A DNA stretch of 64,000 nt from Deltaproteobacteria bacterium (GTDB taxonomy: Bacteria; Myxococcota_A; UBA796; GCA-2862545): contig REDI01000054.1 of assembly GCA_007693595.1 (NCBI GenBank), positions 1-64,000 on the forward strand. Direction: 5' to 3'. The position numbers were made by a program, and so were the translations under genes. Numbering within the stretch: position 1 is the first letter of the stretch; each line of letters starts with the position of its first letter. Below are positions 1 to 64,000 of the stretch, piece after piece. The notes below the pieces were generated by a model, which worked only from the letters and a program-made list of their open reading frames with translations, was not told where the DNA came from and ran no database searches.

Positions 1-176
1 GCCATGGGAGGTGGCGGGGGGAGGGCTGTGCGGCGAATGGGCTCGACCCGAACGGCCTGGACTTCAGGGAGGGGGGGGGAGGCTCCAGGGAGGGCGCACC
101 ACAGAGCGGAGATGGCGAGCAAGAGGCCCGCGAGGCTGGCAGCGGCGCATCCGAGCTGACGACGTCGGGAGATCAA
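1..176 (-). CDS. N-terminus of a truncated membrane-anchored or secreted protein (left edge)
   Basis: I do not recognise this gene. Only its first 58 or so codons lie in the window; it runs off the left edge on the minus strand. The frame is open from a TTG at 176 to base 1. It begins MISRRRQLG, continues with a hydrophobic stretch (about residues 9-30, rich in Ala, Leu and Ile) and then a proline-rich segment. An arginine-rich start, hydrophobic core and proline-rich linker is what a signal peptide or signal anchor looks like. A stop codon lies upstream in frame with no ATG or GTG between it and the TTG. A GGAG stands eight bases before the TTG, which supports that start. It is divergent from the exonuclease III gene, and the bases between them probably hold both promoters. 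The alternative is chance coding-like sequence. Confidence 0.5.
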   Translation of the reverse strand, partial: MISRRRQLGCAAASLAGLLLAISALWCALPGASPPLPEVQAVRVEPIRRTALPPPPPM

Positions 177-230
177 GGGGTGCGCTCCGGCCCATGAGCG
201 TTAGCGGCGCTTCTTGCGCCGAGGTTCCCA

Positions 231-1019
231 ATGTTTAAGCTCACCACCTGGAACGTCAACGGTCTCAGGGCCGCGCTGCGAAAGGGCTTCCCCGGCTTCA
301 TCGGTCGCCATGGTCCCGACGTGCTGCTTCTCCAAGAAGTCCGAGCCCTGCCGGAGCAGCTCCCCAAGCCCTGGCGCGGACCCGAAGGTTGGTACACCAC
401 CTGGCATCCAGCCGAGAAGAAGGGCTACTCCGGGGTCGCGACCCTCACGCGCGCTCCGCATCAGGTGCTCGGGCGTGGCCTCCCTGGCGAGTCGGATCCT
501 GAAGGCCGGGTCCTGCACGTCTCGGTGGGTCCTGTCCAACTGGTCAACATCTACCTGCCCTCCGGCAGCTCCAGGCCCGAGCGTCAGGCCTTCAAGGAGG
601 CCTGGATGGAGCGCTTCCTCCCCTGGGCGGCCGAGCTCGCGGCGCGCCCGGAGCCGGTGATCCTCTGCGGCGACCTCAACATCGCCCACACCGAAGACGA
701 CATTTGGAACCCTACCTCCAATAAGGGCAGCTCCGGCTTCCTCCCTCACGAGCGAGCGTGGTTCTCGCGCCTGCTCCAGGTCGGGCTCGTCGATGTGCAG
801 CGTGCGCACACCGGACCTGGGAAGGGGCCGTACACCTGGTGGTCGAACCGGGGTCAGGCTCGCGCCAAGGATCGAGGATGGCGGATCGATTATGTGCTCG
901 GCAACGCCGCGGCCTCCTCCGCGGTACGCGACGTGGTGGTGGACCGTGAAGCGGGGATCACCGCCTCGGATCACGCCCCGGTGACCGTCACGTTCGACCT
1001 GCCTATCCACAATGGGTGA
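231..1019 (+). CDS. xthA: Exodeoxyribonuclease III (AP endonuclease family), copy 1
   Basis: This 262-residue protein belongs to the exonuclease III/AP endonuclease (endonuclease-exonuclease-phosphatase) family, which cuts DNA at abasic sites in base excision repair. The family landmarks are in order: TTWNVNGLR at the N-terminus, LLQEV with the metal-binding Glu36, CGDLNIAH with Asp148 and Asn150, and a C-terminal SDHAPV with Asp247-His248. The length is that of a complete single-domain enzyme. ATG at 231 has a GAGG six bases upstream. A second, clearly different family member lies at 29327-30106 on the minus strand; this copy has a shorter substrate loop and the two are not recent duplicates. 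The stop codon sits inside a 22-bp tandem duplication. Family assignment is secure, but which paralogue is the main AP endonuclease cannot be told from sequence. Confidence 0.93.
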   Translation: MFKLTTWNVNGLRAALRKGFPGFIGRHGPDVLLLQEVRALPEQLPKPWRGPEGWYTTWHPAEKKGYSGVATLTRAPHQVLGRGLPGESDPEGRVLHVSVGPVQLVNIYLPSGSSRPERQAFKEAWMERFLPWAAELAARPEPVILCGDLNIAHTEDDIWNPTSNKGSSGFLPHERAWFSRLLQVGLVDVQRAHTGPGKGPYTWWSNRGQARAKDRGWRIDYVLGNAAASSAVRDVVVDREAGITASDHAPVTVTFDLPIHNG

Positions 1020-1051
1020 GTACACGATGCACGATGGGTGAGCACACGATG
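1008..1051. repeat. 22-bp tandem duplication across the xthA stop codon
   Basis: Two adjacent 22-bp copies (1008-1029 and 1030-1051) differ at two positions. The core ATGGGTGAG occurs in both. The first copy contains the xthA stop (TGA, 1017-1019), and the second repeats the same triplet in noncoding sequence. It looks like a local slippage duplication rather than a regulatory site. Confidence 0.75.
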
Positions 1052-1140
1052 GGGGAAAACACGAACGAGTGAGCGACCTGGTCCGAGTCCCACCCGGGCG
1101 CCGCCGCATGCGCTACACTCAGAGGGAACCGGGAGTCCTC

Positions 1141-1566
1141 ATGTATTTCGATCACGTCCGCTGCCCCGCCTGTTCCGCCCAGTTCGATCCCGAGAAGATC
1201 GACGGCCGAGGCGGGGTAGCTTCTTGTCCCGCCTGCGGGTCCCAGCTCGACATCAAGAGCTTGTTCGGCGTCTCCGCGCACCTCACCGAAGCCGACGCGC
1301 CCGAGGCCCACATCGACGATCTCGTCGAAGGATACGGCGCAAGCGGCAAGGCGTGGCGCACCACCGGCGGCTACGACCCCCTCGCGGGCGACGCTCCGTC
1401 GGAGCCCTCCGCGCGACGCGGCCCGGCGCACGAAGGGCCTCCGCCCTCGGGAAGGACGAACCAGACCGGCCTCGCCCGCCGTCCCAGCGACGACGACGAC
1501 GAACTCGGTCCCGAAGACGGCGCCTCGGCCGTCCTGCGCGCCCTGCGGGATCTGAAGCGCCGGTAG
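1141..1566 (+). CDS. Zinc-ribbon protein with acidic disordered tail
   Basis: A 141-residue protein with two CPAC knuckles (Cys8/Cys11 and Cys29/Cys32) spaced like a zinc ribbon of the kind often seen at the N-terminus of myxobacterial regulatory or membrane proteins. The remainder is low-complexity, rich in Pro, Arg and Gly, with a run of four Asp near residue 120 and an Arg/Lys-rich C-terminus (RALRDLKRR). No membrane segment or catalytic motif is visible. ATG at 1141 is chosen over an in-frame GTG at 1069 because the zinc ribbon starts at once and the 24 upstream codons look noncoding; a GGGAG lies nearby. A role in nucleic acid or protein binding is possible, but the function is unknown. 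Confidence 0.7.
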   Translation: MYFDHVRCPACSAQFDPEKIDGRGGVASCPACGSQLDIKSLFGVSAHLTEADAPEAHIDDLVEGYGASGKAWRTTGGYDPLAGDAPSEPSARRGPAHEGPPPSGRTNQTGLARRPSDDDDELGPEDGASAVLRALRDLKRR

Positions 1567-1596
1567 CGATCTCGGAACGTCGGGTGGTCTTGGGGC

Positions 1597-2250
1597 TTAG
1601 GGTGGCGGTCCCGCGGTTCGGGCCCAGTTGGGCAGGGGCACGGGATCGGTGCGCAGTCCTGAAGGCCCCTGGAGTCCCGCATGGTGCAGCCTGAAAGTGC
1701 AGGCCCAGCCTTCGGGGGTCGGGCCTCCGCCGTAGCGTCGATCGCCCTGGAGCGCGAGTCCGACCGAGGCGGCGTGCACTCGGATCTGGTGGGTGACCCC
1801 GGTCGTGATCACCGCTTGCCACAGACCGTCACCGAGGTGAGTGAACTCGGTATAAGCGTCGTACCACCGTCCTCGGTGAGGCGTGTTGGCGCCTCGCCGC
1901 ACCACCATCCGGCCGGAGCGGCGCTTGTCGTGCGCGATGGGCGTCTTCACGACGTGATGGGACCAAGGTACGGTGCGGGCGGTCTGAAAGCGGTAGCTCT
2001 TGCGGAGCCTTCGAGCCTTGAAGTGATCGCGGAGCTGCTCCAGCTCCTCGGGGGAGTCCGCCACGAGGAGCGCTCCTGAGGTCGGCACGTCGAGCCGGTG
2101 GGCGATCCCTCCTTCGAAGCCCTCCGGCCATTCGATGGCTCGGCGCCACGGCTGGGCCGCGAGCAGGTCGCGGAGGCAGCAGGGACCATGAGGGTCGGCA
2201 TGGGGAGGAAAGACGGTCTTTCCAGCCTCTTTGTTCCACGTGGTCGTCAT
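1597..2250 (-). CDS. RluA-family pseudouridine synthase
   Basis: A 217-residue enzyme of the RluA/RluC/RluD family, which isomerises uridine to pseudouridine in rRNA or tRNA. The signature GGIAHRLDVPTSG is present, with the catalytic aspartate at residue 54. The downstream THQIRVHAA and the late GDRRYGG are the usual RluA-family motifs. There is no N-terminal S4 domain, so it resembles the short RluA or TruC-like forms rather than RluC/D. The basic, Pro-rich C-terminus is not conserved in type. The target RNA position cannot be deduced. It is transcribed away from the next gene on the plus strand, with under 100 bp between their starts. Confidence 0.88.
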   Translation of the reverse strand: MTTTWNKEAGKTVFPPHADPHGPCCLRDLLAAQPWRRAIEWPEGFEGGIAHRLDVPTSGALLVADSPEELEQLRDHFKARRLRKSYRFQTARTVPWSHHVVKTPIAHDKRRSGRMVVRRGANTPHRGRWYDAYTEFTHLGDGLWQAVITTGVTHQIRVHAASVGLALQGDRRYGGGPTPEGWACTFRLHHAGLQGPSGLRTDPVPLPNWARTAGPPP

Positions 2251-2338
2251 GGGGCCAGCCTATCTCGACGGTGCGGTCCTCGACCGCTATTCTGGGCTCG
2301 GCGGGAACGGTAGGTTAAGCCATCCTCGCGAGGTATCC

Positions 2339-2896
2339 GTGTCCGAAGGTGAACGCCGTGGCCCCTTTCAGGGCTTCAAGATCGAGGTCGACCCCGAGCG
2401 GGTCGAAGAGACGCTCCGCGAGCTCCGCCAGCGCATCGGGCAGACCTTTCAAGCCAGCCGCTACACCAAAGTCCGCTTGTCTTATCGCGGGCGGCGGCTC
2501 GGCCCCGACATTCCGCTGGCGGTCTTTGTTGCTGGCGAAGGGGCAGCCTTCTGGCTTCTCTCTCCGCTGCCCGCGCTCCTGGTCAACCTCGGGGCCAAGG
2601 CGGTGCTCGACGTCGAGTTCATCCACGACGCGGCGGAGCTGGTCCAAGAAGGGCTGCAAGCCTACCTCGACGGCGAGCTTGAGCTGGCCGAAGAGCGCTA
2701 CCGCGAGGCCCTTCGGAAGCGCCCCGACGATCCGGCGGCCCTGTATAACCTCGGCACCCTCCTTCGGGTCTCGGGGCGCCCCGATCAAGCGCTCCCCTAC
2801 CTTCGGCGCGCCGCCATGGGTCCCGAGAGCCACCCCGACGTGGTGCGGGCGAGCCAAGCCCTCGCCCGTCTCGAACAGGATGACCCCAAACCCTGA
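2339..2896 (+). CDS. DUF4342-like domain plus TPR protein
   Basis: A 185-residue protein with two parts. Residues 12-95 contain a pattern (basic strand, IPL followed by a hydrophobic stretch, and a final LDVEFI) resembling the DUF4342 domain; the hydrophobic part, 58-90, could insert into a membrane or pack as a helix. Residues 98-165 form TPR-like helices (AYLDGELELAEERYREAL, then YNLGTLLRVSGRPDQALPYL), a protein-protein interaction module. GTG at 2339 is preferred because GCGAGG lies five bases upstream and earlier starts would overlap the divergent pseudouridine synthase gene. A lipoprotein gene follows 36 bp later and may be co-transcribed. Function unknown. Confidence 0.75.
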   Translation: MSEGERRGPFQGFKIEVDPERVEETLRELRQRIGQTFQASRYTKVRLSYRGRRLGPDIPLAVFVAGEGAAFWLLSPLPALLVNLGAKAVLDVEFIHDAAELVQEGLQAYLDGELELAEERYREALRKRPDDPAALYNLGTLLRVSGRPDQALPYLRRAAMGPESHPDVVRASQALARLEQDDPKP

Positions 2897-2932
2897 GGCG
2901 GGCGGTGCCGCTCGTCGCGACGTAGGAACCTC

Positions 2933-3475
2933 ATGCTCCGTCTCTTCTCTGCTGTGATTGTGTTCGCCGCTTGTACGCCGGCCGACACCCGAACCCTCGA
3001 GCTCGACGGACCCGAGACCGTCGTTGTCGACCACTTCGGTCCGGTCCGTGGTCCCTCACCCAAGCTCTCGGACGGCTCGGTGCCCGACACGGTCTCGATC
3101 ACGGTCACCCCCCCCGAGATCGGAAAGGTCGAAGGCATCGTGGTGTCCGCGGAGTCGGCGGGCGAGGCGCAGATCGAGCTCGACTGGAAGGGCCAGAAGG
3201 CGAGCTGGACGCTCAAGGTCGAGCCCAAGGTGGTGCTCCGAGTGGTGGACCCGCCAACCTATCTTCGGGTCGGCGAGCGCCAGCCCCTCCACCTCGAGGC
3301 GATGGTCGGCGGTCGCGCCAGCGACCCGGGCGACGTCACGTGGACGAGCAGCGCGCCTCAGTACGCCACCGTCGCCGCCAGTGGCGAGGTCCAGGCGGTC
3401 GCGCCAGGAACCGTCTACATCATCGCGAAGAGCGGAGAGTCCGAGGCCATGGTCGAGCTGGTCGTCCAGCCCTGA
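2933..3475 (+). CDS. Lipoprotein with bacterial Ig-like (BIG2-type) repeats
   Basis: A 180-residue predicted lipoprotein. The signal peptide MLRLFSAVIVFAAC ends in a lipobox with Cys14. The mature part is made of beta-rich Ig-like modules; the C-terminal one (VTWTSSAPQYATVAASGEV, then VQAVAPGTVYIIAKSG) has the typical BIG2 pattern, in which a value is contrasted as a constant and time-varying term. Such domains act as structural or adhesive spacers on the cell surface. There is no enzyme motif. It follows the TPR gene closely and converges on lepB, whose stop is 12 bp away. The domain family is fairly secure; any ligand is unknown. Confidence 0.82.
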   Translation: MLRLFSAVIVFAACTPADTRTLELDGPETVVVDHFGPVRGPSPKLSDGSVPDTVSITVTPPEIGKVEGIVVSAESAGEAQIELDWKGQKASWTLKVEPKVVLRVVDPPTYLRVGERQPLHLEAMVGGRASDPGDVTWTSSAPQYATVAASGEVQAVAPGTVYIIAKSGESEAMVELVVQP

Positions 3476-3487
3476 GGCCCCGGGCCG

Positions 3488-4345
3488 CTACTGGCTCGGA
3501 TGGGTAGGCAGGACTTCGCCATAGAGGCCCTGGCCGACGCGATCCCAGCGGAAAGTTGGAGGGAAGCTGCCTCCGCAGTGGTCGAAGCTCACCGCGATGA
3601 AGTGGGCCTTGCCCATGATCAGCTCGTGGTCGACGAAGCCCCACTCTCGGCTGTCGCCCGAGTTGTCGCGGTTGTCTCCCATGACAAAGACCTTGCCCGG
3701 TGGAACGGTGACCGGACCGTAGGAGCGGTGGGTGCCGCTGCGCTCGATGTCGGTGAGCTTGGCGTGAGAGGTGCCCGAGAGGTGCTCCGTCCAGAAGGTG
3801 GCGGTCTTGGGGCGGACGCAGTCGGCGTCGTCGTAGGCGTAGGTCCCGTTAGACTCTCGATCCTGCGCGATGCCGTTGATGACGACCTGGTTGTCGCGCA
3901 CCTCGACTTGATCCCCGGCCACCGCCGCGACGCGCTTTATGTAGTGTAGGGCCTTGTTCTTGGGCCAGCGGAAAACGATGACATCACCCCGCTTGGGGGA
4001 GGCCCAGTCGATCGCCTGCCAGCGCTCGTAGCCGATGGGGTTGGGGACCCAGAGACCGTAGCTATATTTGCTGACGAGCACATAGTCGCCGATCAGCAGG
4101 GTCGGAACCATCGAGGTCGAGGGGATGTTGAACAGCTGAAAGACGAAGGTACGCAGGACGATGATCGCGAGGATCGCCGGTCCCCAGCTCTTGAGGAGCT
4201 CCAGCAGCCACCCGCCGAGGGAGGGGTTGTCTTCAACCTCCGCCTCCGCCTCTGCCTCCGCTTCGGCCTCGGTCTGGGTGTCTGGGGCCGAGTCCACCGC
4301 CTCGGGCGTATCGGTGGGGGGCTCGGGTGGCGGGCTCTGGCTCAC
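3488..4345 (-). CDS. lepB: Signal peptidase I
   Basis: Type I leader peptidase, which removes signal peptides from exported proteins at the outer face of the inner membrane. One transmembrane helix lies at about residues 52-70. The catalytic serine is in PSTSMVPT (Ser78) and the catalytic lysine in HYIKRVAAVAGD (Lys137). The GDNRDNSGDSREWG box is intact. The insert with DDADCVRP and a later Cys is typical of deltaproteobacterial-type enzymes. An unusual cytoplasmic tail of about 45 residues is acidic and built on an alternating Glu-Ala run. GTG at 4345 is preferred to GTG at 4351 because AGAGG then sits five bases upstream. The many signal-peptide and lipoprotein genes nearby would include its substrates. 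Confidence 0.95.
   Translation of the reverse strand: MSQSPPPEPPTDTPEAVDSAPDTQTEAEAEAEAEAEVEDNPSLGGWLLELLKSWGPAILAIIVLRTFVFQLFNIPSTSMVPTLLIGDYVLVSKYSYGLWVPNPIGYERWQAIDWASPKRGDVIVFRWPKNKALHYIKRVAAVAGDQVEVRDNQVVINGIAQDRESNGTYAYDDADCVRPKTATFWTEHLSGTSHAKLTDIERSGTHRSYGPVTVPPGKVFVMGDNRDNSGDSREWGFVDHELIMGKAHFIAVSFDHCGGSFPPTFRWDRVGQGLYGEVLPTHPSQ
4238..4273. repeat. 6-bp degenerate repeat in lepB (Glu-Ala run)
   Basis: About six degenerate copies of a CTCCGC unit inside lepB encode the alternating Glu-Ala stretch of the cytoplasmic tail. The repeat is in frame, so gain or loss of units would change only tail length. Confidence 0.7.
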
Positions 4346-4431
4346 GTACACCTCTCGCGGGTCGGGCTGCCTATCGGATCTTCACGGTCAGGTCCAACCG
4401 GCCGGTTAGGATGGCGTGTGTTGGAGGTCTC

Positions 4432-5046
4432 ATGCAGCTGAGCCTGGATCGCTTGCGGGCTGCTTTGGCTCGCGAACCGCAGACCATCCCCCTCCCCGGC
4501 GGAGGAGGGCGGGCCGCGGTGGCCGCGGTGCTCACCCACGGGCTCGATCTCGTGCTCCTGCGTCGCGCGGACCGATTGGGCGATCCTTGGAGTGGTCACG
4601 TCTCCTTTCCGGGGGGGCGAGTCGAGCTCGACGAGACGCCCCTCCAAGCCGCCGTACGCGAGACGCGCGAAGAGATCGGGCTCGATCTGGAGGGCGCCGA
4701 GCTCTTGGGCCCCCTGGATCATTTGCGCACGATGGGTCCGCTCCCTCCGCTCGTGATCCACCCCTACGTCTTCGCGGTCCCCGACCTGCCTCCTCTCCAG
4801 CCTAACGAAGAGGTCGCGTCGGTCCACACCCTTCGGCTTCGGGTCCTCCTCGAAGGCCGTGGGCGGGGGCTCATGCGTCATCCGTGGCGCGAGCAGGAGC
4901 TCACCTTTCCTAAGGTGGACTTCGAAGGCGGACGGCTCTGGGGCCTGACCCTCCACATGGTCGACGATCTGCTCCACCGCCTCGACGGAGAGGGACGCGG
5001 ACTCGAGCGCAACCGACAACGCGGTCAGGTGCCCTGGGAGCGGTGA
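4432..5046 (+). CDS. Nudix hydrolase, CoA-pyrophosphatase (NudL) type
   Basis: A 204-residue Nudix hydrolase. The Nudix box runs from GG at residue 61 through RETREEIGL at 77-85, with all metal-binding Glu present. Just before it, LLRRADRLGDPWSGHVSFPGG matches in type the extra motif (L-x-x-R ... H-x-G-x-x-SFPGG) that marks CoA and acyl-CoA diphosphatases, so cleavage of CoA to 4'-phosphopantetheine and 3',5'-ADP is the likely reaction. ATG at 4432 has GGAGG four bases upstream; an earlier in-frame ATG would overlap lepB. Its last 22 bases overlap the end of the convergent receiver gene. The family is secure and the substrate is inferred. Confidence 0.88.
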   Translation: MQLSLDRLRAALAREPQTIPLPGGGGRAAVAAVLTHGLDLVLLRRADRLGDPWSGHVSFPGGRVELDETPLQAAVRETREEIGLDLEGAELLGPLDHLRTMGPLPPLVIHPYVFAVPDLPPLQPNEEVASVHTLRLRVLLEGRGRGLMRHPWREQELTFPKVDFEGGRLWGLTLHMVDDLLHRLDGEGRGLERNRQRGQVPWER

Positions 5047-5435
5047 GCGCTCGAGGCGTCGCGGAGCGCGCCCCGCACATGATCGACGAAAGCAGACATG
5101 CGAAAAGGCTTCCAGAGGACGGTGGCGCCGATCTTGGCGGCGTCGCATACGAGGTCTTCAGACGCCCTGCCGCTGATGAGCACGAGGACCGGGGCGCCGT
5201 GGCGCTGGAGGTCTTGCAGGAGCTCTAGCCCGGTACGGTCGCCGAGCGACTGGTCGGTCACGACGAGCGCCAGAGAGACGCCATCCGAGGCGCGCTCCTG
5301 GATGGCTCGCTCCGCTGCGAGCGCCGAGGTGGCGGTGATGAGCTCGAACTCGGGGAAGCTGTGCTCGAAGACCTCGGCCATGACCGAGAGGAGGTCCGAG
5401 ACGTCGTCGACCAGTAGTGCGATGGGCTTGGTCAT
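5025..5435 (-). CDS. Stand-alone response regulator receiver domain
   Basis: A 136-residue protein consisting only of a CheY-like receiver domain. Asp10-Asp11 form the acidic pocket, Asp61 (LVVTDQSLGDRTG) is the phosphorylation site, Ser89 (LISGR) the switch residue and Lys109 (LWKPF) the conserved lysine. There is no output domain. Such proteins pass phosphate between histidine kinases and other partners or act by binding a target. No histidine kinase is encoded near it, so its partner is elsewhere. ATG at 5435 has GGAG five bases upstream and is preferred to an in-frame GTG six bases earlier. Confidence 0.9.
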   Translation of the reverse strand: MTKPIALLVDDVSDLLSVMAEVFEHSFPEFELITATSALAAERAIQERASDGVSLALVVTDQSLGDRTGLELLQDLQRHGAPVLVLISGRASEDLVCDAAKIGATVLWKPFRMSAFVDHVRGALRDASSAHRSQGT

Positions 5436-5558
5436 GCTCACTCCATCGGGGGAAGGAGCGAAGATAGCACGAACGCGCTCGCTGTGAAGAGGGGTGTCCT
5501 GCGAACTTCGGGCTGGACGGCCTCCGCACGGCTCCCGGGGAGACAGGTGGGGCGTCCG

Positions 5559-6131
5559 CTAGCGATCGTCTGTGTCTTTCTTGGCCTTTTTGGCTGGGCG
5601 CCGACGTACCCAATCGCGGGCCGTCGTGAAGGCCGCTTGGGTGAGCTCGGGGTTGGCGGCGACGATCTTGCCGAGTGAGCTGGCGGTGCGGGCCGTCTTG
5701 CGGGCCAATCGCCGGGTCTTGTCGACGCGCTCCCCGGCTCGCCTCGCTCCCTCGCGCAGGCTGTCCCGCCCGGCACGGAGCACCTGAGAAGCTCGCGCGG
5801 GATCGGCCCAAGAGGTCATGGGTCCGAGCTGCTCTTCGAGCTGAGCCAGGCTGAGTTCGCGTGGCAGCCGGGCGAGAGCCTGTCCGGCCAGATCCGCAGA
5901 GACGGTGCCCATCGCACGCCCCGTGTGGCGCGCGGCGCGAAGGAGCTCTTCGACCACGGCCCTGCGCACCTGGTCCTCGGTGAGGGCGTAGCGCTCCAGC
6001 GCCGACGCCTGGACCCGCTGGCGGTGGCCGGTGAGCGCGAAGATCGGGAGCGGCCCCGCAGGGATCGCCACCCCGTCGGGGATCTGCCAGAACCGAGCGC
6101 GGTCGGCATCAAACCAGACGGTGGTGGACAT
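5559..6131 (-). CDS. Uncharacterised protein downstream of the aminotransferase
   Basis: I do not recognise this 190-residue protein. It begins MSTTVWFDADRARFWQI. The N-terminal half is mixed alpha/beta in appearance, and the C-terminal half is strongly helical and basic, ending in a lysine/arginine cluster (RRRPAKKAKK) followed by an acidic tip. There is no signal peptide or membrane helix. ATG at 6131 has a GAGG eight bases upstream; the longer open frame to 6242 would overlap the aminotransferase gene. It starts 13 bp after that gene's stop on the same strand, so the two are probably one transcript. A DNA- or RNA-binding role is possible from the basic tail, but this is a guess. Confidence 0.7.
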   Translation of the reverse strand: MSTTVWFDADRARFWQIPDGVAIPAGPLPIFALTGHRQRVQASALERYALTEDQVRRAVVEELLRAARHTGRAMGTVSADLAGQALARLPRELSLAQLEEQLGPMTSWADPARASQVLRAGRDSLREGARRAGERVDKTRRLARKTARTASSLGKIVAANPELTQAAFTTARDWVRRRPAKKAKKDTDDR

Positions 6132-6144
6132 GGGCACCTCGGGG

Positions 6145-7449
6145 TCAGAGCGATCGCAGCAGCCCTGCGATGCGGTCGAGCGCGGCCTCGACCTCGGCCC
6201 CTGAGACCGCGCCGATCGAGAAGCGCACCCAGCCTGTGCCATCAGGATAGCCGAAGGTCACGAAGGGCACGATCGCCGTGCCCGCCTCGTGGAGGAGGAG
6301 GTGTCGTATATCTTCGTCGGTCTCGATCTTCTGACCCTTGAAGCTCGCGCCGTGAAGGGCGAAGCGCGCGGTGACGTAGAGGGCGCCCTCGGGTTTGACG
6401 GGGTACACCGGGAGCCCCTCGGCGTTCATCGAGGTGAAACCGTTGTACAGAGCGAGCTGTCTCTTGGCGACTTCAGCGCGGAAGGTCTTGGACCAAGGCT
6501 CCATCGGTGAGATCTCGGCCAGGGTACGAGCGGTGGCGATCTGAGGAGCACGCCCGGCCCACGCGCCCATGTGCCCGATCAGCGCCTTCATTGGGGCCAG
6601 CACCCAAGGCGGGCACGCAGCCCATCCCACGCGAACCCCGGTTGCGGCCCAAGACTTCGAGATCGCGTCGACCAGGACCGTGTATCGGGCCATCTCGGGG
6701 TTGGCGTGGATCGGGGTGATGTGCTCGACGTCCTGCAGGGTGAGCTGCCAGTAAACCATGTCGTAGAGCAAGTAGAGGGGGCGCTCCCCGGTGCCTTCGC
6801 GTCGCCGGTTCTCGGTCACGATCGCGTCGCTGATCGCCTTCATGGCTGCGCGAGAGATCGCCGTGCCGGACGGGTTCTGTGGACTGTTGATCACGAGCAG
6901 TCGTGCGGTCTGCAGGTGCGGCGCGATGTCGTCGGCGGTGAGCATAAAGCTGTGCTCGGGCCTCGCCACGAGTGCAACGCCCTCGGCGCCGTTCAGATCG
7001 ACATAGTATTCGGTGTTCCAGCTCGGGACCTGGTAGACAACGGTGTCGCCCGGATCGACGAGGCAGGCGAAGGCCGCGTAGATGAGAGGCCTGGCCCCGG
7101 AGCCGACTTGGATGGTGCCTTCGGGAAAGCTCAGGCCGAGAACCCGGCGGTAATAGTCACGAACCGCGGCGCGGAGCTCGGGGGTCCCTACGGCGGGGGG
7201 GTAGAAGGTCTGGCCCTCGCCCTGTGCCCGCTGGAGATGCTCGAGGAATAGGGGTGGAACACGAAACTCACTGGGCGCGAAGTCGCCGATCGTAAAGTTC
7301 GCGACGTCGACGCCGCGCGCCTTGAGGTCCAGAACCTCGCCGGCGATCGCGAGGATGGTCGAGCCCTTCATCGAGCGAGCCAAGGCGCTGGCGGAGCGCT
7401 CCGGTAGGGTCTTGGGGTCGGCGAGCCAGGGGGAGGTGTCGATGGGCAT
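6145..7449 (-). CDS. Class I/II PLP-dependent aminotransferase
   Basis: A 434-residue fold-type I aminotransferase. The PLP-lysine is in SKSWAATGVRVGW (Lys265), with the conserved arginine (Arg273) contacting the substrate carboxylate region. NSPQNPSG (Asn192) and LLYDMVYW (the aspartate at 230 that pairs with the PLP ring nitrogen) are also present. This is the aspartate/tyrosine aminotransferase superfamily; the preferred amino acid cannot be told from motifs. Family members of this size commonly make or use aspartate, alanine or aromatic amino acids. The gene is first in a two-gene unit with the uncharacterised 190-residue protein and is divergent from the ABC exporter. Confidence 0.92.
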   Translation of the reverse strand: MPIDTSPWLADPKTLPERSASALARSMKGSTILAIAGEVLDLKARGVDVANFTIGDFAPSEFRVPPLFLEHLQRAQGEGQTFYPPAVGTPELRAAVRDYYRRVLGLSFPEGTIQVGSGARPLIYAAFACLVDPGDTVVYQVPSWNTEYYVDLNGAEGVALVARPEHSFMLTADDIAPHLQTARLLVINSPQNPSGTAISRAAMKAISDAIVTENRRREGTGERPLYLLYDMVYWQLTLQDVEHITPIHANPEMARYTVLVDAISKSWAATGVRVGWAACPPWVLAPMKALIGHMGAWAGRAPQIATARTLAEISPMEPWSKTFRAEVAKRQLALYNGFTSMNAEGLPVYPVKPEGALYVTARFALHGASFKGQKIETDEDIRHLLLHEAGTAIVPFVTFGYPDGTGWVRFSIGAVSGAEVEAALDRIAGLLRSL

Positions 7450-7553
7450 GAGCGCTCCGGGTCAGGTCGAGGGGTATCCCAAGCCCGCTCTCCTCGCTGC
7501 CTGCTTGCCTGTTCGCGGCGGGTGTGAACAGCGCAGGGGATGAAGGAGCGCGT

Positions 7554-9332
7554 GTGAAGGAAGCGAGATCCCAAGCCGTGGCCGGTCGTGAGGCGGGCTC
7601 GGAGTCGGTGCCGCTGCGACGCCTGCTAGGGCTGGCGCTGCCGGAGGTCGGCCTATTGAGCATCGCCACGATCGCCTTGCTCATTTCGTCGGGGATCCAG
7701 CTCGTCTATCCACAGGTGGTCTCTTGGATGATCGACGGGGTCGTCGAAGGGGGCGATCTGCGTGAGCTCGACGCCGTCGCCCTGCTGCTGGTGGCGCTGT
7801 TCCTTGTCCAAGCCGTCTTCGCGATGATCCGCGCCTGGCTGTTCACCGTGGCGGGGGAGCGGGTGGTCGCCCGGCTCCGGGAGCGTGTCTACCAGGCCAT
7901 CTTGGGCCAAGACATCGCCTTCTTCGATCTGAGCCGCACGGGCGAGCTGACCAACCGTCTGGCCTCCGACACGACCGTCCTTCAGAACACGGTCACGGTG
8001 AACGTCAGCATGGGCCTGCGCTTTGGCATCATGGGGCTCGGGGGGATCGCGCTCATGCTCGTCACCTCGCCCCTGCTCACCGTCATCGCCATGTCGGTCG
8101 TGCCGGTGGTGGCGATCGGGGCGGCTATCTATGGTCGTGTCGTCCGGCGCCTCTCGACCCGCGTGCAGGACGCGCTGGCCGACGCGACCTCGGTGGCCGA
8201 AGAGTCGCTCTCGGGGGTGCGTACCGTCCGCGCCTTCGCCCGTGAAGACGGTGCGATCCAACGCTATAGCGAGGCCGTCACTCGGAGCTTTCGTCTCGCG
8301 GCCCGCCGCGCCCTCGCCGAGGGCCTCTTCCAAGGTCTGGCGGGCTTTGGGGGCTTTGGGGCGGTGGCCCTCGTGGTGTGGGCCGGCGGGCGCATGGTCG
8401 TCGCGGGCTCCATGTCGGTCGGAGAGCTCACCGCATTCTTGCTCTACACGCTCTCGGTGGCGGTGGGGCTCGGGGCGATCTCCGGCCTCTATGGGGACTT
8501 CATGAGAGCCACGGGCGCCTCTCGTCGGATCTTCCATCTCCTGGATCTTCCGGGCGGACTGGAGCAAGCCGGCGGCGCGACGCTCCAGACCGTTCGGGGG
8601 GACCTAACCTTCAAGGGCGTCGTCTTCGCGTACCCAAGCCGCCCCGAAGAGCCCGTGCTGCGCGGGCTTGACCTGCACATCCGCGCCGGGGATGTCGTGG
8701 CCTTGGTCGGGTCTTCGGGGGCGGGCAAGTCGACGGTGGCCTCGCTCGTCTGCCGCTTCTATGACCCGCAGCAAGGTACGATCCACCTCGATGGACAGGA
8801 CCTCAGGACCTTGGATCCCCAGGCGCTTCGACGGCACCTGGCGGTCGTAGCCCAGGAGCCGATCCTCTTCGCGACCTCGATCGCCGAGAATATCCGGTAC
8901 GGTCGCCCCAACGCGACCGAGGACGAGATCGAGCGCGCCGCCCGCCAGGCCAACGCCTGGGGCTTCATCGAGCAGAGCGAGCGCGGGCTTCAGACGCAGG
9001 TGGGGGAGCGTGGCGTCCGCCTCTCGGGGGGACAGAAGCAGCGGATCGCGATAGCAAGAGCGATCCTCGCGGATCCAGCGGTGCTCATCCTCGACGAGGC
9101 GACCAGTGCCCTCGACAGCGAGAGCGAGCACCTGGTGCAGGAGGCCCTGGACCGACTGATGCGCGGCCGGACGACCTTGGTGATCGCCCACCGGCTCTCG
9201 ACCGTTCGTGACGCGGACGCGGTGGCGGTCCTGGAGCAGGGCCGGGTGGTGGAACAAGGCTCGCACGCCGAGCTCATGGCCCTCGAAGGGGGGCGGTATC
9301 GGGCGTTGGTCGAGCGTCAGCTCACGGGCTGA
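7554..9332 (+). CDS. ABC exporter, fused membrane and ATPase domains (ABCB/MsbA-like)
   Basis: A 592-residue half-transporter that would work as a homodimer in the inner membrane. Residues about 25-310 carry six transmembrane helices, and the C-terminal third is the nucleotide-binding domain. Walker A is GSSGAGKST with Lys392, the signature LSGGQKQR starts at 490, Walker B is VLILDEATS with Asp514-Glu515, and the switch His is in IAHRLSTV. The sequence class covers lipid A flippase (MsbA), lipid and multidrug exporters. Context does not narrow the cargo. GTG at 7554 with GAAGGAG five bases upstream is preferred over GTG at 7524. The last 16 bases overlap the convergent helicase gene. Confidence 0.93.
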   Translation: MKEARSQAVAGREAGSESVPLRRLLGLALPEVGLLSIATIALLISSGIQLVYPQVVSWMIDGVVEGGDLRELDAVALLLVALFLVQAVFAMIRAWLFTVAGERVVARLRERVYQAILGQDIAFFDLSRTGELTNRLASDTTVLQNTVTVNVSMGLRFGIMGLGGIALMLVTSPLLTVIAMSVVPVVAIGAAIYGRVVRRLSTRVQDALADATSVAEESLSGVRTVRAFAREDGAIQRYSEAVTRSFRLAARRALAEGLFQGLAGFGGFGAVALVVWAGGRMVVAGSMSVGELTAFLLYTLSVAVGLGAISGLYGDFMRATGASRRIFHLLDLPGGLEQAGGATLQTVRGDLTFKGVVFAYPSRPEEPVLRGLDLHIRAGDVVALVGSSGAGKSTVASLVCRFYDPQQGTIHLDGQDLRTLDPQALRRHLAVVAQEPILFATSIAENIRYGRPNATEDEIERAARQANAWGFIEQSERGLQTQVGERGVRLSGGQKQRIAIARAILADPAVLILDEATSALDSESEHLVQEALDRLMRGRTTLVIAHRLSTVRDADAVAVLEQGRVVEQGSHAELMALEGGRYRALVERQLTG

Positions 9333-11413
9333 ACCTGCTTGGTTCCCATCGCTTCGCGCACGACGGGGCTGAGGCTTCCTACCGTGGTCAGCCAGAGCTG
9401 GTGGACCGCGCGGGTGGCGCCGACGTGTAGCAGCCGACGGGCGAAGGGCTGATCAGGGTAGTGATGGGCGCTGGCCTCAACCAGGATCACATAGTCGAAC
9501 TCGAGCCCCTTCACCTGGCTGATGTCGGTGACCTCGACTCCAGGCGCGAAGCTGAAGTCGTGATCGGTCACCTGGCGAAGCTTGGGGACCTCGCTGCGCT
9601 CCAGCCCTGCCGCGTAGAGGCTGGCGGTGGCCTGGTCCGGCGCGAGGATGATGACGCTCGCCAGCGGCTCCGCGCGGATCAGCTCCCGGAGGGTGTCGGC
9701 GAGGAAGGCCACGCAGGCGCCGTGATCCGTGAAGCGAAAGAGCTCGACCGGGGGGCCTTCGCGGGTGACCGTGAGGTGCTCGTCTTCGCGTAGGTCGCCC
9801 AAGAGCCCCATCGCGAAGTCCACCACCTGCCGGGAGCAGCGGTAGCTGATGCGCAGGGTGTTCACTTCGGCCCCCTCGACGCCTAGGTGTCGAAAGAAGT
9901 CGGCCCACGAAGTAAACCCGGCGTCGCGCATGACGTGCTGCTGCGTATCGCCCGCGAGGGTGATGCTCCGGCGATCGTCCAGGCAGCCGAGGAGCACCCG
10001 CACATCGAGAGGCGTGAGATCCTGCACCTCGTCGATCGCCACATGTCGGTAGCGGAGCGGGCGCTTGTCCGGGCCGCGCAGAGGACCGACCCGTAGCTGC
10101 CATGCGCGGAGGAGGAGGGCGTCGTCCTCGGGGTCGAGGGCGGGTTTCGGTCCATCGCGATCCCCTTCGAGCCAGGCGGAGAGCTCCTCGTATCGATCGC
10201 GGCTCCAGCGCACGGCCCGGCTCAGGTCGTCTTCGGTGAAGGTACCGGGAAACTCGTCTTGGACGAGGTGCCGGAGAGTGGCTTCGTTGAGGAGCACGCT
10301 GGACCAGTCGTCGAGCGCTTGCGCGGGGGTGCTGGGCGCGGCGAAACCTTCGACCTGCTGGATCAGCGCCCGCTGGAGGAGTGGGTGGCTCTTGAGCCGG
10401 AGGACCACGGCGGGGGTGTCGTGCCGCAAGCCGCGTGGCAAGGCCGGGAAGTGACGCAGCCTCAGCGCGCGGGACCATCCGCTGAAGGTCTCGACCCGGA
10501 CGTTTTCGATCGTGAGCGCGGGCAGCACATGGCCGACGTAGTCCCGCAGGGCCTTTGAGAAGACGAGGAAGAGGGTTCGAGAGCTGTTGACCGCTGGATC
10601 GTCGAAGGCCAGCCAGGCGATCCGATGCAGGGCGACCGTGGTCTTGCCGGATCCGGCCGCGCCCCGGATGACGACGAACCCGCTGTCGGGCTGGGTGATC
10701 AGCTCGAACTGCTCAGGATCGATGAGCCCCGCGATGTCGGGTAGGCGCTTGTCAGCGCGGCGCCGGTGACCTTGAAGGTCCGTCCCTAGGCGTCGATCCG
10801 AACGGTCCGCGTGCTCATGGAAGCGAACGGCAGCCCCCTGACCGCCGCTCAGCCGTGGGAGGGGGCGAGCCGCCGGGTTGAACTCCCCGCTCGACTGACG
10901 CTCGAAGACGCCTTCCGGCGCGTCGACCCGCTCGAGTGTGCCGCGGTCGATGGTCAGCGTTCGCCGTGCGACAACCACGCCGCTTCGCTCGCGACCGCCG
11001 AACTCCTCCTCGTATTCTTCGCCCTGCTGATACTGGTAGAAGATACGGGAAATCGGTGCGTTTCGCCAGTCGACGATGCGGATGCCACGGTCGATGCGCG
11101 TGGCCTTGCCGAGGCAGAGATCCCGCTCCCGACCGTCTTCGCGGAGCCGGAGGTGCGCGAAGTAGGGGCGATCCGGGTCGACCTCGGGCTGACCGCGGGC
11201 GGCGCGGATCTGCTCCAGGAGGGCCAGGCGGGCGTTGTATTGGTCCATCAGCGCGCCCTTGTCTTCCTCCTTGGCGGCGGGCAGATCTTCGCGGAGGCGG
11301 AGCAGGTCTTGCACGATCTGCGCCTCGGAGGCTTGGCCCTCGGCGGGGTGCTCACGGAGGAAGGTCACGACATCGGCGAGCAGGTCGAGCTCTTCTTTGA
11401 CGATAGGGTGCAT
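9317..11413 (-). CDS. HelD-like superfamily 1 helicase/ATPase
   Basis: A 698-residue UvrD/Rep-superfamily ATPase with the layout of HelD (helicase IV-like) proteins. The N-terminal ~80 residues are a helical, charged coiled coil. A short conserved block follows with VDWRNAPISRIFYQYQQ (about 114-130), which is characteristic of HelD. Walker A is GAAGSGKTT (Lys257), Walker B is IDEVQDLTPLD near 475, and the C-terminal motifs include ISYRCSRQVVDFA, VKGLEFDYVIL and HVGATRAV. Known HelD proteins remove RNA polymerase from DNA, so transcription-complex recycling is a likely job. ATG at 11413 has GGAGG four bases upstream. HelD versus another UvrD-like helicase is judged from the block above. Confidence 0.85.
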   Translation of the reverse strand: MHPIVKEELDLLADVVTFLREHPAEGQASEAQIVQDLLRLREDLPAAKEEDKGALMDQYNARLALLEQIRAARGQPEVDPDRPYFAHLRLREDGRERDLCLGKATRIDRGIRIVDWRNAPISRIFYQYQQGEEYEEEFGGRERSGVVVARRTLTIDRGTLERVDAPEGVFERQSSGEFNPAARPLPRLSGGQGAAVRFHEHADRSDRRLGTDLQGHRRRADKRLPDIAGLIDPEQFELITQPDSGFVVIRGAAGSGKTTVALHRIAWLAFDDPAVNSSRTLFLVFSKALRDYVGHVLPALTIENVRVETFSGWSRALRLRHFPALPRGLRHDTPAVVLRLKSHPLLQRALIQQVEGFAAPSTPAQALDDWSSVLLNEATLRHLVQDEFPGTFTEDDLSRAVRWSRDRYEELSAWLEGDRDGPKPALDPEDDALLLRAWQLRVGPLRGPDKRPLRYRHVAIDEVQDLTPLDVRVLLGCLDDRRSITLAGDTQQHVMRDAGFTSWADFFRHLGVEGAEVNTLRISYRCSRQVVDFAMGLLGDLREDEHLTVTREGPPVELFRFTDHGACVAFLADTLRELIRAEPLASVIILAPDQATASLYAAGLERSEVPKLRQVTDHDFSFAPGVEVTDISQVKGLEFDYVILVEASAHHYPDQPFARRLLHVGATRAVHQLWLTTVGSLSPVVREAMGTKQVQPVS

Positions 11414-11487
11414 CGAGCCTCCGCGTAGCGCACGTCCAGGTCGCCACGGCCCGACCGGCTAACCGCGCGCGCTCCGGGCGCAAGGGC

Positions 11488-12363
11488 TCAGCCGTGGAGG
11501 GGGAGGTCGGCGTCGCTCAGCTCACGGTGGTCCTTGCGGTCTTTGAGGGCACGGGTCGCGGCGAAGATCGCAGCGTATGTGCTGAGGTCTGCCTCGGGGA
11601 GCCGGCGCGCGACCTCGCGCATGATGCAGGGAGACCCCGGCCGTAGAAAGGGGTTCGTGGCGCGCTCCTCGTCGAGGGTGGAGGGTACGGCGCAGGCCCC
11701 CCGGGAGCGCAGGTCCCAGACCCGTCGGATGCGCTCGGCGAGGGCCTCGTTCTCGGGCTCGACCATCCAGGCGAAGCGAAGGTTGTCTTGCGTATACTCG
11801 TGGGCGCAGCAGACTTTGGTGTGCCCGGGAAGATCCGCCAAGCGCATCAGGCTCTCGAACATGCGCGCTGGGGGCCCGTCGAAGAGGTACCCGCAGCCGC
11901 CGGTGAACAAGGTGTCTCCGCAGAAGAGGAGGTCCTCGAAGAGGAAGGAGAGGTGGCCATCTTGATGGCCCTCGGTTCGGAGCACCCGACCTTCGACACC
12001 GCCGATGAGCAGGGTGTCCCCATCGTCGACCGCTCGGGTCTGGCCCGGGATGGGCTCTTTCGGGGTCGTGGAGCCGATCACGCGCATCTCCGAGAGCATC
12101 CCTTGTCGCTCGAGATCGAGGTTGATACCGATGTGATCGCGGTGGGTGTGGGTGTTCAGCACGCCGCACAGGCGTCGCCCCAGCGCTGCGCACGCTTCCA
12201 GAACCGGCGCCGCCTCGGGTCCGTCGACCGCCCAGGCGTCGTCGCTGTCCTGTGGTAAGATCAACCACACGAGGTTGTCTTGCCAGACGGGGACCATCTG
12301 CACCTCGAGGGCCCCGGACAGCGAGCGAAAGGGTTGGAGCGGGGTGGTGACGGAGTGCTTCAC
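11488..12363 (-). CDS. gloB: Hydroxyacylglutathione hydrolase-like metallo-beta-lactamase-fold hydrolase (glyoxalase II)
   Basis: A 291-residue binuclear metallohydrolase. The THTHRDH motif (His72, His74, Asp76, His77) supplies metal ligands, and later GHQDGH, LLFCGDTLFTGGCG (bridging Asp) and CCAHEYT give the rest. The metal-site Cys-rich signature GDTLFTGGCG and the spacing fit glyoxalase II, which hydrolyses S-lactoylglutathione to lactate and glutathione. GTG at 12363 is chosen because AGGAGG lies six bases upstream; the open frame continues much further but that part is a shadow of the next gene. The C-terminus is shorter than the longest glyoxalase II proteins but includes the expected helical domain. 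Confidence 0.88.
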   Translation of the reverse strand: MKHSVTTPLQPFRSLSGALEVQMVPVWQDNLVWLILPQDSDDAWAVDGPEAAPVLEACAALGRRLCGVLNTHTHRDHIGINLDLERQGMLSEMRVIGSTTPKEPIPGQTRAVDDGDTLLIGGVEGRVLRTEGHQDGHLSFLFEDLLFCGDTLFTGGCGYLFDGPPARMFESLMRLADLPGHTKVCCAHEYTQDNLRFAWMVEPENEALAERIRRVWDLRSRGACAVPSTLDEERATNPFLRPGSPCIMREVARRLPEADLSTYAAIFAATRALKDRKDHRELSDADLPLHG

Positions 12364-12423
12364 GGCGGGCCTCCTGGGCGTCGACACGCGTTTGCGTGTA
12401 TCATGTTCTCGCATGGAGGCCTG

Positions 12424-13785
12424 ATGCCCGAGAGCACCCCGGCGAGCTGGACGTGTCGATCCTGTGGCGCGCCCCTCCGGCTCGCGCCAGGACGAGCGCC
12501 GGTCTTGAGGATCTGCGACGCGTGTGGGGCGAGCCACGACCTTCGGGCAGCGCCTCCGGTGGTGGTTGGGACGGTGGATCTGGATCACCACCGGCCCGAG
12601 GGCTTGGTCGAGCTCGGGCGTCGGGGTCGCCTTGGGGAGCGCAACCTGCAAGTGGTGGGCCGGGTGCGGCTCGGGGGCTTGCGGGGCGCGAGCTTCGAGA
12701 CCTTCGACGACTGGGAGCTCCTCGCGCAAGACGGTGTCGCACTGCGACTGCGAGAGCGGCAGGGCCATTACGCCATCCTGCTGCCGGTGCCCGAAGAGCA
12801 GGTCCCGTCCAGCTCCGACCTCCACCAGGCACAACCGGGTACAACCTTTGTACTGGCTGGCCAGTCTGTGACCGTCGAGCAGCGGCGAGACCTCCGCGCG
12901 GTCCACCTCGAAGGCCAGCTCCATCACCTCGTCGAGCCCAACGCGCCGGTGATCAGCCTGCGAGCCCAAGGAAAGCAGGCCCTCTTTACGGTGGTTGTGA
13001 CCGGCCAGGTCGTGCTCGCCTTTCGGGTCGAGCCGCTCGAGGATCGCGCGATGTGGGCCATCTTTGGCTATTCCGACATCATGGAGGCCTACGATGTGCT
13101 CTTCCAGGCTCGCCAGCGGGCTGAAGGCATCGCCGATACCGTCGGACACGCTGCGGTCGCGTTGTTGGTCCTCTGCTTCCTGGGGGCCCTCTTCGTCGTC
13201 TTCTTGACCACCTCGGTGCGACCGATGAGCGAAGGGTGGTCGAAGTTCGAGTTCTCCGAAGGGAGGGTCGAGCAGGCGGCGCTGCTGCAAGGGGTCTCGC
13301 TCGACGCGGACATGGGCTTCTACCGTATCCGAGGGGAGTGCGGACTCGACACGGGCAGCCGGGAGCTGTCGGTCGATCTCGTCGATGAGGCAACCTCCGA
13401 GCGCGTGGCGGGGATCATCCGTTGTGTCCAGCCCGATCAGCGCGTCGGCGTGGCCCCCCTCGATCGGGACTTCCGCTGGTCGGGGGGTGGGCCCTACAAG
13501 ATCGTCGCCACCCACACACCCGCCCCGGGCGCGAAGGGGCGCGCTCATGTAAGCGTAAGGCTGACCTGGCACCTGGCGAACCCTTGGCCTCCGCTGCTCC
13601 TGCTGTTGCTCCTACTCGTGCTGGGACTAGCGGGGCTCGGCCTGTGGGCAGTCCTCCGGCGAGCGGGTCTCGCGCCGCTCGAGGCGACCTTCGAGGAGCG
13701 GCGGGCCGAGCTGGTCCTCGCGCTGCGTCGCCGCCGTCAGCTCGGCGCTCCGAACTCCAGCTCCAGCTCCAGCGAGGCTCCCTGA
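12424..13785 (+). CDS. Zinc-ribbon, DUF4178-like membrane protein
   Basis: A 453-residue membrane protein. Four cysteines (11, 14, 31, 34) form an N-terminal zinc ribbon. Residues about 58-105 resemble DUF4178 (a GRRGRLGERNLQVVGRV strand pair followed by an acidic FETFDDWELLAQDG), with a second similar section after it. Transmembrane helices lie at about 243-264 and 388-411, with a roughly 120-residue beta-rich segment between them that probably faces the outside. The C-terminus is a charged helix and then a serine run. ATG at 12424 has GGAGG four bases upstream. A 92-residue membrane protein overlaps its stop by one base and is presumably translated with it. The role is unknown; DUF4178 proteins often accompany spermidine-synthase or phage-shock-like genes, which are not seen here. 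Confidence 0.72.
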   Translation: MPESTPASWTCRSCGAPLRLAPGRAPVLRICDACGASHDLRAAPPVVVGTVDLDHHRPEGLVELGRRGRLGERNLQVVGRVRLGGLRGASFETFDDWELLAQDGVALRLRERQGHYAILLPVPEEQVPSSSDLHQAQPGTTFVLAGQSVTVEQRRDLRAVHLEGQLHHLVEPNAPVISLRAQGKQALFTVVVTGQVVLAFRVEPLEDRAMWAIFGYSDIMEAYDVLFQARQRAEGIADTVGHAAVALLVLCFLGALFVVFLTTSVRPMSEGWSKFEFSEGRVEQAALLQGVSLDADMGFYRIRGECGLDTGSRELSVDLVDEATSERVAGIIRCVQPDQRVGVAPLDRDFRWSGGGPYKIVATHTPAPGAKGRAHVSVRLTWHLANPWPPLLLLLLLLVLGLAGLGLWAVLRRAGLAPLEATFEERRAELVLALRRRRQLGAPNSSSSSSEAP

Positions 13786-14063
13786 TGCGCTTTGTGATCC
13801 CTGTCTTCGCCGCGCTCCTGGGGCTCTTCTTGCTCTCGATCGGCTTCGTTGTGGGACTCTTCATCGGGCCCACCTCGCTCGTCGACGCACCGGCCACGGT
13901 GGTCATCGAGCCTGGGGTTGTCGAGCTCTGGCAGCCCCCGATCTCGGCTGCGGTTCTGACCCTCATGGTGCTCTTCTTCAGCGCGGTGGGGATGGTCGTG
14001 TTCTTCTTCGGCCATCCCGTCTTCGAGGCGATCTCCCAGCGTCTCCGACCCGTCGAGGACTAA
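13785..14063 (+). CDS. Small two-helix membrane protein, partner of the DUF4178-like protein
   Basis: A 92-residue protein with a hydrophobic N-terminal helix (about 3-25, FVIPVFAALLGLFLLSIGF) and a second helix at about 57-77. A loop of some 30 residues between them, rich in Val and Pro, would face the periplasm. Its ATG overlaps the stop of the upstream gene (TGATG), a standard sign of coupled translation, so the products probably act together. No family is recognised. The open frame extends further upstream, but that part is a shadow of the DUF4178-like gene. Confidence 0.75.
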   Translation: MRFVIPVFAALLGLFLLSIGFVVGLFIGPTSLVDAPATVVIEPGVVELWQPPISAAVLTLMVLFFSAVGMVVFFFGHPVFEAISQRLRPVED

Positions 14064-14089
14064 CCCCCCCCAGAGGGCAGGCTCGCCGC

Positions 14090-14857
14090 TCAGGGCAGCG
14101 CGTCGAGGAGGACCTGGTAGGTGGCGTCTTGCCAGGGCTCGGTGCTGCACTCCAGCTCGTCGGCGAGGTCGTCGATGGCCGTGACCCGGTTCGAGGGGTT
14201 GGGGTGGGTCGAGAGGAACTCGGGGACGATGGACGATCCTTCGAGCTGACGGAAGAATCCCGCCGCCCCGTTCGCCGCGTAGGGCGTCTCGCACAGGTAG
14301 CGTACCGAGTAGGCGTCGGCTTCGGACTCGTCGGATCGCGAGAACGAGAGCTGGACGAGGGTCTGCGCGATCTCGGAGAGCAGGCCCGGGTCGTTGCCAA
14401 GGACGATCCCTACCAGTGCCGACAGCCCATAGGCCTTGGTGAGCTGCTGGGTGCTGTGGCGGCGGTCGGCGTGGGCGATCTCGTGCCCCATGACGCCGGC
14501 GAGATCGTCTTCGCGATCGAGGAACTCGATGAGTCCAGTGTAGAAGTAGATCTTCCCTCCGGGGGTGACGAAGGCGTTGAGCACGTCGTCGTGAATGATG
14601 AAGACCTCCCACTGGAAGCGGTCGGCGTAGCGCAGCTCCCCAGACTCGATGATCCGAAGCGCGAGGGCGTCCATGTAGGTGTAGGCCACCGGGAAGTCTT
14701 CGCGGGGAAGAATAGGGAACTCCTCGGGCATGCTGGCGATCTCTTCGGCCAGCTGCTCCCCGAGTTCGATGTCATCCTCGACCGAGAAGATGTTGATGCC
14801 GCTGTCACAGGCCGCCAAGGACAACCCTGCGGCGGCCGCGAGCCAAGCGTTGCGCAT
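14090..14857 (-). CDS. M48-family zinc metallopeptidase, lipoprotein
   Basis: A 255-residue peptidase with a lipoprotein signal (GLSLAAC, Cys17). The zinc motif HEIAH is at 125-129 within GVMGHEIAHADRRH, and the third ligand is the Glu in DESEADAY, as in M48B (LoiP/YcaL/BepA-like) enzymes. The C-terminal part LSTHPNPSNRV is also typical of this group, which carries out quality control of outer-membrane proteins or lipoproteins in the periplasm. ATG at 14857 has AGGAGG three bases or so upstream; an earlier ATG is in frame but lacks that site. It stands alone, convergent with the small membrane protein gene, 26 bp apart. Confidence 0.9.
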   Translation of the reverse strand: MRNAWLAAAAGLSLAACDSGINIFSVEDDIELGEQLAEEIASMPEEFPILPREDFPVAYTYMDALALRIIESGELRYADRFQWEVFIIHDDVLNAFVTPGGKIYFYTGLIEFLDREDDLAGVMGHEIAHADRRHSTQQLTKAYGLSALVGIVLGNDPGLLSEIAQTLVQLSFSRSDESEADAYSVRYLCETPYAANGAAGFFRQLEGSSIVPEFLSTHPNPSNRVTAIDDLADELECSTEPWQDATYQVLLDALP

Positions 14858-14910
14858 GGGACCTCCTGCCATCGTGCAAGTCATCTTAACGCCCGACGGG
14901 GCTCAGATAT

Positions 14911-16191
14911 TCATCTCCGTCGACGACGGAGCAGAACAAGGCTGAGCAGTAGGGCGAGAACACTGGACGAACCAGCGCTCGTAGTGCTTGAGCAACCGCA
15001 CCCGACCTCGCCCGACAGCCGCGGGACCTCGACGGGGGGCTCTTCGGGGTCGGGTTCCACCCAGCCGGTGCCGGAGAGGGGGACGCGCAAGATCGGATCG
15101 CGAGGATCATTGCTCTCGATGATGAGGGTCGCGGCCTTGGGCCCTGGCTCCCGCGGGTCGAAGGTGACGACGGCGCCCGACGTGTTGCCCTCGGTTGCGT
15201 AGAAGTAGGGAGGAAAGACACTGAAGGAATCGTCCCCCTCGATCTCCATCCAGCCTTCGAGGGGAAGCTGGCCCAGGTTGGTCAGAGGGAGCTGAAGGTT
15301 CGAGAGGGTCTCGACGGGGATCTCGCCGTAGTCATGCCAGGTCACGGTGGACTCGAGGGCCGGCAGGGGGTGTTCGTAGACCCGTGGCCCGAAGGTGTGC
15401 TGCACCACGTCGTTGACCATGTGGATCGGAATGTCGAAGGTCGCGACGCTGTAGCAGCCGAACCAAGAGTGGCAGACGGCCATGGTGGGCTGCACGATGA
15501 GGCTCAGTGAGGCCCCAACATCGGCGACGTACCGCGTGACCAAGCGAAGACGGCCCCGGTTGTTGCGGGGGATCTCGTGCATGACCTCTTGGGCGGTCTG
15601 GTCGGCGATCTGCCCCTCGGTCTCGTAGTGATATCCTGAGAGAAAGGTGGTTGCTCGGGGGAACACCTGAACCCGAAACTCGAGCTCGAGTCCAGCGATG
15701 AGCGGCACGCCGACGGTGAAGGGCCGGATGAGCCCGTCACCGTCGGCGACCATCTCAAGGCTGGAGGGGGTTCCGTCGGCGAGCAGGTCCGGGTCGAAGG
15801 TTCGCTGACGCTCCAGGACGATTCGTTCGGACCACACGTCGTAGGATCCCGCGATGCCCCACAGGTCGAAGGACACTTGGGCGGCGAGGTCGATCCGACT
15901 GTCGAGGTCGAGGATCCCTGTTCCGGGCACCCCCACGATCTGCTGGGTCAGCGCATCGGGCCAGGTGAGGTGGCTCTCGGAGAGGAACTCGGCGTGGGAT
16001 CCCCCGAAGCTGCGGATGAAGAAGCGCACGGCCAGGGGACTGCCGGAGGGGAGGGAGCCGGTGTCATAGTCGATCGCTTCGAAGGCATTGAAGTAGTCAC
16101 CGAACTCGAGCTCAATAACCTCGGAAGCATACATTCGAGGTTGATCAGCGTGAGCCTGAGGGGCGGTCAGCAGGAGCAGTGAGAGCACCAT
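14911..16191 (-). CDS. Secreted beta-rich protein with MYXO-CTERM-like tail
   Basis: A 426-residue secreted protein. A signal peptide (ending near the Ala-His-Ala-Asp at residue 16) precedes a long beta-rich region. The part around residues 300-390 (LTNLGQLPLEGWMEIEGDD, then FDPREPGPKAATLIIESNDP) looks like the choice-of-anchor/ASPM-SPD-2-Hydin type repeat, in which each module ends in a short turn and the next begins with IxSND. The C-terminus is GCGCSSTTSAGSS, a hydrophobic helix and RRRRR, the MYXO-CTERM sorting pattern found in myxobacteria. This predicts processing at the Cys and display on the outer surface. No catalytic motif is evident. A start at 16191 has a loosely placed GGAG. Confidence 0.82.
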   Translation of the reverse strand: MVLSLLLLTAPQAHADQPRMYASEVIELEFGDYFNAFEAIDYDTGSLPSGSPLAVRFFIRSFGGSHAEFLSESHLTWPDALTQQIVGVPGTGILDLDSRIDLAAQVSFDLWGIAGSYDVWSERIVLERQRTFDPDLLADGTPSSLEMVADGDGLIRPFTVGVPLIAGLELEFRVQVFPRATTFLSGYHYETEGQIADQTAQEVMHEIPRNNRGRLRLVTRYVADVGASLSLIVQPTMAVCHSWFGCYSVATFDIPIHMVNDVVQHTFGPRVYEHPLPALESTVTWHDYGEIPVETLSNLQLPLTNLGQLPLEGWMEIEGDDSFSVFPPYFYATEGNTSGAVVTFDPREPGPKAATLIIESNDPRDPILRVPLSGTGWVEPDPEEPPVEVPRLSGEVGCGCSSTTSAGSSSVLALLLSLVLLRRRRR

Positions 16192-16272
16192 AGAGAGGGA
16201 CTCCGAGCGATCAAAACAGAGGGTGAGGGAGTGTACATCAGATCCGGGGGACCCGCCACAAGGATGTAGGGG

Positions 16273-16917
16273 TCAGGAGCCCTGCCACAGCAGCCTTGCA
16301 TCGCCCGAACGGGACTCGTCGTCGAAGAAGACGTAGGCCATGCCGTTGGGGGTGATGTCGTACCGCACGAGGTTGGTCGTGAGTTGCGCGACGAGCCTCA
16401 TGGGGCGCCCCGAGCTGTTGCGGGGGGTGGCGTCGCCGTGGAGCCAGACCGCGCCGCCTCCGAGCTTGTCGTGGCGGATCTCGTTCAAGGCGTCGACCAT
16501 CGTCACGCGCTTTTCCTGGACCTGTCGCATCAGCGCCTGTTCGTCGGTCGGGTGGATGACCCTCACCGGCTGACGCTTGTAGACCCGCACGGTCGGAGGA
16601 CCATCGTAGAGGTTGTCGTCGATAGCGGAGTGTAGCAGCACCTTGTTCGCCCCTTTCCAGGGATCCCAGTCCTCGCACCGCCCGCCGGTCGCGTGGCAGA
16701 TAAAGAGCGACATGCGGACGAAGGGGCCGAGGTCGAGCGCCGGCCCTGCGTCGAACTGCGCCATATGGCACATCGGGTTGGAGCAGACCTCGCACTTGGG
16801 CCAGTCTTGGGCTGTGACACCGCGCGGGTGCCCGCCCAGGCTGCCCACCGAAGGCTGGCGACGGGTGGCGGCGACGAGGGGGTAGGACAACCAAGGGTTG
16901 AGGGGAGCGTGGCTCAT
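16273..16917 (-). CDS. DUF1963 (YwqG-like) protein
   Basis: A 214-residue soluble protein with the DUF1963/YwqG pattern: GSLGGHPRG, then WPKCEVCSNPMCHMAQFD (a cysteine pair inside the WP-x-C-x-x-C block), a KLGGGAVWLHGD second glycine motif near residue 150, and a C-terminal YVFFDDE followed by LLWQ. YwqG-type proteins are small beta-rich proteins of unknown function, some of them linked to sugar or peptide toxins and immunity. The reading frame upstream of ATG 16917 is a shadow of the neighbouring methyltransferase gene and is not included. No co-transcribed neighbour is close: the next gene on the strand ends about 100 bp away. Confidence 0.72.
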   Translation of the reverse strand: MSHAPLNPWLSYPLVAATRRQPSVGSLGGHPRGVTAQDWPKCEVCSNPMCHMAQFDAGPALDLGPFVRMSLFICHATGGRCEDWDPWKGANKVLLHSAIDDNLYDGPPTVRVYKRQPVRVIHPTDEQALMRQVQEKRVTMVDALNEIRHDKLGGGAVWLHGDATPRNSSGRPMRLVAQLTTNLVRYDITPNGMAYVFFDDESRSGDARLLWQGS

Positions 16918-17015
16918 GGGTTCACTATGCACGGGGGGTTCGGCCTTGTCCTGAACGGGTAGAGCGCGGGTAGAGAGAACGCCGCCAGTCACGCGACGTG
17001 GAGTGTTTTTGAGGG

Positions 17016-18149
17016 CTACGCACCTCGGCGCACGAAGACTCCGACTCGGGTGCCCCCGGCCGAGAACTGGAGCGCGGTCTGGGCGCCCTCGGACCAGATA
17101 CGCTTGAGGGCCCCTTTGTCGGGCACGATGCAGGCGACGGTGCTCGTCGGCCAACGCTCGCGGAGCAGCTTGGCCCAGCGGTCGTGGAGGCGGGCCAGCG
17201 CGCGGGGGTCGCCCAGCCGCTCGCCCCAGGGCGGGTTGATCACCACCACATCGGGTGCCTCGTCGAGGACGAGGTCCTCGAGGGAGGTGCCTTGGAAGGC
17301 GATCCGACCCCCGACCTCGGCCCGGGAGGCGTTGCTCCGAGCGGCGTGTAGGGCGCCCGAGTCGCGGTCGGCGGCGTAGAGGAAGCCAGGGTGCGACTCG
17401 GCCTTGGGGGCGCGGGGCTCCGCTCGTGAGGGCCAGCAGGGCCACCGCTCGCACGCGAAGCGGCGCCGCCCGGCGGCGGGGAGGCCGCTCGCCCACCGAG
17501 CCGCCTCGATCGCAAAGGTGCCAGAGCCGCACATGGGGTCGAGCAAGGACATGCCAGGCCGCCAGCCGCTCGCCCTCAGCACCGCGGCGGCGAAGTTCTC
17601 GCGGAGGGGAGCGCGCCCGCTATCGCGCCTCCAGCCGCGTCGGTGGAGCAGCTCCCCGGAGGCGTCGACTCGGAACGTGGCGCGATCCTTCTCGACGCGG
17701 ACGCCGACGAGCAGGGTCTCGGTGGGAGGGCGGCCGCCGGGGAGCCTCGGTCCTCGCAGCGCGTCGGCGATCGCGTGCGCGACCTTCGCCTCGACGCGAT
17801 CGCGGTGGCGCAGGCGCGACCGGGTCACCGAGGCGCGAACCTGCACCGGCTGGCGGGGGTGAACGTATAGTTTCCATGGCTGCTTTCGGGCCCGGTCGCC
17901 CAGCATGTCCAGGGAATCGGCGCCTACGGTGCCCAGGCGTATGGTGGCCCGCCCCGCCAGGCGGCTCCAACGCTGGACTCGGAGGAGCTCCGGGGCGCTC
18001 AGGCGGACTTCGACGGCGCCTTTGTCGATGGTACCGTCGAAGCCGAGCTCCCGTAGCTCCTCGACGAGGAGTGCCTCGAGACCAGGCGCGATGGTCAGTC
18101 GGGTTAGCCACGGGCCGGGGGAGGGGCGTGGGTTTCGGGAACGACTCAA
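17016..18149 (-). CDS. THUMP-domain RNA methyltransferase (RlmL N-terminal/UPF0020 type)
   Basis: A 377-residue SAM-dependent methyltransferase. Residues 1-150 carry a THUMP-like RNA-binding region. The methyltransferase part has LLDPMCGSGTFAIEAA (SAM-binding motif I) and NPPWGERL (catalytic motif IV), as in the UPF0020/RlmL-K family that methylates N2 of guanine in 23S rRNA or related RNA. The start is a TTG at 18149, taken because GGAGG lies four bases upstream and the continuous frame further out is a shadow. A second methyltransferase with a related catalytic motif is at 23940-24797. The exact target site is unknown. Confidence 0.85.
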   Translation of the reverse strand: MSRSRNPRPSPGPWLTRLTIAPGLEALLVEELRELGFDGTIDKGAVEVRLSAPELLRVQRWSRLAGRATIRLGTVGADSLDMLGDRARKQPWKLYVHPRQPVQVRASVTRSRLRHRDRVEAKVAHAIADALRGPRLPGGRPPTETLLVGVRVEKDRATFRVDASGELLHRRGWRRDSGRAPLRENFAAAVLRASGWRPGMSLLDPMCGSGTFAIEAARWASGLPAAGRRRFACERWPCWPSRAEPRAPKAESHPGFLYAADRDSGALHAARSNASRAEVGGRIAFQGTSLEDLVLDEAPDVVVINPPWGERLGDPRALARLHDRWAKLLRERWPTSTVACIVPDKGALKRIWSEGAQTALQFSAGGTRVGVFVRRGA

Positions 18150-18341
18150 GGGGCCTCCGTGGGGGAGGGGTATTGTGTGCCCAGCCCGCGCGCCTGCAGG
18201 ATGTCGCCCCCGGCGGAGCGGTTCGTCTTCAAGGAGGGGGCAAGGCCGCTTGGAGCGCAACCAGAGTGAATTTCTTCTTCCGGCTCTCGCGGTCCGCTTG
18301 GAACCTGTGGTAGGCTGAGACAGGGGAAGAGAGGTGTCGTT

Positions 18342-19844
18342 GTGACCGATAATTCTGCATCGGCGGGTCCCTCGGGTCGCCGGGTCGACCGCCTGACGGG
18401 AAAGACCATTGCCAACCGGTACGTGATCGAGCGCTTGATCGCGCGGGGCGGTATGGCGGCGGTGTATCAAGCGCACCAAGTGCAGCTCAATCGTAAGGTC
18501 GCGATCAAGATCCTTCGGCCTCCTCCCGACACCGACGAGTCGGCCAACTTCCACGAGCGGTTCAGGCTCGAAGCCGAGACCCTCGCCCAGCTCAACCACC
18601 CGAACATCGTGACGGTCTACGACCATGGTGTCTTCGACGACGATCAGGTCTTCCTCACCATGGAGTACGTCGATGGCAAACGCCTCACCGACGTCATCCG
18701 AGATGGCGCCGTCTCGGTCGAAAAGATCCTGCCCCTGTTGCTCCAGGTGTGCGAGGCGTTGCGCTACGCCCACCGCCGCGGTGTCGTTCACCGTGATCTC
18801 AAGCCCTCGAATCTTCTGATCACCAAGACCGACGACGATGAAGAGCTGGTGAAAGTGGTGGACTTCGGCCTGGTCAAGCTCACCGAAGTCGACATGAGCG
18901 TGACGAGCGCTGGACTCGTCCTTGGCTCGCCTCACTGTATGGCTCCCGAGCAGGTTCGGGGCTTGGCCGTGGACGCTCGCACCGACATCTACGCCCTGGG
19001 GGTGTTGCTCTTCCGTTCGCTCACCGGAAAGTATCCTTTCCACGGTGCGAACAGCACGGCGACTATGATCGCTCACCTCAACGAGCCTACCCCGACCTTC
19101 TTCTCGGTCGCCCCAGATCTCGAGGTGCCCGAGGGGCTCGAGAACATCGTCCGCAGGTGCTTGGCCAAGAACCCGGCCGAGCGCTTCTCCAGCATGGAAG
19201 AGGTCCAGGAAGCGCTCTCGTTCTTTCTTGGGATGAGTCCGGAGCAGTTCCGCGCGGTGGCGCGCAGCCAGTCGACCCTCGGAGGGCTACGTGCTCCTCC
19301 AGGCGTTGCCAAGAAGGCTCCGACGGGACTGATCGTGGGAGGGCTCTCGGCGCTGGCGGTCGTCAGCTTGGCCGCATGTCTTGGCGTCTGGGGCTATATG
19401 TCCCTCGGCACTGCAGATCCCGCTGACGCATCGATGACGGAGTCCATGGATATACCGAGCGGTGAGGCAGGGGCCGAGCCGAAGGTAGAGACCAGAGATG
19501 CTCCGTCCGAAGAGGTAGAGAAGGCGGTGCCCCAGACTTCTGGCGCCGTGGAGTCTGCCGGCCAAGAGACCCCGACGGAGTCGCAAGATGCGCCTGTCGA
19601 GGCTGCTCCTGAGCCCGCCGAGGTCGAGCCGACGCCGAGGTCTCCCGCGGTGGTCCGTACGCCCCCGCCGGTACAACCTAAAGCCGAAGCCGAACCCAAG
19701 GCCGAACCCAAGGCCGAACCCAAGGCCGAACCCAAGGCCGAACCCAAGGCTGAAGCGAAGCCCGAGTCCGAGCCAGACGCCGACGAGGCAGAGAAGACCG
19801 ATCTGGGCAAGGGCTTTGTCGACGACTTCGACGACTGGGACTAG
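18342..19844 (+). CDS. Membrane-anchored Ser/Thr protein kinase (Hanks type)
   Basis: A 500-residue eukaryotic-like kinase. The catalytic domain (about 27-295) has Lys56 in VAIKIL, the HRDLKPSN loop with Asp152, DFG at 174-176 and APE at 201-203. A transmembrane helix follows at about 329-354, so the kinase is cytoplasmic and the C-terminal ~145 residues are outside the inner membrane. That part is acidic and Pro/Glu-rich with five AEPK units encoded by a perfect DNA repeat, and it ends in a conserved-looking acidic KGFVDDFDDWD. No PASTA or other sensor fold is visible; the tail may act as a spacer through the periplasm or cell wall. Substrates are unknown. GTG at 18342 is preceded by GAGAGG. 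Confidence 0.93.
   Translation: MTDNSASAGPSGRRVDRLTGKTIANRYVIERLIARGGMAAVYQAHQVQLNRKVAIKILRPPPDTDESANFHERFRLEAETLAQLNHPNIVTVYDHGVFDDDQVFLTMEYVDGKRLTDVIRDGAVSVEKILPLLLQVCEALRYAHRRGVVHRDLKPSNLLITKTDDDEELVKVVDFGLVKLTEVDMSVTSAGLVLGSPHCMAPEQVRGLAVDARTDIYALGVLLFRSLTGKYPFHGANSTATMIAHLNEPTPTFFSVAPDLEVPEGLENIVRRCLAKNPAERFSSMEEVQEALSFFLGMSPEQFRAVARSQSTLGGLRAPPGVAKKAPTGLIVGGLSALAVVSLAACLGVWGYMSLGTADPADASMTESMDIPSGEAGAEPKVETRDAPSEEVEKAVPQTSGAVESAGQETPTESQDAPVEAAPEPAEVEPTPRSPAVVRTPPPVQPKAEAEPKAEPKAEPKAEPKAEPKAEAKPESEPDADEAEKTDLGKGFVDDFDDWD
19689..19748 (+). repeat. Five perfect 12-bp tandem repeats in the kinase gene
   Basis: Five identical copies of GCCGAACCCAAG, in frame, encode five Ala-Glu-Pro-Lys units in the extracytoplasmic tail. 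Imperfect related units flank it on both sides. Perfect DNA identity over five units indicates recent slippage; unit number could vary between isolates and set the length of the tail. Confidence 0.95.
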
Positions 19845-19847
19845 TAG

Positions 19848-19875
19848 GCGGCAGCGCCCACGGACCGGGCGCCGC
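19848..19875 (+). terminator. Hairpin just after the kinase gene
   Basis: GCGGC and GCCGC, with GCCC and GGGC nested inside, form a nine-base-pair GC stem with a 3-base bulge and a seven-base loop, starting 4 bp after the kinase stop. There is no T-tract after it, so it is at best a weak or Rho-assisted terminator. Confidence 0.4.
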
Positions 19876-20166
19876 ATAGAACAGTGGTGTCCCGGCTTGG
19901 AACCAGGATAGAGCACGCTGGAGCTCAGGTCCGTCGACGAGTGGGCCCCTCGGGAGTTTGCGCGACAGCCTGCAAGCTTCAGGTACACCCGCTCGGGACG
20001 CATGAGGTGGGCTTTTCGCTGATAGGGCGCGCCAGTCGCGCCAGAGCCGCTCATCGCCTTCTTTTAAATATGTCATGGCGAAAGCCTTGCTTTTGCGAGA
20101 GTGCCGTCCGTTGTTTGCACTTTTTGCTAACCTGTAAGGGTCGAGTCACTTGGAGTGGAGTTCGCC
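19876..20166 (+). promoter_or_regulatory. Leader of the TonB-receptor gene
   Basis: Noncoding stretch of about 290 bp between the kinase hairpin and the receptor gene. Bases about 20062-20140 are visibly AT-richer than the surroundings, as expected for a promoter. A perfect 8-bp hairpin with a single G-U pair and a three-base loop spans 20078-20096. A TTGTTT at 20111 and TGTAAG 16 bp later (20133) are a possible but poor -35/-10 pair. I found no convincing metal-regulator box or known riboswitch motif by eye; open frames here are shadow-like. Confidence 0.45.
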
Positions 20167-22704
20167 ATGTCGTCGCATCGAGTTGCCTTGGCCGCCCTCG
20201 CGATCCTCTTGCCGCTGGCGGCCCTCGCAGATCCCAAAGACGACGCGCGGAAGCGCTTCGTCGAAGGTGTCCAGCTCGCTCGGGCGGGCCAGTACCAGGA
20301 AGCGATCGAGCTCTTTCGAGAGGCCGATGGGATCTTCCGCCACCCGGCCACGACGTACAACATCGCCTATGCCTATCAGCAACTCGGCGAGTTCGAGCAG
20401 GCGATCCAGTGGTATGAGCTCCTTATTACGCAGGCGCCTACGCGCTCCGACGAGATCCGGGGCGTGGTCGATGAGCTTCAGGCTCGCATCGACGCGGAGC
20501 GCGCGGCTGCGGCTGCGGCTGCGGCGGCGTCAGAGCCCGCGGCGGCCCCCACGCAACCCGCTGCCGGTTCTCTGGGTCTCGAAGAGGTGGAGCGACTCCG
20601 CGCGATCGCTGCGGAGCTTGAGAAGCTCGCGGTCGCCGCCGCAGAGCGCGCGCCTCCAGATCCTGCCGACCCTCCCAGTCCGTCCGATCCCGACGCGCCC
20701 TCCGAACCCCCACCCACCGACAGCCTCCCCGAGATCGAAGGCGCGGGCTTCGAGATGGACGCTTACGAGCGGGTCGTCGTCACCGCCTCACGCTATGGTC
20801 AGGCGCCGCTCGATTCGCCGTCCACCATCTCCCTCATCACCGCCGATGAGATCCGCCTCTCAGGCGCGACGAGCATCGCCGACGTGATGCGGCGCGTCGT
20901 GGGCGTCGACGTGATGAACATGGCGAGCGGGCAGCCCGAGATCTCCATCCGAGGCTTCAACCGAGAGCTCAACAACAAGGTGCTCGTGTTGATCGATGGC
21001 CGGAGTGTCTACTGGGACTTTCTGGGCTCTACCCAGTGGAACCGACTTCCGATCGTACTCGAAGAGATCGAGCGCATCGAGGTCATCCGGGGGCCGGGCT
21101 CCGCGGTCTACGGCGCGAACGCGGTCACGGGAGTGGTGAACATCATCACCAAGACCCCGGGTGAGAACCCCGAGACCATCGCGCGACTCGATTATGGTTC
21201 ACCGGGCTACATGCGCGGCTCGGTCTTCACCAATGGCCGAGCAGGCGAGACCGCGTGGCGGCTGAGCGCGTCCTACACCCAGCACGAGCGGTGGGAACGA
21301 ACCGAGGAGATCACCGAGAACAGCTCGTTGTCTCCGGTACTCGAGAATCAAAACCTGGGTCTCCAGCAGATCCAAGGTGCGGGCCGAATCGATCGCTCCT
21401 TCGGTGACCTGGGCGTGGTGTCGCTGTCGGGCGGCTTCGTAGACGGCACCGCCGAGATCTACAATATTGGCGTGCTCGGCAACTATGCCATGGACACCAC
21501 CGACGCCTATGTCCGGGCAGACGCAACCTTTGGACCAGTTCACGCGCGCGTCTTCTACAACTATCTCCAGGGGAGCACGGGCCCCTGGGCGGGCCTGCCT
21601 GCGGAGCGGCGGCTGCTGGACTCCGACTTCCTCGCCACCACCTTCGACGCGGAGCTCGAGAGCTTCGGGGAGTTCAGCACGGGCTCCATCGATCACCGGA
21701 TCAATGGCGGGATTGGTTACCGGCGCAAGTATATCGGAAACTTTGATTACCTCGAAGGAGAGGTGGTTGAGCACCACTTCAACGCCTTCGTCAACCACGA
21801 GGCGTCCATCGGAAAGGTAAAGCTCATCGGCAGCCTTCGCGCCGACCGTCACCCGCTCATCGACCTGGACCGTACCCTCTCGCCGCGTGGCGCCATTATC
21901 GGCCGTGTCGCCAAGGATACGAGCCTCCGGCTTACGGGTGGTACCGCCTTCCGGGTTCCCACGCTCGTCGAGTCGTACATGGACTTTGGCTTGCCCTCGG
22001 GGGTCGACGGGGTCGTGGTCGAGGACTTCGGATCCAGGGCCCTGTTCCCGGAGCGAATCCTGACCTTCGAAGCAGGATTCCACGACGAGTCTTCACTCTA
22101 TCATACCGTCGATGTAACGGTGTTCTATAATCGGGTCAGCAACCTTATCGGGCTGCGGCCGCTCGACCCAAGGTTCTCCCCCTACAGCCCTCGGCACGAA
22201 GGCTTCATCGTCGGTGAGACGGGCTGGGTCAACCTCGCCGATGTCTACCACGGGGGGGGCGTCGAGGTCGACGGCAAGCTCTTCCCGGCAGACGGCCTGG
22301 ACATCTTCGCCAACCTGAATGTTCAGCGAATCTTCCAAGACACGCCAGGGCAGGACCTTCAGGTCGATCGCAGCACCTCGCTGATTAAGGCGAATGCAGG
22401 AGTGCAGTACCGCACACCCTACCGCGTTGATCTCTCGACCGCGGCGCATTTTGTTGGTCCCCAAACCTGGGTTCTACGAGGCTTTGACGAAGGAGGCGAT
22501 ATTCTGTTCACCCCACGTTCCATTCCTTCCAGGTTCCTGTTTAACGCGCGCGTGGCGGCGCGACCCTTCGCAGACGACAAGCTGGAGCTCGCCGTGACGG
22601 GGTGGAATATGCTCGCGTTGGCGGATGCGGGTCGGTCTCGCGAACATCCGAACGGCCAGCTGCTTCGTGCTCGAATCTTCGGCTCTGTCAGCTACAGCTT
22701 CTGA
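20167..22704 (+). CDS. TonB-dependent receptor with N-terminal TPR domain
   Basis: An 845-residue outer-membrane receptor. The signal peptide ends at ALA (residue 21). Residues 22-110 form TPR-like helices (FVEGVQLARAGQYQEAIELF, then YNIAYAYQQLGEFEQAIQWYELL), which is not usual in such receptors; an Ala run and Pro/Asp-rich linker lead to the plug at about 200. VVVTASRYG marks the plug start, and SIRGFN, VLVLIDGRSVYWDF and IEVIRGPGSAVYGANAVTGVVNIITK are the standard plug motifs. The rest is a 22-strand barrel ending in SYSF, with the terminal Phe needed for outer-membrane insertion. Transport uses TonB energy for an unknown nutrient, possibly a metal chelate or sugar. ATG at 20167 has GGAG six bases before. 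The next gene, a lipoprotein, starts 7 bp after the stop. Confidence 0.92.
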   Translation: MSSHRVALAALAILLPLAALADPKDDARKRFVEGVQLARAGQYQEAIELFREADGIFRHPATTYNIAYAYQQLGEFEQAIQWYELLITQAPTRSDEIRGVVDELQARIDAERAAAAAAAAASEPAAAPTQPAAGSLGLEEVERLRAIAAELEKLAVAAAERAPPDPADPPSPSDPDAPSEPPPTDSLPEIEGAGFEMDAYERVVVTASRYGQAPLDSPSTISLITADEIRLSGATSIADVMRRVVGVDVMNMASGQPEISIRGFNRELNNKVLVLIDGRSVYWDFLGSTQWNRLPIVLEEIERIEVIRGPGSAVYGANAVTGVVNIITKTPGENPETIARLDYGSPGYMRGSVFTNGRAGETAWRLSASYTQHERWERTEEITENSSLSPVLENQNLGLQQIQGAGRIDRSFGDLGVVSLSGGFVDGTAEIYNIGVLGNYAMDTTDAYVRADATFGPVHARVFYNYLQGSTGPWAGLPAERRLLDSDFLATTFDAELESFGEFSTGSIDHRINGGIGYRRKYIGNFDYLEGEVVEHHFNAFVNHEASIGKVKLIGSLRADRHPLIDLDRTLSPRGAIIGRVAKDTSLRLTGGTAFRVPTLVESYMDFGLPSGVDGVVVEDFGSRALFPERILTFEAGFHDESSLYHTVDVTVFYNRVSNLIGLRPLDPRFSPYSPRHEGFIVGETGWVNLADVYHGGGVEVDGKLFPADGLDIFANLNVQRIFQDTPGQDLQVDRSTSLIKANAGVQYRTPYRVDLSTAAHFVGPQTWVLRGFDEGGDILFTPRSIPSRFLFNARVAARPFADDKLELAVTGWNMLALADAGRSREHPNGQLLRARIFGSVSYSF

Positions 22705-22711
22705 GGTCCCC

Positions 22712-23953
22712 ATGTCTCGACTCTCCCTTCATCGAAACGACGACGCGCACAAGCCGGCCTTACATGGTCTCGGCCGCCTCTTGGGCCTGCTGGCCGGGGT
22801 AGGCGTGGGTGTGGGGCTCGTGCTCGCCGCGGGCTGCAGTACTGAGCCCCCCTTCGCCGAACAGCTCGACGTAGGGCCTCCGCTGATCACGGGGACGCTG
22901 ATCGTCTCGGGTCCAGAGCGCCCGGCGAACACGATGGTCCTGGTGTATATGGCCGATGATCCACCTCCCCCGGTGGGGACCGGGCGCCCGATCACCTTCT
23001 CCACCGTGCCGGCCTCCGCCTTTAGGAGCGAAGAAGGTGTCTTCGAGGCACCCTATTCTGTCTCGTTGCCCGGGGTGAGCGAAGGGGAAGTGCTCGTCAC
23101 GGCGCTGATGGACATGGACGATAACTTCTACCCCCTGCCCCCGTGGGCCGAGGTCCTTGGCGGGGCGACCTGCGGCGACTTCTCGGGGGCGCATGTCGCC
23201 GATCTAGTCTCGGGTGAGCTCGCGCCGGTGAGCGTTCGTGAGAACGAGCGCGTCGACGGGATCAGCGTTTTGATCGCCCGCGAGTCTACGCTTGAGCGCC
23301 CCTCCTTCGTCTTCCAGGGAGGCTCTCCCAGGCTCTCCCGCGAGGTCGCCGCGACCGGCGCCACCCAGACCTTCCGCCTCGCCTCGACGCCGATCGCAGC
23401 CATCGCCCCACGCGACGGCAACCCCGAGCCGATCCTCGAGATCACGGGTCCCTTCGATGGTACGGAGCCCTGTGATACCGCGCTCTGGGTCACGGTCTAC
23501 GATCGCGACGGCGACGGACAGCCCGACCCGAGCCCAGACTTTCCGCCCGAGACCGGGCTCATGGACGCCTGGCCTCAGGTGGTGCTGCAGTACCTCGGCG
23601 AGCTCGACGAGGACGGCGTCGTCCAGCCTACCTTGGAGCCGGGTGAGTCCTGGGCGATGCGATCCGCCCTCTTCCCGGGCACGGCCTGGTTCGGCGAGGT
23701 CCCTCTCAACACGCCGACGCCGCTCACGCAGGCCGAGTACATCTTCGTTCCTGCCGCGCAGCACACCCTGCCCGACGGCTCGAGCGAGGTTGTCATGGAT
23801 CCCACGCAGCTCCCGGCGGGAGCCTGGTCGGTCACGGTCATCAACATCGCCGGCCAGACCTGGACCGTGCCCAACTTCTTGGCCAACGTCGGCTCCTTCG
23901 ATCCCGACAACTACGACCCGAGCGGTCAGGCTGGGGCGGTCATCCTGGAGTGA
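22712..23953 (+). CDS. Lipoprotein partner of the TonB receptor
   Basis: A 413-residue lipoprotein with signal LVLAAGC (Cys42). The long signal begins with a charged N-terminus. The mature protein is beta-rich and includes a DGDGQPDPSPD calcium-type loop near residue 270 and repeated short domains. No enzyme motif is seen, and I do not recognise the family. The start lies 7 bp after the TonB-receptor stop, so both come from one transcript. TonB receptors often have a surface lipoprotein that captures the ligand (SusD, FusB-like, or others), and a similar role is possible here. Its last 14 bases overlap the convergent methyltransferase gene. Confidence 0.85.
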   Translation: MSRLSLHRNDDAHKPALHGLGRLLGLLAGVGVGVGLVLAAGCSTEPPFAEQLDVGPPLITGTLIVSGPERPANTMVLVYMADDPPPPVGTGRPITFSTVPASAFRSEEGVFEAPYSVSLPGVSEGEVLVTALMDMDDNFYPLPPWAEVLGGATCGDFSGAHVADLVSGELAPVSVRENERVDGISVLIARESTLERPSFVFQGGSPRLSREVAATGATQTFRLASTPIAAIAPRDGNPEPILEITGPFDGTEPCDTALWVTVYDRDGDGQPDPSPDFPPETGLMDAWPQVVLQYLGELDEDGVVQPTLEPGESWAMRSALFPGTAWFGEVPLNTPTPLTQAEYIFVPAAQHTLPDGSSEVVMDPTQLPAGAWSVTVINIAGQTWTVPNFLANVGSFDPDNYDPSGQAGAVILE

Positions 23954-24797
23954 GGCGAGCCAAGAGCAGCTTGACTCGGTTCTCGTCGCCTCTGGCCACG
24001 CCGAACATCGGCTCGATCTCCGCGCCGTCGTTCAGGGTGGAGGGGTCGAAGCTCGGAGGGAGCTTGAGCCAGATCTCTCGGTGTCGCACCAAGTGGGGCA
24101 GGAGCTTCGAGAGCAGGGGTAGATCGCTGAGGGTGGAGCGGAGCTTGTCGTAGCCACCCCACGGGGGGTCGACGAAGACCAGATCGGCGGAGGCGGTCTG
24201 AACGACGTCGAGGGCGTCGGCGCGGCGCCACTGGATCCGGTCGGCGACCTGGTAGATTCGGGCGTTGTGCTGGGCGAGGGCGAGCCGATCCGCGTCGATC
24301 TCGACAGCCGTGACGGGGCAGCCGGCGCGAGCGAAGCCGATGGCGTTGCCTCCTGCCCCGGCGGTGAGGTCCAGCACGGACCTCCCCGCTGCGCGCTGGC
24401 CGATCGCCAAGGCCAGGGCCTCGGGGGTGAGGAAGCGCTTGCCGAGCTCGTCGAGGCGCGCCCCCCGCCGGGTGAAGCCTGGGCTGGTGTCTCGACGCGC
24501 TCGAGCCTCGCGCAGCCGCCCGGCGCGGACCTGCGGGCGCGAGAGCTTGGGACGGACGTCTACATGGATTGCGTGGCCGGCGAAACCCAGCCCGCGGAGG
24601 CGAGCGGCGACGTCGGCGGCTTCGGTACGCGAGAGCTCGGCGGTGGCAGAGCGCGTCCCCTCAGGGGTCACCGAGACGTGCCACCCCCCCGCGCCGAGCA
24701 GCCGCTCGACGGGCATCCAGTCCGGAAGGGGTCCGATGGTGACCTGTGGCACAGGGGGGTCCGAGCAGGGGTGGACGGTGAAGCGCCGTGACGGCAT
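23940..24797 (-). CDS. SAM-dependent methyltransferase, TGS1/RNA guanine-N2 type
   Basis: A 285-residue methyltransferase. The SAM-binding motif VLDLTAGAGGNAIGFA is near residue 145 and the catalytic motif is FVDPPWGG, which fits the TGS1-like (PF09445-type) RNA guanine-N2 methyltransferase group. EIDADRLALAQHNA is the usual acidic motif II. The N-terminal ~90 residues are a separate domain (VERLLGAGGWHVSV, then a helical EAADVAARLRGLGF) that could bind RNA. Such enzymes modify tRNA or rRNA in bacteria; the target is not known. The gene overlaps the TonB-partner lipoprotein gene by 14 bp, tail to tail. Confidence 0.8.
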   Translation of the reverse strand: MPSRRFTVHPCSDPPVPQVTIGPLPDWMPVERLLGAGGWHVSVTPEGTRSATAELSRTEAADVAARLRGLGFAGHAIHVDVRPKLSRPQVRAGRLREARARRDTSPGFTRRGARLDELGKRFLTPEALALAIGQRAAGRSVLDLTAGAGGNAIGFARAGCPVTAVEIDADRLALAQHNARIYQVADRIQWRRADALDVVQTASADLVFVDPPWGGYDKLRSTLSDLPLLSKLLPHLVRHREIWLKLPPSFDPSTLNDGAEIEPMFGVARGDENRVKLLLARLTPG

Positions 24798-24870
24798 GTT
24801 AGCTCAACGCGCGAGAGGTTCCGAGGCGCGGTGGGCTTGGGCGCGGTAGAGAGGAGCCTTGGAGGTCTAG

Positions 24871-27039
24871 ATGCGGTGTGGTGTGCCTCTCTTCTTGCTA
24901 GCCCTGGCGTGCCGATCCGAGGAACCGGAGCCCGTGGCGATCGACGCGGACGCCGAGGTTCGCTCCTGTCAAGCCTCGATCGTGACCGAGGCCCCTGCGG
25001 GGGGCACGCGGGTACAGGTCGCGGGCTCCTTCTCGGACTGGCAGCCCGTGGACATGCGCGAGAGCGAGGAAGGGCTGATCGCGGAGCTCGGCCGCCTGGT
25101 CCCGGGGACCTATCCCTACAAGTTCGTCTACGACGGTGACTTCGAGGGCGATCCGCCCGTCGATGTCCGCTCGACGTGGAGCGGCGGCTTCGAGAACCGC
25201 GCGCTGCTCGTCCGAGACTGCCGACATCCTTCGCTGAAGGCCCTCTCGGTCGAGGTTCAGGGCGACGAGGTGGTGGGTCGGTTTCAGTGGAAGCGGAGCA
25301 ACCTTGAGGATCCCCTTGATGTAGAGAGTATTGAGGCCAGCGTGGCCAAGGAGCCTCTGGGTGCTAGCGCGGTACAGGTCGACTCGGACGGGACGATCGA
25401 GGTGCGTGCCCCCGCGCCGGTCGAGGGCAAGTATACGTTCCGCCTTACGGCCTCCGACACCGCAGGGCGGCAGAACGAAGAGGGCGTCGTTCTCCTTCCC
25501 GTCTGGAAGGAGGCCCAGCCGTTCTCCTGGGGCGATGGCGTGATGTACTTCCCCTTTGTCGACCGCTTCCGCGATGCGGGGCCTTCGCCCGAGCCTCCGA
25601 TCTCGGGGGCGAGCGAAGGAGCGAACTACCACGGAGGCGATCTGGTGGGGTTGCTCTATGCCATCGAAGATGGCCTGTTCGAAGAGCTCGGCGTGCGGTC
25701 CCTCTGGCTGAACCCGGTGGTCGACAACCCCGACGGCGCGTGGATCGGTGGCGACGAGAGGACCTTCTACACTGGCTATCACGGCTATTGGCCGGTGGCG
25801 CCGCGCACCGTCGAGGGCCGCTTGGGCACGGTCGACATGCCCGCCGAGGAGGCCTTGCACCGGGTCATCGAAGAAGCCCATGCGCGCGGGATCCGCGTCC
25901 TCTTCGATCTGGTGCTCAACCACGTCCACGAGGAGCACCCCTGGGTCGAAGAGCACCCCGACTGGTTCGATCTCGAAGATCCCTGCGTGTGTGGCTCACC
26001 GGGCTGTGGCTGGACCGAGATGGCCCGGACGTGTCGCTTCGCGCCCTACCTGCCCGACATCGAGTATCGCAACCAAGGCGTGGTCGACGCCATGATCGAC
26101 GAGTCCTTCTGGTGGGTTGAGACCTTCGATGCCGATGGCTTCCGGGTCGATGCGGCCAAGCACATGGACCACGTCATCCTGCGCACGCTCTCGATCGAGG
26201 TGGAGGACCGGCTGCACGTGCCAGGCGCGCCGCACTTCTACCTCGTGGGCGAGACCTTCACCGGCGTGGGGGCTCAAGAGCTGATCGCCGCCTATATCGG
26301 GCCCCATGAGCTCGATGGGCAGTTCGACTTTCCCCTGTATTGGCGCATCCGCGAGGCGGTCCACGACGGGGGCTCTTTCCGCGACCTGGCCGCTGAGGCT
26401 CGGTATGGCGAGGAGGTCTACGGAGATCAGCTCCACTACATGAGCGCCTTCTTCGGCAACCACGACGTCTCACGGCTGGCGACCGAGCTCGCGGGGTGTA
26501 GCGACTGGGGGGCACTCTGGGGGGTGTGCCATGACTACCTCGCCGACGACACGTTCGATGAGACCGATGCGTTTCTGATCGAGCGGCTGGGCATGGCGTG
26601 GGCGATCACCGTGACGCAGCCGGGTCCACCCCTGCTCTACTATGGAGATGAGCTGGGCATGGCGGGGGCGAACGACCCCGATAATCGCAGGGATCGCCCC
26701 TGGGGTGCGCGGACCGAGGCTCAAGACGCGCTCTATGCGGAGTTCGCTCGCCTCGGCCGGTTACGCGCGGACACCCCGGCCCTTCAGCGTGGCGATCGGG
26801 TGGAGCTCTGGGTCGACGAGGACCTCTACGTCTTCGCGCGCCAGGCGGAAGACGAGGTGGCCCTGGTCGTGCTTAGCCGGTGGACGAGCGGTTCCCGTGA
26901 GATCCCTATTCCCACCTCGGTGCTCCCCGAAGGCACGGCCCTGGTCGATGATCGCGGAGCTCAGGCCGGCACGGTGAGCGGTGGGCGGCTTCGGCTTTCG
27001 CTCGAGACGTGGTCCTGGAAGGTCCTCACGCCCGAGTAG
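24871..27039 (+). CDS. Alpha-amylase-family (GH13) lipoprotein
   Basis: A 722-residue glycoside hydrolase exported as a lipoprotein (LLALAC, Cys14). An N-terminal carbohydrate-binding domain of CBM48/AMPK type (VQVAGSFSDWQPVDM) occupies about 45-110, followed by an Ig-like linker. The GH13 barrel starts near 225. The four conserved regions are DLVLNHVH, GFRVDAAKH (nucleophile Asp427), GETF (acid/base Glu461) and FGNHDVSR (Asp532). A cysteine-rich loop (EDPCVCGSPGCGW) is inserted between regions I and II. The C-terminal domain is beta-rich. It would cut alpha-1,4-glucans such as starch, glycogen or maltodextrins at the cell surface or in the periplasm. ATG at 24871 with GGAGG five bases upstream is clear. 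It is divergent from the methyltransferase. Confidence 0.93.
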   Translation: MRCGVPLFLLALACRSEEPEPVAIDADAEVRSCQASIVTEAPAGGTRVQVAGSFSDWQPVDMRESEEGLIAELGRLVPGTYPYKFVYDGDFEGDPPVDVRSTWSGGFENRALLVRDCRHPSLKALSVEVQGDEVVGRFQWKRSNLEDPLDVESIEASVAKEPLGASAVQVDSDGTIEVRAPAPVEGKYTFRLTASDTAGRQNEEGVVLLPVWKEAQPFSWGDGVMYFPFVDRFRDAGPSPEPPISGASEGANYHGGDLVGLLYAIEDGLFEELGVRSLWLNPVVDNPDGAWIGGDERTFYTGYHGYWPVAPRTVEGRLGTVDMPAEEALHRVIEEAHARGIRVLFDLVLNHVHEEHPWVEEHPDWFDLEDPCVCGSPGCGWTEMARTCRFAPYLPDIEYRNQGVVDAMIDESFWWVETFDADGFRVDAAKHMDHVILRTLSIEVEDRLHVPGAPHFYLVGETFTGVGAQELIAAYIGPHELDGQFDFPLYWRIREAVHDGGSFRDLAAEARYGEEVYGDQLHYMSAFFGNHDVSRLATELAGCSDWGALWGVCHDYLADDTFDETDAFLIERLGMAWAITVTQPGPPLLYYGDELGMAGANDPDNRRDRPWGARTEAQDALYAEFARLGRLRADTPALQRGDRVELWVDEDLYVFARQAEDEVALVVLSRWTSGSREIPIPTSVLPEGTALVDDRGAQAGTVSGGRLRLSLETWSWKVLTPE

Positions 27040-27069
27040 ACGTGCCGCGCGGGGGGCTGGAAGGCGCTG

Positions 27070-28473
27070 GTGGCTCGCGATGTACCGAGGAACCCGAGGT
27101 TGGGTTACCTGCCGGCCGTGTCGAAGATCCCCCCATGGCTGATAGGCATCCTCGCGGCCCTCGTGCTCGTGATACCGAGTCTCGGTCTGTTGAACGCGCC
27201 ACTCGGGCTCGGGGCGGGGCAGGGGATCGCGCTGGGGATCGTGCTCCTTGCGCTTGTGCTGTGGGTGACCGAGGTCGTGCCGCTCTTCGTGACGAGCGTG
27301 GGGATCGGCTTGGCCGGCGCGACCTTGCTCGCCCCGGCTATCGGCGTTCGCTCCGACACCTTCATCGTACCCTTCGCCTCTGACGTCATCTTGCTCTTTC
27401 TGGGTGGGTTCGTCCTGTCGGCGGTCCTCGAGAAGCACGGCCTGGCCGAGCGCCTGGCCCGTGCGGTGCTCGCCAAGGTCGGTAGCCAGCCCCCTCGCGT
27501 ACTGCTCGGGGTCATGCTCACCACCGCGGGGCTGAGTATGTGGATGAGCAACACGGCGGCTACGGCCATGATGCTCGCCTTGCTCGGTGTGATCCTTCCG
27601 GTGGTCCCCAAGGGGGACCCGCTCCGGATCGCCCTGGTGCTCTCCGTGGCGGCGGGGGCCAACCTCGGCGGGATCGCGACGCCGATCGGTACCCCGCCGA
27701 ACGCCATCGCGCTGGCGAGCTTACCCGCAGAACATGCGCCGACCTTCCTGAGCTGGATGGTGCGTGGCCTGCCGGTCCTGGCGGTGGCGCTCTTCGTAGC
27801 GTGGAAGCTCCTCCTGCGTTGGTTTCCCTCCCAGGTCGAGGCCGTCGAGCTCCCGAGAGAGCCGGTCTCGTGGACGGGACCCGCCATCGCGGCTGCGGTC
27901 CTGGGCGGGGCGACGATCCTGCTCTGGCTGACCGCCGGACTCCATCCCCTCAGCCTCGGCACGGTCGGCCTATTGCCGGTGGTGGTTGGCTTCGGTGGAA
28001 AGCTCCTTCCTGCGCAAGCGCTCCGGGGGCTGCCCTGGGACGTGCTGCTGATCGTCGGGGGTGGGCTCTGCCTTGGGGCCGTCGTGTCCGAGAGTGGACT
28101 CGATAGCTGGATCCTGTCTCTGCTCCCCCTCGATAGCATGGGGGCCATCCTCACCCTGGCCTTGCTCGCGGCCCTGGCGGTGGCGCTTTCGACCTTTATG
28201 AGCAATACCGCCGCGGCGAACCTTGTGATCCCGATCGCGCTCGGGATCCCGAGCCTCCCTCCCACCCTCACGGCCATGATGGTGGCCTTCGCCTGCTCGA
28301 TGACCATGGTGCTGCCCGTCAGCACGCCGCCCAACGCGATGGTCTTCGCCACCGACACCATCGACAGCCCGACCTTCATCCGCGTCGGTCTCAGCCTGAC
28401 GGCGATCGGCGTCGGCGCCGCGCTGGTGGTGGGGCTGCCCTGGTGGGGCCTGCTGAGCTGGCTGCTCGGCTGA
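27070..28473 (+). CDS. DASS (SLC13) family carboxylate transporter
   Basis: A roughly 467-residue inner-membrane transporter with about eleven to twelve hydrophobic segments. Both halves have the family's SNT motif within a helix-turn: SMWMSNTAATAMM and STFMSNTAAANLV, the substrate- and sodium-binding sites known from VcINDY. The nearby GTPPNAIA and STPPNAMVF repeats also match. The family co-transports Na+ with succinate, fumarate, citrate and similar di- or tricarboxylates, or sulfate in some branches. It follows the amylase gene by 30 bp and may be in the same transcript. GTG at 27070 is taken; a GTG at 27118 is also possible, because residues before it look like linker. Confidence 0.9.
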   Translation: MARDVPRNPRLGYLPAVSKIPPWLIGILAALVLVIPSLGLLNAPLGLGAGQGIALGIVLLALVLWVTEVVPLFVTSVGIGLAGATLLAPAIGVRSDTFIVPFASDVILLFLGGFVLSAVLEKHGLAERLARAVLAKVGSQPPRVLLGVMLTTAGLSMWMSNTAATAMMLALLGVILPVVPKGDPLRIALVLSVAAGANLGGIATPIGTPPNAIALASLPAEHAPTFLSWMVRGLPVLAVALFVAWKLLLRWFPSQVEAVELPREPVSWTGPAIAAAVLGGATILLWLTAGLHPLSLGTVGLLPVVVGFGGKLLPAQALRGLPWDVLLIVGGGLCLGAVVSESGLDSWILSLLPLDSMGAILTLALLAALAVALSTFMSNTAAANLVIPIALGIPSLPPTLTAMMVAFACSMTMVLPVSTPPNAMVFATDTIDSPTFIRVGLSLTAIGVGAALVVGLPWWGLLSWLLG

Positions 28474-28475
28474 GC

Positions 28476-29324
28476 TCAGAGCGTCTCGCCGATCCCGTTC
28501 AGCTCTTCGACGACCTCGAAGAGCGCCCCCAGATCGTAGTGGTCGACCGCGACCAAGTTCGGGATCCGCTGGTGGAACTCGGCGCACTCGCGGGCTCGGC
28601 CCCCCAAGATCTCGTAGGTGTTCACCTCGCGGGCCCCCTCGCGGGTCGGCAGCGGGGTCGACAGCCAGTGGTTGAGCAAGAAGAGGTCGTTCTCGGCGCT
28701 TCCGCGAAGCACCTCGCAGGTGAAGTCCTCGGCCTCGCGGAAGGTATACGGGGTATCGAAGCCGATCTCGTAGAAGTCGTGGTGCCAGTCAGGATCGTCG
28801 TCGCCGGGGTTCTCGACGGTCACGAGCAAGGGCGTGCCCTGATCGGCGAGCTCCGCGAGGGTGGGCCAGGGTGCGCCCTGGGGATGGGTGTAGCGAAGCG
28901 CGTCGAGTCCGGCCTCGCGCATGGTGGCGTCGAGGGTCTGGGCGTCGATGTTGTTCTCGAAGATAATCGCCATCACGTCGTCGGGGTGATCGCGAAAGAA
29001 GGTGGCGAGCTCGGTGAGCACGTCGACGAGGGGCGTCGCGCCGGCTTCGCAGAAGCTGTGGCAGAGGTAGGGCTCGTCGTTCCAGAGGTAGGTGTCGAGC
29101 AGCATGCCCCGCACCCCATCGTCGAGCTGCCGCTGAGGAGGGTAGCGGTGGTTCGGTGCCAGCCATCCCTCGTCGGAGTTCGACATGGCGTTGTGGGTCG
29201 ACGGCAGCGCGACCTGGTCTAGCGGTCGATCGCAGAGCTCGGCGTAGCCGTTGCAGAGGCGCGGGTCCTCTGGCTCTTCGGTGGCACACGCGCCGAGGAG
29301 CAGGGGTAGGAGCAGCCGTCGCAT
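28476..29324 (-). CDS. PI-PLC-X-like phosphodiesterase, lipoprotein
   Basis: A 282-residue lipoprotein (signal LLLPLLLGAC, Cys13) with the phosphatidylinositol-specific phospholipase C X-domain pattern. PSTHNAMSNS contains the first catalytic-type histidine (His44), and the second His (His89) lies in YLCHSFC. QLDDGVRGMLLDTYLW and FFRDHPDDVMAIIFEN are the expected framework motifs. Six cysteines hint at disulfides outside the cell. It would cleave phospho-diesters of inositol or glycerol lipids, or act on related surface substrates. ATG at 29324 has AAGGAG five bases upstream. It ends a tight four-gene block with the exonuclease III, aconitase-like and Rossmann genes, with 2 bp between it and the exonuclease stop. 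Confidence 0.82.
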   Translation of the reverse strand: MRRLLLPLLLGACATEEPEDPRLCNGYAELCDRPLDQVALPSTHNAMSNSDEGWLAPNHRYPPQRQLDDGVRGMLLDTYLWNDEPYLCHSFCEAGATPLVDVLTELATFFRDHPDDVMAIIFENNIDAQTLDATMREAGLDALRYTHPQGAPWPTLAELADQGTPLLVTVENPGDDDPDWHHDFYEIGFDTPYTFREAEDFTCEVLRGSAENDLFLLNHWLSTPLPTREGAREVNTYEILGGRARECAEFHQRIPNLVAVDHYDLGALFEVVEELNGIGETL

Positions 29325-29326
29325 GA

Positions 29327-30106
29327 TCACTCCTTGAGGTGGACGACCACCGGCACGTGGTCGCTGGGCTGTTCCCATCCTCGCACATCCCGGTGCGTTT
29401 CGACCTGAGAAACCCGTGCCTTGAGACCGTCGCTCACCCAGTGATGATCGATGCGGTAGCCGTGGTTCCTTCGAAAGGCGCCGCCGCGGTAGTCCCACCA
29501 CGAGAAGTGCTTTCCGACGGGGTGAAGCTCGCGGAGGGCATCGTGGAGTCCGTAGCCTCGGACCTTGTCGAGGGCCTGGTGCTCGAGGGGGTGAAAGAGG
29601 ATCTCGTTCTCGGCCTCGAAGGGATCCCATACGTCCTGATCGGCAGGCGCGATGTTGAAATCTCCGCACACGACCACCGGCTCGGTGGCGGGGCGATCGG
29701 CGTCGAGCTCCTCGCGGAGTCGACTGAGCCAGTCGAGCTTGTAGCTGAACTTCTCGGACCCCACCTGCCCCCCGTTCGGGACGTAGCAGCAGAAGATCCG
29801 GATCCCTCCGGTCGTGGCGCGGAGCAATCGGGTCTGCGGATCGGGCTCGCCCAGAGCGAAGCCTTCATGCACCTCGGCGAGGGGGTGCCTGCTGAGGATC
29901 GCCACGCCGTTGTAGGTCTTCTGGCCGTAGATGGCTCGGTGCGCGTAGCCGACCTCGGCCAGGGCTTCGTGCGGGAACTTCTTGTCGATCACCTTGGTCT
30001 CTTGCAGGCAGAGCACATCGGGCCGGTGCTCTTGGCTCCAGCGCTGAACCTGTTCCAGGCGCACCCGCAGGCTGTTGACGTTCCACGTCGCGATCGAGAA
30101 GCTCAT
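29327..30106 (-). CDS. xthA: Exodeoxyribonuclease III (AP endonuclease family), copy 2
   Basis: A 259-residue protein of the exonuclease III family. ATWNVNSLR, CLQETK (Glu36), CGDFNIAP (Asp149, Asn151) and SDHVPV near the C-terminus are intact. LLSRHPL and the conserved WWDYRGGAFRRNHGYRID region match the better-known XthA subfamily (E. coli and Neisseria-type) more closely than copy 1 does. Its ATG overlaps the preceding stop by four bases (ATGA), so it is translated with the aconitase-family gene. DNA repair next to metabolic genes is not a usual operon theme. Having two xth genes is common in deltaproteobacteria. Confidence 0.94.
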   Translation of the reverse strand: MSFSIATWNVNSLRVRLEQVQRWSQEHRPDVLCLQETKVIDKKFPHEALAEVGYAHRAIYGQKTYNGVAILSRHPLAEVHEGFALGEPDPQTRLLRATTGGIRIFCCYVPNGGQVGSEKFSYKLDWLSRLREELDADRPATEPVVVCGDFNIAPADQDVWDPFEAENEILFHPLEHQALDKVRGYGLHDALRELHPVGKHFSWWDYRGGAFRRNHGYRIDHHWVSDGLKARVSQVETHRDVRGWEQPSDHVPVVVHLKE

Positions 30107-32022
30107 GACAAGGACCTCGGATCGGTCAGCTTCCCCGTGATGGCGCTGGCCGCGGCGACCGCAGGGCTCACCAGGTAGACCGGCCCCGGCGCCCCCATCC
30201 GGCGGGCGAAGTTGCGGTTGGTGGTCGAGGCGGTGATCTCGCCTTCGTGGGGGATCCCAGGCCCGTTCCCGATGCAGGACCCGCAGCCGGGCTCCGTCAC
30301 CAGCCCGCCCACGGCGCGGAAGAGATCGAGCAGGCCCTCGGCGTCGGCCTCGCGGGCGACCTCTGCGGAGGAAGGCGTCACGGTTAATCGCACCCCCTCG
30401 GCGAGCGTTCGACCGCGGAAGACCTGGGCGGCAGCGCGCAGGTCGGCCAGGCTCCCCCCCGTGCACGAGGCGATGACGACGTTGTGGATGTCGATGCTCC
30501 CATGCTCACTCAGCGGCGCTCGGTTGCGCGAGTCGCCGGGCGTCGCGATGGTCAGGGGGACCTCGGCCAGATCCACCCGCAAGGTGTGGTGGTAGCTCGC
30601 GTCGGGGTCGGGGTAGACGAGCTGGTCGCGCACGTCGAGGCCTCGTCGGTCACGAAGAAAGGCCACGATGGGCTCACAGGGCTCGACGACGCCGGTCATC
30701 AATCCACCCTCGACGGTCATATTCGTGAGCACCGAGAGCTCATCGACGTTCCACTGCGAAAGCCCTGGTCCGCCGAACTCGATCACGCAGGTGTCCGTAG
30801 GGCTCTCGCGCCATCGCTCCTCGCGGAAGTAGGGATCGCCGATCAGGTGGAGGATCAGATCTTTCGGGGAGAGCCCTCCGGTGGCCTCGCCCGTGATCTC
30901 GACGCGGACGACCTTGGGCACGGTGGCCGGGATCAGTCCCGTGCGCAGGGCGAAGGCCATGGCGGTGCTACCCACCCCGAAGGCGAAGGCGTTGAGCACT
31001 CCTGCGGTGGGGGAATGTGAATCAGTGAGCACGATGACATCGCCGGGAAGTCCGTAGTCTTCGACGACCACACGGTGGCAGACACCCGGTGGAAAGCCGC
31101 GCCCGGGTCCGTGTAGCCGGATCCCGTTCTGCTCACACGCGGCGACCATCTCGTCGGTGAGCTTCATGGCAGGGGAGAGGCGCACCTTCTTGACGGCCTC
31201 GGGTACGGCATCGTGGGCGATGAGCACGAAGTGGTCCTCGAAGGCCGCGACGAGCTCTGGGCGGTACATGGGGGCGTTTCCCCACTCCTTTTGGTAGAGG
31301 TCGATCACCATGCCCGTCGTGTATTCGTGCATCCCTCGGAAGGCGGTGCGGACGAGCACCTGGTCGCCGGGCCGTACATGGCCCAGTCCATCGGGCCGTC
31401 CTTCGCCGGTCCAGGCCTTCTTGGCCAGGATCTTCTCGGTGATGTTCATGGGTCGTGCGGGCCGCTCCACGGCATAGGTCGGGTTGATCTCGCCGGCGAG
31501 CAAGCGCGTGCCGTAGGGTAGCAGCCCGCCGTTCTTCGCGACTTGCTGAAAGAACGGAGGGAGCTCTTCGAAGAGGCTTGTGAAAGGCACGTCTTCGCCG
31601 GCTTGGAGCCGAGTGAGCACGCCGCGGTCCGTGGTGAAGGGCATGCCGCTATAGACCATGTTCTCTTGGAAGATCCGCTGGAAGGAGTCGGCGATCACGA
31701 GCTCGATGCCCGCGCCTTGGTGGGCCACCACCGCGACCTCGCGCGAGCTGCCCGTGCCGTAGGCATGGCCGCCGACCACCACCTGAAATCCGCCGGCCTT
31801 CACGTCGCCAACGTCGATCACGTCTTGGAAGTTTTCTAGGAAGTACGGACCTAGAATCGATCCGGTATAGCCGAGGGTACAGGCCTTACCCGAGATCATC
31901 GCGTCGGTGTTCACCCCGTAGGTGTAGGCCGCGCCGTCTACGTCGACGTCCGTGCCGTCGAGCTGTGCGCGGAGGCTGATCGGGTCGTCGACCAGGTGCA
32001 GGACCTTGCCGGTGAGCTTCAT
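30103..32022 (-). CDS. Aconitase-family hydro-lyase with N-terminal swivel domain
   Basis: A 639-residue iron-sulfur dehydratase of the aconitase/isopropylmalate isomerase family. Residues about 1-170 form the swivel (LeuD-like) domain with GHAYGTGSSRE (85-95) and a VIADSFQRIF motif. The catalytic part follows, with TDSHSPTAG at 333-341. The 4Fe-4S ligands are Cys520 (IASCTGG) and Cys580 and Cys583 (EPGCGSCIG). The order swivel then catalytic is that of AcnB, but AcnB's N-terminal HEAT domain is absent; AcnA has the reverse order. Substrate could be citrate, isopropylmalate, homocitrate or methylcitrate. ATG at 32022 has GGAG before it. It is eight bases after the Rossmann protein's stop and overlaps exonuclease III. 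Confidence 0.88.
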   Translation of the reverse strand: MKLTGKVLHLVDDPISLRAQLDGTDVDVDGAAYTYGVNTDAMISGKACTLGYTGSILGPYFLENFQDVIDVGDVKAGGFQVVVGGHAYGTGSSREVAVVAHQGAGIELVIADSFQRIFQENMVYSGMPFTTDRGVLTRLQAGEDVPFTSLFEELPPFFQQVAKNGGLLPYGTRLLAGEINPTYAVERPARPMNITEKILAKKAWTGEGRPDGLGHVRPGDQVLVRTAFRGMHEYTTGMVIDLYQKEWGNAPMYRPELVAAFEDHFVLIAHDAVPEAVKKVRLSPAMKLTDEMVAACEQNGIRLHGPGRGFPPGVCHRVVVEDYGLPGDVIVLTDSHSPTAGVLNAFAFGVGSTAMAFALRTGLIPATVPKVVRVEITGEATGGLSPKDLILHLIGDPYFREERWRESPTDTCVIEFGGPGLSQWNVDELSVLTNMTVEGGLMTGVVEPCEPIVAFLRDRRGLDVRDQLVYPDPDASYHHTLRVDLAEVPLTIATPGDSRNRAPLSEHGSIDIHNVVIASCTGGSLADLRAAAQVFRGRTLAEGVRLTVTPSSAEVAREADAEGLLDLFRAVGGLVTEPGCGSCIGNGPGIPHEGEITASTTNRNFARRMGAPGPVYLVSPAVAAASAITGKLTDPRSLS

Positions 32023-32030
32023 GAGGACTC

Positions 32031-33692
32031 CTACTTGATGCGGTAACCGTCCATCTCGTTGTTGAAGATCCAGGCGACGACCTCGCCGATCTCGAACTCG
32101 GAAGGAAGATAGGCGTGAATGCTGGCGGCGGCCGAACCGGCGTCGCGGATGTGTCGCCGGGTGGCGATCATGCGTCGAACGCGGTCCTGCCATCGAGAGA
32201 GGTTGTCGGCGCGCAGGTCGACCCAGCCTTTCTGGGCGTAGCGATCGACGTCGGGGGCCGTGAGGCCGACGGAGGTTCGGTGGGCTGGGGTCTCGGGTAC
32301 GTTGATGTGCGGTCCTCGAAGGATGGTCTGCCCATCGGGCAGCAAGATCGGGATCCCGATCGAGGGGGCCAGCAGTCGAACCGCCGAGGTGTCGAGGTGC
32401 GCGGCGATCGCCTGGGTCATGGTGCTGGGAGAGGCCTCGGCTACGGCGCTCAGGGTGCCGTAGACTTCCTTTAGCAGATGGGCCTCGAAGAGGAGCTTGG
32501 AGAGCTCGGGTGGTCCCAGGCGCCCCAGGGCGACCGAGGGTAGCGCGGAGGCCTCGTCGGCATCCTTGAGGTCACGCAGCGCGACGGACCGGAGCAACCC
32601 AGCCTTGTACGAGGGGTTCAGCACGGCACCGTCGATGGCGCTGATGACGTCCTGGCCGGTGTTGGCGCCCCGGATCTCAAGCACGATGACCCGCGCGATC
32701 TCTTCGGGGGTGATGTACTCCATCTGTCCGAGGGCGGTGATGGCCGCGAACTCGCCTCGGGTGAAGACCCCGTTCTCACCCGTGTCGACGACCGAGACCT
32801 GCAAGCTGCCCTTGTCTTGATAGGGCGCTCGATCTTGCCTGAGGTCGACCGTGCCGATCGCCCGAGCCTTGGTCGGCTCGACCAGGCGGCTGTTTCCCGA
32901 GCGATCCTTCGCTTCGATAGTGCGTACGGCGCGGTAGCCGATCATCGCGGCAGGCTTGATCTCTTTGACGACGGGAGCGCCGGGGGTGCGCGCGAAGACG
33001 AACATGAGGCCGGTGTGTCCGAAGCCCGCTTCGGTCTTGGCCAGCAGCACTTTCGAAGGCTTGTCTTCGCTGTGGGTATACGGGATGTTCATACCCATCC
33101 CACCCGTCCCGGTGGTGCCGACCTTGAGGTAGACCTTGGTGTCGTGCTCGCCGGTTGCACGCTGCAAGAGGCGCATGTGAAGGATGATCTGGGGGACGGA
33201 CTGCGAGAGCAGGAAGGCCTCCAGGTCGGGCACGGCCTGCTTGGGCAGCCCCTCGTCGCCGAGCCAGTCGCGGAGCCGCTCAACGCTGTGAAAGACGTTC
33301 TGGTAGGACAGGCCCGTGGCGGTGTTGACGCAGTCCACCACGACCTCGGGGCGGTGGCGCCGGATCAGGTTGACGAGGTGGTTCTCGCGGTAGGCGATGT
33401 CGAAGTCACCGTACAGGAAGTCGAGCAGTCGGCCACGATGCTGTGAGCTGGTGAGGATCTCGGCGCGGCTGAGCTCGGCGAGATCGCTCGGTACGAAGAG
33501 GTTGCCATGGGCCGGCTCGAAGGCCACCCGGTGTCCAAACTCCTCACGCAGTCCCTCGCAGGCCTGCTCCGCCTCGTGGGGGAAGAGGCTCGCGACCACG
33601 ACCCGCCGAGGGTTCAAGTGGGTGACGATCTCTCGGCAGACTTGAGTGCCGACCAAGCCCGCTCCGCCGAGAATGAGGAAGTCCCTGTACAT
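32031..33692 (-). CDS. NAD(P)-binding Rossmann-fold protein of unknown function
   Basis: A 553-residue protein. The first ~130 residues have a dinucleotide-binding Rossmann fold (GGAGLVGTQ at 9-17, VVVDCVNTATG near 125) resembling the extended short-chain dehydrogenase or saccharopine-reductase-like class. The rest is not a family I recognise: it includes a GTTGTGGMGMNIPYTHSED segment near 200, a glycine-rich stretch and helical C-terminus. There is no signal peptide. It is first in a block with the aconitase-family gene (8 bp gap), the exonuclease III and the PLC-like gene, so a joint metabolic step, oxidation or reduction of an aconitase-type product, is an attractive but untested idea. ATG at 33692 is the first codon of the fold. 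Confidence 0.78.
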   Translation of the reverse strand: MYRDFLILGGAGLVGTQVCREIVTHLNPRRVVVASLFPHEAEQACEGLREEFGHRVAFEPAHGNLFVPSDLAELSRAEILTSSQHRGRLLDFLYGDFDIAYRENHLVNLIRRHRPEVVVDCVNTATGLSYQNVFHSVERLRDWLGDEGLPKQAVPDLEAFLLSQSVPQIILHMRLLQRATGEHDTKVYLKVGTTGTGGMGMNIPYTHSEDKPSKVLLAKTEAGFGHTGLMFVFARTPGAPVVKEIKPAAMIGYRAVRTIEAKDRSGNSRLVEPTKARAIGTVDLRQDRAPYQDKGSLQVSVVDTGENGVFTRGEFAAITALGQMEYITPEEIARVIVLEIRGANTGQDVISAIDGAVLNPSYKAGLLRSVALRDLKDADEASALPSVALGRLGPPELSKLLFEAHLLKEVYGTLSAVAEASPSTMTQAIAAHLDTSAVRLLAPSIGIPILLPDGQTILRGPHINVPETPAHRTSVGLTAPDVDRYAQKGWVDLRADNLSRWQDRVRRMIATRRHIRDAGSAAASIHAYLPSEFEIGEVVAWIFNNEMDGYRIK

Positions 33693-33820
33693 GGCTGTTC
33701 AGCTCCGTGACTGGGGAGGAAGACGGTGTGCCGTGGTCGGTCTGTCCTCATAGCGCGCTGGGACGCCGAGGCGCACCCGCCCCCCAGCCTATCGGTTACG
33801 GTCTTCATCAGGAGGCGTAC

Positions 33821-34417
33821 ATGCTCGATCCGCTCGCCCGCTCCATCCTCGACGTCTGGTTCGGAACCACCGATGAAGAGCGCGCCGCCGCGCCCGCGCG
33901 CTGGTTTTCGCCCGACCCCGCCTTTGATGATGATCTCCGCGAGCGTTTCGGCCCCTTCGTCGCTCCTGCGGCTGCAGGGGCTTTCGCTGGCTGGGAGTCC
34001 ACTCCTCTTGGGGCCCTGTCGCTCGTGCTCCTGCTCGACCAGATCCCTCGCAACATCTATCGCGATGATGCGCGATCTTTCGCCTACGACGCCGCAGCGC
34101 GCGAAGTCCTCAAGCGGGCCTTGGGCCAGGGGCACGACGCCTGGCTCTCGACCCAGGAGCGCACCTTTCTGTACATGCCGCTCATGCACAGTGAGCAGCT
34201 TTCGGATCACGGTCTCGCGGCCCGATGCTTCGAACGAGCTGTGTTGCTGGCCTCCACCCCCGACGAGGCGGCTCAGGCCCGGGGCACGCTGCTCTATGAG
34301 CGAAAGCACGTCGAGATCCTCCACCGATTCGGTCGCTATCCTCACCGCAATCAGGTCCTCGGACGTCAGAGTACCCCCGAGGAGCTCGACTTTCTCCAGC
34401 ATGGGCGAGGCTTCTGA
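33821..34417 (+). CDS. DUF924 family protein
   Basis: A 198-residue soluble helical protein of the DUF924 family. The landmarks are FWFGTTDEER-like start (VWFGTTDE), LLLDQIPRNIYRDDARSFAYD, a FLYMPLMHSE block and a C-terminal GRYPHRN. The family is widespread in bacteria and plants but its function is unknown; it has a TPR-like all-helical look. ATG at 33821 has AGGAGG five bases upstream. It is divergent from the Rossmann-protein gene and converges on the dehydrogenase gene with 3 bp between stops. Confidence 0.9.
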   Translation: MLDPLARSILDVWFGTTDEERAAAPARWFSPDPAFDDDLRERFGPFVAPAAAGAFAGWESTPLGALSLVLLLDQIPRNIYRDDARSFAYDAAAREVLKRALGQGHDAWLSTQERTFLYMPLMHSEQLSDHGLAARCFERAVLLASTPDEAAQARGTLLYERKHVEILHRFGRYPHRNQVLGRQSTPEELDFLQHGRGF

Positions 34418-34420
34418 ACC

Positions 34421-35359
34421 TCAGCACAGCCGCCAAGGGAGGGGCTCGCCGGCGACCCAGGCGCCGAGCGCAGCGTGGACCTCGGCGGCGACCCGAGCGC
34501 CCAAGCCCACCGTGTACCCGCTGGCGTGAGGGGTGAGGAGCACGTTCGAGGCGGCTTGCGCCGCGAGCTGGGGCCAGGGCTCGATCGGAAAGACATCGCA
34601 GGCCAGGCCACCCAAGTGACCCGCTCGGACCAGCTCGGCGGCGGTGATCGGGTCCATCAGATCCCCTCGGGCGGTGTTTACGACCACGCAGCCCGAGCGC
34701 AGAGAACGGAGCCGGTCGGCGCTCAGGAGGCCGACCGCCGAGGGATGCGCCGAGGCGTGCAAGGTGAGGGCGTCAGCCTGATCCACGGCCTCGTCGAGGG
34801 GCACCACCGGGTAGGGGGGGGAAGGATGCAGCGGATCGACAGGTAGGAGTTCGGCACCCAAGCTCGTGAGGTACTCGCAGACCGTCCGGCCGATCACCCC
34901 GAGTCCGACGACGGCGATCCGAGCGCCCCGCAACCCGCGCGGGCGGATGGAGGGGAGATCCCCACGGGCCCAACGGCCTTCGTGCGCGGGAGTCTCTTGG
35001 AGGTCCAGCCGACGAAGCAGTCGAATCAGCGCTTCGAGTGTGTGCTCGACCACGGCGTCCCGTCGCGCGAGAGGGCAGCGACAGGCCTGGATCCCCCGCG
35101 CTTCGCAGGCGCGCAGATCAAGGTGCTCGTACCCGGAGGTCGTCGTGATGATCACGGCGGGGCGTAGCGCGTCGAGGGCTTCGGCGTTGACGGTGACCTT
35201 GCTGGTGACCACCAGCACCTCCGCCTCGCCCTCAGGCAGGCTGGTGATGTCGGGGCAGGCCCGCCACGTCAGGCCCAAGCTCAGGGCCACCTCGCGCTCT
35301 CGAGCGAGATCGTCGGACGTCTCGTACGCGGACTGGCCCCAGCGGAGGACCTCACTCAA
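34421..35359 (-). CDS. D-isomer-specific 2-hydroxyacid dehydrogenase
   Basis: A 312-residue NAD-dependent dehydrogenase of the D-2-hydroxyacid family (D-lactate, glycerate, 3-phosphoglycerate, hydroxyisocaproate). The Rossmann motif is VVGLGVIGRTV (GxGxxG at 152-157). The catalytic trio is Arg231 (NTARGDLMD), Glu260 (FPIEPW) and His278 (LLTPHASGYT). It lacks the C-terminal ACT domain of SerA, so it is more like a short D-hydroxyacid or erythronate-type enzyme. The ATG overlaps the stop of the HtrA gene by 4 bp, an odd pairing. The substrate is unknown. Confidence 0.9.
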   Translation of the reverse strand: MSEVLRWGQSAYETSDDLAREREVALSLGLTWRACPDITSLPEGEAEVLVVTSKVTVNAEALDALRPAVIITTTSGYEHLDLRACEARGIQACRCPLARRDAVVEHTLEALIRLLRRLDLQETPAHEGRWARGDLPSIRPRGLRGARIAVVGLGVIGRTVCEYLTSLGAELLPVDPLHPSPPYPVVPLDEAVDQADALTLHASAHPSAVGLLSADRLRSLRSGCVVVNTARGDLMDPITAAELVRAGHLGGLACDVFPIEPWPQLAAQAASNVLLTPHASGYTVGLGARVAAEVHAALGAWVAGEPLPWRLC

Positions 35360-36765
35360 GGCTTGGCGCTCCGCCGCGGACTCAGCGCGACGAAGTGACG
35401 ACCCGCGCCGCGCTCGACCTCGAGGATCACGGCGGAGCCCCCGGCGGCCAAGGCCTCCTCCGCCTCCTCGACGGTCTCGACGTTGGAGCGGTTGATCGCC
35501 AAGAGGCGATCCCCGACCTGGAGTCGACCCATGGCGGGTCCGGCAGGATCGATCGAGGTGATGACGAGCTCCGGGCGCTCCAGGTTCCGGGCGGCGTTGG
35601 GCCTGACGGAGAAGCCGAAGTTCTCGAAGGTAGAGCTGTGCTTTGGCTGCTCGCGCGTCGTGATTCGGGGCTGGTCGCGGGAAGCGCGAGGCTCGGGCTT
35701 GGAGTCGAGCCTCACCGTCAGGTGTCGGTCTCGGCCGTCACGCCAGATCCCGAGCTTGACCTTCTCGCCTGGTCGGTGCTTTCCGATAATGCGGATGAGG
35801 GAGGCGGAGTCGATGACCTCGACGCCCTCGACCTCGCGCACCACATCGCCGGGCCGGAGCCCGGCCTCCGCTGCAGGATGTCCGTCGTGGACCTGGGTGA
35901 TGAGGGCGCCCACTCGGTGAGGCAGGCCGAGGGCCTCGGCGAGGGCGGGATCGGGATCTTGAAGGGAGACCCCGATGAAGCCTCGGCGAACCTCGCCGCT
36001 CTGGCGCAGGTCCTCGATGACGCGCTGCACGAGGCCGCTGGGGATGCTGAAGCCGACCGTGTTGGCGTACTTGATGATCGCGGAGTTCACGCCGACGACT
36101 CGGCCGTTCAGATCGAAGAGCGGCCCACCCGAGTTGCCTTGGTTGATAGCGGCGTCGGTCTGGATGAACTCATCGTAGGGGTTGTTGCCGAGGGAGCGAC
36201 CTTTGCCGCTGATGATGCCCGCCGTGACCGTGGTGCCGAGCCCGAGGGGGTTGCCGACCGCCACCACCCAGTCGCCGACCTCGAGGCTGTCGGAGTCGCC
36301 GAACTCTACATAGGTCCAAGCGCGTTGTTGGGGGAGCTGCAAGAGCGCGATGTCGGTGGTGGGATCGCTGGCTAGGAGCTCGGCTTCGATGGTCTCTCCG
36401 GTGGAAAAACGTGCCCTCACTACCGAGGCGCCGTGCACGACGTGGTGGTTGGTGACCAGCAGCCCGTCGGCGCTGATCACAAAGCCGCTCCCCTCACCGC
36501 GGACCCGTCGGGGGCCCGGATCGGCATCTTGCATCAGCGGCCCGAAGAAGTCTCGAAACTCGGGAGGGAGCGGAGAGCGCTGGCGCTCCACCAAGCCCTC
36601 GACCTCGATGGCGACGACGGCGGGCTCGACCGCGCGAACCAGCGGCGCGAGCGAGCGCCCAGGATCGTAGGTAGCGCTCGGCTCAGGAGCCGAGACCGGC
36701 CCAGCGAGGCTGTTCGCGACGAGGCTGAGGCTGAGGATCGTCACGCGAAGGGTTGGGACCACCAT
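35356..36765 (-). CDS. degP: HtrA/DegP-family serine protease
   Basis: A 469-residue periplasmic protease/chaperone. A signal peptide (residues 1-25) is followed by a trypsin-like domain with the triad His108 (TNHHVV), Asp138 (TTDIALL) and Ser212 (GNSGGPL). Two PDZ domains follow: one around 260-345 (with GFIGVSLQDPD and GLRPGDVV), the second at about 385-460 (PAMGRLQVGDRLLAIN). This is the layout of DegP/DegQ, which degrade or refold misfolded envelope proteins. It is upstream of the dehydrogenase by overlap. ATG at 36765 starts a normal signal peptide. Confidence 0.94.
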   Translation of the reverse strand: MVVPTLRVTILSLSLVANSLAGPVSAPEPSATYDPGRSLAPLVRAVEPAVVAIEVEGLVERQRSPLPPEFRDFFGPLMQDADPGPRRVRGEGSGFVISADGLLVTNHHVVHGASVVRARFSTGETIEAELLASDPTTDIALLQLPQQRAWTYVEFGDSDSLEVGDWVVAVGNPLGLGTTVTAGIISGKGRSLGNNPYDEFIQTDAAINQGNSGGPLFDLNGRVVGVNSAIIKYANTVGFSIPSGLVQRVIEDLRQSGEVRRGFIGVSLQDPDPALAEALGLPHRVGALITQVHDGHPAAEAGLRPGDVVREVEGVEVIDSASLIRIIGKHRPGEKVKLGIWRDGRDRHLTVRLDSKPEPRASRDQPRITTREQPKHSSTFENFGFSVRPNAARNLERPELVITSIDPAGPAMGRLQVGDRLLAINRSNVETVEEAEEALAAGGSAVILEVERGAGRHFVALSPRRSAKP

Positions 36766-36789
36766 GTTTCCTCCACAAGCACGGGGACC

Positions 36790-36834
36790 GGGCGGTGTGC
36801 TGGGCGACCGCCCCTTGGAGAAGGGGTGCGCACC
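36790..36834. other. Hairpin and palindrome between ilvE and htrA
   Basis: The 111-bp gap (36766-36876) holds a perfect 7-bp inverted repeat (36790-36796 and 36807-36813, GGGCGGT and ACCGCCC) and a perfect 10-bp palindrome GGTGCGCACC (36825-36834). The first could help end the ilvE transcript, though no T-tract follows on the minus strand. The palindrome could be an operator for htrA. Both are inference. Confidence 0.35.
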
Positions 36835-36876
36835 GCTGTCGCCCCCCGCAAGTCTCCAGCCGTCACGTCTCGGACC

Positions 36877-37812
36877 TCAGTGTCCGACCGGAGGATCTCC
36901 GAGGGTGATGTGGTGACGCATCCAGTCCACTCTCCCGCGGACCGAGTCCGCGTAGAGCTGCTGCATGGCTCGGGTGATCGGGCCGGGGGTGCCATCGCCG
37001 ATCGTGCGACGGTCCAGTTCCCGAATGGGGGTGACCTCGGCGGCGCTGCCACACATGAAGGCCTCGTCGGCGGTGTAGAGGGCGTCGCGCCCGAAGAACT
37101 GTTCCCGGACCTCGATCCCCTCGTGCTTGAGGAGCTCGAGCATGGTCGCTCGGGTGATACCGGGCAGGATGTTGGCCAAGGGGGGCGTGAGGGCCACGCC
37201 ATCGCGGATGACGAAGATGTTCTCGCCCGTCCCTTCGGCGACGTAGCCGTTCTGGTCGAGCATCAAGGCTTCGTCGAAGCCGTTGTCGTTGGCCTCGTAG
37301 CGAGCCATGACACTGTTGACGTAGTGGCCGACGATCTTTGCGCGCTGGAGCGCGGAGTTCGGGTGGTTCCGGGTGAAGCTGCTGGTCTGGAGGCGCACGC
37401 CGTTCTGGATCCCGTCGTCGCCGAGATAGGCCCCCCACTTCCAAGAGCAGACGGCGAGGTGGACCGGGTTCGAGCGTGCGCCAAGCCCCATCGCGCCCAT
37501 ACCGAAGAAGACCAGCGGACGCAGGTAGGCCTCGGTGCTCTCGTTTGCTTTCAGGATGTCGAGGCAGGCCTGACGGATCTGCTCTTGGGACCATCGGAGC
37601 TTCATGCGCATCATGTTGGAAGACTCGATCAAGCGTCGAACGTGCAGGTCGAGGTGCCAGATCCCGGCGCGGCCATCGGGCTGAGTGTAGGAGCGGAGGC
37701 CCTCGAAGGCTCCCACGCCATAGTGAAGGGTGTGCGAGAGGAGGTGAATCTTGGCGTCGGCGAAGGGGATGAGTTCGCCGTCCAACCAGACGTATTTGGC
37801 TTCGATGGTCAA
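36877..37812 (-). CDS. ilvE: Branched-chain amino acid aminotransferase
   Basis: A 311-residue fold-type IV PLP enzyme. It carries the PLP-lysine Lys159 in QRAKIVGHYVNSVMA, HYGVGAFEGLRSY near 30-42, and GTGENIFVIRDG near 215, all classic BCAT features. It makes or uses leucine, isoleucine and valine by exchanging amino groups with 2-oxoglutarate. The start is TTG at 37812, with GGAGG six bases upstream, and it overlaps the preceding M16 gene stop as TTGA, so translation is coupled. Placement after two protease genes suggests peptide breakdown feeding branched-chain amino acid metabolism. Confidence 0.94.
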   Translation of the reverse strand: MTIEAKYVWLDGELIPFADAKIHLLSHTLHYGVGAFEGLRSYTQPDGRAGIWHLDLHVRRLIESSNMMRMKLRWSQEQIRQACLDILKANESTEAYLRPLVFFGMGAMGLGARSNPVHLAVCSWKWGAYLGDDGIQNGVRLQTSSFTRNHPNSALQRAKIVGHYVNSVMARYEANDNGFDEALMLDQNGYVAEGTGENIFVIRDGVALTPPLANILPGITRATMLELLKHEGIEVREQFFGRDALYTADEAFMCGSAAEVTPIRELDRRTIGDGTPGPITRAMQQLYADSVRGRVDWMRHHITLGDPPVGH

Positions 37813-39272
37813 GGGTTGCCTCCGATGCGCCGCCCATCGGCGTCGAACTCGATGATGGGGAGCCCGAACTCCTCGAGTGACGCCAGAATGGTGGCCTTGT
37901 CCCCGACCACGACCCAGGCGGGTCGACCGGCTCGGAGTCGCTCCGCGAGGGCCTTCTGCGCGCTTTCGAGCTCGACTCCCTTCACGCCGGGCAGATAGCG
38001 GTCCGCCCAGTCCTCGGGGAGGTCATAACGCCAGATCGACTCCTGTTCACCGAGCTGAGCGCGAGGGGTCTCGAAGCGGCCGGGGTATTGGTTGACGAGC
38101 GTGCGCTGCATGTAGGACAGCTCCTCGTCCGTGATGGGCCTGGAGTCTAAGATCTCTTGAAACTCTCTGCGCATCTCGACCAAGGAGGGGCCGGTCACCT
38201 CGGTCTGCACCGACGCGGAGCAGGACAGCACGGCGGGGCCGTAGCCCGTGATGGTCGAGCAGCGGGCGCCGTAGGTGTAACCCTTGTCTTCACGCAGGTT
38301 GAGGTTGAGCCGGCTCATGAAGGTGCCGCCGAGCACGTCAACGCCGAGCTTGAATGGGAACCAGTCGTCGTCGGTTCGCTCTCCGACGACCCAACGAACG
38401 TCGAGAATGCTCTGTGCGGCGCCGGGCTTGTCGACCAGATAGATGGCCTCCTGATCGGGTGAGTTGGCGGGAGAAGGAGCGGTGGGTCTCTCGACGCCTT
38501 CCGGTGCCCAGGCGCCGAACCTGGGCTCAAGCAAGGCGACGGCCTCGTCGGGGGTGATCGCCCCCCCTACCAAAAGGATAGCGTTGGACGGGCCGACCTG
38601 GCTGCTGTACCAAGCGCGCAGGTCGTCGGGACCGAGGGGCTCGATGTGCTCCTCCATCAAGATGCGCCCGCGGTAGCTATCGCCGAAGAGGGGACGGTCC
38701 ACGATGCGACTGCGAAGCCCGCTCGGGTCGTTCCGTGCGTTCTTGATGGCCGTGAGGTATCGAACCTTGAGAATCGAGAGCTCTTCCTCGGGGAAGGTGG
38801 GCTCTTGCACCACCTTGCGCATGAGGTCCAGCGTAGGCTCCAGGTTGCGGCGCATGGCGGTGATCCCCACCTGGGCGCCGTCGGTGCTCGCGCTGGCGCG
38901 CAGGGTTGATGCGAGGGCCTTGAGCTCGCGGCTGATGTCTTCGGAGCTGAGGTCGCCGGCGCCTTCGTCGAGCATGTCGAAGGTGAGGCTGGCGAGCCCC
39001 GGAGTGGCGGCGCTGTAGGAGCCCACGTTGAACGCCAGCTGGACGTTGACGAGGGGCACCTTGTCGTTGGGTACGACGACGATCTTGAGCCCGTTCGACA
39101 GCTCTTTCGTGAACGTCTCGGGGACCTTGAAGGGTCGCTCTGGGAGCGGGTCGGGCATGGGCCGCGCGACGCTGGGGTCGTGCAAGGTGACGTCGGCGTG
39201 TGGCTGCGGCTGGCCGGGTGCGCCGGGGGTGCAAGAGAGGAAGGCGAGAGTCAAGAGAGTAGAGGTACGCAT
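37809..39272 (-). CDS. M16-family peptidase, inactive subunit (lipoprotein)
   Basis: A 487-residue M16 (pitrilysin/processing-protease) protein with lipoprotein signal (LAFLSC, Cys14). In place of the zinc motif HxxEH it has S95-L-T-F98-D99, so it cannot bind zinc itself. It keeps the C-terminal DKGYTYGA segment, the Arg/Tyr-type substrate-binding region used by the non-catalytic partner in M16 pairs. This points to a heterodimer with the adjacent zinc-bearing copy, like the alpha/beta mitochondrial processing peptidase or the bacterial two-gene M16B pairs. ATG at 39272 overlaps the upstream stop by one base, and its own stop overlaps the ilvE start. Confidence 0.9.
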   Translation of the reverse strand: MRTSTLLTLAFLSCTPGAPGQPQPHADVTLHDPSVARPMPDPLPERPFKVPETFTKELSNGLKIVVVPNDKVPLVNVQLAFNVGSYSAATPGLASLTFDMLDEGAGDLSSEDISRELKALASTLRASASTDGAQVGITAMRRNLEPTLDLMRKVVQEPTFPEEELSILKVRYLTAIKNARNDPSGLRSRIVDRPLFGDSYRGRILMEEHIEPLGPDDLRAWYSSQVGPSNAILLVGGAITPDEAVALLEPRFGAWAPEGVERPTAPSPANSPDQEAIYLVDKPGAAQSILDVRWVVGERTDDDWFPFKLGVDVLGGTFMSRLNLNLREDKGYTYGARCSTITGYGPAVLSCSASVQTEVTGPSLVEMRREFQEILDSRPITDEELSYMQRTLVNQYPGRFETPRAQLGEQESIWRYDLPEDWADRYLPGVKGVELESAQKALAERLRAGRPAWVVVGDKATILASLEEFGLPIIEFDADGRRIGGNP

Positions 39273-40669
39273 CAGTTGGCCTCCTCGGGCTTGTCGGTGA
39301 CGGGCCAGATGTGGAGCGCGACGTGGTGAGCCTGGAGCACCTTCTTGCCGGTCTCGACCGCTGAGGTGGGGGTCACAGCGCGGTAACGGGCGAGATCCTT
39401 GGACATGTAGTCTGGATCGCCATGAAACATGTTGTAGCGCTGAAGGGTCTCGCCCTTGCCGGAGTTCGTGAGCAGGCCGTCGTAGAAGCTCCTCTCGAAG
39501 CCTGCGATCGCGGCCTTGACCTCGTCCTCGGTGGGGGGCTTGTCGCCGAGCACCTCGTCGATCACTTGCATGGCCTCGGCCATGACCTCGTCGGTGGTAT
39601 GGCCGGGGGCGGCGGTCGCGGTGATGAGGAAGGTGGAGGCGAGCTTGCCCGAGAACTGGGAGGTGGAGATCGACTTGGCGATCTTCTTGTCTCGGACCAG
39701 GCGCTTGTAGAGGCGGGAGTCCCGCCCGTCGGACAGCACGGAGCTGAGCACGTCGAGCTCGGCATCGCCCGCTTCGAAGAAGGCAGGGCTATCGAAAGCG
39801 ACCCAGAGGCGTTGCTCGGGAACCTGCTGATACTGTCTGAGATCCTTCGTCTCGTCGATGGCCGGTGAGACGGCCGCTCTTCGGGTGGGAGGCTCGCCCT
39901 TGGGGATGCCGCCGAAGTTCTCGAGTACGAGTTGACGGGCTTGATCTTCGTCGAAGTCGCCGGCGATCACGAGGGAAGCGTTGTTAGGGAGGTACCAGGC
40001 CTCGAAGAAGGCGCGAACGTCGTCGAGCGTTGCGGCCTCGAGGTCTTGGTGGCTCCCGATGGGCATGTGATGGTAGGGGTGGCCCTCCCGGAAGCGAGCC
40101 TCGAAGAGATCTTTGAACGCCTCACCGTACGGAGGGTTCTCGTAGCGCTGACGCCGCTCGTTTCGGACGACCTCGCGCTGGTTGTCGAGCTTCTCTTGGT
40201 CGAGGACAGGGAGGAGGGAGCCCATGCGATCGCTCTCGAGAAAGAGAGCGAGAGGCAAGTAGCGGGACGGCAAGGACTGAAAGTAGTTGGTCCGATCGAA
40301 GGAGGTGGTCCCGTTGATCGAAGCGCCGACCTCTTGGAGCGGACCGAAGTACTCGTCGGGCTGCGAGAGCGAACCCTGGAACATCAAGTGTTCGAAGAGG
40401 TGCGCGAAGCCGGTGAGACCCTCGGTCTCGTCCTTGGAGCCGACGTGATACCAGACGCTCACGTAGACCACCGGGGTGCTCCCGTCGGGAGCCAGGATCA
40501 CGTCGAGCCCGTTGTCGAGCTCATACTTTGTGAACGGGATGTTGGGGTCGCTCAGGCCTGCGTGGTCTTCGGCGTGCGCGGCCGGGGTGAGGGCCAGAGT
40601 GAGAATCAGGGCAGCGAGGGAGCGCCCTCGAGATCCGATGAGGCATCGGGCTCGATCCAGGTTGAGCAT
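39272..40669 (-). CDS. M16-family zinc peptidase, active subunit
   Basis: A 465-residue periplasmic M16 peptidase. The signal peptide ends at AHA around residue 33. The zinc motif is HLFEH (His90, Glu93, His94) with the distal Glu in the REVVRNERRQR region. These enzymes cut short peptides or presequence-like peptides inside a closed chamber formed by two subunits. ATG at 40669 has GGAGG six bases upstream. It is first of a three-gene unit with the inactive subunit and ilvE, all linked by overlaps. The only promoter candidate is the divergent gap on its upstream side. Confidence 0.93.
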   Translation of the reverse strand: MLNLDRARCLIGSRGRSLAALILTLALTPAAHAEDHAGLSDPNIPFTKYELDNGLDVILAPDGSTPVVYVSVWYHVGSKDETEGLTGFAHLFEHLMFQGSLSQPDEYFGPLQEVGASINGTTSFDRTNYFQSLPSRYLPLALFLESDRMGSLLPVLDQEKLDNQREVVRNERRQRYENPPYGEAFKDLFEARFREGHPYHHMPIGSHQDLEAATLDDVRAFFEAWYLPNNASLVIAGDFDEDQARQLVLENFGGIPKGEPPTRRAAVSPAIDETKDLRQYQQVPEQRLWVAFDSPAFFEAGDAELDVLSSVLSDGRDSRLYKRLVRDKKIAKSISTSQFSGKLASTFLITATAAPGHTTDEVMAEAMQVIDEVLGDKPPTEDEVKAAIAGFERSFYDGLLTNSGKGETLQRYNMFHGDPDYMSKDLARYRAVTPTSAVETGKKVLQAHHVALHIWPVTDKPEEAN

Positions 40670-40792
40670 GAGAGTCCTCCTTGGGGAAGAGGGCCCCATA
40701 GTCCCTTGAGCCCGCACCGCGATGTAAAGTTGATCCACCTTGCGCAGTCGACCGCGTTTCATCTACACTAAGCGCCTGTTCGTTATCGGGGC

Positions 40793-40820
40793 TTGCGAAA
40801 CTCGCCCGATCGCGTACAAT
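40793..40820 (+). promoter_or_regulatory. Sigma-70-type promoter of the MopE/lectin gene
   Basis: TTGCGA at 40793-40798 and TACAAT at 40815-40820 are spaced 16 bp, matching the -35 and -10 consensus closely. The -10 ends 35 bp before the GTG start of the downstream gene, leaving a short leader with a GGAGG site. It sits in the gap of the divergent M16 gene. Confidence 0.6.
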
Positions 40821-40855
40821 CGACGCGTCCGGTCTACCCGGCCCTGGAGGTCTTC

Positions 40856-41680
40856 GTGCGGTTCGTCCTGCCCCTCATCTTGTCCTCGTTCGCGCTCGGC
40901 GGCTGCATGTCGGACTTCCGCTCCGAGTTCATCCTGCCCTCGGACTGTGACCGGCGCCTCTACTTCGAAGACCGCGATGGTGACGGTTGGGGCGATCCGA
41001 ACGGCGACTTCGGTTCGCTGTGCGAGCCCGACCCCGACGCGGGGCTCGTGGCGCGCAACAACCTCGACTGCGACGATACCGATCCGGGCACGACCGGCCG
41101 GGTCGGAACCCTCTGCCCCGACAACTTCGTGGTTGGCGGCTCTTCCTTCGTCGCCTTCGCCTCCTCGGGGCGCGAGTTTGCGGCGGTTCTGCCCTCCTCC
41201 GACGAGCGTCCCGAGATCACGCCCACCAAGTGGGCTCAAGGGGCTGCCCAGGCTTGCGGAGCCATGGGGTGGGGCGGTCAGCTCGCGACGTTCTCCAACC
41301 TCACCGAGTTCGCCTCGGTCACCGAACGGATCGGGGACAAGCTCGAGCCGGGCCAGACCTACGCGGGCTGGGTGGGGCTCGTGCCCTCGGATGCTGGCAA
41401 CGCCTGGGTCTGGAGCGGTCGCGAGAGCGGCCTCAACCTCAACGAGGTCGGCTTTTGCAACCCCGACCTCCCGCCAGACCCCGCCGACGAGGTGCACGCG
41501 GATCGCCGCGTTGCGTTGGTTCGCCGATCGACCGGGCGCTGGTGTTTCGGTCGTCCCGTCGATGCCAACATCGACGAGGGCTTGGTCGAGTATACCGACC
41601 GTGAAGCCTACTTCGTGTGCGAACGCTCCACCCCGCAGTCTTCGGGCTTCGTCGTCAATCGTCCACCCGACGGGGCCTAG
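40856..41680 (+). CDS. Lipoprotein with MopE-type metal-binding segment and C-type lectin-like domain
   Basis: A 274-residue lipoprotein (signal with GGC, Cys17). Residues about 35-80 hold the MopE-type repeat (YFEDRDGDGWGD, then LDCDDTDP), an acidic segment that binds copper or calcium in the methanotroph protein MopE and is common in myxobacterial surface proteins. Residues about 120-263 form a C-type lectin-like domain: WAQGAAQACG, YAGWVGLVP, WVWSG, GRWCFG and YFVCER, including the conserved cysteines. Such domains bind sugars or proteins, often with calcium. GTG at 40856 has GGAGG five bases upstream. It stands just upstream of the oxidase genes but is unlikely to be in the same unit, since a hairpin follows it. 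Confidence 0.83.
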   Translation: MRFVLPLILSSFALGGCMSDFRSEFILPSDCDRRLYFEDRDGDGWGDPNGDFGSLCEPDPDAGLVARNNLDCDDTDPGTTGRVGTLCPDNFVVGGSSFVAFASSGREFAAVLPSSDERPEITPTKWAQGAAQACGAMGWGGQLATFSNLTEFASVTERIGDKLEPGQTYAGWVGLVPSDAGNAWVWSGRESGLNLNEVGFCNPDLPPDPADEVHADRRVALVRRSTGRWCFGRPVDANIDEGLVEYTDREAYFVCERSTPQSSGFVVNRPPDGA

Positions 41681-41730
41681 CCGGCTCCGCGGGTCGTCGT
41701 GGGCTCGGGCGCCCGCCTTCGGGAGACTTG

Positions 41731-41758
41731 ACCGGGCCCGGCGCACAGGGTGCCCGGT
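41731..41758 (+). terminator. Inverted repeat after the MopE/lectin gene
   Basis: ACCGGGC (41731-41737) and GCCCGGT (41752-41758) form a perfect 7-bp stem with a 14-base loop, about 50 bp after the stop codon. No T-tract follows, so termination is uncertain. The rest of the gap up to ctaA (41681-41909) shows no gene. Confidence 0.4.
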
Positions 41759-41909
41759 GGTCTGGTTTACCCTGGGTCCACCGCAACACTGCGATGCGAT
41801 CTCGGCGGCTAACGAGGCGGATGGCCCAGGATCGATAGGCGGGCGTGCCTCTGGGGCGCGTCCGGCCCTTTGAACGGCCCTCGCTCCGGGCATAGACGAA
41901 GAGCTTGAT

Positions 41910-42863
41910 GTGGAGAACGCGCGCATGGTGCCGCCGACCCGGCTTCGAATCGCTCGATGGATCGCCGTCCCCTTGGTGGCGGTGACTTATGTGCTTCTCG
42001 TCTTCGGCTCGACCGTCCGAATTCATGACGCGGGACTTGCTTGCCCCGACTGGCCCATGTGCTTTGGCCAAGTGATCCCTGTGATCAACTTCGGGGTTGC
42101 GCTCGAGTTCGGACACCGGGTCTTAGCGGGCCTTATCTCGCTCGCCTTCGTGGGTTTGGCGGGGATCGTGTTCTCCGCGCGCTCGTTGCGCCGCGAGGTC
42201 GGCGCGCTCGTGGGGGTCTCTGCGGTGGTGTTGGTCGTGCAGATCATCCTCGGTGGGTTGACCGTGCTCGAGCTGCTCGACATCTGGACGGTCACGAGCC
42301 ACCTCGTCACGGGCAACACCTTCTGCGCCCTGCTGCTCGTGCTCGCGCTGCGGCTCATGGAGCACGGGCGCGACGTGGAGCGGCCGAAGCTGAGCTGGCC
42401 GGAGCGCCTGCTGCCCGTCGGAGTCCTCGCCCTCGTCTTCTTGCAGTTGGGTCTTGGGGGATTGGTCGCGTCGAGCCATGCAGGCCTCGCCTGTGGACCT
42501 GTCTTTCCGAACTGTGCCGGCAGCGCGTGGTTCCCGACCTTCGAAGGGGTTGTCGGGCTGCAGGTCGTGCATCGCATCGGCGCCTTCGTGGTCCTCGCAG
42601 GGTCGGTCGTGAGCGCCTCGGTTCTCTTTCGACGAGCTCGCGTGGGCGTGGCAGCGCTCTTGGTGGTCGCGGTGGTGATCGCACAAGCGACGCTGGGGAT
42701 CGTGAACGTGTGGACGTCGATGCCCGCGGAGATTACAGCGGCCCACTCAGCGGGAGCTGCGCTGCTCGTCCTCACCTCAACGTGGGCCAGCTACGAGGCG
42801 CTTCGCGCACCGGCCGTCGCAGCTCGGTCCGCGCCCCTCGCTCACTCGGTGGAGGCTCGATGA
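41910..42863 (+). CDS. ctaA: Heme A synthase (COX15/CtaA)
   Basis: A roughly 317-residue membrane protein that converts heme O to heme A for the oxidase. It has about eight transmembrane helices. The four heme-binding histidines are visible as FGHRVLAG, SHLVTGNT, VVHRIGAF and AAHSAGAA. Both halves have the extracellular cysteine pair (LACPDWPMC and LACGPVFPNC) typical of this family. GTG at 41910 is used; an ATG at 41925 is an alternative with a slightly better site. The ctaB gene starts inside its stop (ATGA), so the two are translated together. Confidence 0.94.
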   Translation: MENARMVPPTRLRIARWIAVPLVAVTYVLLVFGSTVRIHDAGLACPDWPMCFGQVIPVINFGVALEFGHRVLAGLISLAFVGLAGIVFSARSLRREVGALVGVSAVVLVVQIILGGLTVLELLDIWTVTSHLVTGNTFCALLLVLALRLMEHGRDVERPKLSWPERLLPVGVLALVFLQLGLGGLVASSHAGLACGPVFPNCAGSAWFPTFEGVVGLQVVHRIGAFVVLAGSVVSASVLFRRARVGVAALLVVAVVIAQATLGIVNVWTSMPAEITAAHSAGAALLVLTSTWASYEALRAPAVAARSAPLAHSVEAR

Positions 42864-43774
42864 GTCAGGTCCAAGAGCCGATCGCCGTCACCGCGCCCCA
42901 GCGCTCTTTCGCAGAGTGGGCCAAGATCTACCTCGACGTCACCCGTCCTCGCGTGATCGCGCTGGTTTTGTTCACCGGCCTCCCCATGCTCTTCCTCGGG
43001 CGGAGCGGGTGGCCCGATCTCTGGACGGCGGCCTGGATTCTGGCGGGCACGGCGCTCGCAGGGGGAGCCTCCTCTGCGCTCAACGCGTACGTGGAGCGCG
43101 AGTCCGACGCCCTGATGGCTCGCACTCGCAAGCGGCCCCTGCCCACCGCCATGATCGTGCCGAACACCATGCTCGCTTATGGGCTGGTGCTCTCGGTGGT
43201 CAGCACGGCGCTGCTCTGGTTGGTCGGAGGGCCCCTGGCCGCTGCCGTTGGCCTCTCGACCATCGCCTTTTATGTGCTCGTCTACACCGTGTGGCTCAAG
43301 CCTCGCACCCCGCAGAACATCGTCATTGGGGGTGCGGCCGGAGCGACGGCTCCCCTGATCGTCTCGGCGGGTCTCGACGGCACCCTCTCGGTGCAGAGCT
43401 GGATCCTCTTCGCGATCATCTTCCTCTGGACGCCGCCGCATTTCTGGGCGGTCGCCATCTATCGTCGCGACGAGTACGCCCGCGCTGGCCTGCCGATGAT
43501 GCCCTTGGTTGTCGGGGACCAGCCCACCCGGTGGCGGTCACTCGTCTACACGGTGCTCACCTTGGCGGTCTCCCTGCTGCCCTTCGCCATGGGCGACCTG
43601 GGCCTGGTCTACTTGGCTGCAGCCGTCGGTCTGGGGGCGTGGTTCCTGGTGGCCGTCGTCCGTTCCATGGTGGCGCCACGTCCGCAGGCGGATCGTCGAG
43701 TCTTCATCGTCTCGATCGCCTACCTCTTCTTCTTGTACTTAGCGATGATGGTCGACGCGGTGCTGCCATGGTGA
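42860..43774 (+). CDS. ctaB: Protoheme IX farnesyltransferase (heme O synthase, COX10/CtaB)
   Basis: A 304-residue UbiA-family prenyltransferase in the inner membrane with about nine helices. The first prenyl-diphosphate motif NAYVERESDALMARTRKRP and the second region LKPRTPQNIVIGGAAGA match heme O synthase. It attaches a farnesyl group to heme B to give heme O, which CtaA then turns into heme A. ATG at 42860 overlaps the ctaA stop by four bases, with GGAGG in place. It is followed by a 220-bp gap (43775-43994) before coxB, in which I see no gene; the gap likely holds a promoter for the structural genes. Confidence 0.95.
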   Translation: MSQVQEPIAVTAPQRSFAEWAKIYLDVTRPRVIALVLFTGLPMLFLGRSGWPDLWTAAWILAGTALAGGASSALNAYVERESDALMARTRKRPLPTAMIVPNTMLAYGLVLSVVSTALLWLVGGPLAAAVGLSTIAFYVLVYTVWLKPRTPQNIVIGGAAGATAPLIVSAGLDGTLSVQSWILFAIIFLWTPPHFWAVAIYRRDEYARAGLPMMPLVVGDQPTRWRSLVYTVLTLAVSLLPFAMGDLGLVYLAAAVGLGAWFLVAVVRSMVAPRPQADRRVFIVSIAYLFFLYLAMMVDAVLPW

Positions 43775-43994
43775 GCGCCGGTCTCCTCCACGACAAGGCG
43801 CCGCGGGCGGTGTGCAACAACACATGGCACTCCTCTGGAACCGTCAGCCTTCCGCGAAGATCCTCGGTCGCTTCACCGCGACCCCCCAGCGGTTCTTGCG
43901 CCTCATCGCGGGCCAGGTACTCTGGGCCCTTCACGTCCTCAGCCTCCTCCACGCGTCCTGGCGTCGCGTGGAGCCACCGCGTAGGGAGCTTCTT

Positions 43995-45179
43995 GTGAAT
44001 CTCATGCGTTCACTCCCGGCAGCAGCGCTCGGATCCGTCCTCTTCTTGGGCGGCTGCGGTAGCGACATCTTCCCCGCCGAGACCGATCCGATGACCACGG
44101 TCGACCCGGTCACCGACTTCGGCCTCGCCATCCAAGATGTCTACGGTCCGATCACCTGGTGGGTCTCGATCATCGGGATCATCGTGCTGATCTTGCTCGT
44201 CGCCGTCGTCGTCGTCTTCCGCGACAAGGGCGACGGCTCCAAGCCCGAGCAGATCCACGGCAACCTCACCATGGAGGTTGGCTGGACCCTTCTGCCCGTC
44301 ATCATCGTCATCTTCATCCTCGTCCCCACCGTGCGCACGATCTTCATGCTGGGCGACGCCGCCCCCGATGACAACATCGAAGTGAAGGTCATCGGTAAGC
44401 GCTGGTGGTGGGAGTTCCGCTACGTGCCCGACGGGGATCTGGTCACGCGAGAGATCGTCACCGCTAACCAGATGCATCTGCCGGTCGACAAGCACGCCTC
44501 GCTGCTGATCACGTCCGATTCGGTCATCCACTCTTTCTGGGCGCCCCGCCTCGGCGGAAAGCGCGACGCGGTCCCCGGTCGCACCAACCGCATGTGGTTC
44601 CGCATGCTGCCCGACTGTGGGGCGGTCGAAGCGGGCCAGCCCTGTACAAACGAGCGCCCCAAGCCCGGGGAGCCCGTCCGGTACCAGGGGGAATGCGCCG
44701 AGTTCTGCGGTGAGTCGCACGCGCAGATGAAGTTCGACGTCATTATGCAGACCAACGATGACTTCCGTGACTGGGCCAAGCGCATGCTCGAGCCCGAGAA
44801 GCCCACCGACGAGGTCGCCCTCGCTGGCATGGAGGTCTTCAATTCCGTCGGGTGCAGCGCGTGTCACGCGATCACCGGCAACCCTGCAGCCAACGGCAAC
44901 CGTGGCCCGGACCTCACGAACTTCGGGCTCCGGCATCGTCTGGCGGCGACCGGCTATGACGTCGACGACGAGCTGCTCAAGACCTGGATCCACAAGCCCG
45001 ACGTCCTCAAGCCCGGCGCCTCCGTCGTGACCAACAAGAGCCGCGGAACGGTCGGGGCGGACGACGGAATGAACGTCGTTCAGCAGATGCCCGCGCTCGA
45101 CACTGACGGCGATGGGTATCCCAACTTCTCTGACGAGCAGCTCGACCAGCTCGTCGCTTATCTTCGCTCCCTCAAGTAA
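43995..45179 (+). CDS. coxB: Cytochrome c oxidase subunit II fused to cytochrome c (caa3 type)
   Basis: A 394-residue subunit II. A lipoprotein signal (LGSVLFLGGC) starts it, and two transmembrane helices follow. The CuA site is complete: His179 in IHSFWAP, Cys234 and Cys238 in CAEFCGE, His242 and Met245. Between His179 and Cys234 an insert of some 20 residues (CGAVEAGQPCTNERPKPGE) is larger than usual. The C-terminal part (about 275-394) is a cytochrome c with CSACH at 287-291, GPDLTNFG, and a later VVQQMPAL that can supply the methionine. Electrons can therefore pass from the outside c-type heme to CuA without a separate cytochrome. GTG at 43995 is used; ATG at 44004 is possible. It starts the coxBAC block. 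Confidence 0.95.
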   Translation: MNLMRSLPAAALGSVLFLGGCGSDIFPAETDPMTTVDPVTDFGLAIQDVYGPITWWVSIIGIIVLILLVAVVVVFRDKGDGSKPEQIHGNLTMEVGWTLLPVIIVIFILVPTVRTIFMLGDAAPDDNIEVKVIGKRWWWEFRYVPDGDLVTREIVTANQMHLPVDKHASLLITSDSVIHSFWAPRLGGKRDAVPGRTNRMWFRMLPDCGAVEAGQPCTNERPKPGEPVRYQGECAEFCGESHAQMKFDVIMQTNDDFRDWAKRMLEPEKPTDEVALAGMEVFNSVGCSACHAITGNPAANGNRGPDLTNFGLRHRLAATGYDVDDELLKTWIHKPDVLKPGASVVTNKSRGTVGADDGMNVVQQMPALDTDGDGYPNFSDEQLDQLVAYLRSLK

Positions 45180-45200
45180 GACCAGGCCGGAGACCCCAAC

Positions 45201-47108
45201 ATGGCGACAGACGTCCAAGTTCAGACCGGTACCGAGGTCCACCACGAAGAGGACAACAGCCTCTGGTCGTGGATCACCACGGTCGACCACAAGCGCATCG
45301 GGAAGCTCTACCTGGTGAGCGCCTTCCTCTTCTTCCTCTTCGGGGGTATCGAGGCGCTCTTGGTTCGGGCTCAGCTCACTGTTCCCAACGCCGGCTTCCT
45401 GTCCGCGCAGACCTACAATGAGCTGTTCACCATGCACGCGACCACCATGATCTTCCTCGGGGTCATGCCACTGTCGGCCGCGTTCTTCAACTTCTTGATC
45501 CCCCTGCAGATTGGCGCCCGCGACGTGGTATTTCCGCGTCTGAACGCCTTTAGCTACTGGGTGTTCCTCTTCGGGGCGATCTTCATTCAGCTTCCCTTCG
45601 TGCTCAACCTCGTCCCTGGGCTCTTCGATGCGCCTGTCGTGCCCGACGGGGGTTGGTTCGGCTATGCCAACCAGACCTCGGCCAAGTTCTCGGTGGGTCT
45701 GTCCATCGACTTCTGGATGATTGGGCTGCAGATCATCGGGCTCGCCTCGCTCGCTGCGAGCTTCAACTTCATCACCACCATCCTGAACCTTCGCGCTCCA
45801 GGCATGAGCTTGTTCCGCGTTCCGGTCTTCACCTGGATGGCGATGGTCGTGAACTTCCTGCTCGCCATGAGCCTGCCCATGATCACCATCGGGCTCGTGC
45901 TGCTCATGTTCGACCGTAACTACGGTACCAACTTCTATAGCCCTGAGCGCGGTGGCGATCCCTTACTTTGGCAGCACCTCTTCTGGCTCTTCGGCCACCC
46001 CGAGGTCTACATCCTGATCTTGCCGGCCATGGGCATCGTCTCGGAGGTCTTGCCCACCGTGTCCAAGAAGCCGCTCTTTGGGGCGCCCTTCGTCATCTTC
46101 TCGGGCATCTTGATCGGCTTCATCGGCTTTGGCGTGTGGTCGCACCACATGTTCACCGTGGGGCTCGGGCCGGTGGCCGACGCCGCTTTCTCGATCACCA
46201 CCATGATTATCGCCGTGCCGACCGCGGTAAAGATCTTCAACTGGCTCGCCACGATGTGGGGCGGTCGGATCGTCTTCAACACCGCGGCGCTCTTCTCGAT
46301 CAGCTTCGTGGGCCTCTTCACGATTGGGGGGCTCTCTGGCGTTATGCACGCCAGCCCCCCGGTCGACCTTCAGCACCAAGATAGCTACTTCGTCGTGGCC
46401 CACTTCCACTACGTGCTCTTTGGTGGCGCGATCTTCGGGCTGTTCAGCGGCATCTACTTCTACTGGCCCAAGATGTTTGGTGTCATGCTCGACGAGCGCA
46501 TGGGCAAAGCCTCGTGGCTGATCATGTTCATCGGCATGAACCTCACCTTCTTCCCCATGCACTTCCTCGGTGCTCAGGGTATGCCGCGCCGCTACTACAC
46601 CTACGACCCCGGTCTGAACTGGGAGCTCTGGAACTTGGTGGCCACCATCGGTGCCTTCATCCTGGCTCTCGGCGTGCTCATCACGACCATCGCGATGATC
46701 CGCGGCCTACTCGGTCAGGGTGAGAAGGCGCCTGCCGATCCCTGGGATGGCGCCACCCTTGAGTGGTCGCTGCCGACGCCTGTTCCGCACTTCAACTTCC
46801 AGACGGTCCCGACCGTGCACAGCGATCGTCCCTTCTGGGATGAGAAGCACGAAGGTGGGCCTCCGGTCTCGCAGGGCAAGATCAACGAAGATCCTCACAA
46901 GCACGTCGAGATGCCCCCTCCCTCTTTCTGGCCTATCATCGCGGCCTTTTGTGTAGGGATGACCATCACGGGCTTCATGCTCGGTGGTGGGGGCGGCGAG
47001 TTCAATGGTGGGAACTTCCTGAACCAGGTCATCTTCCAAGGTGTCTTCGCGATCGCCCTGCTGGTGTCCTTGCTCATGTGGATCAAAGAGGACCCCACGC
47101 CTCGCTAA
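45201..47108 (+). CDS. coxA: Cytochrome c oxidase subunit I
   Basis: A 635-residue heme-copper oxidase catalytic subunit with twelve core helices and extra C-terminal ones. Ligands are in place: His79 (FTMHATT) for heme a, His266 and Tyr270 (GHPEVY) for CuB with the redox-active Tyr, His315-His316 for CuB, and His401 and His403 (VAHFHYVL) for heme a3 and a. Glu268 in GHPEV makes it an A1-type enzyme with a standard D channel; Thr and Lys in TAVKIFNW support the K channel. It reduces O2 to water and pumps protons. It lies 21 bp after coxB. The extra C-terminal region (from about 550) has two hydrophobic segments. Confidence 0.97.
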   Translation: MATDVQVQTGTEVHHEEDNSLWSWITTVDHKRIGKLYLVSAFLFFLFGGIEALLVRAQLTVPNAGFLSAQTYNELFTMHATTMIFLGVMPLSAAFFNFLIPLQIGARDVVFPRLNAFSYWVFLFGAIFIQLPFVLNLVPGLFDAPVVPDGGWFGYANQTSAKFSVGLSIDFWMIGLQIIGLASLAASFNFITTILNLRAPGMSLFRVPVFTWMAMVVNFLLAMSLPMITIGLVLLMFDRNYGTNFYSPERGGDPLLWQHLFWLFGHPEVYILILPAMGIVSEVLPTVSKKPLFGAPFVIFSGILIGFIGFGVWSHHMFTVGLGPVADAAFSITTMIIAVPTAVKIFNWLATMWGGRIVFNTAALFSISFVGLFTIGGLSGVMHASPPVDLQHQDSYFVVAHFHYVLFGGAIFGLFSGIYFYWPKMFGVMLDERMGKASWLIMFIGMNLTFFPMHFLGAQGMPRRYYTYDPGLNWELWNLVATIGAFILALGVLITTIAMIRGLLGQGEKAPADPWDGATLEWSLPTPVPHFNFQTVPTVHSDRPFWDEKHEGGPPVSQGKINEDPHKHVEMPPPSFWPIIAAFCVGMTITGFMLGGGGGEFNGGNFLNQVIFQGVFAIALLVSLLMWIKEDPTPR

Positions 47109-47189
47109 GTCTTGTGGCCGGTGCCCACCGACCTGTCCCTTCTCGTAGAATCGCTAAGTCTGGCGTCCCCACGCCCCGGAGCGCATCCG

Positions 47190-47816
47190 ATGTCTGCAAC
47201 CGCCGAACATCATCACGGCATCACGACCACCGATGCTGAGAGCCATCACTACGCGGCTCTCGGCGTCGAGCACCTCAAGCTAGCGTTCTGGATCTTCCTG
47301 GGTTCAGACTGCTTCTTCTTCGGCTCCCTCATCGGCATGTACATGTCGTACCGGGGAAAGAGCCTGGTCGGGCCCTACCCACTCGACGTCTTCGACGTCA
47401 ACATCACCTCGATCTCGACCTTCATCCTCCTGATGAGCTCGTTTACCATGGTGCTGGCGGTGCTCGGAGCCAAGACCGGCAGGCGCGGGATGTGCTTGAC
47501 CTTTCTCTTGGTCACGGCCGCTTGTGGTGCGTCCTTCGTAGGGTTCCAGATCTACGAGTTCAACCACTTCTTCCACGAGGGACTCACCCTGCAGGGCAAC
47601 CTGTTCGGGTCCTCCTTCTACACCCTGACGGGCTTCCACGGCACCCACGTCGCGATCGGCGTGCTCTGGCTCTTGCTCCAGGCCGTCTGGTATACGCAGG
47701 GCTGGATCCGTGGTGATGAGGGCCTCATGGTCGAGGTGACGGGTCTTTACTGGCACTTCGTCGACATTGTCTGGATCGTCATCTTCACCATCATCTACTT
47801 GCTGGAGTACACCTGA
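47190..47816 (+). CDS. coxC: Cytochrome c oxidase subunit III
   Basis: A 208-residue subunit III with about five transmembrane helices. WIFLGSDCFFFGSL, EFNHFFHEGLTL and the C-terminal TGFHGTHVAIGV and VTGLYWHFVDIVWIVIF match the family, including the conserved glutamate in the YEFNH region and the late WHFVD signature. The N-terminus is His-rich. ATG at 47190 has a GGAG eight bases upstream. The first two helices of the seven-helix eukaryotic form are missing, as in many bacterial caa3-type enzymes. It overlaps the next gene by one base. Confidence 0.95.
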   Translation: MSATAEHHHGITTTDAESHHYAALGVEHLKLAFWIFLGSDCFFFGSLIGMYMSYRGKSLVGPYPLDVFDVNITSISTFILLMSSFTMVLAVLGAKTGRRGMCLTFLLVTAACGASFVGFQIYEFNHFFHEGLTLQGNLFGSSFYTLTGFHGTHVAIGVLWLLLQAVWYTQGWIRGDEGLMVEVTGLYWHFVDIVWIVIFTIIYLLEYT

Positions 47817-48700
47817 TGGGCGCCCAAGCACACGCCGACCACGACGAGCACAAGCACCACAGCTGGGTGTTCTACGCGATCATCGCCTTCGTGCTCGCGG
47901 TCATTACCCTCATCGAGATCGGGCCTCTCTTCGAGTGGTATGACCTTGGTGCGGGTCCGCTGATCCTCTTGTCGGTCCTTAAGTTCTTCCTGGTCGTCGC
48001 CTTCTTCATGCACCTTTGGGATGATCCCCCGATCTTCTCGCAGATGTTCGTGGCGCCGATGATCGGCGGAACCTTGATGGTCGTGGTGCTCATGGTGTTG
48101 TTCAACACGATGCGGCCCATGCCCTATGAAGACAGCATCGCGATCCAGGAGCGCTACGGCGATACCTTCGGCGGTGAGTGCTCGAGCTGGCTCCGGTCGC
48201 ACAAGAGCGGTCGACTCTACTGCGCCTCCCCGATGCTCGACAAGGACCGGGTGGCCATGCTGGGCTCTTTGCCTACGGGTGAGCCGATCGCCATGCCGGA
48301 CGTCGGCGGTGGACCCGAGGACGACCCCGAGACGCTGGCAGCCTACGACGACGCCAGCGACGATGACGCGCGCAAGAGCATGCTCATCAGCGTCGGCGAG
48401 GGCCTCTACAAGCAACAGTGCGGAGCCTGTCACGGCGATGATGGTAAGGGCAATCCCGGTGTCTACCCGCCGATCGCGAACTCGGACTATCTTGGCTCCA
48501 CCGAGTTCCACACGGGTATCGTTCTCAACGGCCTCGCGGGCCCCATCGTCGTCAACGGCGTTCGCTACAACGGGAACATGCAGGCCTTCGCGCCTCTGTT
48601 GACGAACCTTCAGATCGCGGCCATCGTTACCTACGAGCGGAACGCATGGGGTAACGACGAGGGCTGGATCTCTCCCGACGAGGTCGCCGCCCTGCGGTAG
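47816..48700 (+). CDS. Oxidase subunit IV-like membrane protein fused to a cytochrome c
   Basis: A 294-residue protein with two parts. The first ~105 residues contain three transmembrane helices and a His-rich start, similar to the small subunit IV of bacterial caa3-type oxidases (WVFYAIIAFVLAVITLIEI, then LLSVLKFFLVVAFFMHL). The rest is a periplasmic linker with an acidic run and a class I cytochrome c domain: CGACH at 202-206, then GVYPPIANSDY, and NMQAFAPLLTNLQ near the end, with a possible axial Met in NMQAF. This gives the complex a second covalent heme besides that in subunit II. Translation is coupled to coxC (TGATG). A strong terminator follows. Confidence 0.88.
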   Translation: MGAQAHADHDEHKHHSWVFYAIIAFVLAVITLIEIGPLFEWYDLGAGPLILLSVLKFFLVVAFFMHLWDDPPIFSQMFVAPMIGGTLMVVVLMVLFNTMRPMPYEDSIAIQERYGDTFGGECSSWLRSHKSGRLYCASPMLDKDRVAMLGSLPTGEPIAMPDVGGGPEDDPETLAAYDDASDDDARKSMLISVGEGLYKQQCGACHGDDGKGNPGVYPPIANSDYLGSTEFHTGIVLNGLAGPIVVNGVRYNGNMQAFAPLLTNLQIAAIVTYERNAWGNDEGWISPDEVAALR

Positions 48701-48725
48701 CGCGCGCGAAGGACTGTCGTGCCCG

Positions 48726-48761
48726 AGGGCGCTCCGTCTTGGGGCGCCCTTTCCTCTTTCT
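48726..48761 (+). terminator. Intrinsic terminator after the oxidase subunit genes
   Basis: AGGGCGC and GCGCCCT (48726-48732 and 48744-48750) form a perfect 7-bp GC stem with an 11-base loop, followed at once by a T-rich run (TTTCCTCTTTCTT). It lies 25 bp after the subunit IV-cytochrome stop and would separate the oxidase subunit genes from ctaG. Confidence 0.85.
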
Positions 48762-48854
48762 TGGCGAGCCCGGCCACCGTCGTGGGGTATCGGGTCGTCG
48801 CTTTCCGTTGCCCCCCCCTGAACGTGGCCGTGGGCCGGGGTTAGGGAGCGGGTC

Positions 48855-49790
48855 ATGCTGTTCACTTGGCTATGTCTTTGGAGGGTTGAGGCGCGGGCCC
48901 ATACGGGTGCGATGCCCGATCGTGGCATGGAGGATTGGTCGCACCTGCCCGATCTCGACCCACCTGACGCCTGGATCGTCTGGGGCTTTCACCCCTCGAT
49001 CGTCCTAGGCTGTCTCGGCTTCGTCGTCGCCTACCTCTTGTTGGCCGGTCCGCTGCGACGCGCATGGAACCTCTCGCCCGAGCCCCCTCGTCCACGGGAG
49101 TGGATCCAGTTCATGCTTGGGATCGCGATCGTCTTCTTCTCTCTCCAAGGTCCGCTTCACGAGCTCTCTGACCTCTACCTCTTCTCGGCTCACATGGTCC
49201 AGCATCTCTTGATCACGCTGGTCTTTCCACCGCTGTTCATCCGAGGGATCCCGGCGTGGATGTGGCGTCCTCTGGTGCGGCACCCGCCCGTCGCAGCGAT
49301 CGGCCGCGCGATCACCCATCCGGTCGTCGCCTTCGTGCTGTCCACCCTCATCCTTTATTTCTGGCACATCCCGGCGATGTACGACTGGGCGCTCGAAGAC
49401 CACAACGTGCACATTATCGAGCATCTCTCTTTTATGACCGCATCGGTGATCATGTGGTGGCCGGTGTGGTCCAAGATCCCCGAGATCCCTGCGCTCACCC
49501 CTGGGCGCCGGATGATCTACCTCTTCTTGCTCACCATCCCCATGAAGGGGCTCGGCGCGATCATCACGGTCTCCGACTACGTCCTCTATCGCTTCTATGC
49601 CGTACAACCTCGGGTCTTTGGTCTTGATCCCCTCGCGGATCAACGTCTCGGCGGGGTCATCATGTGGATGCCAGGGGGGCTGGCGATCTGGTTTGCGATC
49701 GGGGTTGTCTTCTTCACGAGTTTTTACGCGGATCTCATGAGGGAGCGGACGGGCGGGACTGTCCGAAAGGCCGAGCGGGAGTCCGCGTGA
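48855..49790 (+). CDS. ctaG: CtaG family cytochrome oxidase assembly protein (caa3 type)
   Basis: A 311-residue membrane protein with about seven helices, of the caa3_CtaG (PF09678-type) family that aids copper or oxidase assembly in bacteria using caa3-type enzymes. The conserved region HMVQHLLITLVFPPLFIRGIP and the later EHLSFMTASVIMWWPV are the expected motifs; several His lie on the outside. It is different from the COX11-type CtaG of proteobacterial aa3. ATG at 48855 has GAG nearby but no strong site. Its stop overlaps the next gene's GTG (GTGA). Confidence 0.9.
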   Translation: MLFTWLCLWRVEARAHTGAMPDRGMEDWSHLPDLDPPDAWIVWGFHPSIVLGCLGFVVAYLLLAGPLRRAWNLSPEPPRPREWIQFMLGIAIVFFSLQGPLHELSDLYLFSAHMVQHLLITLVFPPLFIRGIPAWMWRPLVRHPPVAAIGRAITHPVVAFVLSTLILYFWHIPAMYDWALEDHNVHIIEHLSFMTASVIMWWPVWSKIPEIPALTPGRRMIYLFLLTIPMKGLGAIITVSDYVLYRFYAVQPRVFGLDPLADQRLGGVIMWMPGGLAIWFAIGVVFFTSFYADLMRERTGGTVRKAERESA

Positions 49791-50221
49791 CGCGCGCGTG
49801 GCTGGTCGGGTTGGCCTTGCTGTCGGGCTGTACGACGTCGAGCGCCACGAGCGCCTCGGTAGGGGAGTTCCGCCGAACGCAGGTCGGGCGCTACCAGGTC
49901 AAACTCGAGCTCGAACCCGAGCCTCCTCCGCTCGGGGAGCTGTTTCGGGTTCGGGCGACCGTCACCCTGCGGGATGGGCGTCCGGTCGAGACGGCGAAGG
50001 TCGAGGTCGACGCTCAGATGCCTCAGCACGAGCACGGCATGGAGACCCGCCCCCGGCTGCGTCCCGGGGAGTGTGACGCCGAGGATCGATGCAAGTTTCC
50101 CGATGGGATCTATATCTTCGATGGCTTTAAGTTCCATATGTCCGGGGACTGGACGCTCCTCGTCCACGTCGAGGGGCCTCGGGGCCCGGACTCCACCTCG
50201 CTCATCTACCGGGCGCGCTGA
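49787..50221 (+). CDS. YtkA/FixH-like lipoprotein
   Basis: A 144-residue lipoprotein (LLSGC, Cys15). The mature part is a single beta-sandwich with the YtkA/FixH-like pattern: YQVKLELEPEPPPLGELF, a VEVDAQMPQHEHGM segment, and FKFHMSGDWTLLVHVE. The Met- and His-rich MPQHEHGM loop is suited to copper binding, and such proteins are often found beside oxidase-assembly genes. GTG at 49787 has GGGAG five bases upstream and overlaps the ctaG stop by four bases. A role in delivering copper to the oxidase is inference from context. Confidence 0.8.
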   Translation: MTRAWLVGLALLSGCTTSSATSASVGEFRRTQVGRYQVKLELEPEPPPLGELFRVRATVTLRDGRPVETAKVEVDAQMPQHEHGMETRPRLRPGECDAEDRCKFPDGIYIFDGFKFHMSGDWTLLVHVEGPRGPDSTSLIYRAR

Positions 50222-51504
50222 TGCGGATCGCTCCGCTGGCCTCGCTGCTGGTACTCCTGGGCTGCCCAGGCAGCACCGTCACGGAGCCTGTACGCCAGCC
50301 GGGTGACTGGTCCGAAGAGGAGCTCCAGACCCTCCGGGCCCTGCGCCTCGATCCCACGCTGCCGGCGGATCCGACGAACCGCTGGTCCGATGATCCCGAG
50401 GCGGCGAAGCTGGGCCGGTCGCTCTTCTTCGATCCGGGGTTGAGCCCCTCGGGAGCGGTGTCTTGTGCGACCTGCCACAATCCAGCCCTCGGCTTCTCCG
50501 ATGGGCGGGCAGTCTCGCAGGGGGTCGGCGAGACCGCCCGAAACGCGCCTGCGATCCCAGGCAGTCAGTATGGGCCCTGGCAGTTTTGGGATGGCCGGGC
50601 CGACACGCTCTGGGCCCAGGCGGCGGGTCCGGTCGAGAGCCCCGTCGAGATGGGTTCCGATCGCACGTTTTTCGCTCGCCATGTGATGAACACCCATGGC
50701 GAGGCGTACCGTGCGATCTTCGGAGGAGGCTTGACGCAGGAGCAGCTCGACCGCCTTCCCGCTCGGGCGGCCCCCGGCATCGATCCCGATCTCGACGCGG
50801 CCTGGAAGGCCTTGTCCGCGGAAGATCGAGAGGCCGTCATGGAGGTCTTTACGAAGGGGCTCAAGGCCATCGCCGCTTATGAGCGCCAGCTCCTCCCCAC
50901 CGAGGCACCTTTCGACCGCTACGTGGACGCGGTGCTCGCCGGGGATCCCGAGGGAGGCGGGCACCTGAAGCCGGCCCAGGTTCGAGGACTCTCCTTGTTC
51001 GTGCGCGAGGCGAACTGCACCCTCTGTCACCACGGCCCCCACTTCACCGATCGCGCCTTTCACAACCTCGGACTCCCTGGGCTGACGCGCTACGATCCTG
51101 GAAGGAGCCTAGGCGCCCTCGAGGTGCTCTCCCATGAGTTCAACTGCAAAAGCCCTTGGTCCGATACGGATCGCTGTGAGGAGCTCGAGTACCTCGACCC
51201 GAGTTTTCCCGACTTTCAGCAAGCCTTCAAGACGCCCACTCTCCGCAACGTCGCCCTGACCGCACCCTACATGCATCACGGTGGACTCCAGACGCTGCAC
51301 GAGGTCATCGAGTTCTACGATGAGCTGCCGGGCGAGAGCAACGTGAACCACCGCGAGCTCACCCTGCAGCCGCTCGGGCTCACCGAGAAGGATCGGCGCG
51401 ATCTGGTCAGCTTTCTGAACGCGCTGACGGGGGATCCGCTCCCGGATCGCTTGACCTCACCGCCCGATCCGGTCGACGCCAGCTCAACCCCCCCCACACG
51501 ATGA
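50221..51504 (+). CDS. Di-heme cytochrome c peroxidase/MauG family
   Basis: A 427-residue lipoprotein-type protein (LLVLLGC) with two c-type heme motifs, CATCH at 82-86 and CTLCH at 266-270. LGRSLFFDPGLSPSGAVSC and the later GLQTLHEVIEFYD are classic MauG/CcpA features. These proteins reduce hydrogen peroxide or carry out oxidative tailoring of other proteins. It starts in the stop of the preceding gene (TGATG) and closes the ctaG unit. It may protect the oxidase from peroxide or receive electrons from the same cytochrome pool. The last 98 bases overlap the convergent surf1 gene. Confidence 0.92.
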   Translation: MRIAPLASLLVLLGCPGSTVTEPVRQPGDWSEEELQTLRALRLDPTLPADPTNRWSDDPEAAKLGRSLFFDPGLSPSGAVSCATCHNPALGFSDGRAVSQGVGETARNAPAIPGSQYGPWQFWDGRADTLWAQAAGPVESPVEMGSDRTFFARHVMNTHGEAYRAIFGGGLTQEQLDRLPARAAPGIDPDLDAAWKALSAEDREAVMEVFTKGLKAIAAYERQLLPTEAPFDRYVDAVLAGDPEGGGHLKPAQVRGLSLFVREANCTLCHHGPHFTDRAFHNLGLPGLTRYDPGRSLGALEVLSHEFNCKSPWSDTDRCEELEYLDPSFPDFQQAFKTPTLRNVALTAPYMHHGGLQTLHEVIEFYDELPGESNVNHRELTLQPLGLTEKDRRDLVSFLNALTGDPLPDRLTSPPDPVDASSTPPTR

Positions 51505-52177
51505 TCAGGATGATCGCGAACGTCCACCACTGAAAGGCGTAGGACAGCGAGTCCTTGGCCTTGGGGTAGGGGTAATAGCCGTCGACGGGCAGCCGGGTGG
51601 GGTCCTTGGCCTCGCCGACCAGGAGCGGCTCCCCGGCGAGCACGATGGCCTCGATCTTTGGCTCGGGCAGCCGGCCCCAGATCGCGGGCCACGCTTCGTA
51701 GGGCCAGAGCTCGAACGCGCTCTCGACGGGAAGGGGCTCCTTGCTGGGGTCGCCCTCGAGGCGCCGGAGCTGACCTCGGAGGGTCACGCGCTGGGGCTCA
51801 GCCTGGATCTGTGCCATCGCTTCGTCGAGACCATCGCGGGGGACCCAGCCACGCCGAACGAGTAAGAGGCGTTCGTCATCGAGGGCGAGAGGCTGGATCA
51901 GGAAGTACCCTGGACGATTGAACTCCCGCTTGCCCGCGGTCAGCGCGACGGGCTCGGTCCAGGTGCCCTCCACTTCGACCTTTCGGAACATCAAGGACTC
52001 GGGCTCGACCTGCAGATCTTGGGCCCCGAGCACCCGACCGCTCAGGCCTTCGAGGATCTCTTGTCGCGCCTCTTCTTTTTCGTAGTAGCGGCCAAGCTGC
52101 CAAAACCCGAGCGAGACGGTCAGGACGACCCCAAAGATCATGAATGAGGTCGGAACCAGCGTGGGTCGAAAGCTCAT
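51407..52177 (-). CDS. SURF1-family oxidase biogenesis protein
   Basis: A 256-residue membrane protein of the SURF1/Shy1 family, which helps put heme A into oxidase subunit I. One helix is near the N-terminus (TSFMIFGVVLTVSLGFWQLGR, residues about 10-30) and one near the C-terminus (WWTFAIILIIVWGGLSW). The domain between has the family's VEVEGTW, RPGYFLIQPL and LLVRRGWVPRD motifs. The last 98 bases overlap the 3' end of the peroxidase gene on the opposite strand. ATG at 52177 overlaps the preceding gene's stop by four bases. The placement near coxBAC and ctaA/B supports the role. Confidence 0.93.
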   Translation of the reverse strand: MSFRPTLVPTSFMIFGVVLTVSLGFWQLGRYYEKEEARQEILEGLSGRVLGAQDLQVEPESLMFRKVEVEGTWTEPVALTAGKREFNRPGYFLIQPLALDDERLLLVRRGWVPRDGLDEAMAQIQAEPQRVTLRGQLRRLEGDPSKEPLPVESAFELWPYEAWPAIWGRLPEPKIEAIVLAGEPLLVGEAKDPTRLPVDGYYPYPKAKDSLSYAFQWWTFAIILIIVWGGLSWRRPDRAVRSSDPGADPPSARSES

Positions 52178-52731
52178 GGTTCCTGCTCCTGGGCGTCGCG
52201 ACGCTCTTGCTGTCGTCGGCGGTCGAAGAGCCGGAACGACCCTTCGAAACCAAGGGTGGCCAGGCCCGAGGGACGGACCTGGCCCCCGACATAGGCGGCC
52301 CCGACGTCCAGGTTGAGCGTCGGGCCGAACCAGGGTCGGACCCGAACCATCGCGCTCCCTCCGACTCGAGCCCCGACCCCCAAGACATCCCCGTGGATCT
52401 CGGGCCCGGCCTGCACGCGCCACCGTAGGCCTACGACGAGGAGATCGATCTGGCGACGGAGCTCGAGCATCGGCGCGACCCTGGGTTGCGCGGATCGGTG
52501 CTCGTAACGGAGAGCGGCACCCAGGCCCCAGCTCCTTCCTAGGGCCCTGCGGTCGTCGTAGTTGCCCCACCAGATCCCAAGAGAGCCCTGACCGCCAGGG
52601 CCGAAGTGAAGGGGGTCGGAGCCGACCGAGAGCCCACCGCTCGCGTCGACCCACCCTCCAGCCTGTGCGGAGGTCTGGGCGAAGGCCGAGGGGCTGAGGC
52701 CGAGCACGAGGGCGAAGACGAGGGAGAGCAT
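52174..52731 (-). CDS. Outer-membrane-like protein upstream of SURF1
   Basis: A 185-residue exported protein with a clear signal peptide (MLSLVFALVLGLSPSAFA). The mature part alternates hydrophobic and polar residues (LSVGSDPLHFGP, GLGAALRYEHRS, LLVVGLRWRVQAG, LNLDVGAAYVGG), the pattern of a small outer-membrane beta-barrel. It ends in a basic and acidic cluster rather than a terminal aromatic residue. It precedes surf1 by a 4-bp overlap (ATGA), so the two are co-translated. No family is recognised, and a link with oxidase assembly is only positional. Confidence 0.72.
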   Translation of the reverse strand: MLSLVFALVLGLSPSAFAQTSAQAGGWVDASGGLSVGSDPLHFGPGGQGSLGIWWGNYDDRRALGRSWGLGAALRYEHRSAQPRVAPMLELRRQIDLLVVGLRWRVQAGPEIHGDVLGVGARVGGSAMVRVRPWFGPTLNLDVGAAYVGGQVRPSGLATLGFEGSFRLFDRRRQQERRDAQEQEP

Positions 52732-52857
52732 GGGGACTCTTACCGTCTACCGGAGGGCCTGTCAGCGCCATCCATCGTGGCAGGTGGATGACAAGGGTTG
52801 GCGGTCCTGAGCGATGGGCGCTCTGCCGCGGGGCTTTGCGCGTGATACGAGCGCTCC

Positions 52858-54858
52858 ATGAGGTCCACTCCCCTACTGCTCGCGATGTGGGTCGGGTGCC
52901 AGCCGGGGCCGGTTCCCCCTGAGTTCTGGCCTTGTGGGCTACAGCCTGACGAGGGGGTGGTGATCCGGCGAGTCAGGTGTTCGGCCGATCTTCTCGAGTC
53001 AGGCAGTGGCGCAGGTGCAGATCTCTGGATGGCGTCTCCGTACCTCCGTGCCGTGCTTCGGCACCCGAGCGCGGCGCATACGCGGACCGACATCGGGGGG
53101 GGCACGCTGCTCGACGCCGCGCCCTGGGGCTCGGATGATGTGCTCTTCGAGGCCATTCCGATGGTGGAGGGCGGGTGGCTCTCGGACATCGAGCAGATCG
53201 TCGTCGGCGACCGGGTCGTTCTCCGAGGGCAGATCCGCGCGATCCCGGGCCTTCCGCCTCCTACGTCCAGCGGCGAGCGCGTGGTGCGGTGGCGAATGAG
53301 CGCAGAGGGTCCCTGGATCCGAGTCGAGGGGGCCGATGCGCTCCTGCTCCATCCCCGAAGCCCGGCCAGCCGGGATGGGGATCGGCTCTACGTCGACGAC
53401 GTCACCATCGCAGGATCTCTCCTCGAGGATCTCGGCGGAGCTGTGATCTACGATGCGCAAAGCCCCTTGCTCATCGCGCCGACCGACGAGGCGATGGACT
53501 GGCTTCACCCCGAGGGCGTCCCGATCTCCGGCCACGCCCCCGAGGCGCGACACCTCGAGCTCTGGAGCCAAGATCGCCGAATCGCCAGAGTGCCTCTCGT
53601 CGACGAGGACTTCGCGCTGCGAGCTCCGGCCGAGGTCGATCGGGTTCGGGCCACCGGGAGCGGGCGCGCCCCGTCTCCCTTCGTGGCACCGAGGGAGGGG
53701 CTCGACCTTCAGGTGGGTCCCCGAGGTGGAGTTCAGGTCCGCCCGCTGTGGACCGGCCGGCCGCGCGCCTTCCGGGTCCAACATCAGGGCCAGGTTCTCT
53801 CGGGAGCGCGCACACTTCCCGAAGATGGAGGCACGGTCTGGACAGGGCCAGGCTCGGTCCGACTGACCATCGAAGGCGAGCACTATGAGGTCGAGGTGCC
53901 GGTGGACGTGCGGCCTCGGCTACAGGTATCTCTTCAAGGCAGTGAATGGCCTCGCGCGAAGGTGAGCTGGGACGTGGCGGGTGACCGGGATCTGACGCGT
54001 CGCGCCTCCAACCACTCTGCGCTTCGAGGGGCTGGCGTAGACTTCGCTGTGCTGACCGCGACCTTCGACATCAGCACCGGCGCGGGTAGCTCCGACGACG
54101 CGCTCCGATGGCAAGCCGGGGCTCGCCTGGTCACCGATCAGGGCTTCCCGGTGGTCGCCTGGCCGATGAGCCGCCAGGAGCGCCGTCCGGCGGGCGGGCT
54201 TCCATCGATCACCGGGTCCTCTCTCGAGGAGGTGCTCGCGCTTCTGCAGGCGGAGCGCCGGGCGGTGGTCGTGCCGCTCCAGGGGCTCGATCGGCTCCCA
54301 GCACCTTGGGCGACGTGGCCTCATCCGACCCACGTCGCGCTCGAGGCCCCCGTTCACGATCCGGTGGCGGCCTGGGGGGCGTACTGGGACTGGCTCGATG
54401 CGGGGAGGCCGATCTATCCGCTCGGCCCGGTGGCCTGGGTCGAGGTTCCGAGCGCCTCTGTGATTCACACGATCGAGGTTGCGACGGGACTCCTAAGGGG
54501 GCACCTGGTGGGTGGCTCGGGGCCTGACCTCTGGCTGGAGGTCGGGGGGGCGCGCCCCGGCGAGCTGCTCCAAGAGTCTCTGACGCCTGACGAGGAGCCT
54601 CACTCGGGGACGATCACCCTGATCGCGCCGGAAGAGGCCGAGGAGCTCATCCTCATCGCGGATGGGGTGGCGGTGGGCCAGTGGTTCGTGGACGATCGCC
54701 CCGACCAGGTACTCATCCCACGAGGCACCCGCTGGGTCGTCGCCGCGCTGTGGACTCCTGGCGGCGGCCCATGGGCCGTCACCGCGCCGATCTGGCTCAG
54801 GTCTCCGGCCAGCGCGTCTGATGAACCTCGTCGATCATCGCCTCGACCCCCTCGATAG
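52858..54858 (+). CDS. Large lipoprotein, possible degenerate PHP (CehA-like) domain
   Basis: A 666-residue predicted lipoprotein (signal MRSTPLLLAMWVGC, Cys14). The first ~370 residues are beta-rich with several short domains and a GDRVVLRGQ motif. From about 380 onward the pattern (RASNHSALRGAGVDFAVLT, then ALEAPVHDPVAAWGAYWDWLDAG, GPVAWVEVPSA, and a final GGSGPDLWLEV) follows the order of a CehA/McbA-type PHP metallohydrolase. However, the metal-binding Asp-His-His clusters are replaced, so any activity is probably lost. This match is by eye only and tentative. The gene is divergent from the outer-membrane-like gene, and its last 62 bases overlap hemE tail to tail. Confidence 0.7.
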   Translation: MRSTPLLLAMWVGCQPGPVPPEFWPCGLQPDEGVVIRRVRCSADLLESGSGAGADLWMASPYLRAVLRHPSAAHTRTDIGGGTLLDAAPWGSDDVLFEAIPMVEGGWLSDIEQIVVGDRVVLRGQIRAIPGLPPPTSSGERVVRWRMSAEGPWIRVEGADALLLHPRSPASRDGDRLYVDDVTIAGSLLEDLGGAVIYDAQSPLLIAPTDEAMDWLHPEGVPISGHAPEARHLELWSQDRRIARVPLVDEDFALRAPAEVDRVRATGSGRAPSPFVAPREGLDLQVGPRGGVQVRPLWTGRPRAFRVQHQGQVLSGARTLPEDGGTVWTGPGSVRLTIEGEHYEVEVPVDVRPRLQVSLQGSEWPRAKVSWDVAGDRDLTRRASNHSALRGAGVDFAVLTATFDISTGAGSSDDALRWQAGARLVTDQGFPVVAWPMSRQERRPAGGLPSITGSSLEEVLALLQAERRAVVVPLQGLDRLPAPWATWPHPTHVALEAPVHDPVAAWGAYWDWLDAGRPIYPLGPVAWVEVPSASVIHTIEVATGLLRGHLVGGSGPDLWLEVGGARPGELLQESLTPDEEPHSGTITLIAPEEAEELILIADGVAVGQWFVDDRPDQVLIPRGTRWVVAALWTPGGGPWAVTAPIWLRSPASASDEPRRSSPRPPR

Positions 54859-55819
54859 GCGTCGTGGGCAGCACGCCATGTCCGAGGTTGAAGACGTGCC
54901 CTCGGGGGCCTGCAGCCTGGATAATGCGACGGACGCGTCGCCGGATCTCGTCGGGTGGGGCGAAGAGTGCGACGGGATCGAGGTTGCCTTGGACGGGGAT
55001 CGTCGGTCCGAAGACCTGGCGTGCCTGGGCGATGTCGACCCGCCAGTCGATGCTGATCGCGTCGGCGCCCGTCTGCGTGAGGTGGTCGAGGTAGGGTGCG
55101 CTGTCTTTGGTGTAGTAGATCCGGGGCGCCCCACTGCAGCGACCCAGGGCTCGCTGCACATAAGGAAGGGACCACCTGCGCCAGTCCTCGGGAGAGAGGA
55201 TCCCGGCCCAGGTGTCGAAGATCTGCACCGCGACCGCGCCAGCATCGATCTGGCTCTGCAGGTAGTCCCCGACCACGTCGGCTAGCAGGCTGAGGATGTG
55301 GTCGGCGGTGGTGGGTTCCGACCACAGCAGCGCTTTGACGTGCTCCCAGTTTCGACTCCCCGAACCTTGGACCAGGTAGCAGAGTAGTGTGAAGGGAGCC
55401 CCGGCGAAGCCGAGGATGGGGGTCTGAGGGCGTGCGGACCGGAAGCGACGGATCGTCTCGGGCACCACGGGCAGGGCATCGGCGACATCGGGTCGGCGAA
55501 GGCTGGCGGCGTCGCTCGCGCTTCGGACGGGCTCGAGCACTCGAGGACCGTGACCCTTGTCGAACCGTATCTCACGGCCGATGGCCTCGAGGACGGGGAG
55601 GATGTCCGAGAAGACGATCGCGGCGTCGACTCGGAAGCGTTCGACGGGCTGGAGGGTGACCTGGCAGGCGAGGTCGGCGTCGCCGCAGAGCTTCAAGAAG
55701 CTCACCTTGGCACGCAGCTCGCGATACTCCTTCATGTAGCGACCCGCCTGGCGCATGAACCAGACGGGAGGTCGAGGCACGGGCTGACCCGCCAAAGCAC
55801 GTTCGATGAGCGAGGACAT
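54797..55819 (-). CDS. hemE: Uroporphyrinogen decarboxylase
   Basis: A 340-residue enzyme that removes four carboxyl groups from uroporphyrinogen III to give coproporphyrinogen III in heme synthesis. The signature PVWFMRQAGRYMKEYR is near the N-terminus, and GFAGAPFTLLCYLVQGSGSR is at about 140-160. The late GHGVLPTTP is also conserved. Length is typical. ATG at 55819 has GGAG five bases upstream; the open frame has a TTG one codon earlier. Its presence 5 kb from ctaA/ctaB fits supply of heme to the oxidase. It is last in a minus-strand run with fumC and a lipoprotein gene. Confidence 0.97.
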   Translation of the reverse strand: MSSLIERALAGQPVPRPPVWFMRQAGRYMKEYRELRAKVSFLKLCGDADLACQVTLQPVERFRVDAAIVFSDILPVLEAIGREIRFDKGHGPRVLEPVRSASDAASLRRPDVADALPVVPETIRRFRSARPQTPILGFAGAPFTLLCYLVQGSGSRNWEHVKALLWSEPTTADHILSLLADVVGDYLQSQIDAGAVAVQIFDTWAGILSPEDWRRWSLPYVQRALGRCSGAPRIYYTKDSAPYLDHLTQTGADAISIDWRVDIAQARQVFGPTIPVQGNLDPVALFAPPDEIRRRVRRIIQAAGPRGHVFNLGHGVLPTTPIEGVEAMIDEVHQTRWPET

Positions 55820-55868
55820 CAACTCTCCGGGGTGGGGGCGCGACCTAAGGGTATGGGCGATCCCGAGC

Positions 55869-56621
55869 TCAGTCTTTGGCGGTGAGCTTCTTGTACGAGA
55901 TACTGGTCGGCTTGAGTCGCATCTTGCCCGACCAGCCCTTGGGAGTTTCGCCTGTCAGGAGCTCCCACTGCCGTGACTCGCCAGGCTTGATCGGTTTCTT
56001 TCGAAACTCTTCGACCGGGATGCCGTAGTTGGTCGAGGCCGCGGGCCAGCTCTCTTCGCCCAGGCGGCCGCCCTCGTCGTTGAGATACTCAAGGGTGAAC
56101 GTGAGTTGTTTGAGGATCTTGTCACCGTTGTTGGTGATCTCAGACGTGACCTTCCAGCCGTTCAGTGGCCCCTCGGGGTCTTCGGCCAGGTTGACCTGCT
56201 CTGCGACAGGATCGGTCCACGAGAGCTGAGGTCGGTACTCTGCCGCCGCCTTGCGTTTTTTGGCCTTGCGAACCTTCGTGGCCTCGAAGGATGGGTATTG
56301 GTCGAGGTACTTCTGCCATGCCTCGGGGGTGTCCTTCGTGTCGGCCCACTCCCAGAGGTGCTTCTCGCGCTCCTCGTAGGCGGCCTTGGCGAAGGAGCCC
56401 TTCGGGAAGCGCTCCCGATAGGCGTCGTAGGCTTCGAGGGTCCGCTCGGAGCGAGCGCGCTCAATGTAGAGGGTCTCGAGGCGGGTCCGCGCTTCGAGGG
56501 CCGTTCGACCTTCGGGGTTGGTCTCCAGGTAGGCCTCGTAGGCTTCGATGGTGTCGGCGGCGCGAACCTCGGCGAAGTTGTCGCAGCCGATCAGCAGCAG
56601 GAGGAGGATGAGCGATCGCAT
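55869..56621 (-). CDS. Lipoprotein with helical repeat N-terminus
   Basis: A 250-residue lipoprotein (LLLLLLIGC, Cys13). Residues about 20-120 contain three degenerate helical repeats of the form EAYEAYLETNPEG, EAYDAYRERFPKG, EAWQKYLDQYPS, similar to TPR-like Sel1/outer-membrane assembly repeats. The rest is a beta-rich domain (WKVTSEITNNGDKILKQLTFTLEYLNDEGG) resembling a DUF of immunoglobulin type with a NxG turn. No catalytic motif. It lies between fumC (46 bp upstream) and hemE (50 bp downstream). Function unknown. Confidence 0.8.
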   Translation of the reverse strand: MRSLILLLLLIGCDNFAEVRAADTIEAYEAYLETNPEGRTALEARTRLETLYIERARSERTLEAYDAYRERFPKGSFAKAAYEEREKHLWEWADTKDTPEAWQKYLDQYPSFEATKVRKAKKRKAAAEYRPQLSWTDPVAEQVNLAEDPEGPLNGWKVTSEITNNGDKILKQLTFTLEYLNDEGGRLGEESWPAASTNYGIPVEEFRKKPIKPGESRQWELLTGETPKGWSGKMRLKPTSISYKKLTAKD

Positions 56622-56666
56622 GGGGGCTCCTTCGGAGGTCGTGAAAGTGGGGCGTAACACGCGCGC

Positions 56667-58055
56667 TCAGTCGGGATCGGGCTCGATCATCTTTGCGGGA
56701 TCGAGCAGCTCGTCTAGGCGGGAGACGGGCAGCACGTCGCGCGCGATCGCGACTTCGCGGATCGTGCGCCCCGTGCTGTGGGCTTCCTTAGCGATGGAAG
56801 CGGCTTGATCGTAGCCAAGGACAGGAGCCAGGGCGGTGCTGATCGAGAGGTTCCGCGCGACGGAGCGCTCACAGATTTCTCGGTCCACCTCGATCCCAGC
56901 CACACATCGATCGGCGAAGACCCGCACGCCTCGGGCGAGCAGGAGGATCGACTCCAAGGTGGCATCCGCCATGACGGGGATGTAGGCGTTCAACTCCAGA
57001 GCGCCGCCCATGCCCCCTAACGTCACGGTGGCTTGGTTACCCACGACCCGCGCCGCGACCTGGGTGAGCATCTCGCTCATGACAGGGTTGACCTTTCCCG
57101 GCATGATCGAGGATCCCGGCTGGGTGGCGGGGAGACGAAGCTCGCGAAGCCCGGTGCGAGGTCCGCTAGAGAGCCATCGAAGATCGTTGGCGATCTTGGT
57201 CAGAGACGTGGCGATGGTGTTGAGCTGCCCATGGGCCTCGACCAAGCCGTCGCGCGCCGCCTGCGCCTCGAAGGCGTTTCGGGCTGTCTCGAAGGGGATC
57301 TGGGTGCGCTCCGAAATCTTCTGGACGGCGCGTTCCGGGAAGGAGCGCGGGCGATTCAGACCCGTCCCGACCGCGGTTCCGCCGAGAGGAAGCTCCATGA
57401 GCGCCTCGAAGGCCGCTTGGGCCCTTCGGAGGGCATGGCCTGCCTGCTGCGCGTAGCCGCTGAACTCCTGCCCGACGGTCATGGGGGTGGCGTCCATGAG
57501 GTGGGTGCGGCCCGACTTATAGATGTGGCTGAAGTCGTCGCTCTTCTGAGAGAGGGCGCGATGGAGGCACCTGATCGAGGGTGTGAGCTGCTCTTGGATG
57601 GCGACCGCGCACGCGATGTGCACCGCAGACGGGATCACGTCGTTCGAGGACTGGCTCATGTTGACGTGGTCGTTGGGATGGACCTGGAGCTCCCCCTCGC
57701 CGTCGAAGAGCTGCATGGCCCGGTTCGCGATGACCTCGTTGGCGTTCATGTTGGTCGAAGTCCCCGAGCCGGTCTGGTAGACATCGACGACGAAGTGCGC
57801 GTCGAGCTTGCCGTCGGCCACCTCGCGTGCGGCGCGTCGGATCATCGCGGCGCGCTCACGGTCGAGACGGCCCAACTCCTGGTTGGTCGTCGCGCAGGCC
57901 TCTTTGACCAGGCCGAGGGCATGGATGATCTCGGCCCGCATCGTACGGCCCGAGATGGGGAAGTTGTCTACGGCGCGCTGGGTTTGGGCGCCGTAGAGGG
58001 CGTCGGACGGGATCCGAACCTCGCCCATCCCGTCGCGCTCGATTCTGAAGCTCAT
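56667..58055 (-). CDS. fumC: Class II fumarase
   Basis: A 462-residue enzyme that interconverts fumarate and L-malate in the citrate cycle. The signature GSSIMPGKVNPV, with the mobile-loop catalytic serine, is present. QTGSGTSTNMNANEVIANR, HPNDHVNMSQSSND, and the THLMDATPMTVGQEFSGYA region are intact. Length is that of FumC, distinguishing it from class I iron-sulfur fumarases. ATG at 58055 has GAGG six bases upstream. It starts 46 bp before the lipoprotein gene. Aspartase and argininosuccinate lyase share parts of these motifs, but the GTG/HVNMSQ signature favours fumarase. Confidence 0.95.
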   Translation of the reverse strand: MSFRIERDGMGEVRIPSDALYGAQTQRAVDNFPISGRTMRAEIIHALGLVKEACATTNQELGRLDRERAAMIRRAAREVADGKLDAHFVVDVYQTGSGTSTNMNANEVIANRAMQLFDGEGELQVHPNDHVNMSQSSNDVIPSAVHIACAVAIQEQLTPSIRCLHRALSQKSDDFSHIYKSGRTHLMDATPMTVGQEFSGYAQQAGHALRRAQAAFEALMELPLGGTAVGTGLNRPRSFPERAVQKISERTQIPFETARNAFEAQAARDGLVEAHGQLNTIATSLTKIANDLRWLSSGPRTGLRELRLPATQPGSSIMPGKVNPVMSEMLTQVAARVVGNQATVTLGGMGGALELNAYIPVMADATLESILLLARGVRVFADRCVAGIEVDREICERSVARNLSISTALAPVLGYDQAASIAKEAHSTGRTIREVAIARDVLPVSRLDELLDPAKMIEPDPD

Positions 58056-58141
58056 GTCGAACCTCGGATCGGTGTGGGAAGATGAGCCACCTGCTGGGAA
58101 TCGGGGCCGAACCGCGCGACGGGAGGAGACCCGACAGTCCG

Positions 58142-58918
58142 CTAGGCGCTGTGCTCGCGGAAGTGCTGCGCTCGGACCTGAACCTGATGCCAGAACTGGC
58201 TCCATGGACCGACACCCATGAGATCACCACCGAAGTAGTTTGGAGGCTTGACCGGGGGATAGGTGTCGTGCAGCGGGATGACCGTGAGCTCCAGCCGGCG
58301 CTCTTCGATGCGCTTGCGGTGCTGCTCCATCGAGCGAAGGGTCTCGTCGATAAGCTCGTAGAAGCTCCCGAGCCGCTCGGTGACTGCCTCGCGGCCCAGG
58401 GTGGTGACGATGGCCTCGAGCCACGGCCCGATCATGAGATCGAGGAAGTTGCGATAGCTGAGGTAAGCGCGGTTCATCAGCTCACGCGAGATCGACCACT
58501 CGACCGCGCTGACTTCGTCCTTGGAGCGGAGGAGGAGCTGCAGCCGCTCGAAGCGATGCAGGGTGACCGCGCTCGCGGTGCGCATGATGAACACCACGTT
58601 GTCGCAGCCCTCGAGGGAGGGGTGCCCGGCGTGCCACTTGATCTTGCGCTCGTGTCGGTCGAGGAACTTCTGGATCCCGTCGCCGATCGCGCGCTCTTGC
58701 TCGTAGTCCCCGATGCCTTCGGTCCCGACGTTGAAGACAGGGAGAGGTTCGTTGGTGAGCTCGCCGGGCACCGAGCGGGGGATGTTCATCTTGTCGAAGA
58801 ACTCGGCGGTCCGCTCGTGGTCCGCCTCGTCGATCACTTCTTGGACGGTGGTGGTGAACTCGGCTTCGGATCGCGCGGCGGCGCGGTTGAGGCTCGCGAT
58901 GGTCACGGTCTTGGACAT
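58142..58918 (-). CDS. Conserved-looking uncharacterised protein upstream of fumC
   Basis: I do not recognise this 258-residue protein. It is soluble, mostly helical and charged, with segments such as FLDRHERKIKWHAGHPS near 85 and ERLQLLLRSKDEVSAVEWS near 125. A long amphipathic helix lies around 185-215 (MEQHRKRIEERRLEL). The C-terminus is rich in Trp, Phe and His (WSQFWHQVQVRAQHFREHSA). No signal peptide, membrane helix, cofactor motif or nuclease motif is seen. It is 86 bp upstream of fumC on the same strand. The composition and codon use are those of a genuine gene of this genome. Function unknown. Confidence 0.75.
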   Translation of the reverse strand: MSKTVTIASLNRAAARSEAEFTTTVQEVIDEADHERTAEFFDKMNIPRSVPGELTNEPLPVFNVGTEGIGDYEQERAIGDGIQKFLDRHERKIKWHAGHPSLEGCDNVVFIMRTASAVTLHRFERLQLLLRSKDEVSAVEWSISRELMNRAYLSYRNFLDLMIGPWLEAIVTTLGREAVTERLGSFYELIDETLRSMEQHRKRIEERRLELTVIPLHDTYPPVKPPNYFGGDLMGVGPWSQFWHQVQVRAQHFREHSA

Positions 58919-59067
58919 GCGTGCTCCTGTCGGGAGATGCGGGGTGGTCGTGGGTGCGATACGCGCCGGATGAGAGGCGACGGTCCCGCGGCCGGGCTCT
59001 CTAATGCAGCCGGCCCGTTACATCAACACGAGCCCGGCGCCAGCAATACGCTGAAGTGGAGGAGTGC

Positions 59068-59373
59068 ATGTTGGTTCGAAGTTGCGCATTGGCGATCCTG
59101 GTGCTCGTCAGCCCAGCGCTGGCTACCGAGGGCGAAGGTTGGGTGCCCTTCGACGAACACGACGATGGCATCCCGACCGATCCTCACGACGAAGACGAGG
59201 ACGATGAGGACGATGAGGACGATGGCGACCACTTCGACGGCCCCTTCGTCTCGGGCCAGACGGCCGCGGACCTCGCCGACGAAGAAGGCGGAACCGACTG
59301 TTCGGGCATGGATGTGGGCGCCGCCGCCGTGGTCGCGCTGCCGCTGCTCGCCCTCGGGCGTCGGCGCCTTTAG
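59068..59373 (+). CDS. Short acidic exported protein with MYXO-CTERM-like tail
   Basis: A 101-residue exported protein. The signal peptide is MLVRSCALAILVLVSPALA. The mature part is dominated by Asp, Glu and His (including long Asp/Glu runs). The C-terminus is a Cys followed by GMDVGAAAVVALPLLALGRRRL: a Cys, a hydrophobic helix and an Arg cluster, the MYXO-CTERM layout also seen in the protein at 14911-16191. Surface exposure after processing is likely, and the acidic/His part might bind calcium or other divalent metals. ATG at 59068 has GGAGG five bases upstream. It stands between the uncharacterised and FHA genes with about 150 bp on its upstream side. Confidence 0.8.
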   Translation: MLVRSCALAILVLVSPALATEGEGWVPFDEHDDGIPTDPHDEDEDDEDDEDDGDHFDGPFVSGQTAADLADEEGGTDCSGMDVGAAAVVALPLLALGRRRL

Positions 59374-59391
59374 TGTCTCGCCTTCGAGGGC

Positions 59392-61077
59392 TCAGCGAAC
59401 ATTGTACTTGATCATGCCCTCGATGATGATGCAGTCCAGAGGGGGCGGAGGCGTCCCGATGTTCTTGTCGAGGGGCAGATCGCCCGCTGCGGGGTCCAGC
59501 GCGGCCATGCACGGGATGAACACCGCCCGCGCCAGCGCGGCCCCTGCCTGCTGGAGGGCGTAGGGCTTGACCCGCTGCACCTCGTTGAGCGCGACCGAAG
59601 GGGTCATCGATCTTCCCGTGAGGTTTAGGTTGCTGAAGTCCCCGTTGAAGTCTGCTGCGTAATATCGAACGAGGCGGTTGATGACGCCCACGTTGTCCTC
59701 TGGATCGGGCAAGAAGCGGCCCGCTTTAGGTCCGATCGCGGGGTTCAGGGCTTGGATGAGCTCCGCCACGTTGTTGCTGGAGCGAGGATCTTCGGTGATG
59801 TCGCTGCCCCCCTCGAACATGCAGACGATGTTCTGTTCGTTGACCGCTTGCAAGGCATTGAGCTCATCGAAGCTATCCGGTGGGACGTAGCCACGAAGGG
59901 TCGACGCGCTCTCGCGCAGGGCTTCGGCTTGCTGCTCCCGGTCCATGGCGCGCCACTTGGCGTAGTCGGCGGCTGCGTCGTGGGTCAGCCCCCTCACGCC
60001 GAGCTGCTGGGCCTGGCGCCAGGTCATCGCCATGGGACCTCGGCCGCAGACCTCGTTGCCAAGGCTGTCGCCGTCGATGAAGGTCCAATCGCGGTCCGCT
60101 CCCACACCCTCGAGGGCGGCGATGTAAGGCAGCACGCGGAGCAGGATCTCTGGCCAGCCTTGGCGTTGCATCTGATTCTTGATCTGCACGAAGTCGCTAT
60201 CGTTGCGGCGATACACCCAGCGGAGCCGGTTTTGGCGGTCCTCGCTGTTGACGAGCGCGGTGAGCTCCTGTCGGAAGGCGTTGAGGAACTCTTCATCCTG
60301 CTGGAGCACGAACTTGACCCCGGGGTCGACGCCGTTCGCGCCTCCGATGATCCGCGCGGCGTAGGATTCGAGGGTCGGCCCCTGGCCCTCGGAGCCTCCG
60401 CCGAGCATGGAGACCTCCGAGCGGCAATCGGTCAGCTCAGTATCCTTCTTGGCGGCGTCGACGGCGGACTGGCAGGCCACCAGCCCCAGCCCCCCGGCGA
60501 AGAGCCACCCTGCCAGGACGGCGATTCCGCTGATGAGGTATCGAGGGCGAAGAATCGCGCCGGTCTTGATGAACGTGCCCCAGCGCTGGATCTCGGCGCC
60601 GCCTCGGGTGGTGAGGAAGGTCACGAGCCCCTGTCGCTTGAGCTCCGAGAACAGGCTCTTGCCCGAGAGGCGCTTTCGGGCGCGGTCGAAGTCGGACTCT
60701 TTGGTCTTGGGTTGCCCCTTCTGGCTAATCAGAAGGATGTAGAAGCGGGGGCCTTCGGGGGTCACCAACGAGAAGGAGTCGGCCGAGTAGGTGTCGCTCG
60801 CGCCTTGGGCCGCGACGGGGGAGGTCACCTGCTTGGCGCTGCTGCCGGCGCGGAAGGCGAAGACGCCGGCGGTGCGCTCGATCGGGGCGATGACGAAGCT
60901 GCCATCGCCCTGAGAGAGAAGCTTGACGTGGTTCGGAAGCACGCCGAGGTTCTCGGGAAGCACGATGTCATTGCTTGCGGGATCGGAGCCGAGGCGGATC
61001 TCCATGCCCTTGAAGGGGCCGAAGCGGGTACCGCCGAACTCGGGTGCGAGCTCCAGGAAGGTTTCGGTGAGCGCCAT
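59392..61077 (-). CDS. FHA-domain single-pass membrane protein
   Basis: A 561-residue protein. The N-terminal ~115 residues have the FHA pattern (GMEIRLGSDPASNDIVLP, then LPNHVKLLSQGDGSFVIAP), a domain that binds phosphothreonine. A basic linker leads to one transmembrane helix at about 179-202. The C-terminal ~360 residues lie on the other side of the membrane and belong to no family I recognise; they include several cysteines and a helical middle. No signal peptide, so the FHA is in the cytoplasm. It is divergent from the membrane-FHA/vWA/kinase genes, with a 181-bp AT-richer gap between. Its position suggests it reads phosphothreonines made by the neighbouring kinase. Confidence 0.82.
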   Translation of the reverse strand: MALTETFLELAPEFGGTRFGPFKGMEIRLGSDPASNDIVLPENLGVLPNHVKLLSQGDGSFVIAPIERTAGVFAFRAGSSAKQVTSPVAAQGASDTYSADSFSLVTPEGPRFYILLISQKGQPKTKESDFDRARKRLSGKSLFSELKRQGLVTFLTTRGGAEIQRWGTFIKTGAILRPRYLISGIAVLAGWLFAGGLGLVACQSAVDAAKKDTELTDCRSEVSMLGGGSEGQGPTLESYAARIIGGANGVDPGVKFVLQQDEEFLNAFRQELTALVNSEDRQNRLRWVYRRNDSDFVQIKNQMQRQGWPEILLRVLPYIAALEGVGADRDWTFIDGDSLGNEVCGRGPMAMTWRQAQQLGVRGLTHDAAADYAKWRAMDREQQAEALRESASTLRGYVPPDSFDELNALQAVNEQNIVCMFEGGSDITEDPRSSNNVAELIQALNPAIGPKAGRFLPDPEDNVGVINRLVRYYAADFNGDFSNLNLTGRSMTPSVALNEVQRVKPYALQQAGAALARAVFIPCMAALDPAAGDLPLDKNIGTPPPPLDCIIIEGMIKYNVR

Positions 61078-61258
61078 GCGGAAGCCTCGAAGAGTGGAAG
61101 CAGGAGGCTAGCACACCGCCCCCGTCCTTGTGGAGGCGGTCGATGTTGTGGGTCTATTTATCCGCGTGAAAACATGATATTTGTGGAAACTTGTCGTTCA
61201 TTCGCCCCCCGCGTCCCTCGGGTGAGGTAGAGTCCCGTCGCATCATGGGACGAGCCGC
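61078..61258. promoter_or_regulatory. Divergent promoter region between the FHA gene and the FHA-like/vWA/kinase genes
   Basis: A 181-bp gap between divergent genes. Bases 61154-61202 are clearly AT-richer than the surroundings (for example GATATTTGTGG), as expected for overlapping divergent promoters. No perfect -35/-10 pair was found by eye, and no hairpin stands out. One shared region would allow the two gene sets to be expressed together. Confidence 0.5.
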
Positions 61259-62374
61259 ATGAACATCTTCCTGGTACCTCACACCGCCTTCCGTCACGTC
61301 GCTGTCGCCTTCCTGACCGGCGCAGTTCCGCTGGTGATCTGGTGGTTTCTCTTGAACTGGCAGGTCGTGCTCGGGCCTTGGCTCTTTCAGGCTGGATTGC
61401 TCTGGGATCCGATGTTCGAAGGCACCATTCTCTTCTCGCTCATGGCAGGCGCCATCGCTTGGGTGCACATCAGCGCCGAGTGTGGCCTTCGACGCCGCGC
61501 GATAGCCTGGAAGATCCTGCTACCCTTCCTAGCAGCCTTGTTCTCCTTCCTTCTCACCGGCGTGCTGGTCTTCGCCAACGCGGTCCTCACGCCCCTCATC
61601 GTGGGGCTCATCGACCCTTCGCTCGGTGAGATTCTGGCCGATCCGTCGACGGCGACCTACCGCTTTCGGCTGCTCGACTGGATCTTCGCGGGCACGATGA
61701 TCAGCGTGTTTACGCTGCTTGTTCGCGTTGGGTGGGGATTCGTAGGTGGCCTGTCTCCCTACATCCCGGAGTCGATCGCCGCTGTCTTCGAGGTCCCTGC
61801 GCAGCCGGCCAAGGTCGGCCTCTGGATGAGCCTCGAGCATCTGCTCGCCGGGCCATCCGCGGCGCTCATCGGGGCGGCGGTCTGGCACATCCTCAGTCAT
61901 ATCGTCATCAAGGATATGTACCTGGCCACCGCCTTGGGTTTCACCTCCTTCGGGTTTTGCTTCGGGCTCATCGCCTGGGGGGTGCCGTCCGACCTCTATG
62001 CGGGGTGGATCCGGGTCTTGTCCTCTCATCGGTTCGGTCACCGGATCCCCATCGACACGCCGGAGGGGGGCGTGGTCGAGCGGGTCGTCGGCCACTATCC
62101 TCGCGGGCTCGATCTCTGGATCGGAGCGGAGCACGGGGTGGCAGAGCTGCACGCTTCCTTCGTGCGCGCCACGGACGGCGCCTATACGGTGCGAGGCCTG
62201 TCTCAGCACCCCATCAAGCTCAAGCGGGCGCTCGAGAGCGTCGACCTCTCCTACGAGCCGACCTCTCCTGTTCCGCTCGAGACCGACCTACGCATGGAAG
62301 ATCGCGTGATGATCGGCCCCAAGAAGCAGCAGACCATCGTCGAGTTCATCATGCTGCCCAAGGAGGAGCGGTGA
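61259..62374 (+). CDS. Polytopic membrane protein with FHA-like C-terminal domain
   Basis: A 371-residue membrane protein. About six to seven transmembrane helices occupy residues 10-250. The C-terminal ~110 residues are soluble and have the spacing of a degenerate FHA domain (RVVGHYPRGLDLWIG, AEHGVAELHASFV, DGAYTVRGLS, LRMEDRVMIGPK), including a His in the place of the usual SxxH serine-histidine. A phosphopeptide-binding role is thus possible but uncertain. It starts at ATG 61259 with a weak site and overlaps the vWA gene by one base (TGATG). No family for the membrane part is recognised. Confidence 0.78.
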   Translation: MNIFLVPHTAFRHVAVAFLTGAVPLVIWWFLLNWQVVLGPWLFQAGLLWDPMFEGTILFSLMAGAIAWVHISAECGLRRRAIAWKILLPFLAALFSFLLTGVLVFANAVLTPLIVGLIDPSLGEILADPSTATYRFRLLDWIFAGTMISVFTLLVRVGWGFVGGLSPYIPESIAAVFEVPAQPAKVGLWMSLEHLLAGPSAALIGAAVWHILSHIVIKDMYLATALGFTSFGFCFGLIAWGVPSDLYAGWIRVLSSHRFGHRIPIDTPEGGVVERVVGHYPRGLDLWIGAEHGVAELHASFVRATDGAYTVRGLSQHPIKLKRALESVDLSYEPTSPVPLETDLRMEDRVMIGPKKQQTIVEFIMLPKEER

Positions 62375-63882
62375 TGAACACGTCTTTGCGGCACCTGTTC
62401 GGACTCTTCGCTGCGATGCTCGTCGCAGGGTGCGTCGATCCAATGTCTGCCGAGACTGCCGTCCCTATCGATGGCACCACCTATCGGATCAGCCCCCCTG
62501 TCGTGACCGAAGGGAGCGAACTCACCGTCGATATCATGCGCGACATTCGCCGCTGCAAGCAGGTGTTCAGCAACCCGGATCGCTACGACGCCAATGCCTT
62601 CGAGAGCCACGAAGACCGCCTGGAGCGTTGCCTTCCTCGGGTGGACCGCGCCTCGGGGCAGGTGGAGCTGTCGTTCCGTCTCGCGCAGCGTGACAACGCG
62701 AACCGCGGACTCATCCTCCCTCTCCAGAAGGATCACGTGCGCGTTCGGCACATGGAGCGGGAGGTCCCCCACTTCGAGCTCGAGCGCTATGGGCGAGCCG
62801 ATGCGGGGCAGCTCTTCATCCTGCTCGTCGACGCTACGCACACCATGGGGCTCGCTGACTCCCAGGGAATCACTCGACTTCAGCGCGTCATCAACGCGAT
62901 CTTGGGAGCCAAGAACACGATCCTCGCTCCAGGCTCCGCCGTCGCGGTGCTCCGGTACGGAACAGAGATCTCGGGCACGGCGGGGCAGCCCATCTCCGAG
63001 GTGGTCCCTGTCACCACCGCGGCCGAGCTCAAGGCCGAGCTCGAGGCTATCAAGAACCCTCGGGGCTTCACCGAGCTCTATGGCGCGGTGAGTCAGGCGG
63101 TCGGCCCGCTGCTCGACGCCGATACGGCGATCTCCAGGTTTCTCTCGGAGCGCGACATGCAGCCGACGGTCGTGCTGCTCACCGATGGCTTCAACAACCG
63201 GCACAGGCGCGAGCGCTGTGGCGACAACGCGCCCAAGTTAGCCGATACGCTTCAGAACCTCCGTGCTGCCCGTCAGAAACCACCCAGCCAGCGGCCGGTC
63301 CTGTATACGGTCGGGTTCGGCGCGCCGCCTTTCCGTCCCGGGTGGGTCGCGCCCAAGGACGACATCAGCGTCACGCCGGAGCAGTTGTGCGGGGAGTTCG
63401 TCCACAACTTCATCGACGGGGAGCTCGACGCCGTGTCGATCGACAACGTCTCGCTGTTGTGGCTCGCCGAGGTAGGCGGCGGTGAGGGCTTCATCAAGCC
63501 ACACGTGGGACAGATCCGCGAGGCGCTCGCGGATACGGCTCCGCAGCGCTTCACTTGGTATCGGGTAAAGTACAGGGTAGACCCATTTTACCACCGCTCC
63601 TCGTTCAACTCACGCATCGTGCTGACGCAGTTCGTCGCCGCGGATGCGAGCGTCATGATCCACCCGAGTCCTTGGTTCGATGTGCCGACGGGCCTGCCCA
63701 CCGAGGAGGGAGCGGAGGAGGGAGCGCGGTGGGTCAAGCCGGGTGATATTCGCCGCGCCACGAGCTTTACCGTGCCCTTGTTAGGTGGGTTCATCGTGTT
63801 GGGCTTTCTGGGGTCGGCCTTGTTCAATACCCGCCGGGCCCTCTTCCGTCGCGCGAAGCGCTCGTCCAAGAAGAAGAAGTGA
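62374..63882 (+). CDS. vWA-domain lipoprotein with C-terminal membrane anchor
   Basis: A 502-residue lipoprotein (LVAGC, Cys20). A von Willebrand factor A domain runs from about 145 to 340. The metal-site motif is DATHT at 153-157, a variant of DxSxS in which Thr replace both Ser; LLTDGFNN is the usual third metal-site region. A loop-rich segment follows and a C-terminal helix (LLGGFIVLGFLGSALF) precedes a cluster of Lys/Arg, so both ends are tied to the membrane and the vWA domain is periplasmic. vWA domains bind protein partners through the metal ion. The next gene begins 25 bp later and is a kinase. Family by motif; partner unknown. Confidence 0.85.
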   Translation: MNTSLRHLFGLFAAMLVAGCVDPMSAETAVPIDGTTYRISPPVVTEGSELTVDIMRDIRRCKQVFSNPDRYDANAFESHEDRLERCLPRVDRASGQVELSFRLAQRDNANRGLILPLQKDHVRVRHMEREVPHFELERYGRADAGQLFILLVDATHTMGLADSQGITRLQRVINAILGAKNTILAPGSAVAVLRYGTEISGTAGQPISEVVPVTTAAELKAELEAIKNPRGFTELYGAVSQAVGPLLDADTAISRFLSERDMQPTVVLLTDGFNNRHRRERCGDNAPKLADTLQNLRAARQKPPSQRPVLYTVGFGAPPFRPGWVAPKDDISVTPEQLCGEFVHNFIDGELDAVSIDNVSLLWLAEVGGGEGFIKPHVGQIREALADTAPQRFTWYRVKYRVDPFYHRSSFNSRIVLTQFVAADASVMIHPSPWFDVPTGLPTEEGAEEGARWVKPGDIRRATSFTVPLLGGFIVLGFLGSALFNTRRALFRRAKRSSKKKK

Positions 63883-63907
63883 ACTCCTGACCCGCTAGCG
63901 AGGACGC

Positions 63908-64000
63908 GTGCCCCGAACCATCGCCGGCTACGAGATCGTCAAGGAGCTGGGAGCAGGCGCGTTTGGGACCGTCTGGCTCGCTGAGGGCGAGGTGCCTCGA
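63908..64000 (+). CDS. N-terminus of a Ser/Thr protein kinase (right edge)
   Basis: Only 31 codons fall in the window. They begin MPRTIAGYEIVKELG and continue with GAGAFGTVWLAEGE, a textbook glycine-rich loop of eukaryotic-like kinases (GxGxFGxVxxA). The invariant lysine would be just beyond the edge. GTG at 63908 has GAGG four bases upstream. It follows the vWA gene by 25 bp and is probably in the same unit. Its ending and sensor domain are outside the window. It is a different protein from the kinase at 18342. Confidence 0.88.
   Translation, partial: MPRTIAGYEIVKELGAGAFGTVWLAEGEVPR

Follow-up and report, generated by a model that had tools for sequence, protein, structure and literature searches.

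What do two FHA-fold proteins, a vWA protein and a Ser/Thr kinase, encoded next to one another around a single divergent intergenic region, do together? These genes lie at the end of a 64,000-nucleotide stretch of DNA (hereafter, the window), which spans positions 1-64000 of a contig 88,438 bp long, one of 97 that make up a 4.9 Mb genome. The initial annotation, made from the nucleotide sequence alone, interpreted the arrangement as a phosphorylation circuit, in which the kinase writes phosphothreonine (pThr) and the FHA domains read it. Our analysis shows that the genes belong to a conserved block, encoding membrane proteins, sensor-like proteins and a kinase, that in an order of marine bacteria adjoins a phage-tail-like contractile injection system (CIS).

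All four reported genes, denoted here A, B, C and D, are in place (Table 1), and they form one conserved locus, with the two FHA folds and the kinase confirmed. The gene joints are also as described: the stop codon of B (TGA) and the start codon of C (ATG) overlap in TGATG, and 25 bp separate the stop of C (63882) from the GTG start of D (63908). The gap between A and B is indeed shared and divergent, but it is only mildly AT-rich (34% AT in the window as a whole), with the AT content reaching about 61% in the core; a scan of this gap for sigma-70-like promoters found none.

Table 1. Features of the locus, in window coordinates
Feature	Positions	Strand	Remarks
258-aa soluble protein	58142..58918	-	no family match; adjoins A in the loci of 13 relatives
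Protein A, 561 aa	59392..61077	-	N-terminal FHA fold, one TM helix, cysteine-bearing C-terminal domain
TM helix of A, residues 184-202	60472..60528	-	hydropathy and structure prediction
FHA fold of A, residues 1-118	60724..61077	-	pThr-binding Arg absent
A/B divergent intergenic region	61078..61258	.	181 bp, 41% AT
Protein B, 371 aa	61259..62374	+	about six TM helices, C-terminal FHA fold
FHA fold of B, residues 245-367	61991..62359	+	pThr-binding Arg absent
Protein C, 502 aa	62374..63882	+	lipobox, vWA domain, C-terminal TM helix, basic tail
C-terminal TM helix of C, residues 465-483	63766..63822	+	hydropathy
Protein D start, Ser/Thr kinase	63908..64000	+	gene extends to contig position 66253, past the window

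Domain architecture of the block

Protein A had been described as a single-pass FHA protein, and both parts of this description are borne out by a single TM helix and by the predicted structure (mean pLDDT 82.7, from an alignment of 30 sequences), the N-terminal part of which matches FHA domains in a Foldseek search of the PDB (probability 1.00, E = 1e-3). The best match of this fold is Chlamydia CT664/CdsD, a ring protein of a type III secretion system (T3SS), with YscD and PscD also matched. By Pfam, the FHA domain is below the threshold for the window's own protein (E = 0.036), and homologs reach E-values of up to 1e-6. The C-terminal domain yielded no fold match in the Foldseek search of the PDB; it contains four cysteines that are invariant in the alignment of homologs (C344, C419, C523 and C549), which is consistent with a periplasmic location. 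The possibility that this domain is a degenerate lytic transglycosylase, suggested by the motif GRGPMAMTWRQAQQLGV, was rejected because a profile-profile comparison with the transglycosylase Z (see below) gave no match in this region and no fold match was found either. Short paralogs of A, about 210 aa long and consisting of the FHA fold and TM helix only, are encoded elsewhere in the genomes of relatives (G013:C4:128766, G014:C23:2601, G036:C216:358 and others).

The hydropathy profile of protein B contains six to eight hydrophobic segments. The FHA-like end of this polytopic protein had been singled out in the initial annotation as a point on which the interpretation could fail. Pfam found no FHA match in this part of the protein; the predicted structure (mean pLDDT 87.8, alignment of 28 sequences) supports the fold, with the last approximately 125 residues matching FHA domains in the PDB (Foldseek probability 1.00, E = 5e-5). 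By the positive-inside rule, the FHA fold of B would face the cytoplasm.

For protein C, the proposed vWA lipoprotein with a C-terminal anchor, all the expected features were detected. The hydropathy profile reveals a hydrophobic N-terminus that includes the lipobox, in which Cys20 is nearly invariant, and the C-terminal TM helix. Pfam identified VWA_2 in 17 of the 20 family members (best E-value, 5e-10) but not in the protein encoded in the window; the family retains the MIDAS residues: D in 20/20, S/T in 20/20 at both positions, T in 19/20 and D in 20/20 sequences.

Only the glycine loop of the kinase had been visible within the window, and extension along the contig yielded the complete protein D, a 781-aa transmembrane Ser/Thr kinase (Pkinase, E = 2.6e-35) with the VAIK, HRDLKPEN and DFG motifs and one strong TM segment at residues 603-621 by hydropathy; the short end that follows this segment is presumably periplasmic.

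A contractile injection system beyond the window

The four genes are where the initial annotation placed them; the CIS located downstream of the operon, which is decisive for the interpretation, was outside its view. Past D, the contig encodes proteins E, F and G, followed by the CIS genes, and ends there. Just beyond the window lie the components by which an eCIS-type CIS locus is recognized, with an AAA ATPase, eCIS_core, Pvc16_N, two sheaths, a gp19 tube and CIS_tube on the same contig; hub, gp25 and baseplate J genes follow in the cluster of a relative. Protein E (599 aa) has a signal peptide and a C-terminal Phe that is invariant in 13 sequences, F (327 aa) is a degenerate kinase-like protein with a TM segment, and G (about 490 aa) has a signal peptide. 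Neither E nor G has relatives in the databases, and PDB profile searches with both came up empty; judging from the signal peptides and, for E, also the C-terminal Phe, they are probably outer-membrane partners.

Several other proteins of these clusters deserve mention. In relatives, the opposite end of the CIS carries a gene denoted Z, adjoining a second Ser/Thr kinase; in the window's genome, Z and the second kinase are located on another contig. Z combines an FHA-like N-terminus, a TM segment and an SLT-type lytic transglycosylase domain (PF01464, E = 1.2e-9), with the catalytic Glu present in all 29 homologs. Upstream of Z is a pseudokinase-like protein with a weak Pkinase match (0.0003; L065:17715-19835 on the plus strand and, in the window's own genome, L108:15470-17545 on the minus strand). 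A further CIS-locus membrane protein (L065:14443-15366, plus strand; L064:13084-13992, minus strand) begins with a YukD (ubiquitin-like) region (E = 2.7e-8), contains several hydrophobic stretches and has weak matches to RING/PHD-like zinc fingers at the C-terminus. Between the tube and CIS_tube genes, one locus contains a 1551-aa Arg/Ala/Ser-rich frame without Pfam matches (L011:13207-17862, plus strand), and several relatives maintain a comparably long gap there; this frame could encode a tape measure protein.

Identity with a type VI secretion system (T6SS) was rejected: IcmF_C (TssM) was found in none of 38 relatives, with a control genome positive, so that the T6SS membrane complex is not on hand. 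The eCIS_core and Pvc16 genes are like those of released eCIS, which brings up the alternative that the block is a release module, in which Z, with its conserved transglycosylase motif, would cut peptidoglycan, and A, B and C would detect damage to the envelope and permit lysis, allowing free eCIS particles to exit the cell. We find this quite improbable, given that no holin-like gene was recognized in the module and that Z, a membrane-tethered FHA-type protein, looks like an enzyme for local opening of the wall, not bulk lysis.

Conservation and linkage to the injection system

Conservation of the gene order, the other point on which the initial interpretation could have failed, is evident: the arrangement A<>B-C-D-E-(F)-(G)-H is kept across the order, which excludes a chance assembly of genes. 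Protein A is present in 36 of the 38 close relatives. A single-sequence scan of genome contigs with A matched only the sister genome, and a profile would reach further. Profile searches covered one phylum, represented by a sample of 379 genomes (63 from the window's order and 316 others), and within this scope detected A in 58 of the 63 genomes of the order (55 with full-length A) and B in 58 of the 63, with 0/316 matches outside the order for either protein. Both A and B are new families that, within the phylum sample, occur only in the window's order. The CIS marker Pvc16_N is far less restricted, with matches in 142 of the 379 genomes, indicating that the other CIS of the phylum manage without the module.

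Within the order, the module and the CIS occur together. For full-length A and the CIS marker, the counts among the 63 genomes are 54/1/3/5 (both, A alone, marker alone, neither; Fisher p = 4.6e-5), and for B they are 56/2/1/4 (p = 1.2e-4); the genomes share ancestry, so that these counts are not independent. In 18 of the 19 genomes with both on one contig, A and the CIS are separated by 13-26 kb, and each of the six families sampled within the order shows the linkage. It is not obligatory: in G128, G181 and G204, which represent part of one family, A-B-C-D are intact and the CIS is not adjacent within the stretch read. That A<>B-C-D stay together even without an adjacent CIS indicates that these four genes are a unit.

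These unlinked genomes, together with the abundance of FHA proteins in the window's genome (13 matches), could be taken to mean that the block is an envelope-sensing operon in its own right, with the CIS cluster as no more than a travelling companion. Such independence appears very unlikely in view of the linkage in all six sampled families and of the joint absence of the module and the CIS; in G016, A and Z are reduced to fragments and the CIS marker is missing.

The 258-aa protein encoded next to A (Table 1) is strongly conserved in this position in the window's family and one other family. A PDB profile search with this protein returned nothing; it is a possible accessory of the module.

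Phosphothreonine-binding residues and loss of the kinase

We examined the pThr-binding residues of the FHA folds. The Arg is missing in all 30 homologs of A and all 28 homologs of B, being replaced by Ser or Thr in every A and by His or Ser in every B, and is found in one of the 29 Z sequences. The pThr-binding Ser is kept in just 2/30 A and 1/28 B homologs, whereas the FHA-site His is retained in both families. As a control, the canonical FHA domains of the window's genome carry both Arg and Ser in all eight cases tested. The kinase itself is not a constant component of the block. Where D is retained, nearly every locus has the kinase motifs intact; however, in five relatives (G003, G004, G005, G014 and G017), either the kinase domain or the entire D is missing, with A, B and C still in place. 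These five loci fall in at least two places on the tree of A+B+C, in which some branches are weakly supported. A, B and C thus appear to function without this kinase, for which other kinases might substitute. The version of the module that diverges most, from a long-branched lineage (L074 and L075, in G003 and G015, respectively), keeps homologs of A, B and C; in L074, E and G are kept as well and the kinase is absent.

The original proposal, that the kinase writes pThr and the FHA domains read it, is therefore weakly supported. In its most specific form, it would be a phospho-switch akin to the T6SS threonine phosphorylation pathway, with D phosphorylating A, B or a CIS component, FHA-pThr binding triggering firing, and C acting as a sensor. 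The parts list fits: a kinase, FHA proteins and a vWA domain beside a contractile machine recall Fha1 and PpkA of Pseudomonas, which combines a kinase, a TM segment and a periplasmic VWA domain (PMC3224232), and the intact motifs of most D proteins and the second kinase next to Z point the same way. The binding site does not fit: the Fha protein of the Agrobacterium T6SS requires R30 and S46 of the pThr site, and loss of both abolishes Hcp secretion (PMC3953482), whereas the Arg is missing from every A and B homolog and the Ser from nearly all. Given also the losses of D with retention of A, B and C, and the lack of a PP2C phosphatase on the contig, we regard a phospho-switch as unlikely. The missing residues and the kinase losses fit better with a structural envelope complex in which the kinase is an optional switch. 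An FHA fold without pThr-binding residues has precedents: in PrgH and YscD of the T3SS, the pThr site of the FHA fold is poorly conserved; PrgH was judged unlikely to bind pThr, yet its FHA-fold domain is required for proper assembly (PMC3635987). Such a fold can also bind a partner, phosphorylated or not, via a non-canonical site.

TerY-type triads (vWA, PP2C and kinase) had been cited as an example of vWA domains that pair with kinases and phosphatases. PP2C_2 has nine matches in the genome, none of them on contigs C7 or C54, with an assembly break leaving part of the cluster unseen. In the absence of PP2C from the part of the locus on the contig, identity with a TerY-type triad is ruled out.

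A candidate envelope module

On balance, we slightly favor the interpretation of this locus as an envelope module of the CIS that lies immediately downstream on the contig, which, going by sequence and predicted structure, probably ties the CIS to the cell envelope and controls its firing. A, with a cytoplasmic FHA fold, a TM helix and a periplasmic cysteine-bearing domain, and B, with its cytoplasmic FHA fold and about six TM helices, would together make up a platform in the inner membrane. The FHA folds would have a structural role in docking or assembly, comparable to that in SctD/PrgH, and would not be pThr readers. C would be a membrane-tethered periplasmic vWA protein, and E and G would be probable partners linked to the outer membrane. 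The transmembrane kinase D might tune assembly or firing upon an envelope signal, being dispensable in some lineages, and Z, with its FHA-TM-transglycosylase architecture, could open the cell wall for the machine. That these proteins are oriented in this way, assemble into a complex, dock to the CIS baseplate and control firing is what we infer from these features.

A more ambitious and more tentative scenario is that these Gram-negative bacteria possess a trans-envelope complex of the order's own, by which a machine of eCIS descent becomes a T6SS-like weapon that is anchored to the cell and does without TssJLM, the kinase being an optional trigger. The complex in such a weapon would consist, equally speculatively, of an FHA-fold ring protein, a six-TM anchor, a vWA lipoprotein, an outer-membrane partner and a wall-cutting FHA-transglycosylase.

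Whatever the fate of that scenario, the candidate envelope module also offers a natural test of whether FHA folds located beside kinases need phosphorylation. It further calls for caution in annotation: the combination of FHA and kinase genes should not be equated with phospho-signaling until the binding residues are checked.

Comparison with known systems

The T6SS threonine phosphorylation pathway (PpkA, PppA, Fha1, TagQRST) shares with the locus a transmembrane Ser/Thr kinase, an FHA protein and a vWA domain, in both cases with a contractile machine. However, the FHA domains of the locus lack the pThr-binding residues, the vWA domain is a separate lipoprotein, PP2C is missing from the contig and IcmF was not found, some relatives have lost the kinase, and the machine is of the eCIS/Pvc16 type. 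The locus does resemble T6SS control in its list of parts, but the defining pThr-binding feature is missing.

In structural terms, A resembles SctD (PrgH/YscD/CdsD), which likewise has an FHA fold without a pThr site, cytoplasmic in SctD and predicted to be so in A, one TM helix and a periplasmic domain. Unlike SctD, the C-terminal domain of A has no match to the periplasmic ring-building domains in the PDB and contains invariant cysteines, and the machine served by the module would be a CIS, not a T3SS.

Contractile clusters with gp19 tube and sheath genes are known from environmental genomes, namely, marine Myxococcota MAGs, in which the tube gene of an eCIS is highly transcribed; the main text of that report mentions neither FHA nor kinase (PMC11937823). 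A literature search found no description of the module, which is not proof of absence.

Attachment of CIS to the membrane by membrane proteins, as proposed here for the module, has been described in Streptomyces, where the membrane protein CisA is required for CIS firing (PMC12237407), and for the Anabaena tCIS (PMC8894136). CisA is a single bitopic protein and tCIS relies on extensions of the tail fibre (Cis13) and baseplate (Cis12), unlike the module; we found no description of a kinase-FHA-vWA operon in the literature for either system. A counterpart of B comes from haloarchaeal T6SS-mode CIS, for which a protein with six TM segments and a cytoplasmic domain, encoded upstream of the cluster, has been proposed as the anchor (PMC11566945). 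Likened by its description, this protein, Hbor_38620, resembles B in the six TM segments and cytoplasmic domain, the location beside the CIS cluster and the correlation with CIS subtype; the terms FHA, vWA and kinase are absent from the text of that paper, and no six-TM candidate was found among the proteins checked in the Haloferax larsenii CIS locus. The haloarchaeal anchor and CisA make an envelope role plausible. The cited papers describe anchors that consist of one protein or of extensions of the fibre and baseplate, whereas the module, with multiple genes and new families, would be a concrete candidate for the attachment of an eCIS-descended machine to a Gram-negative envelope.
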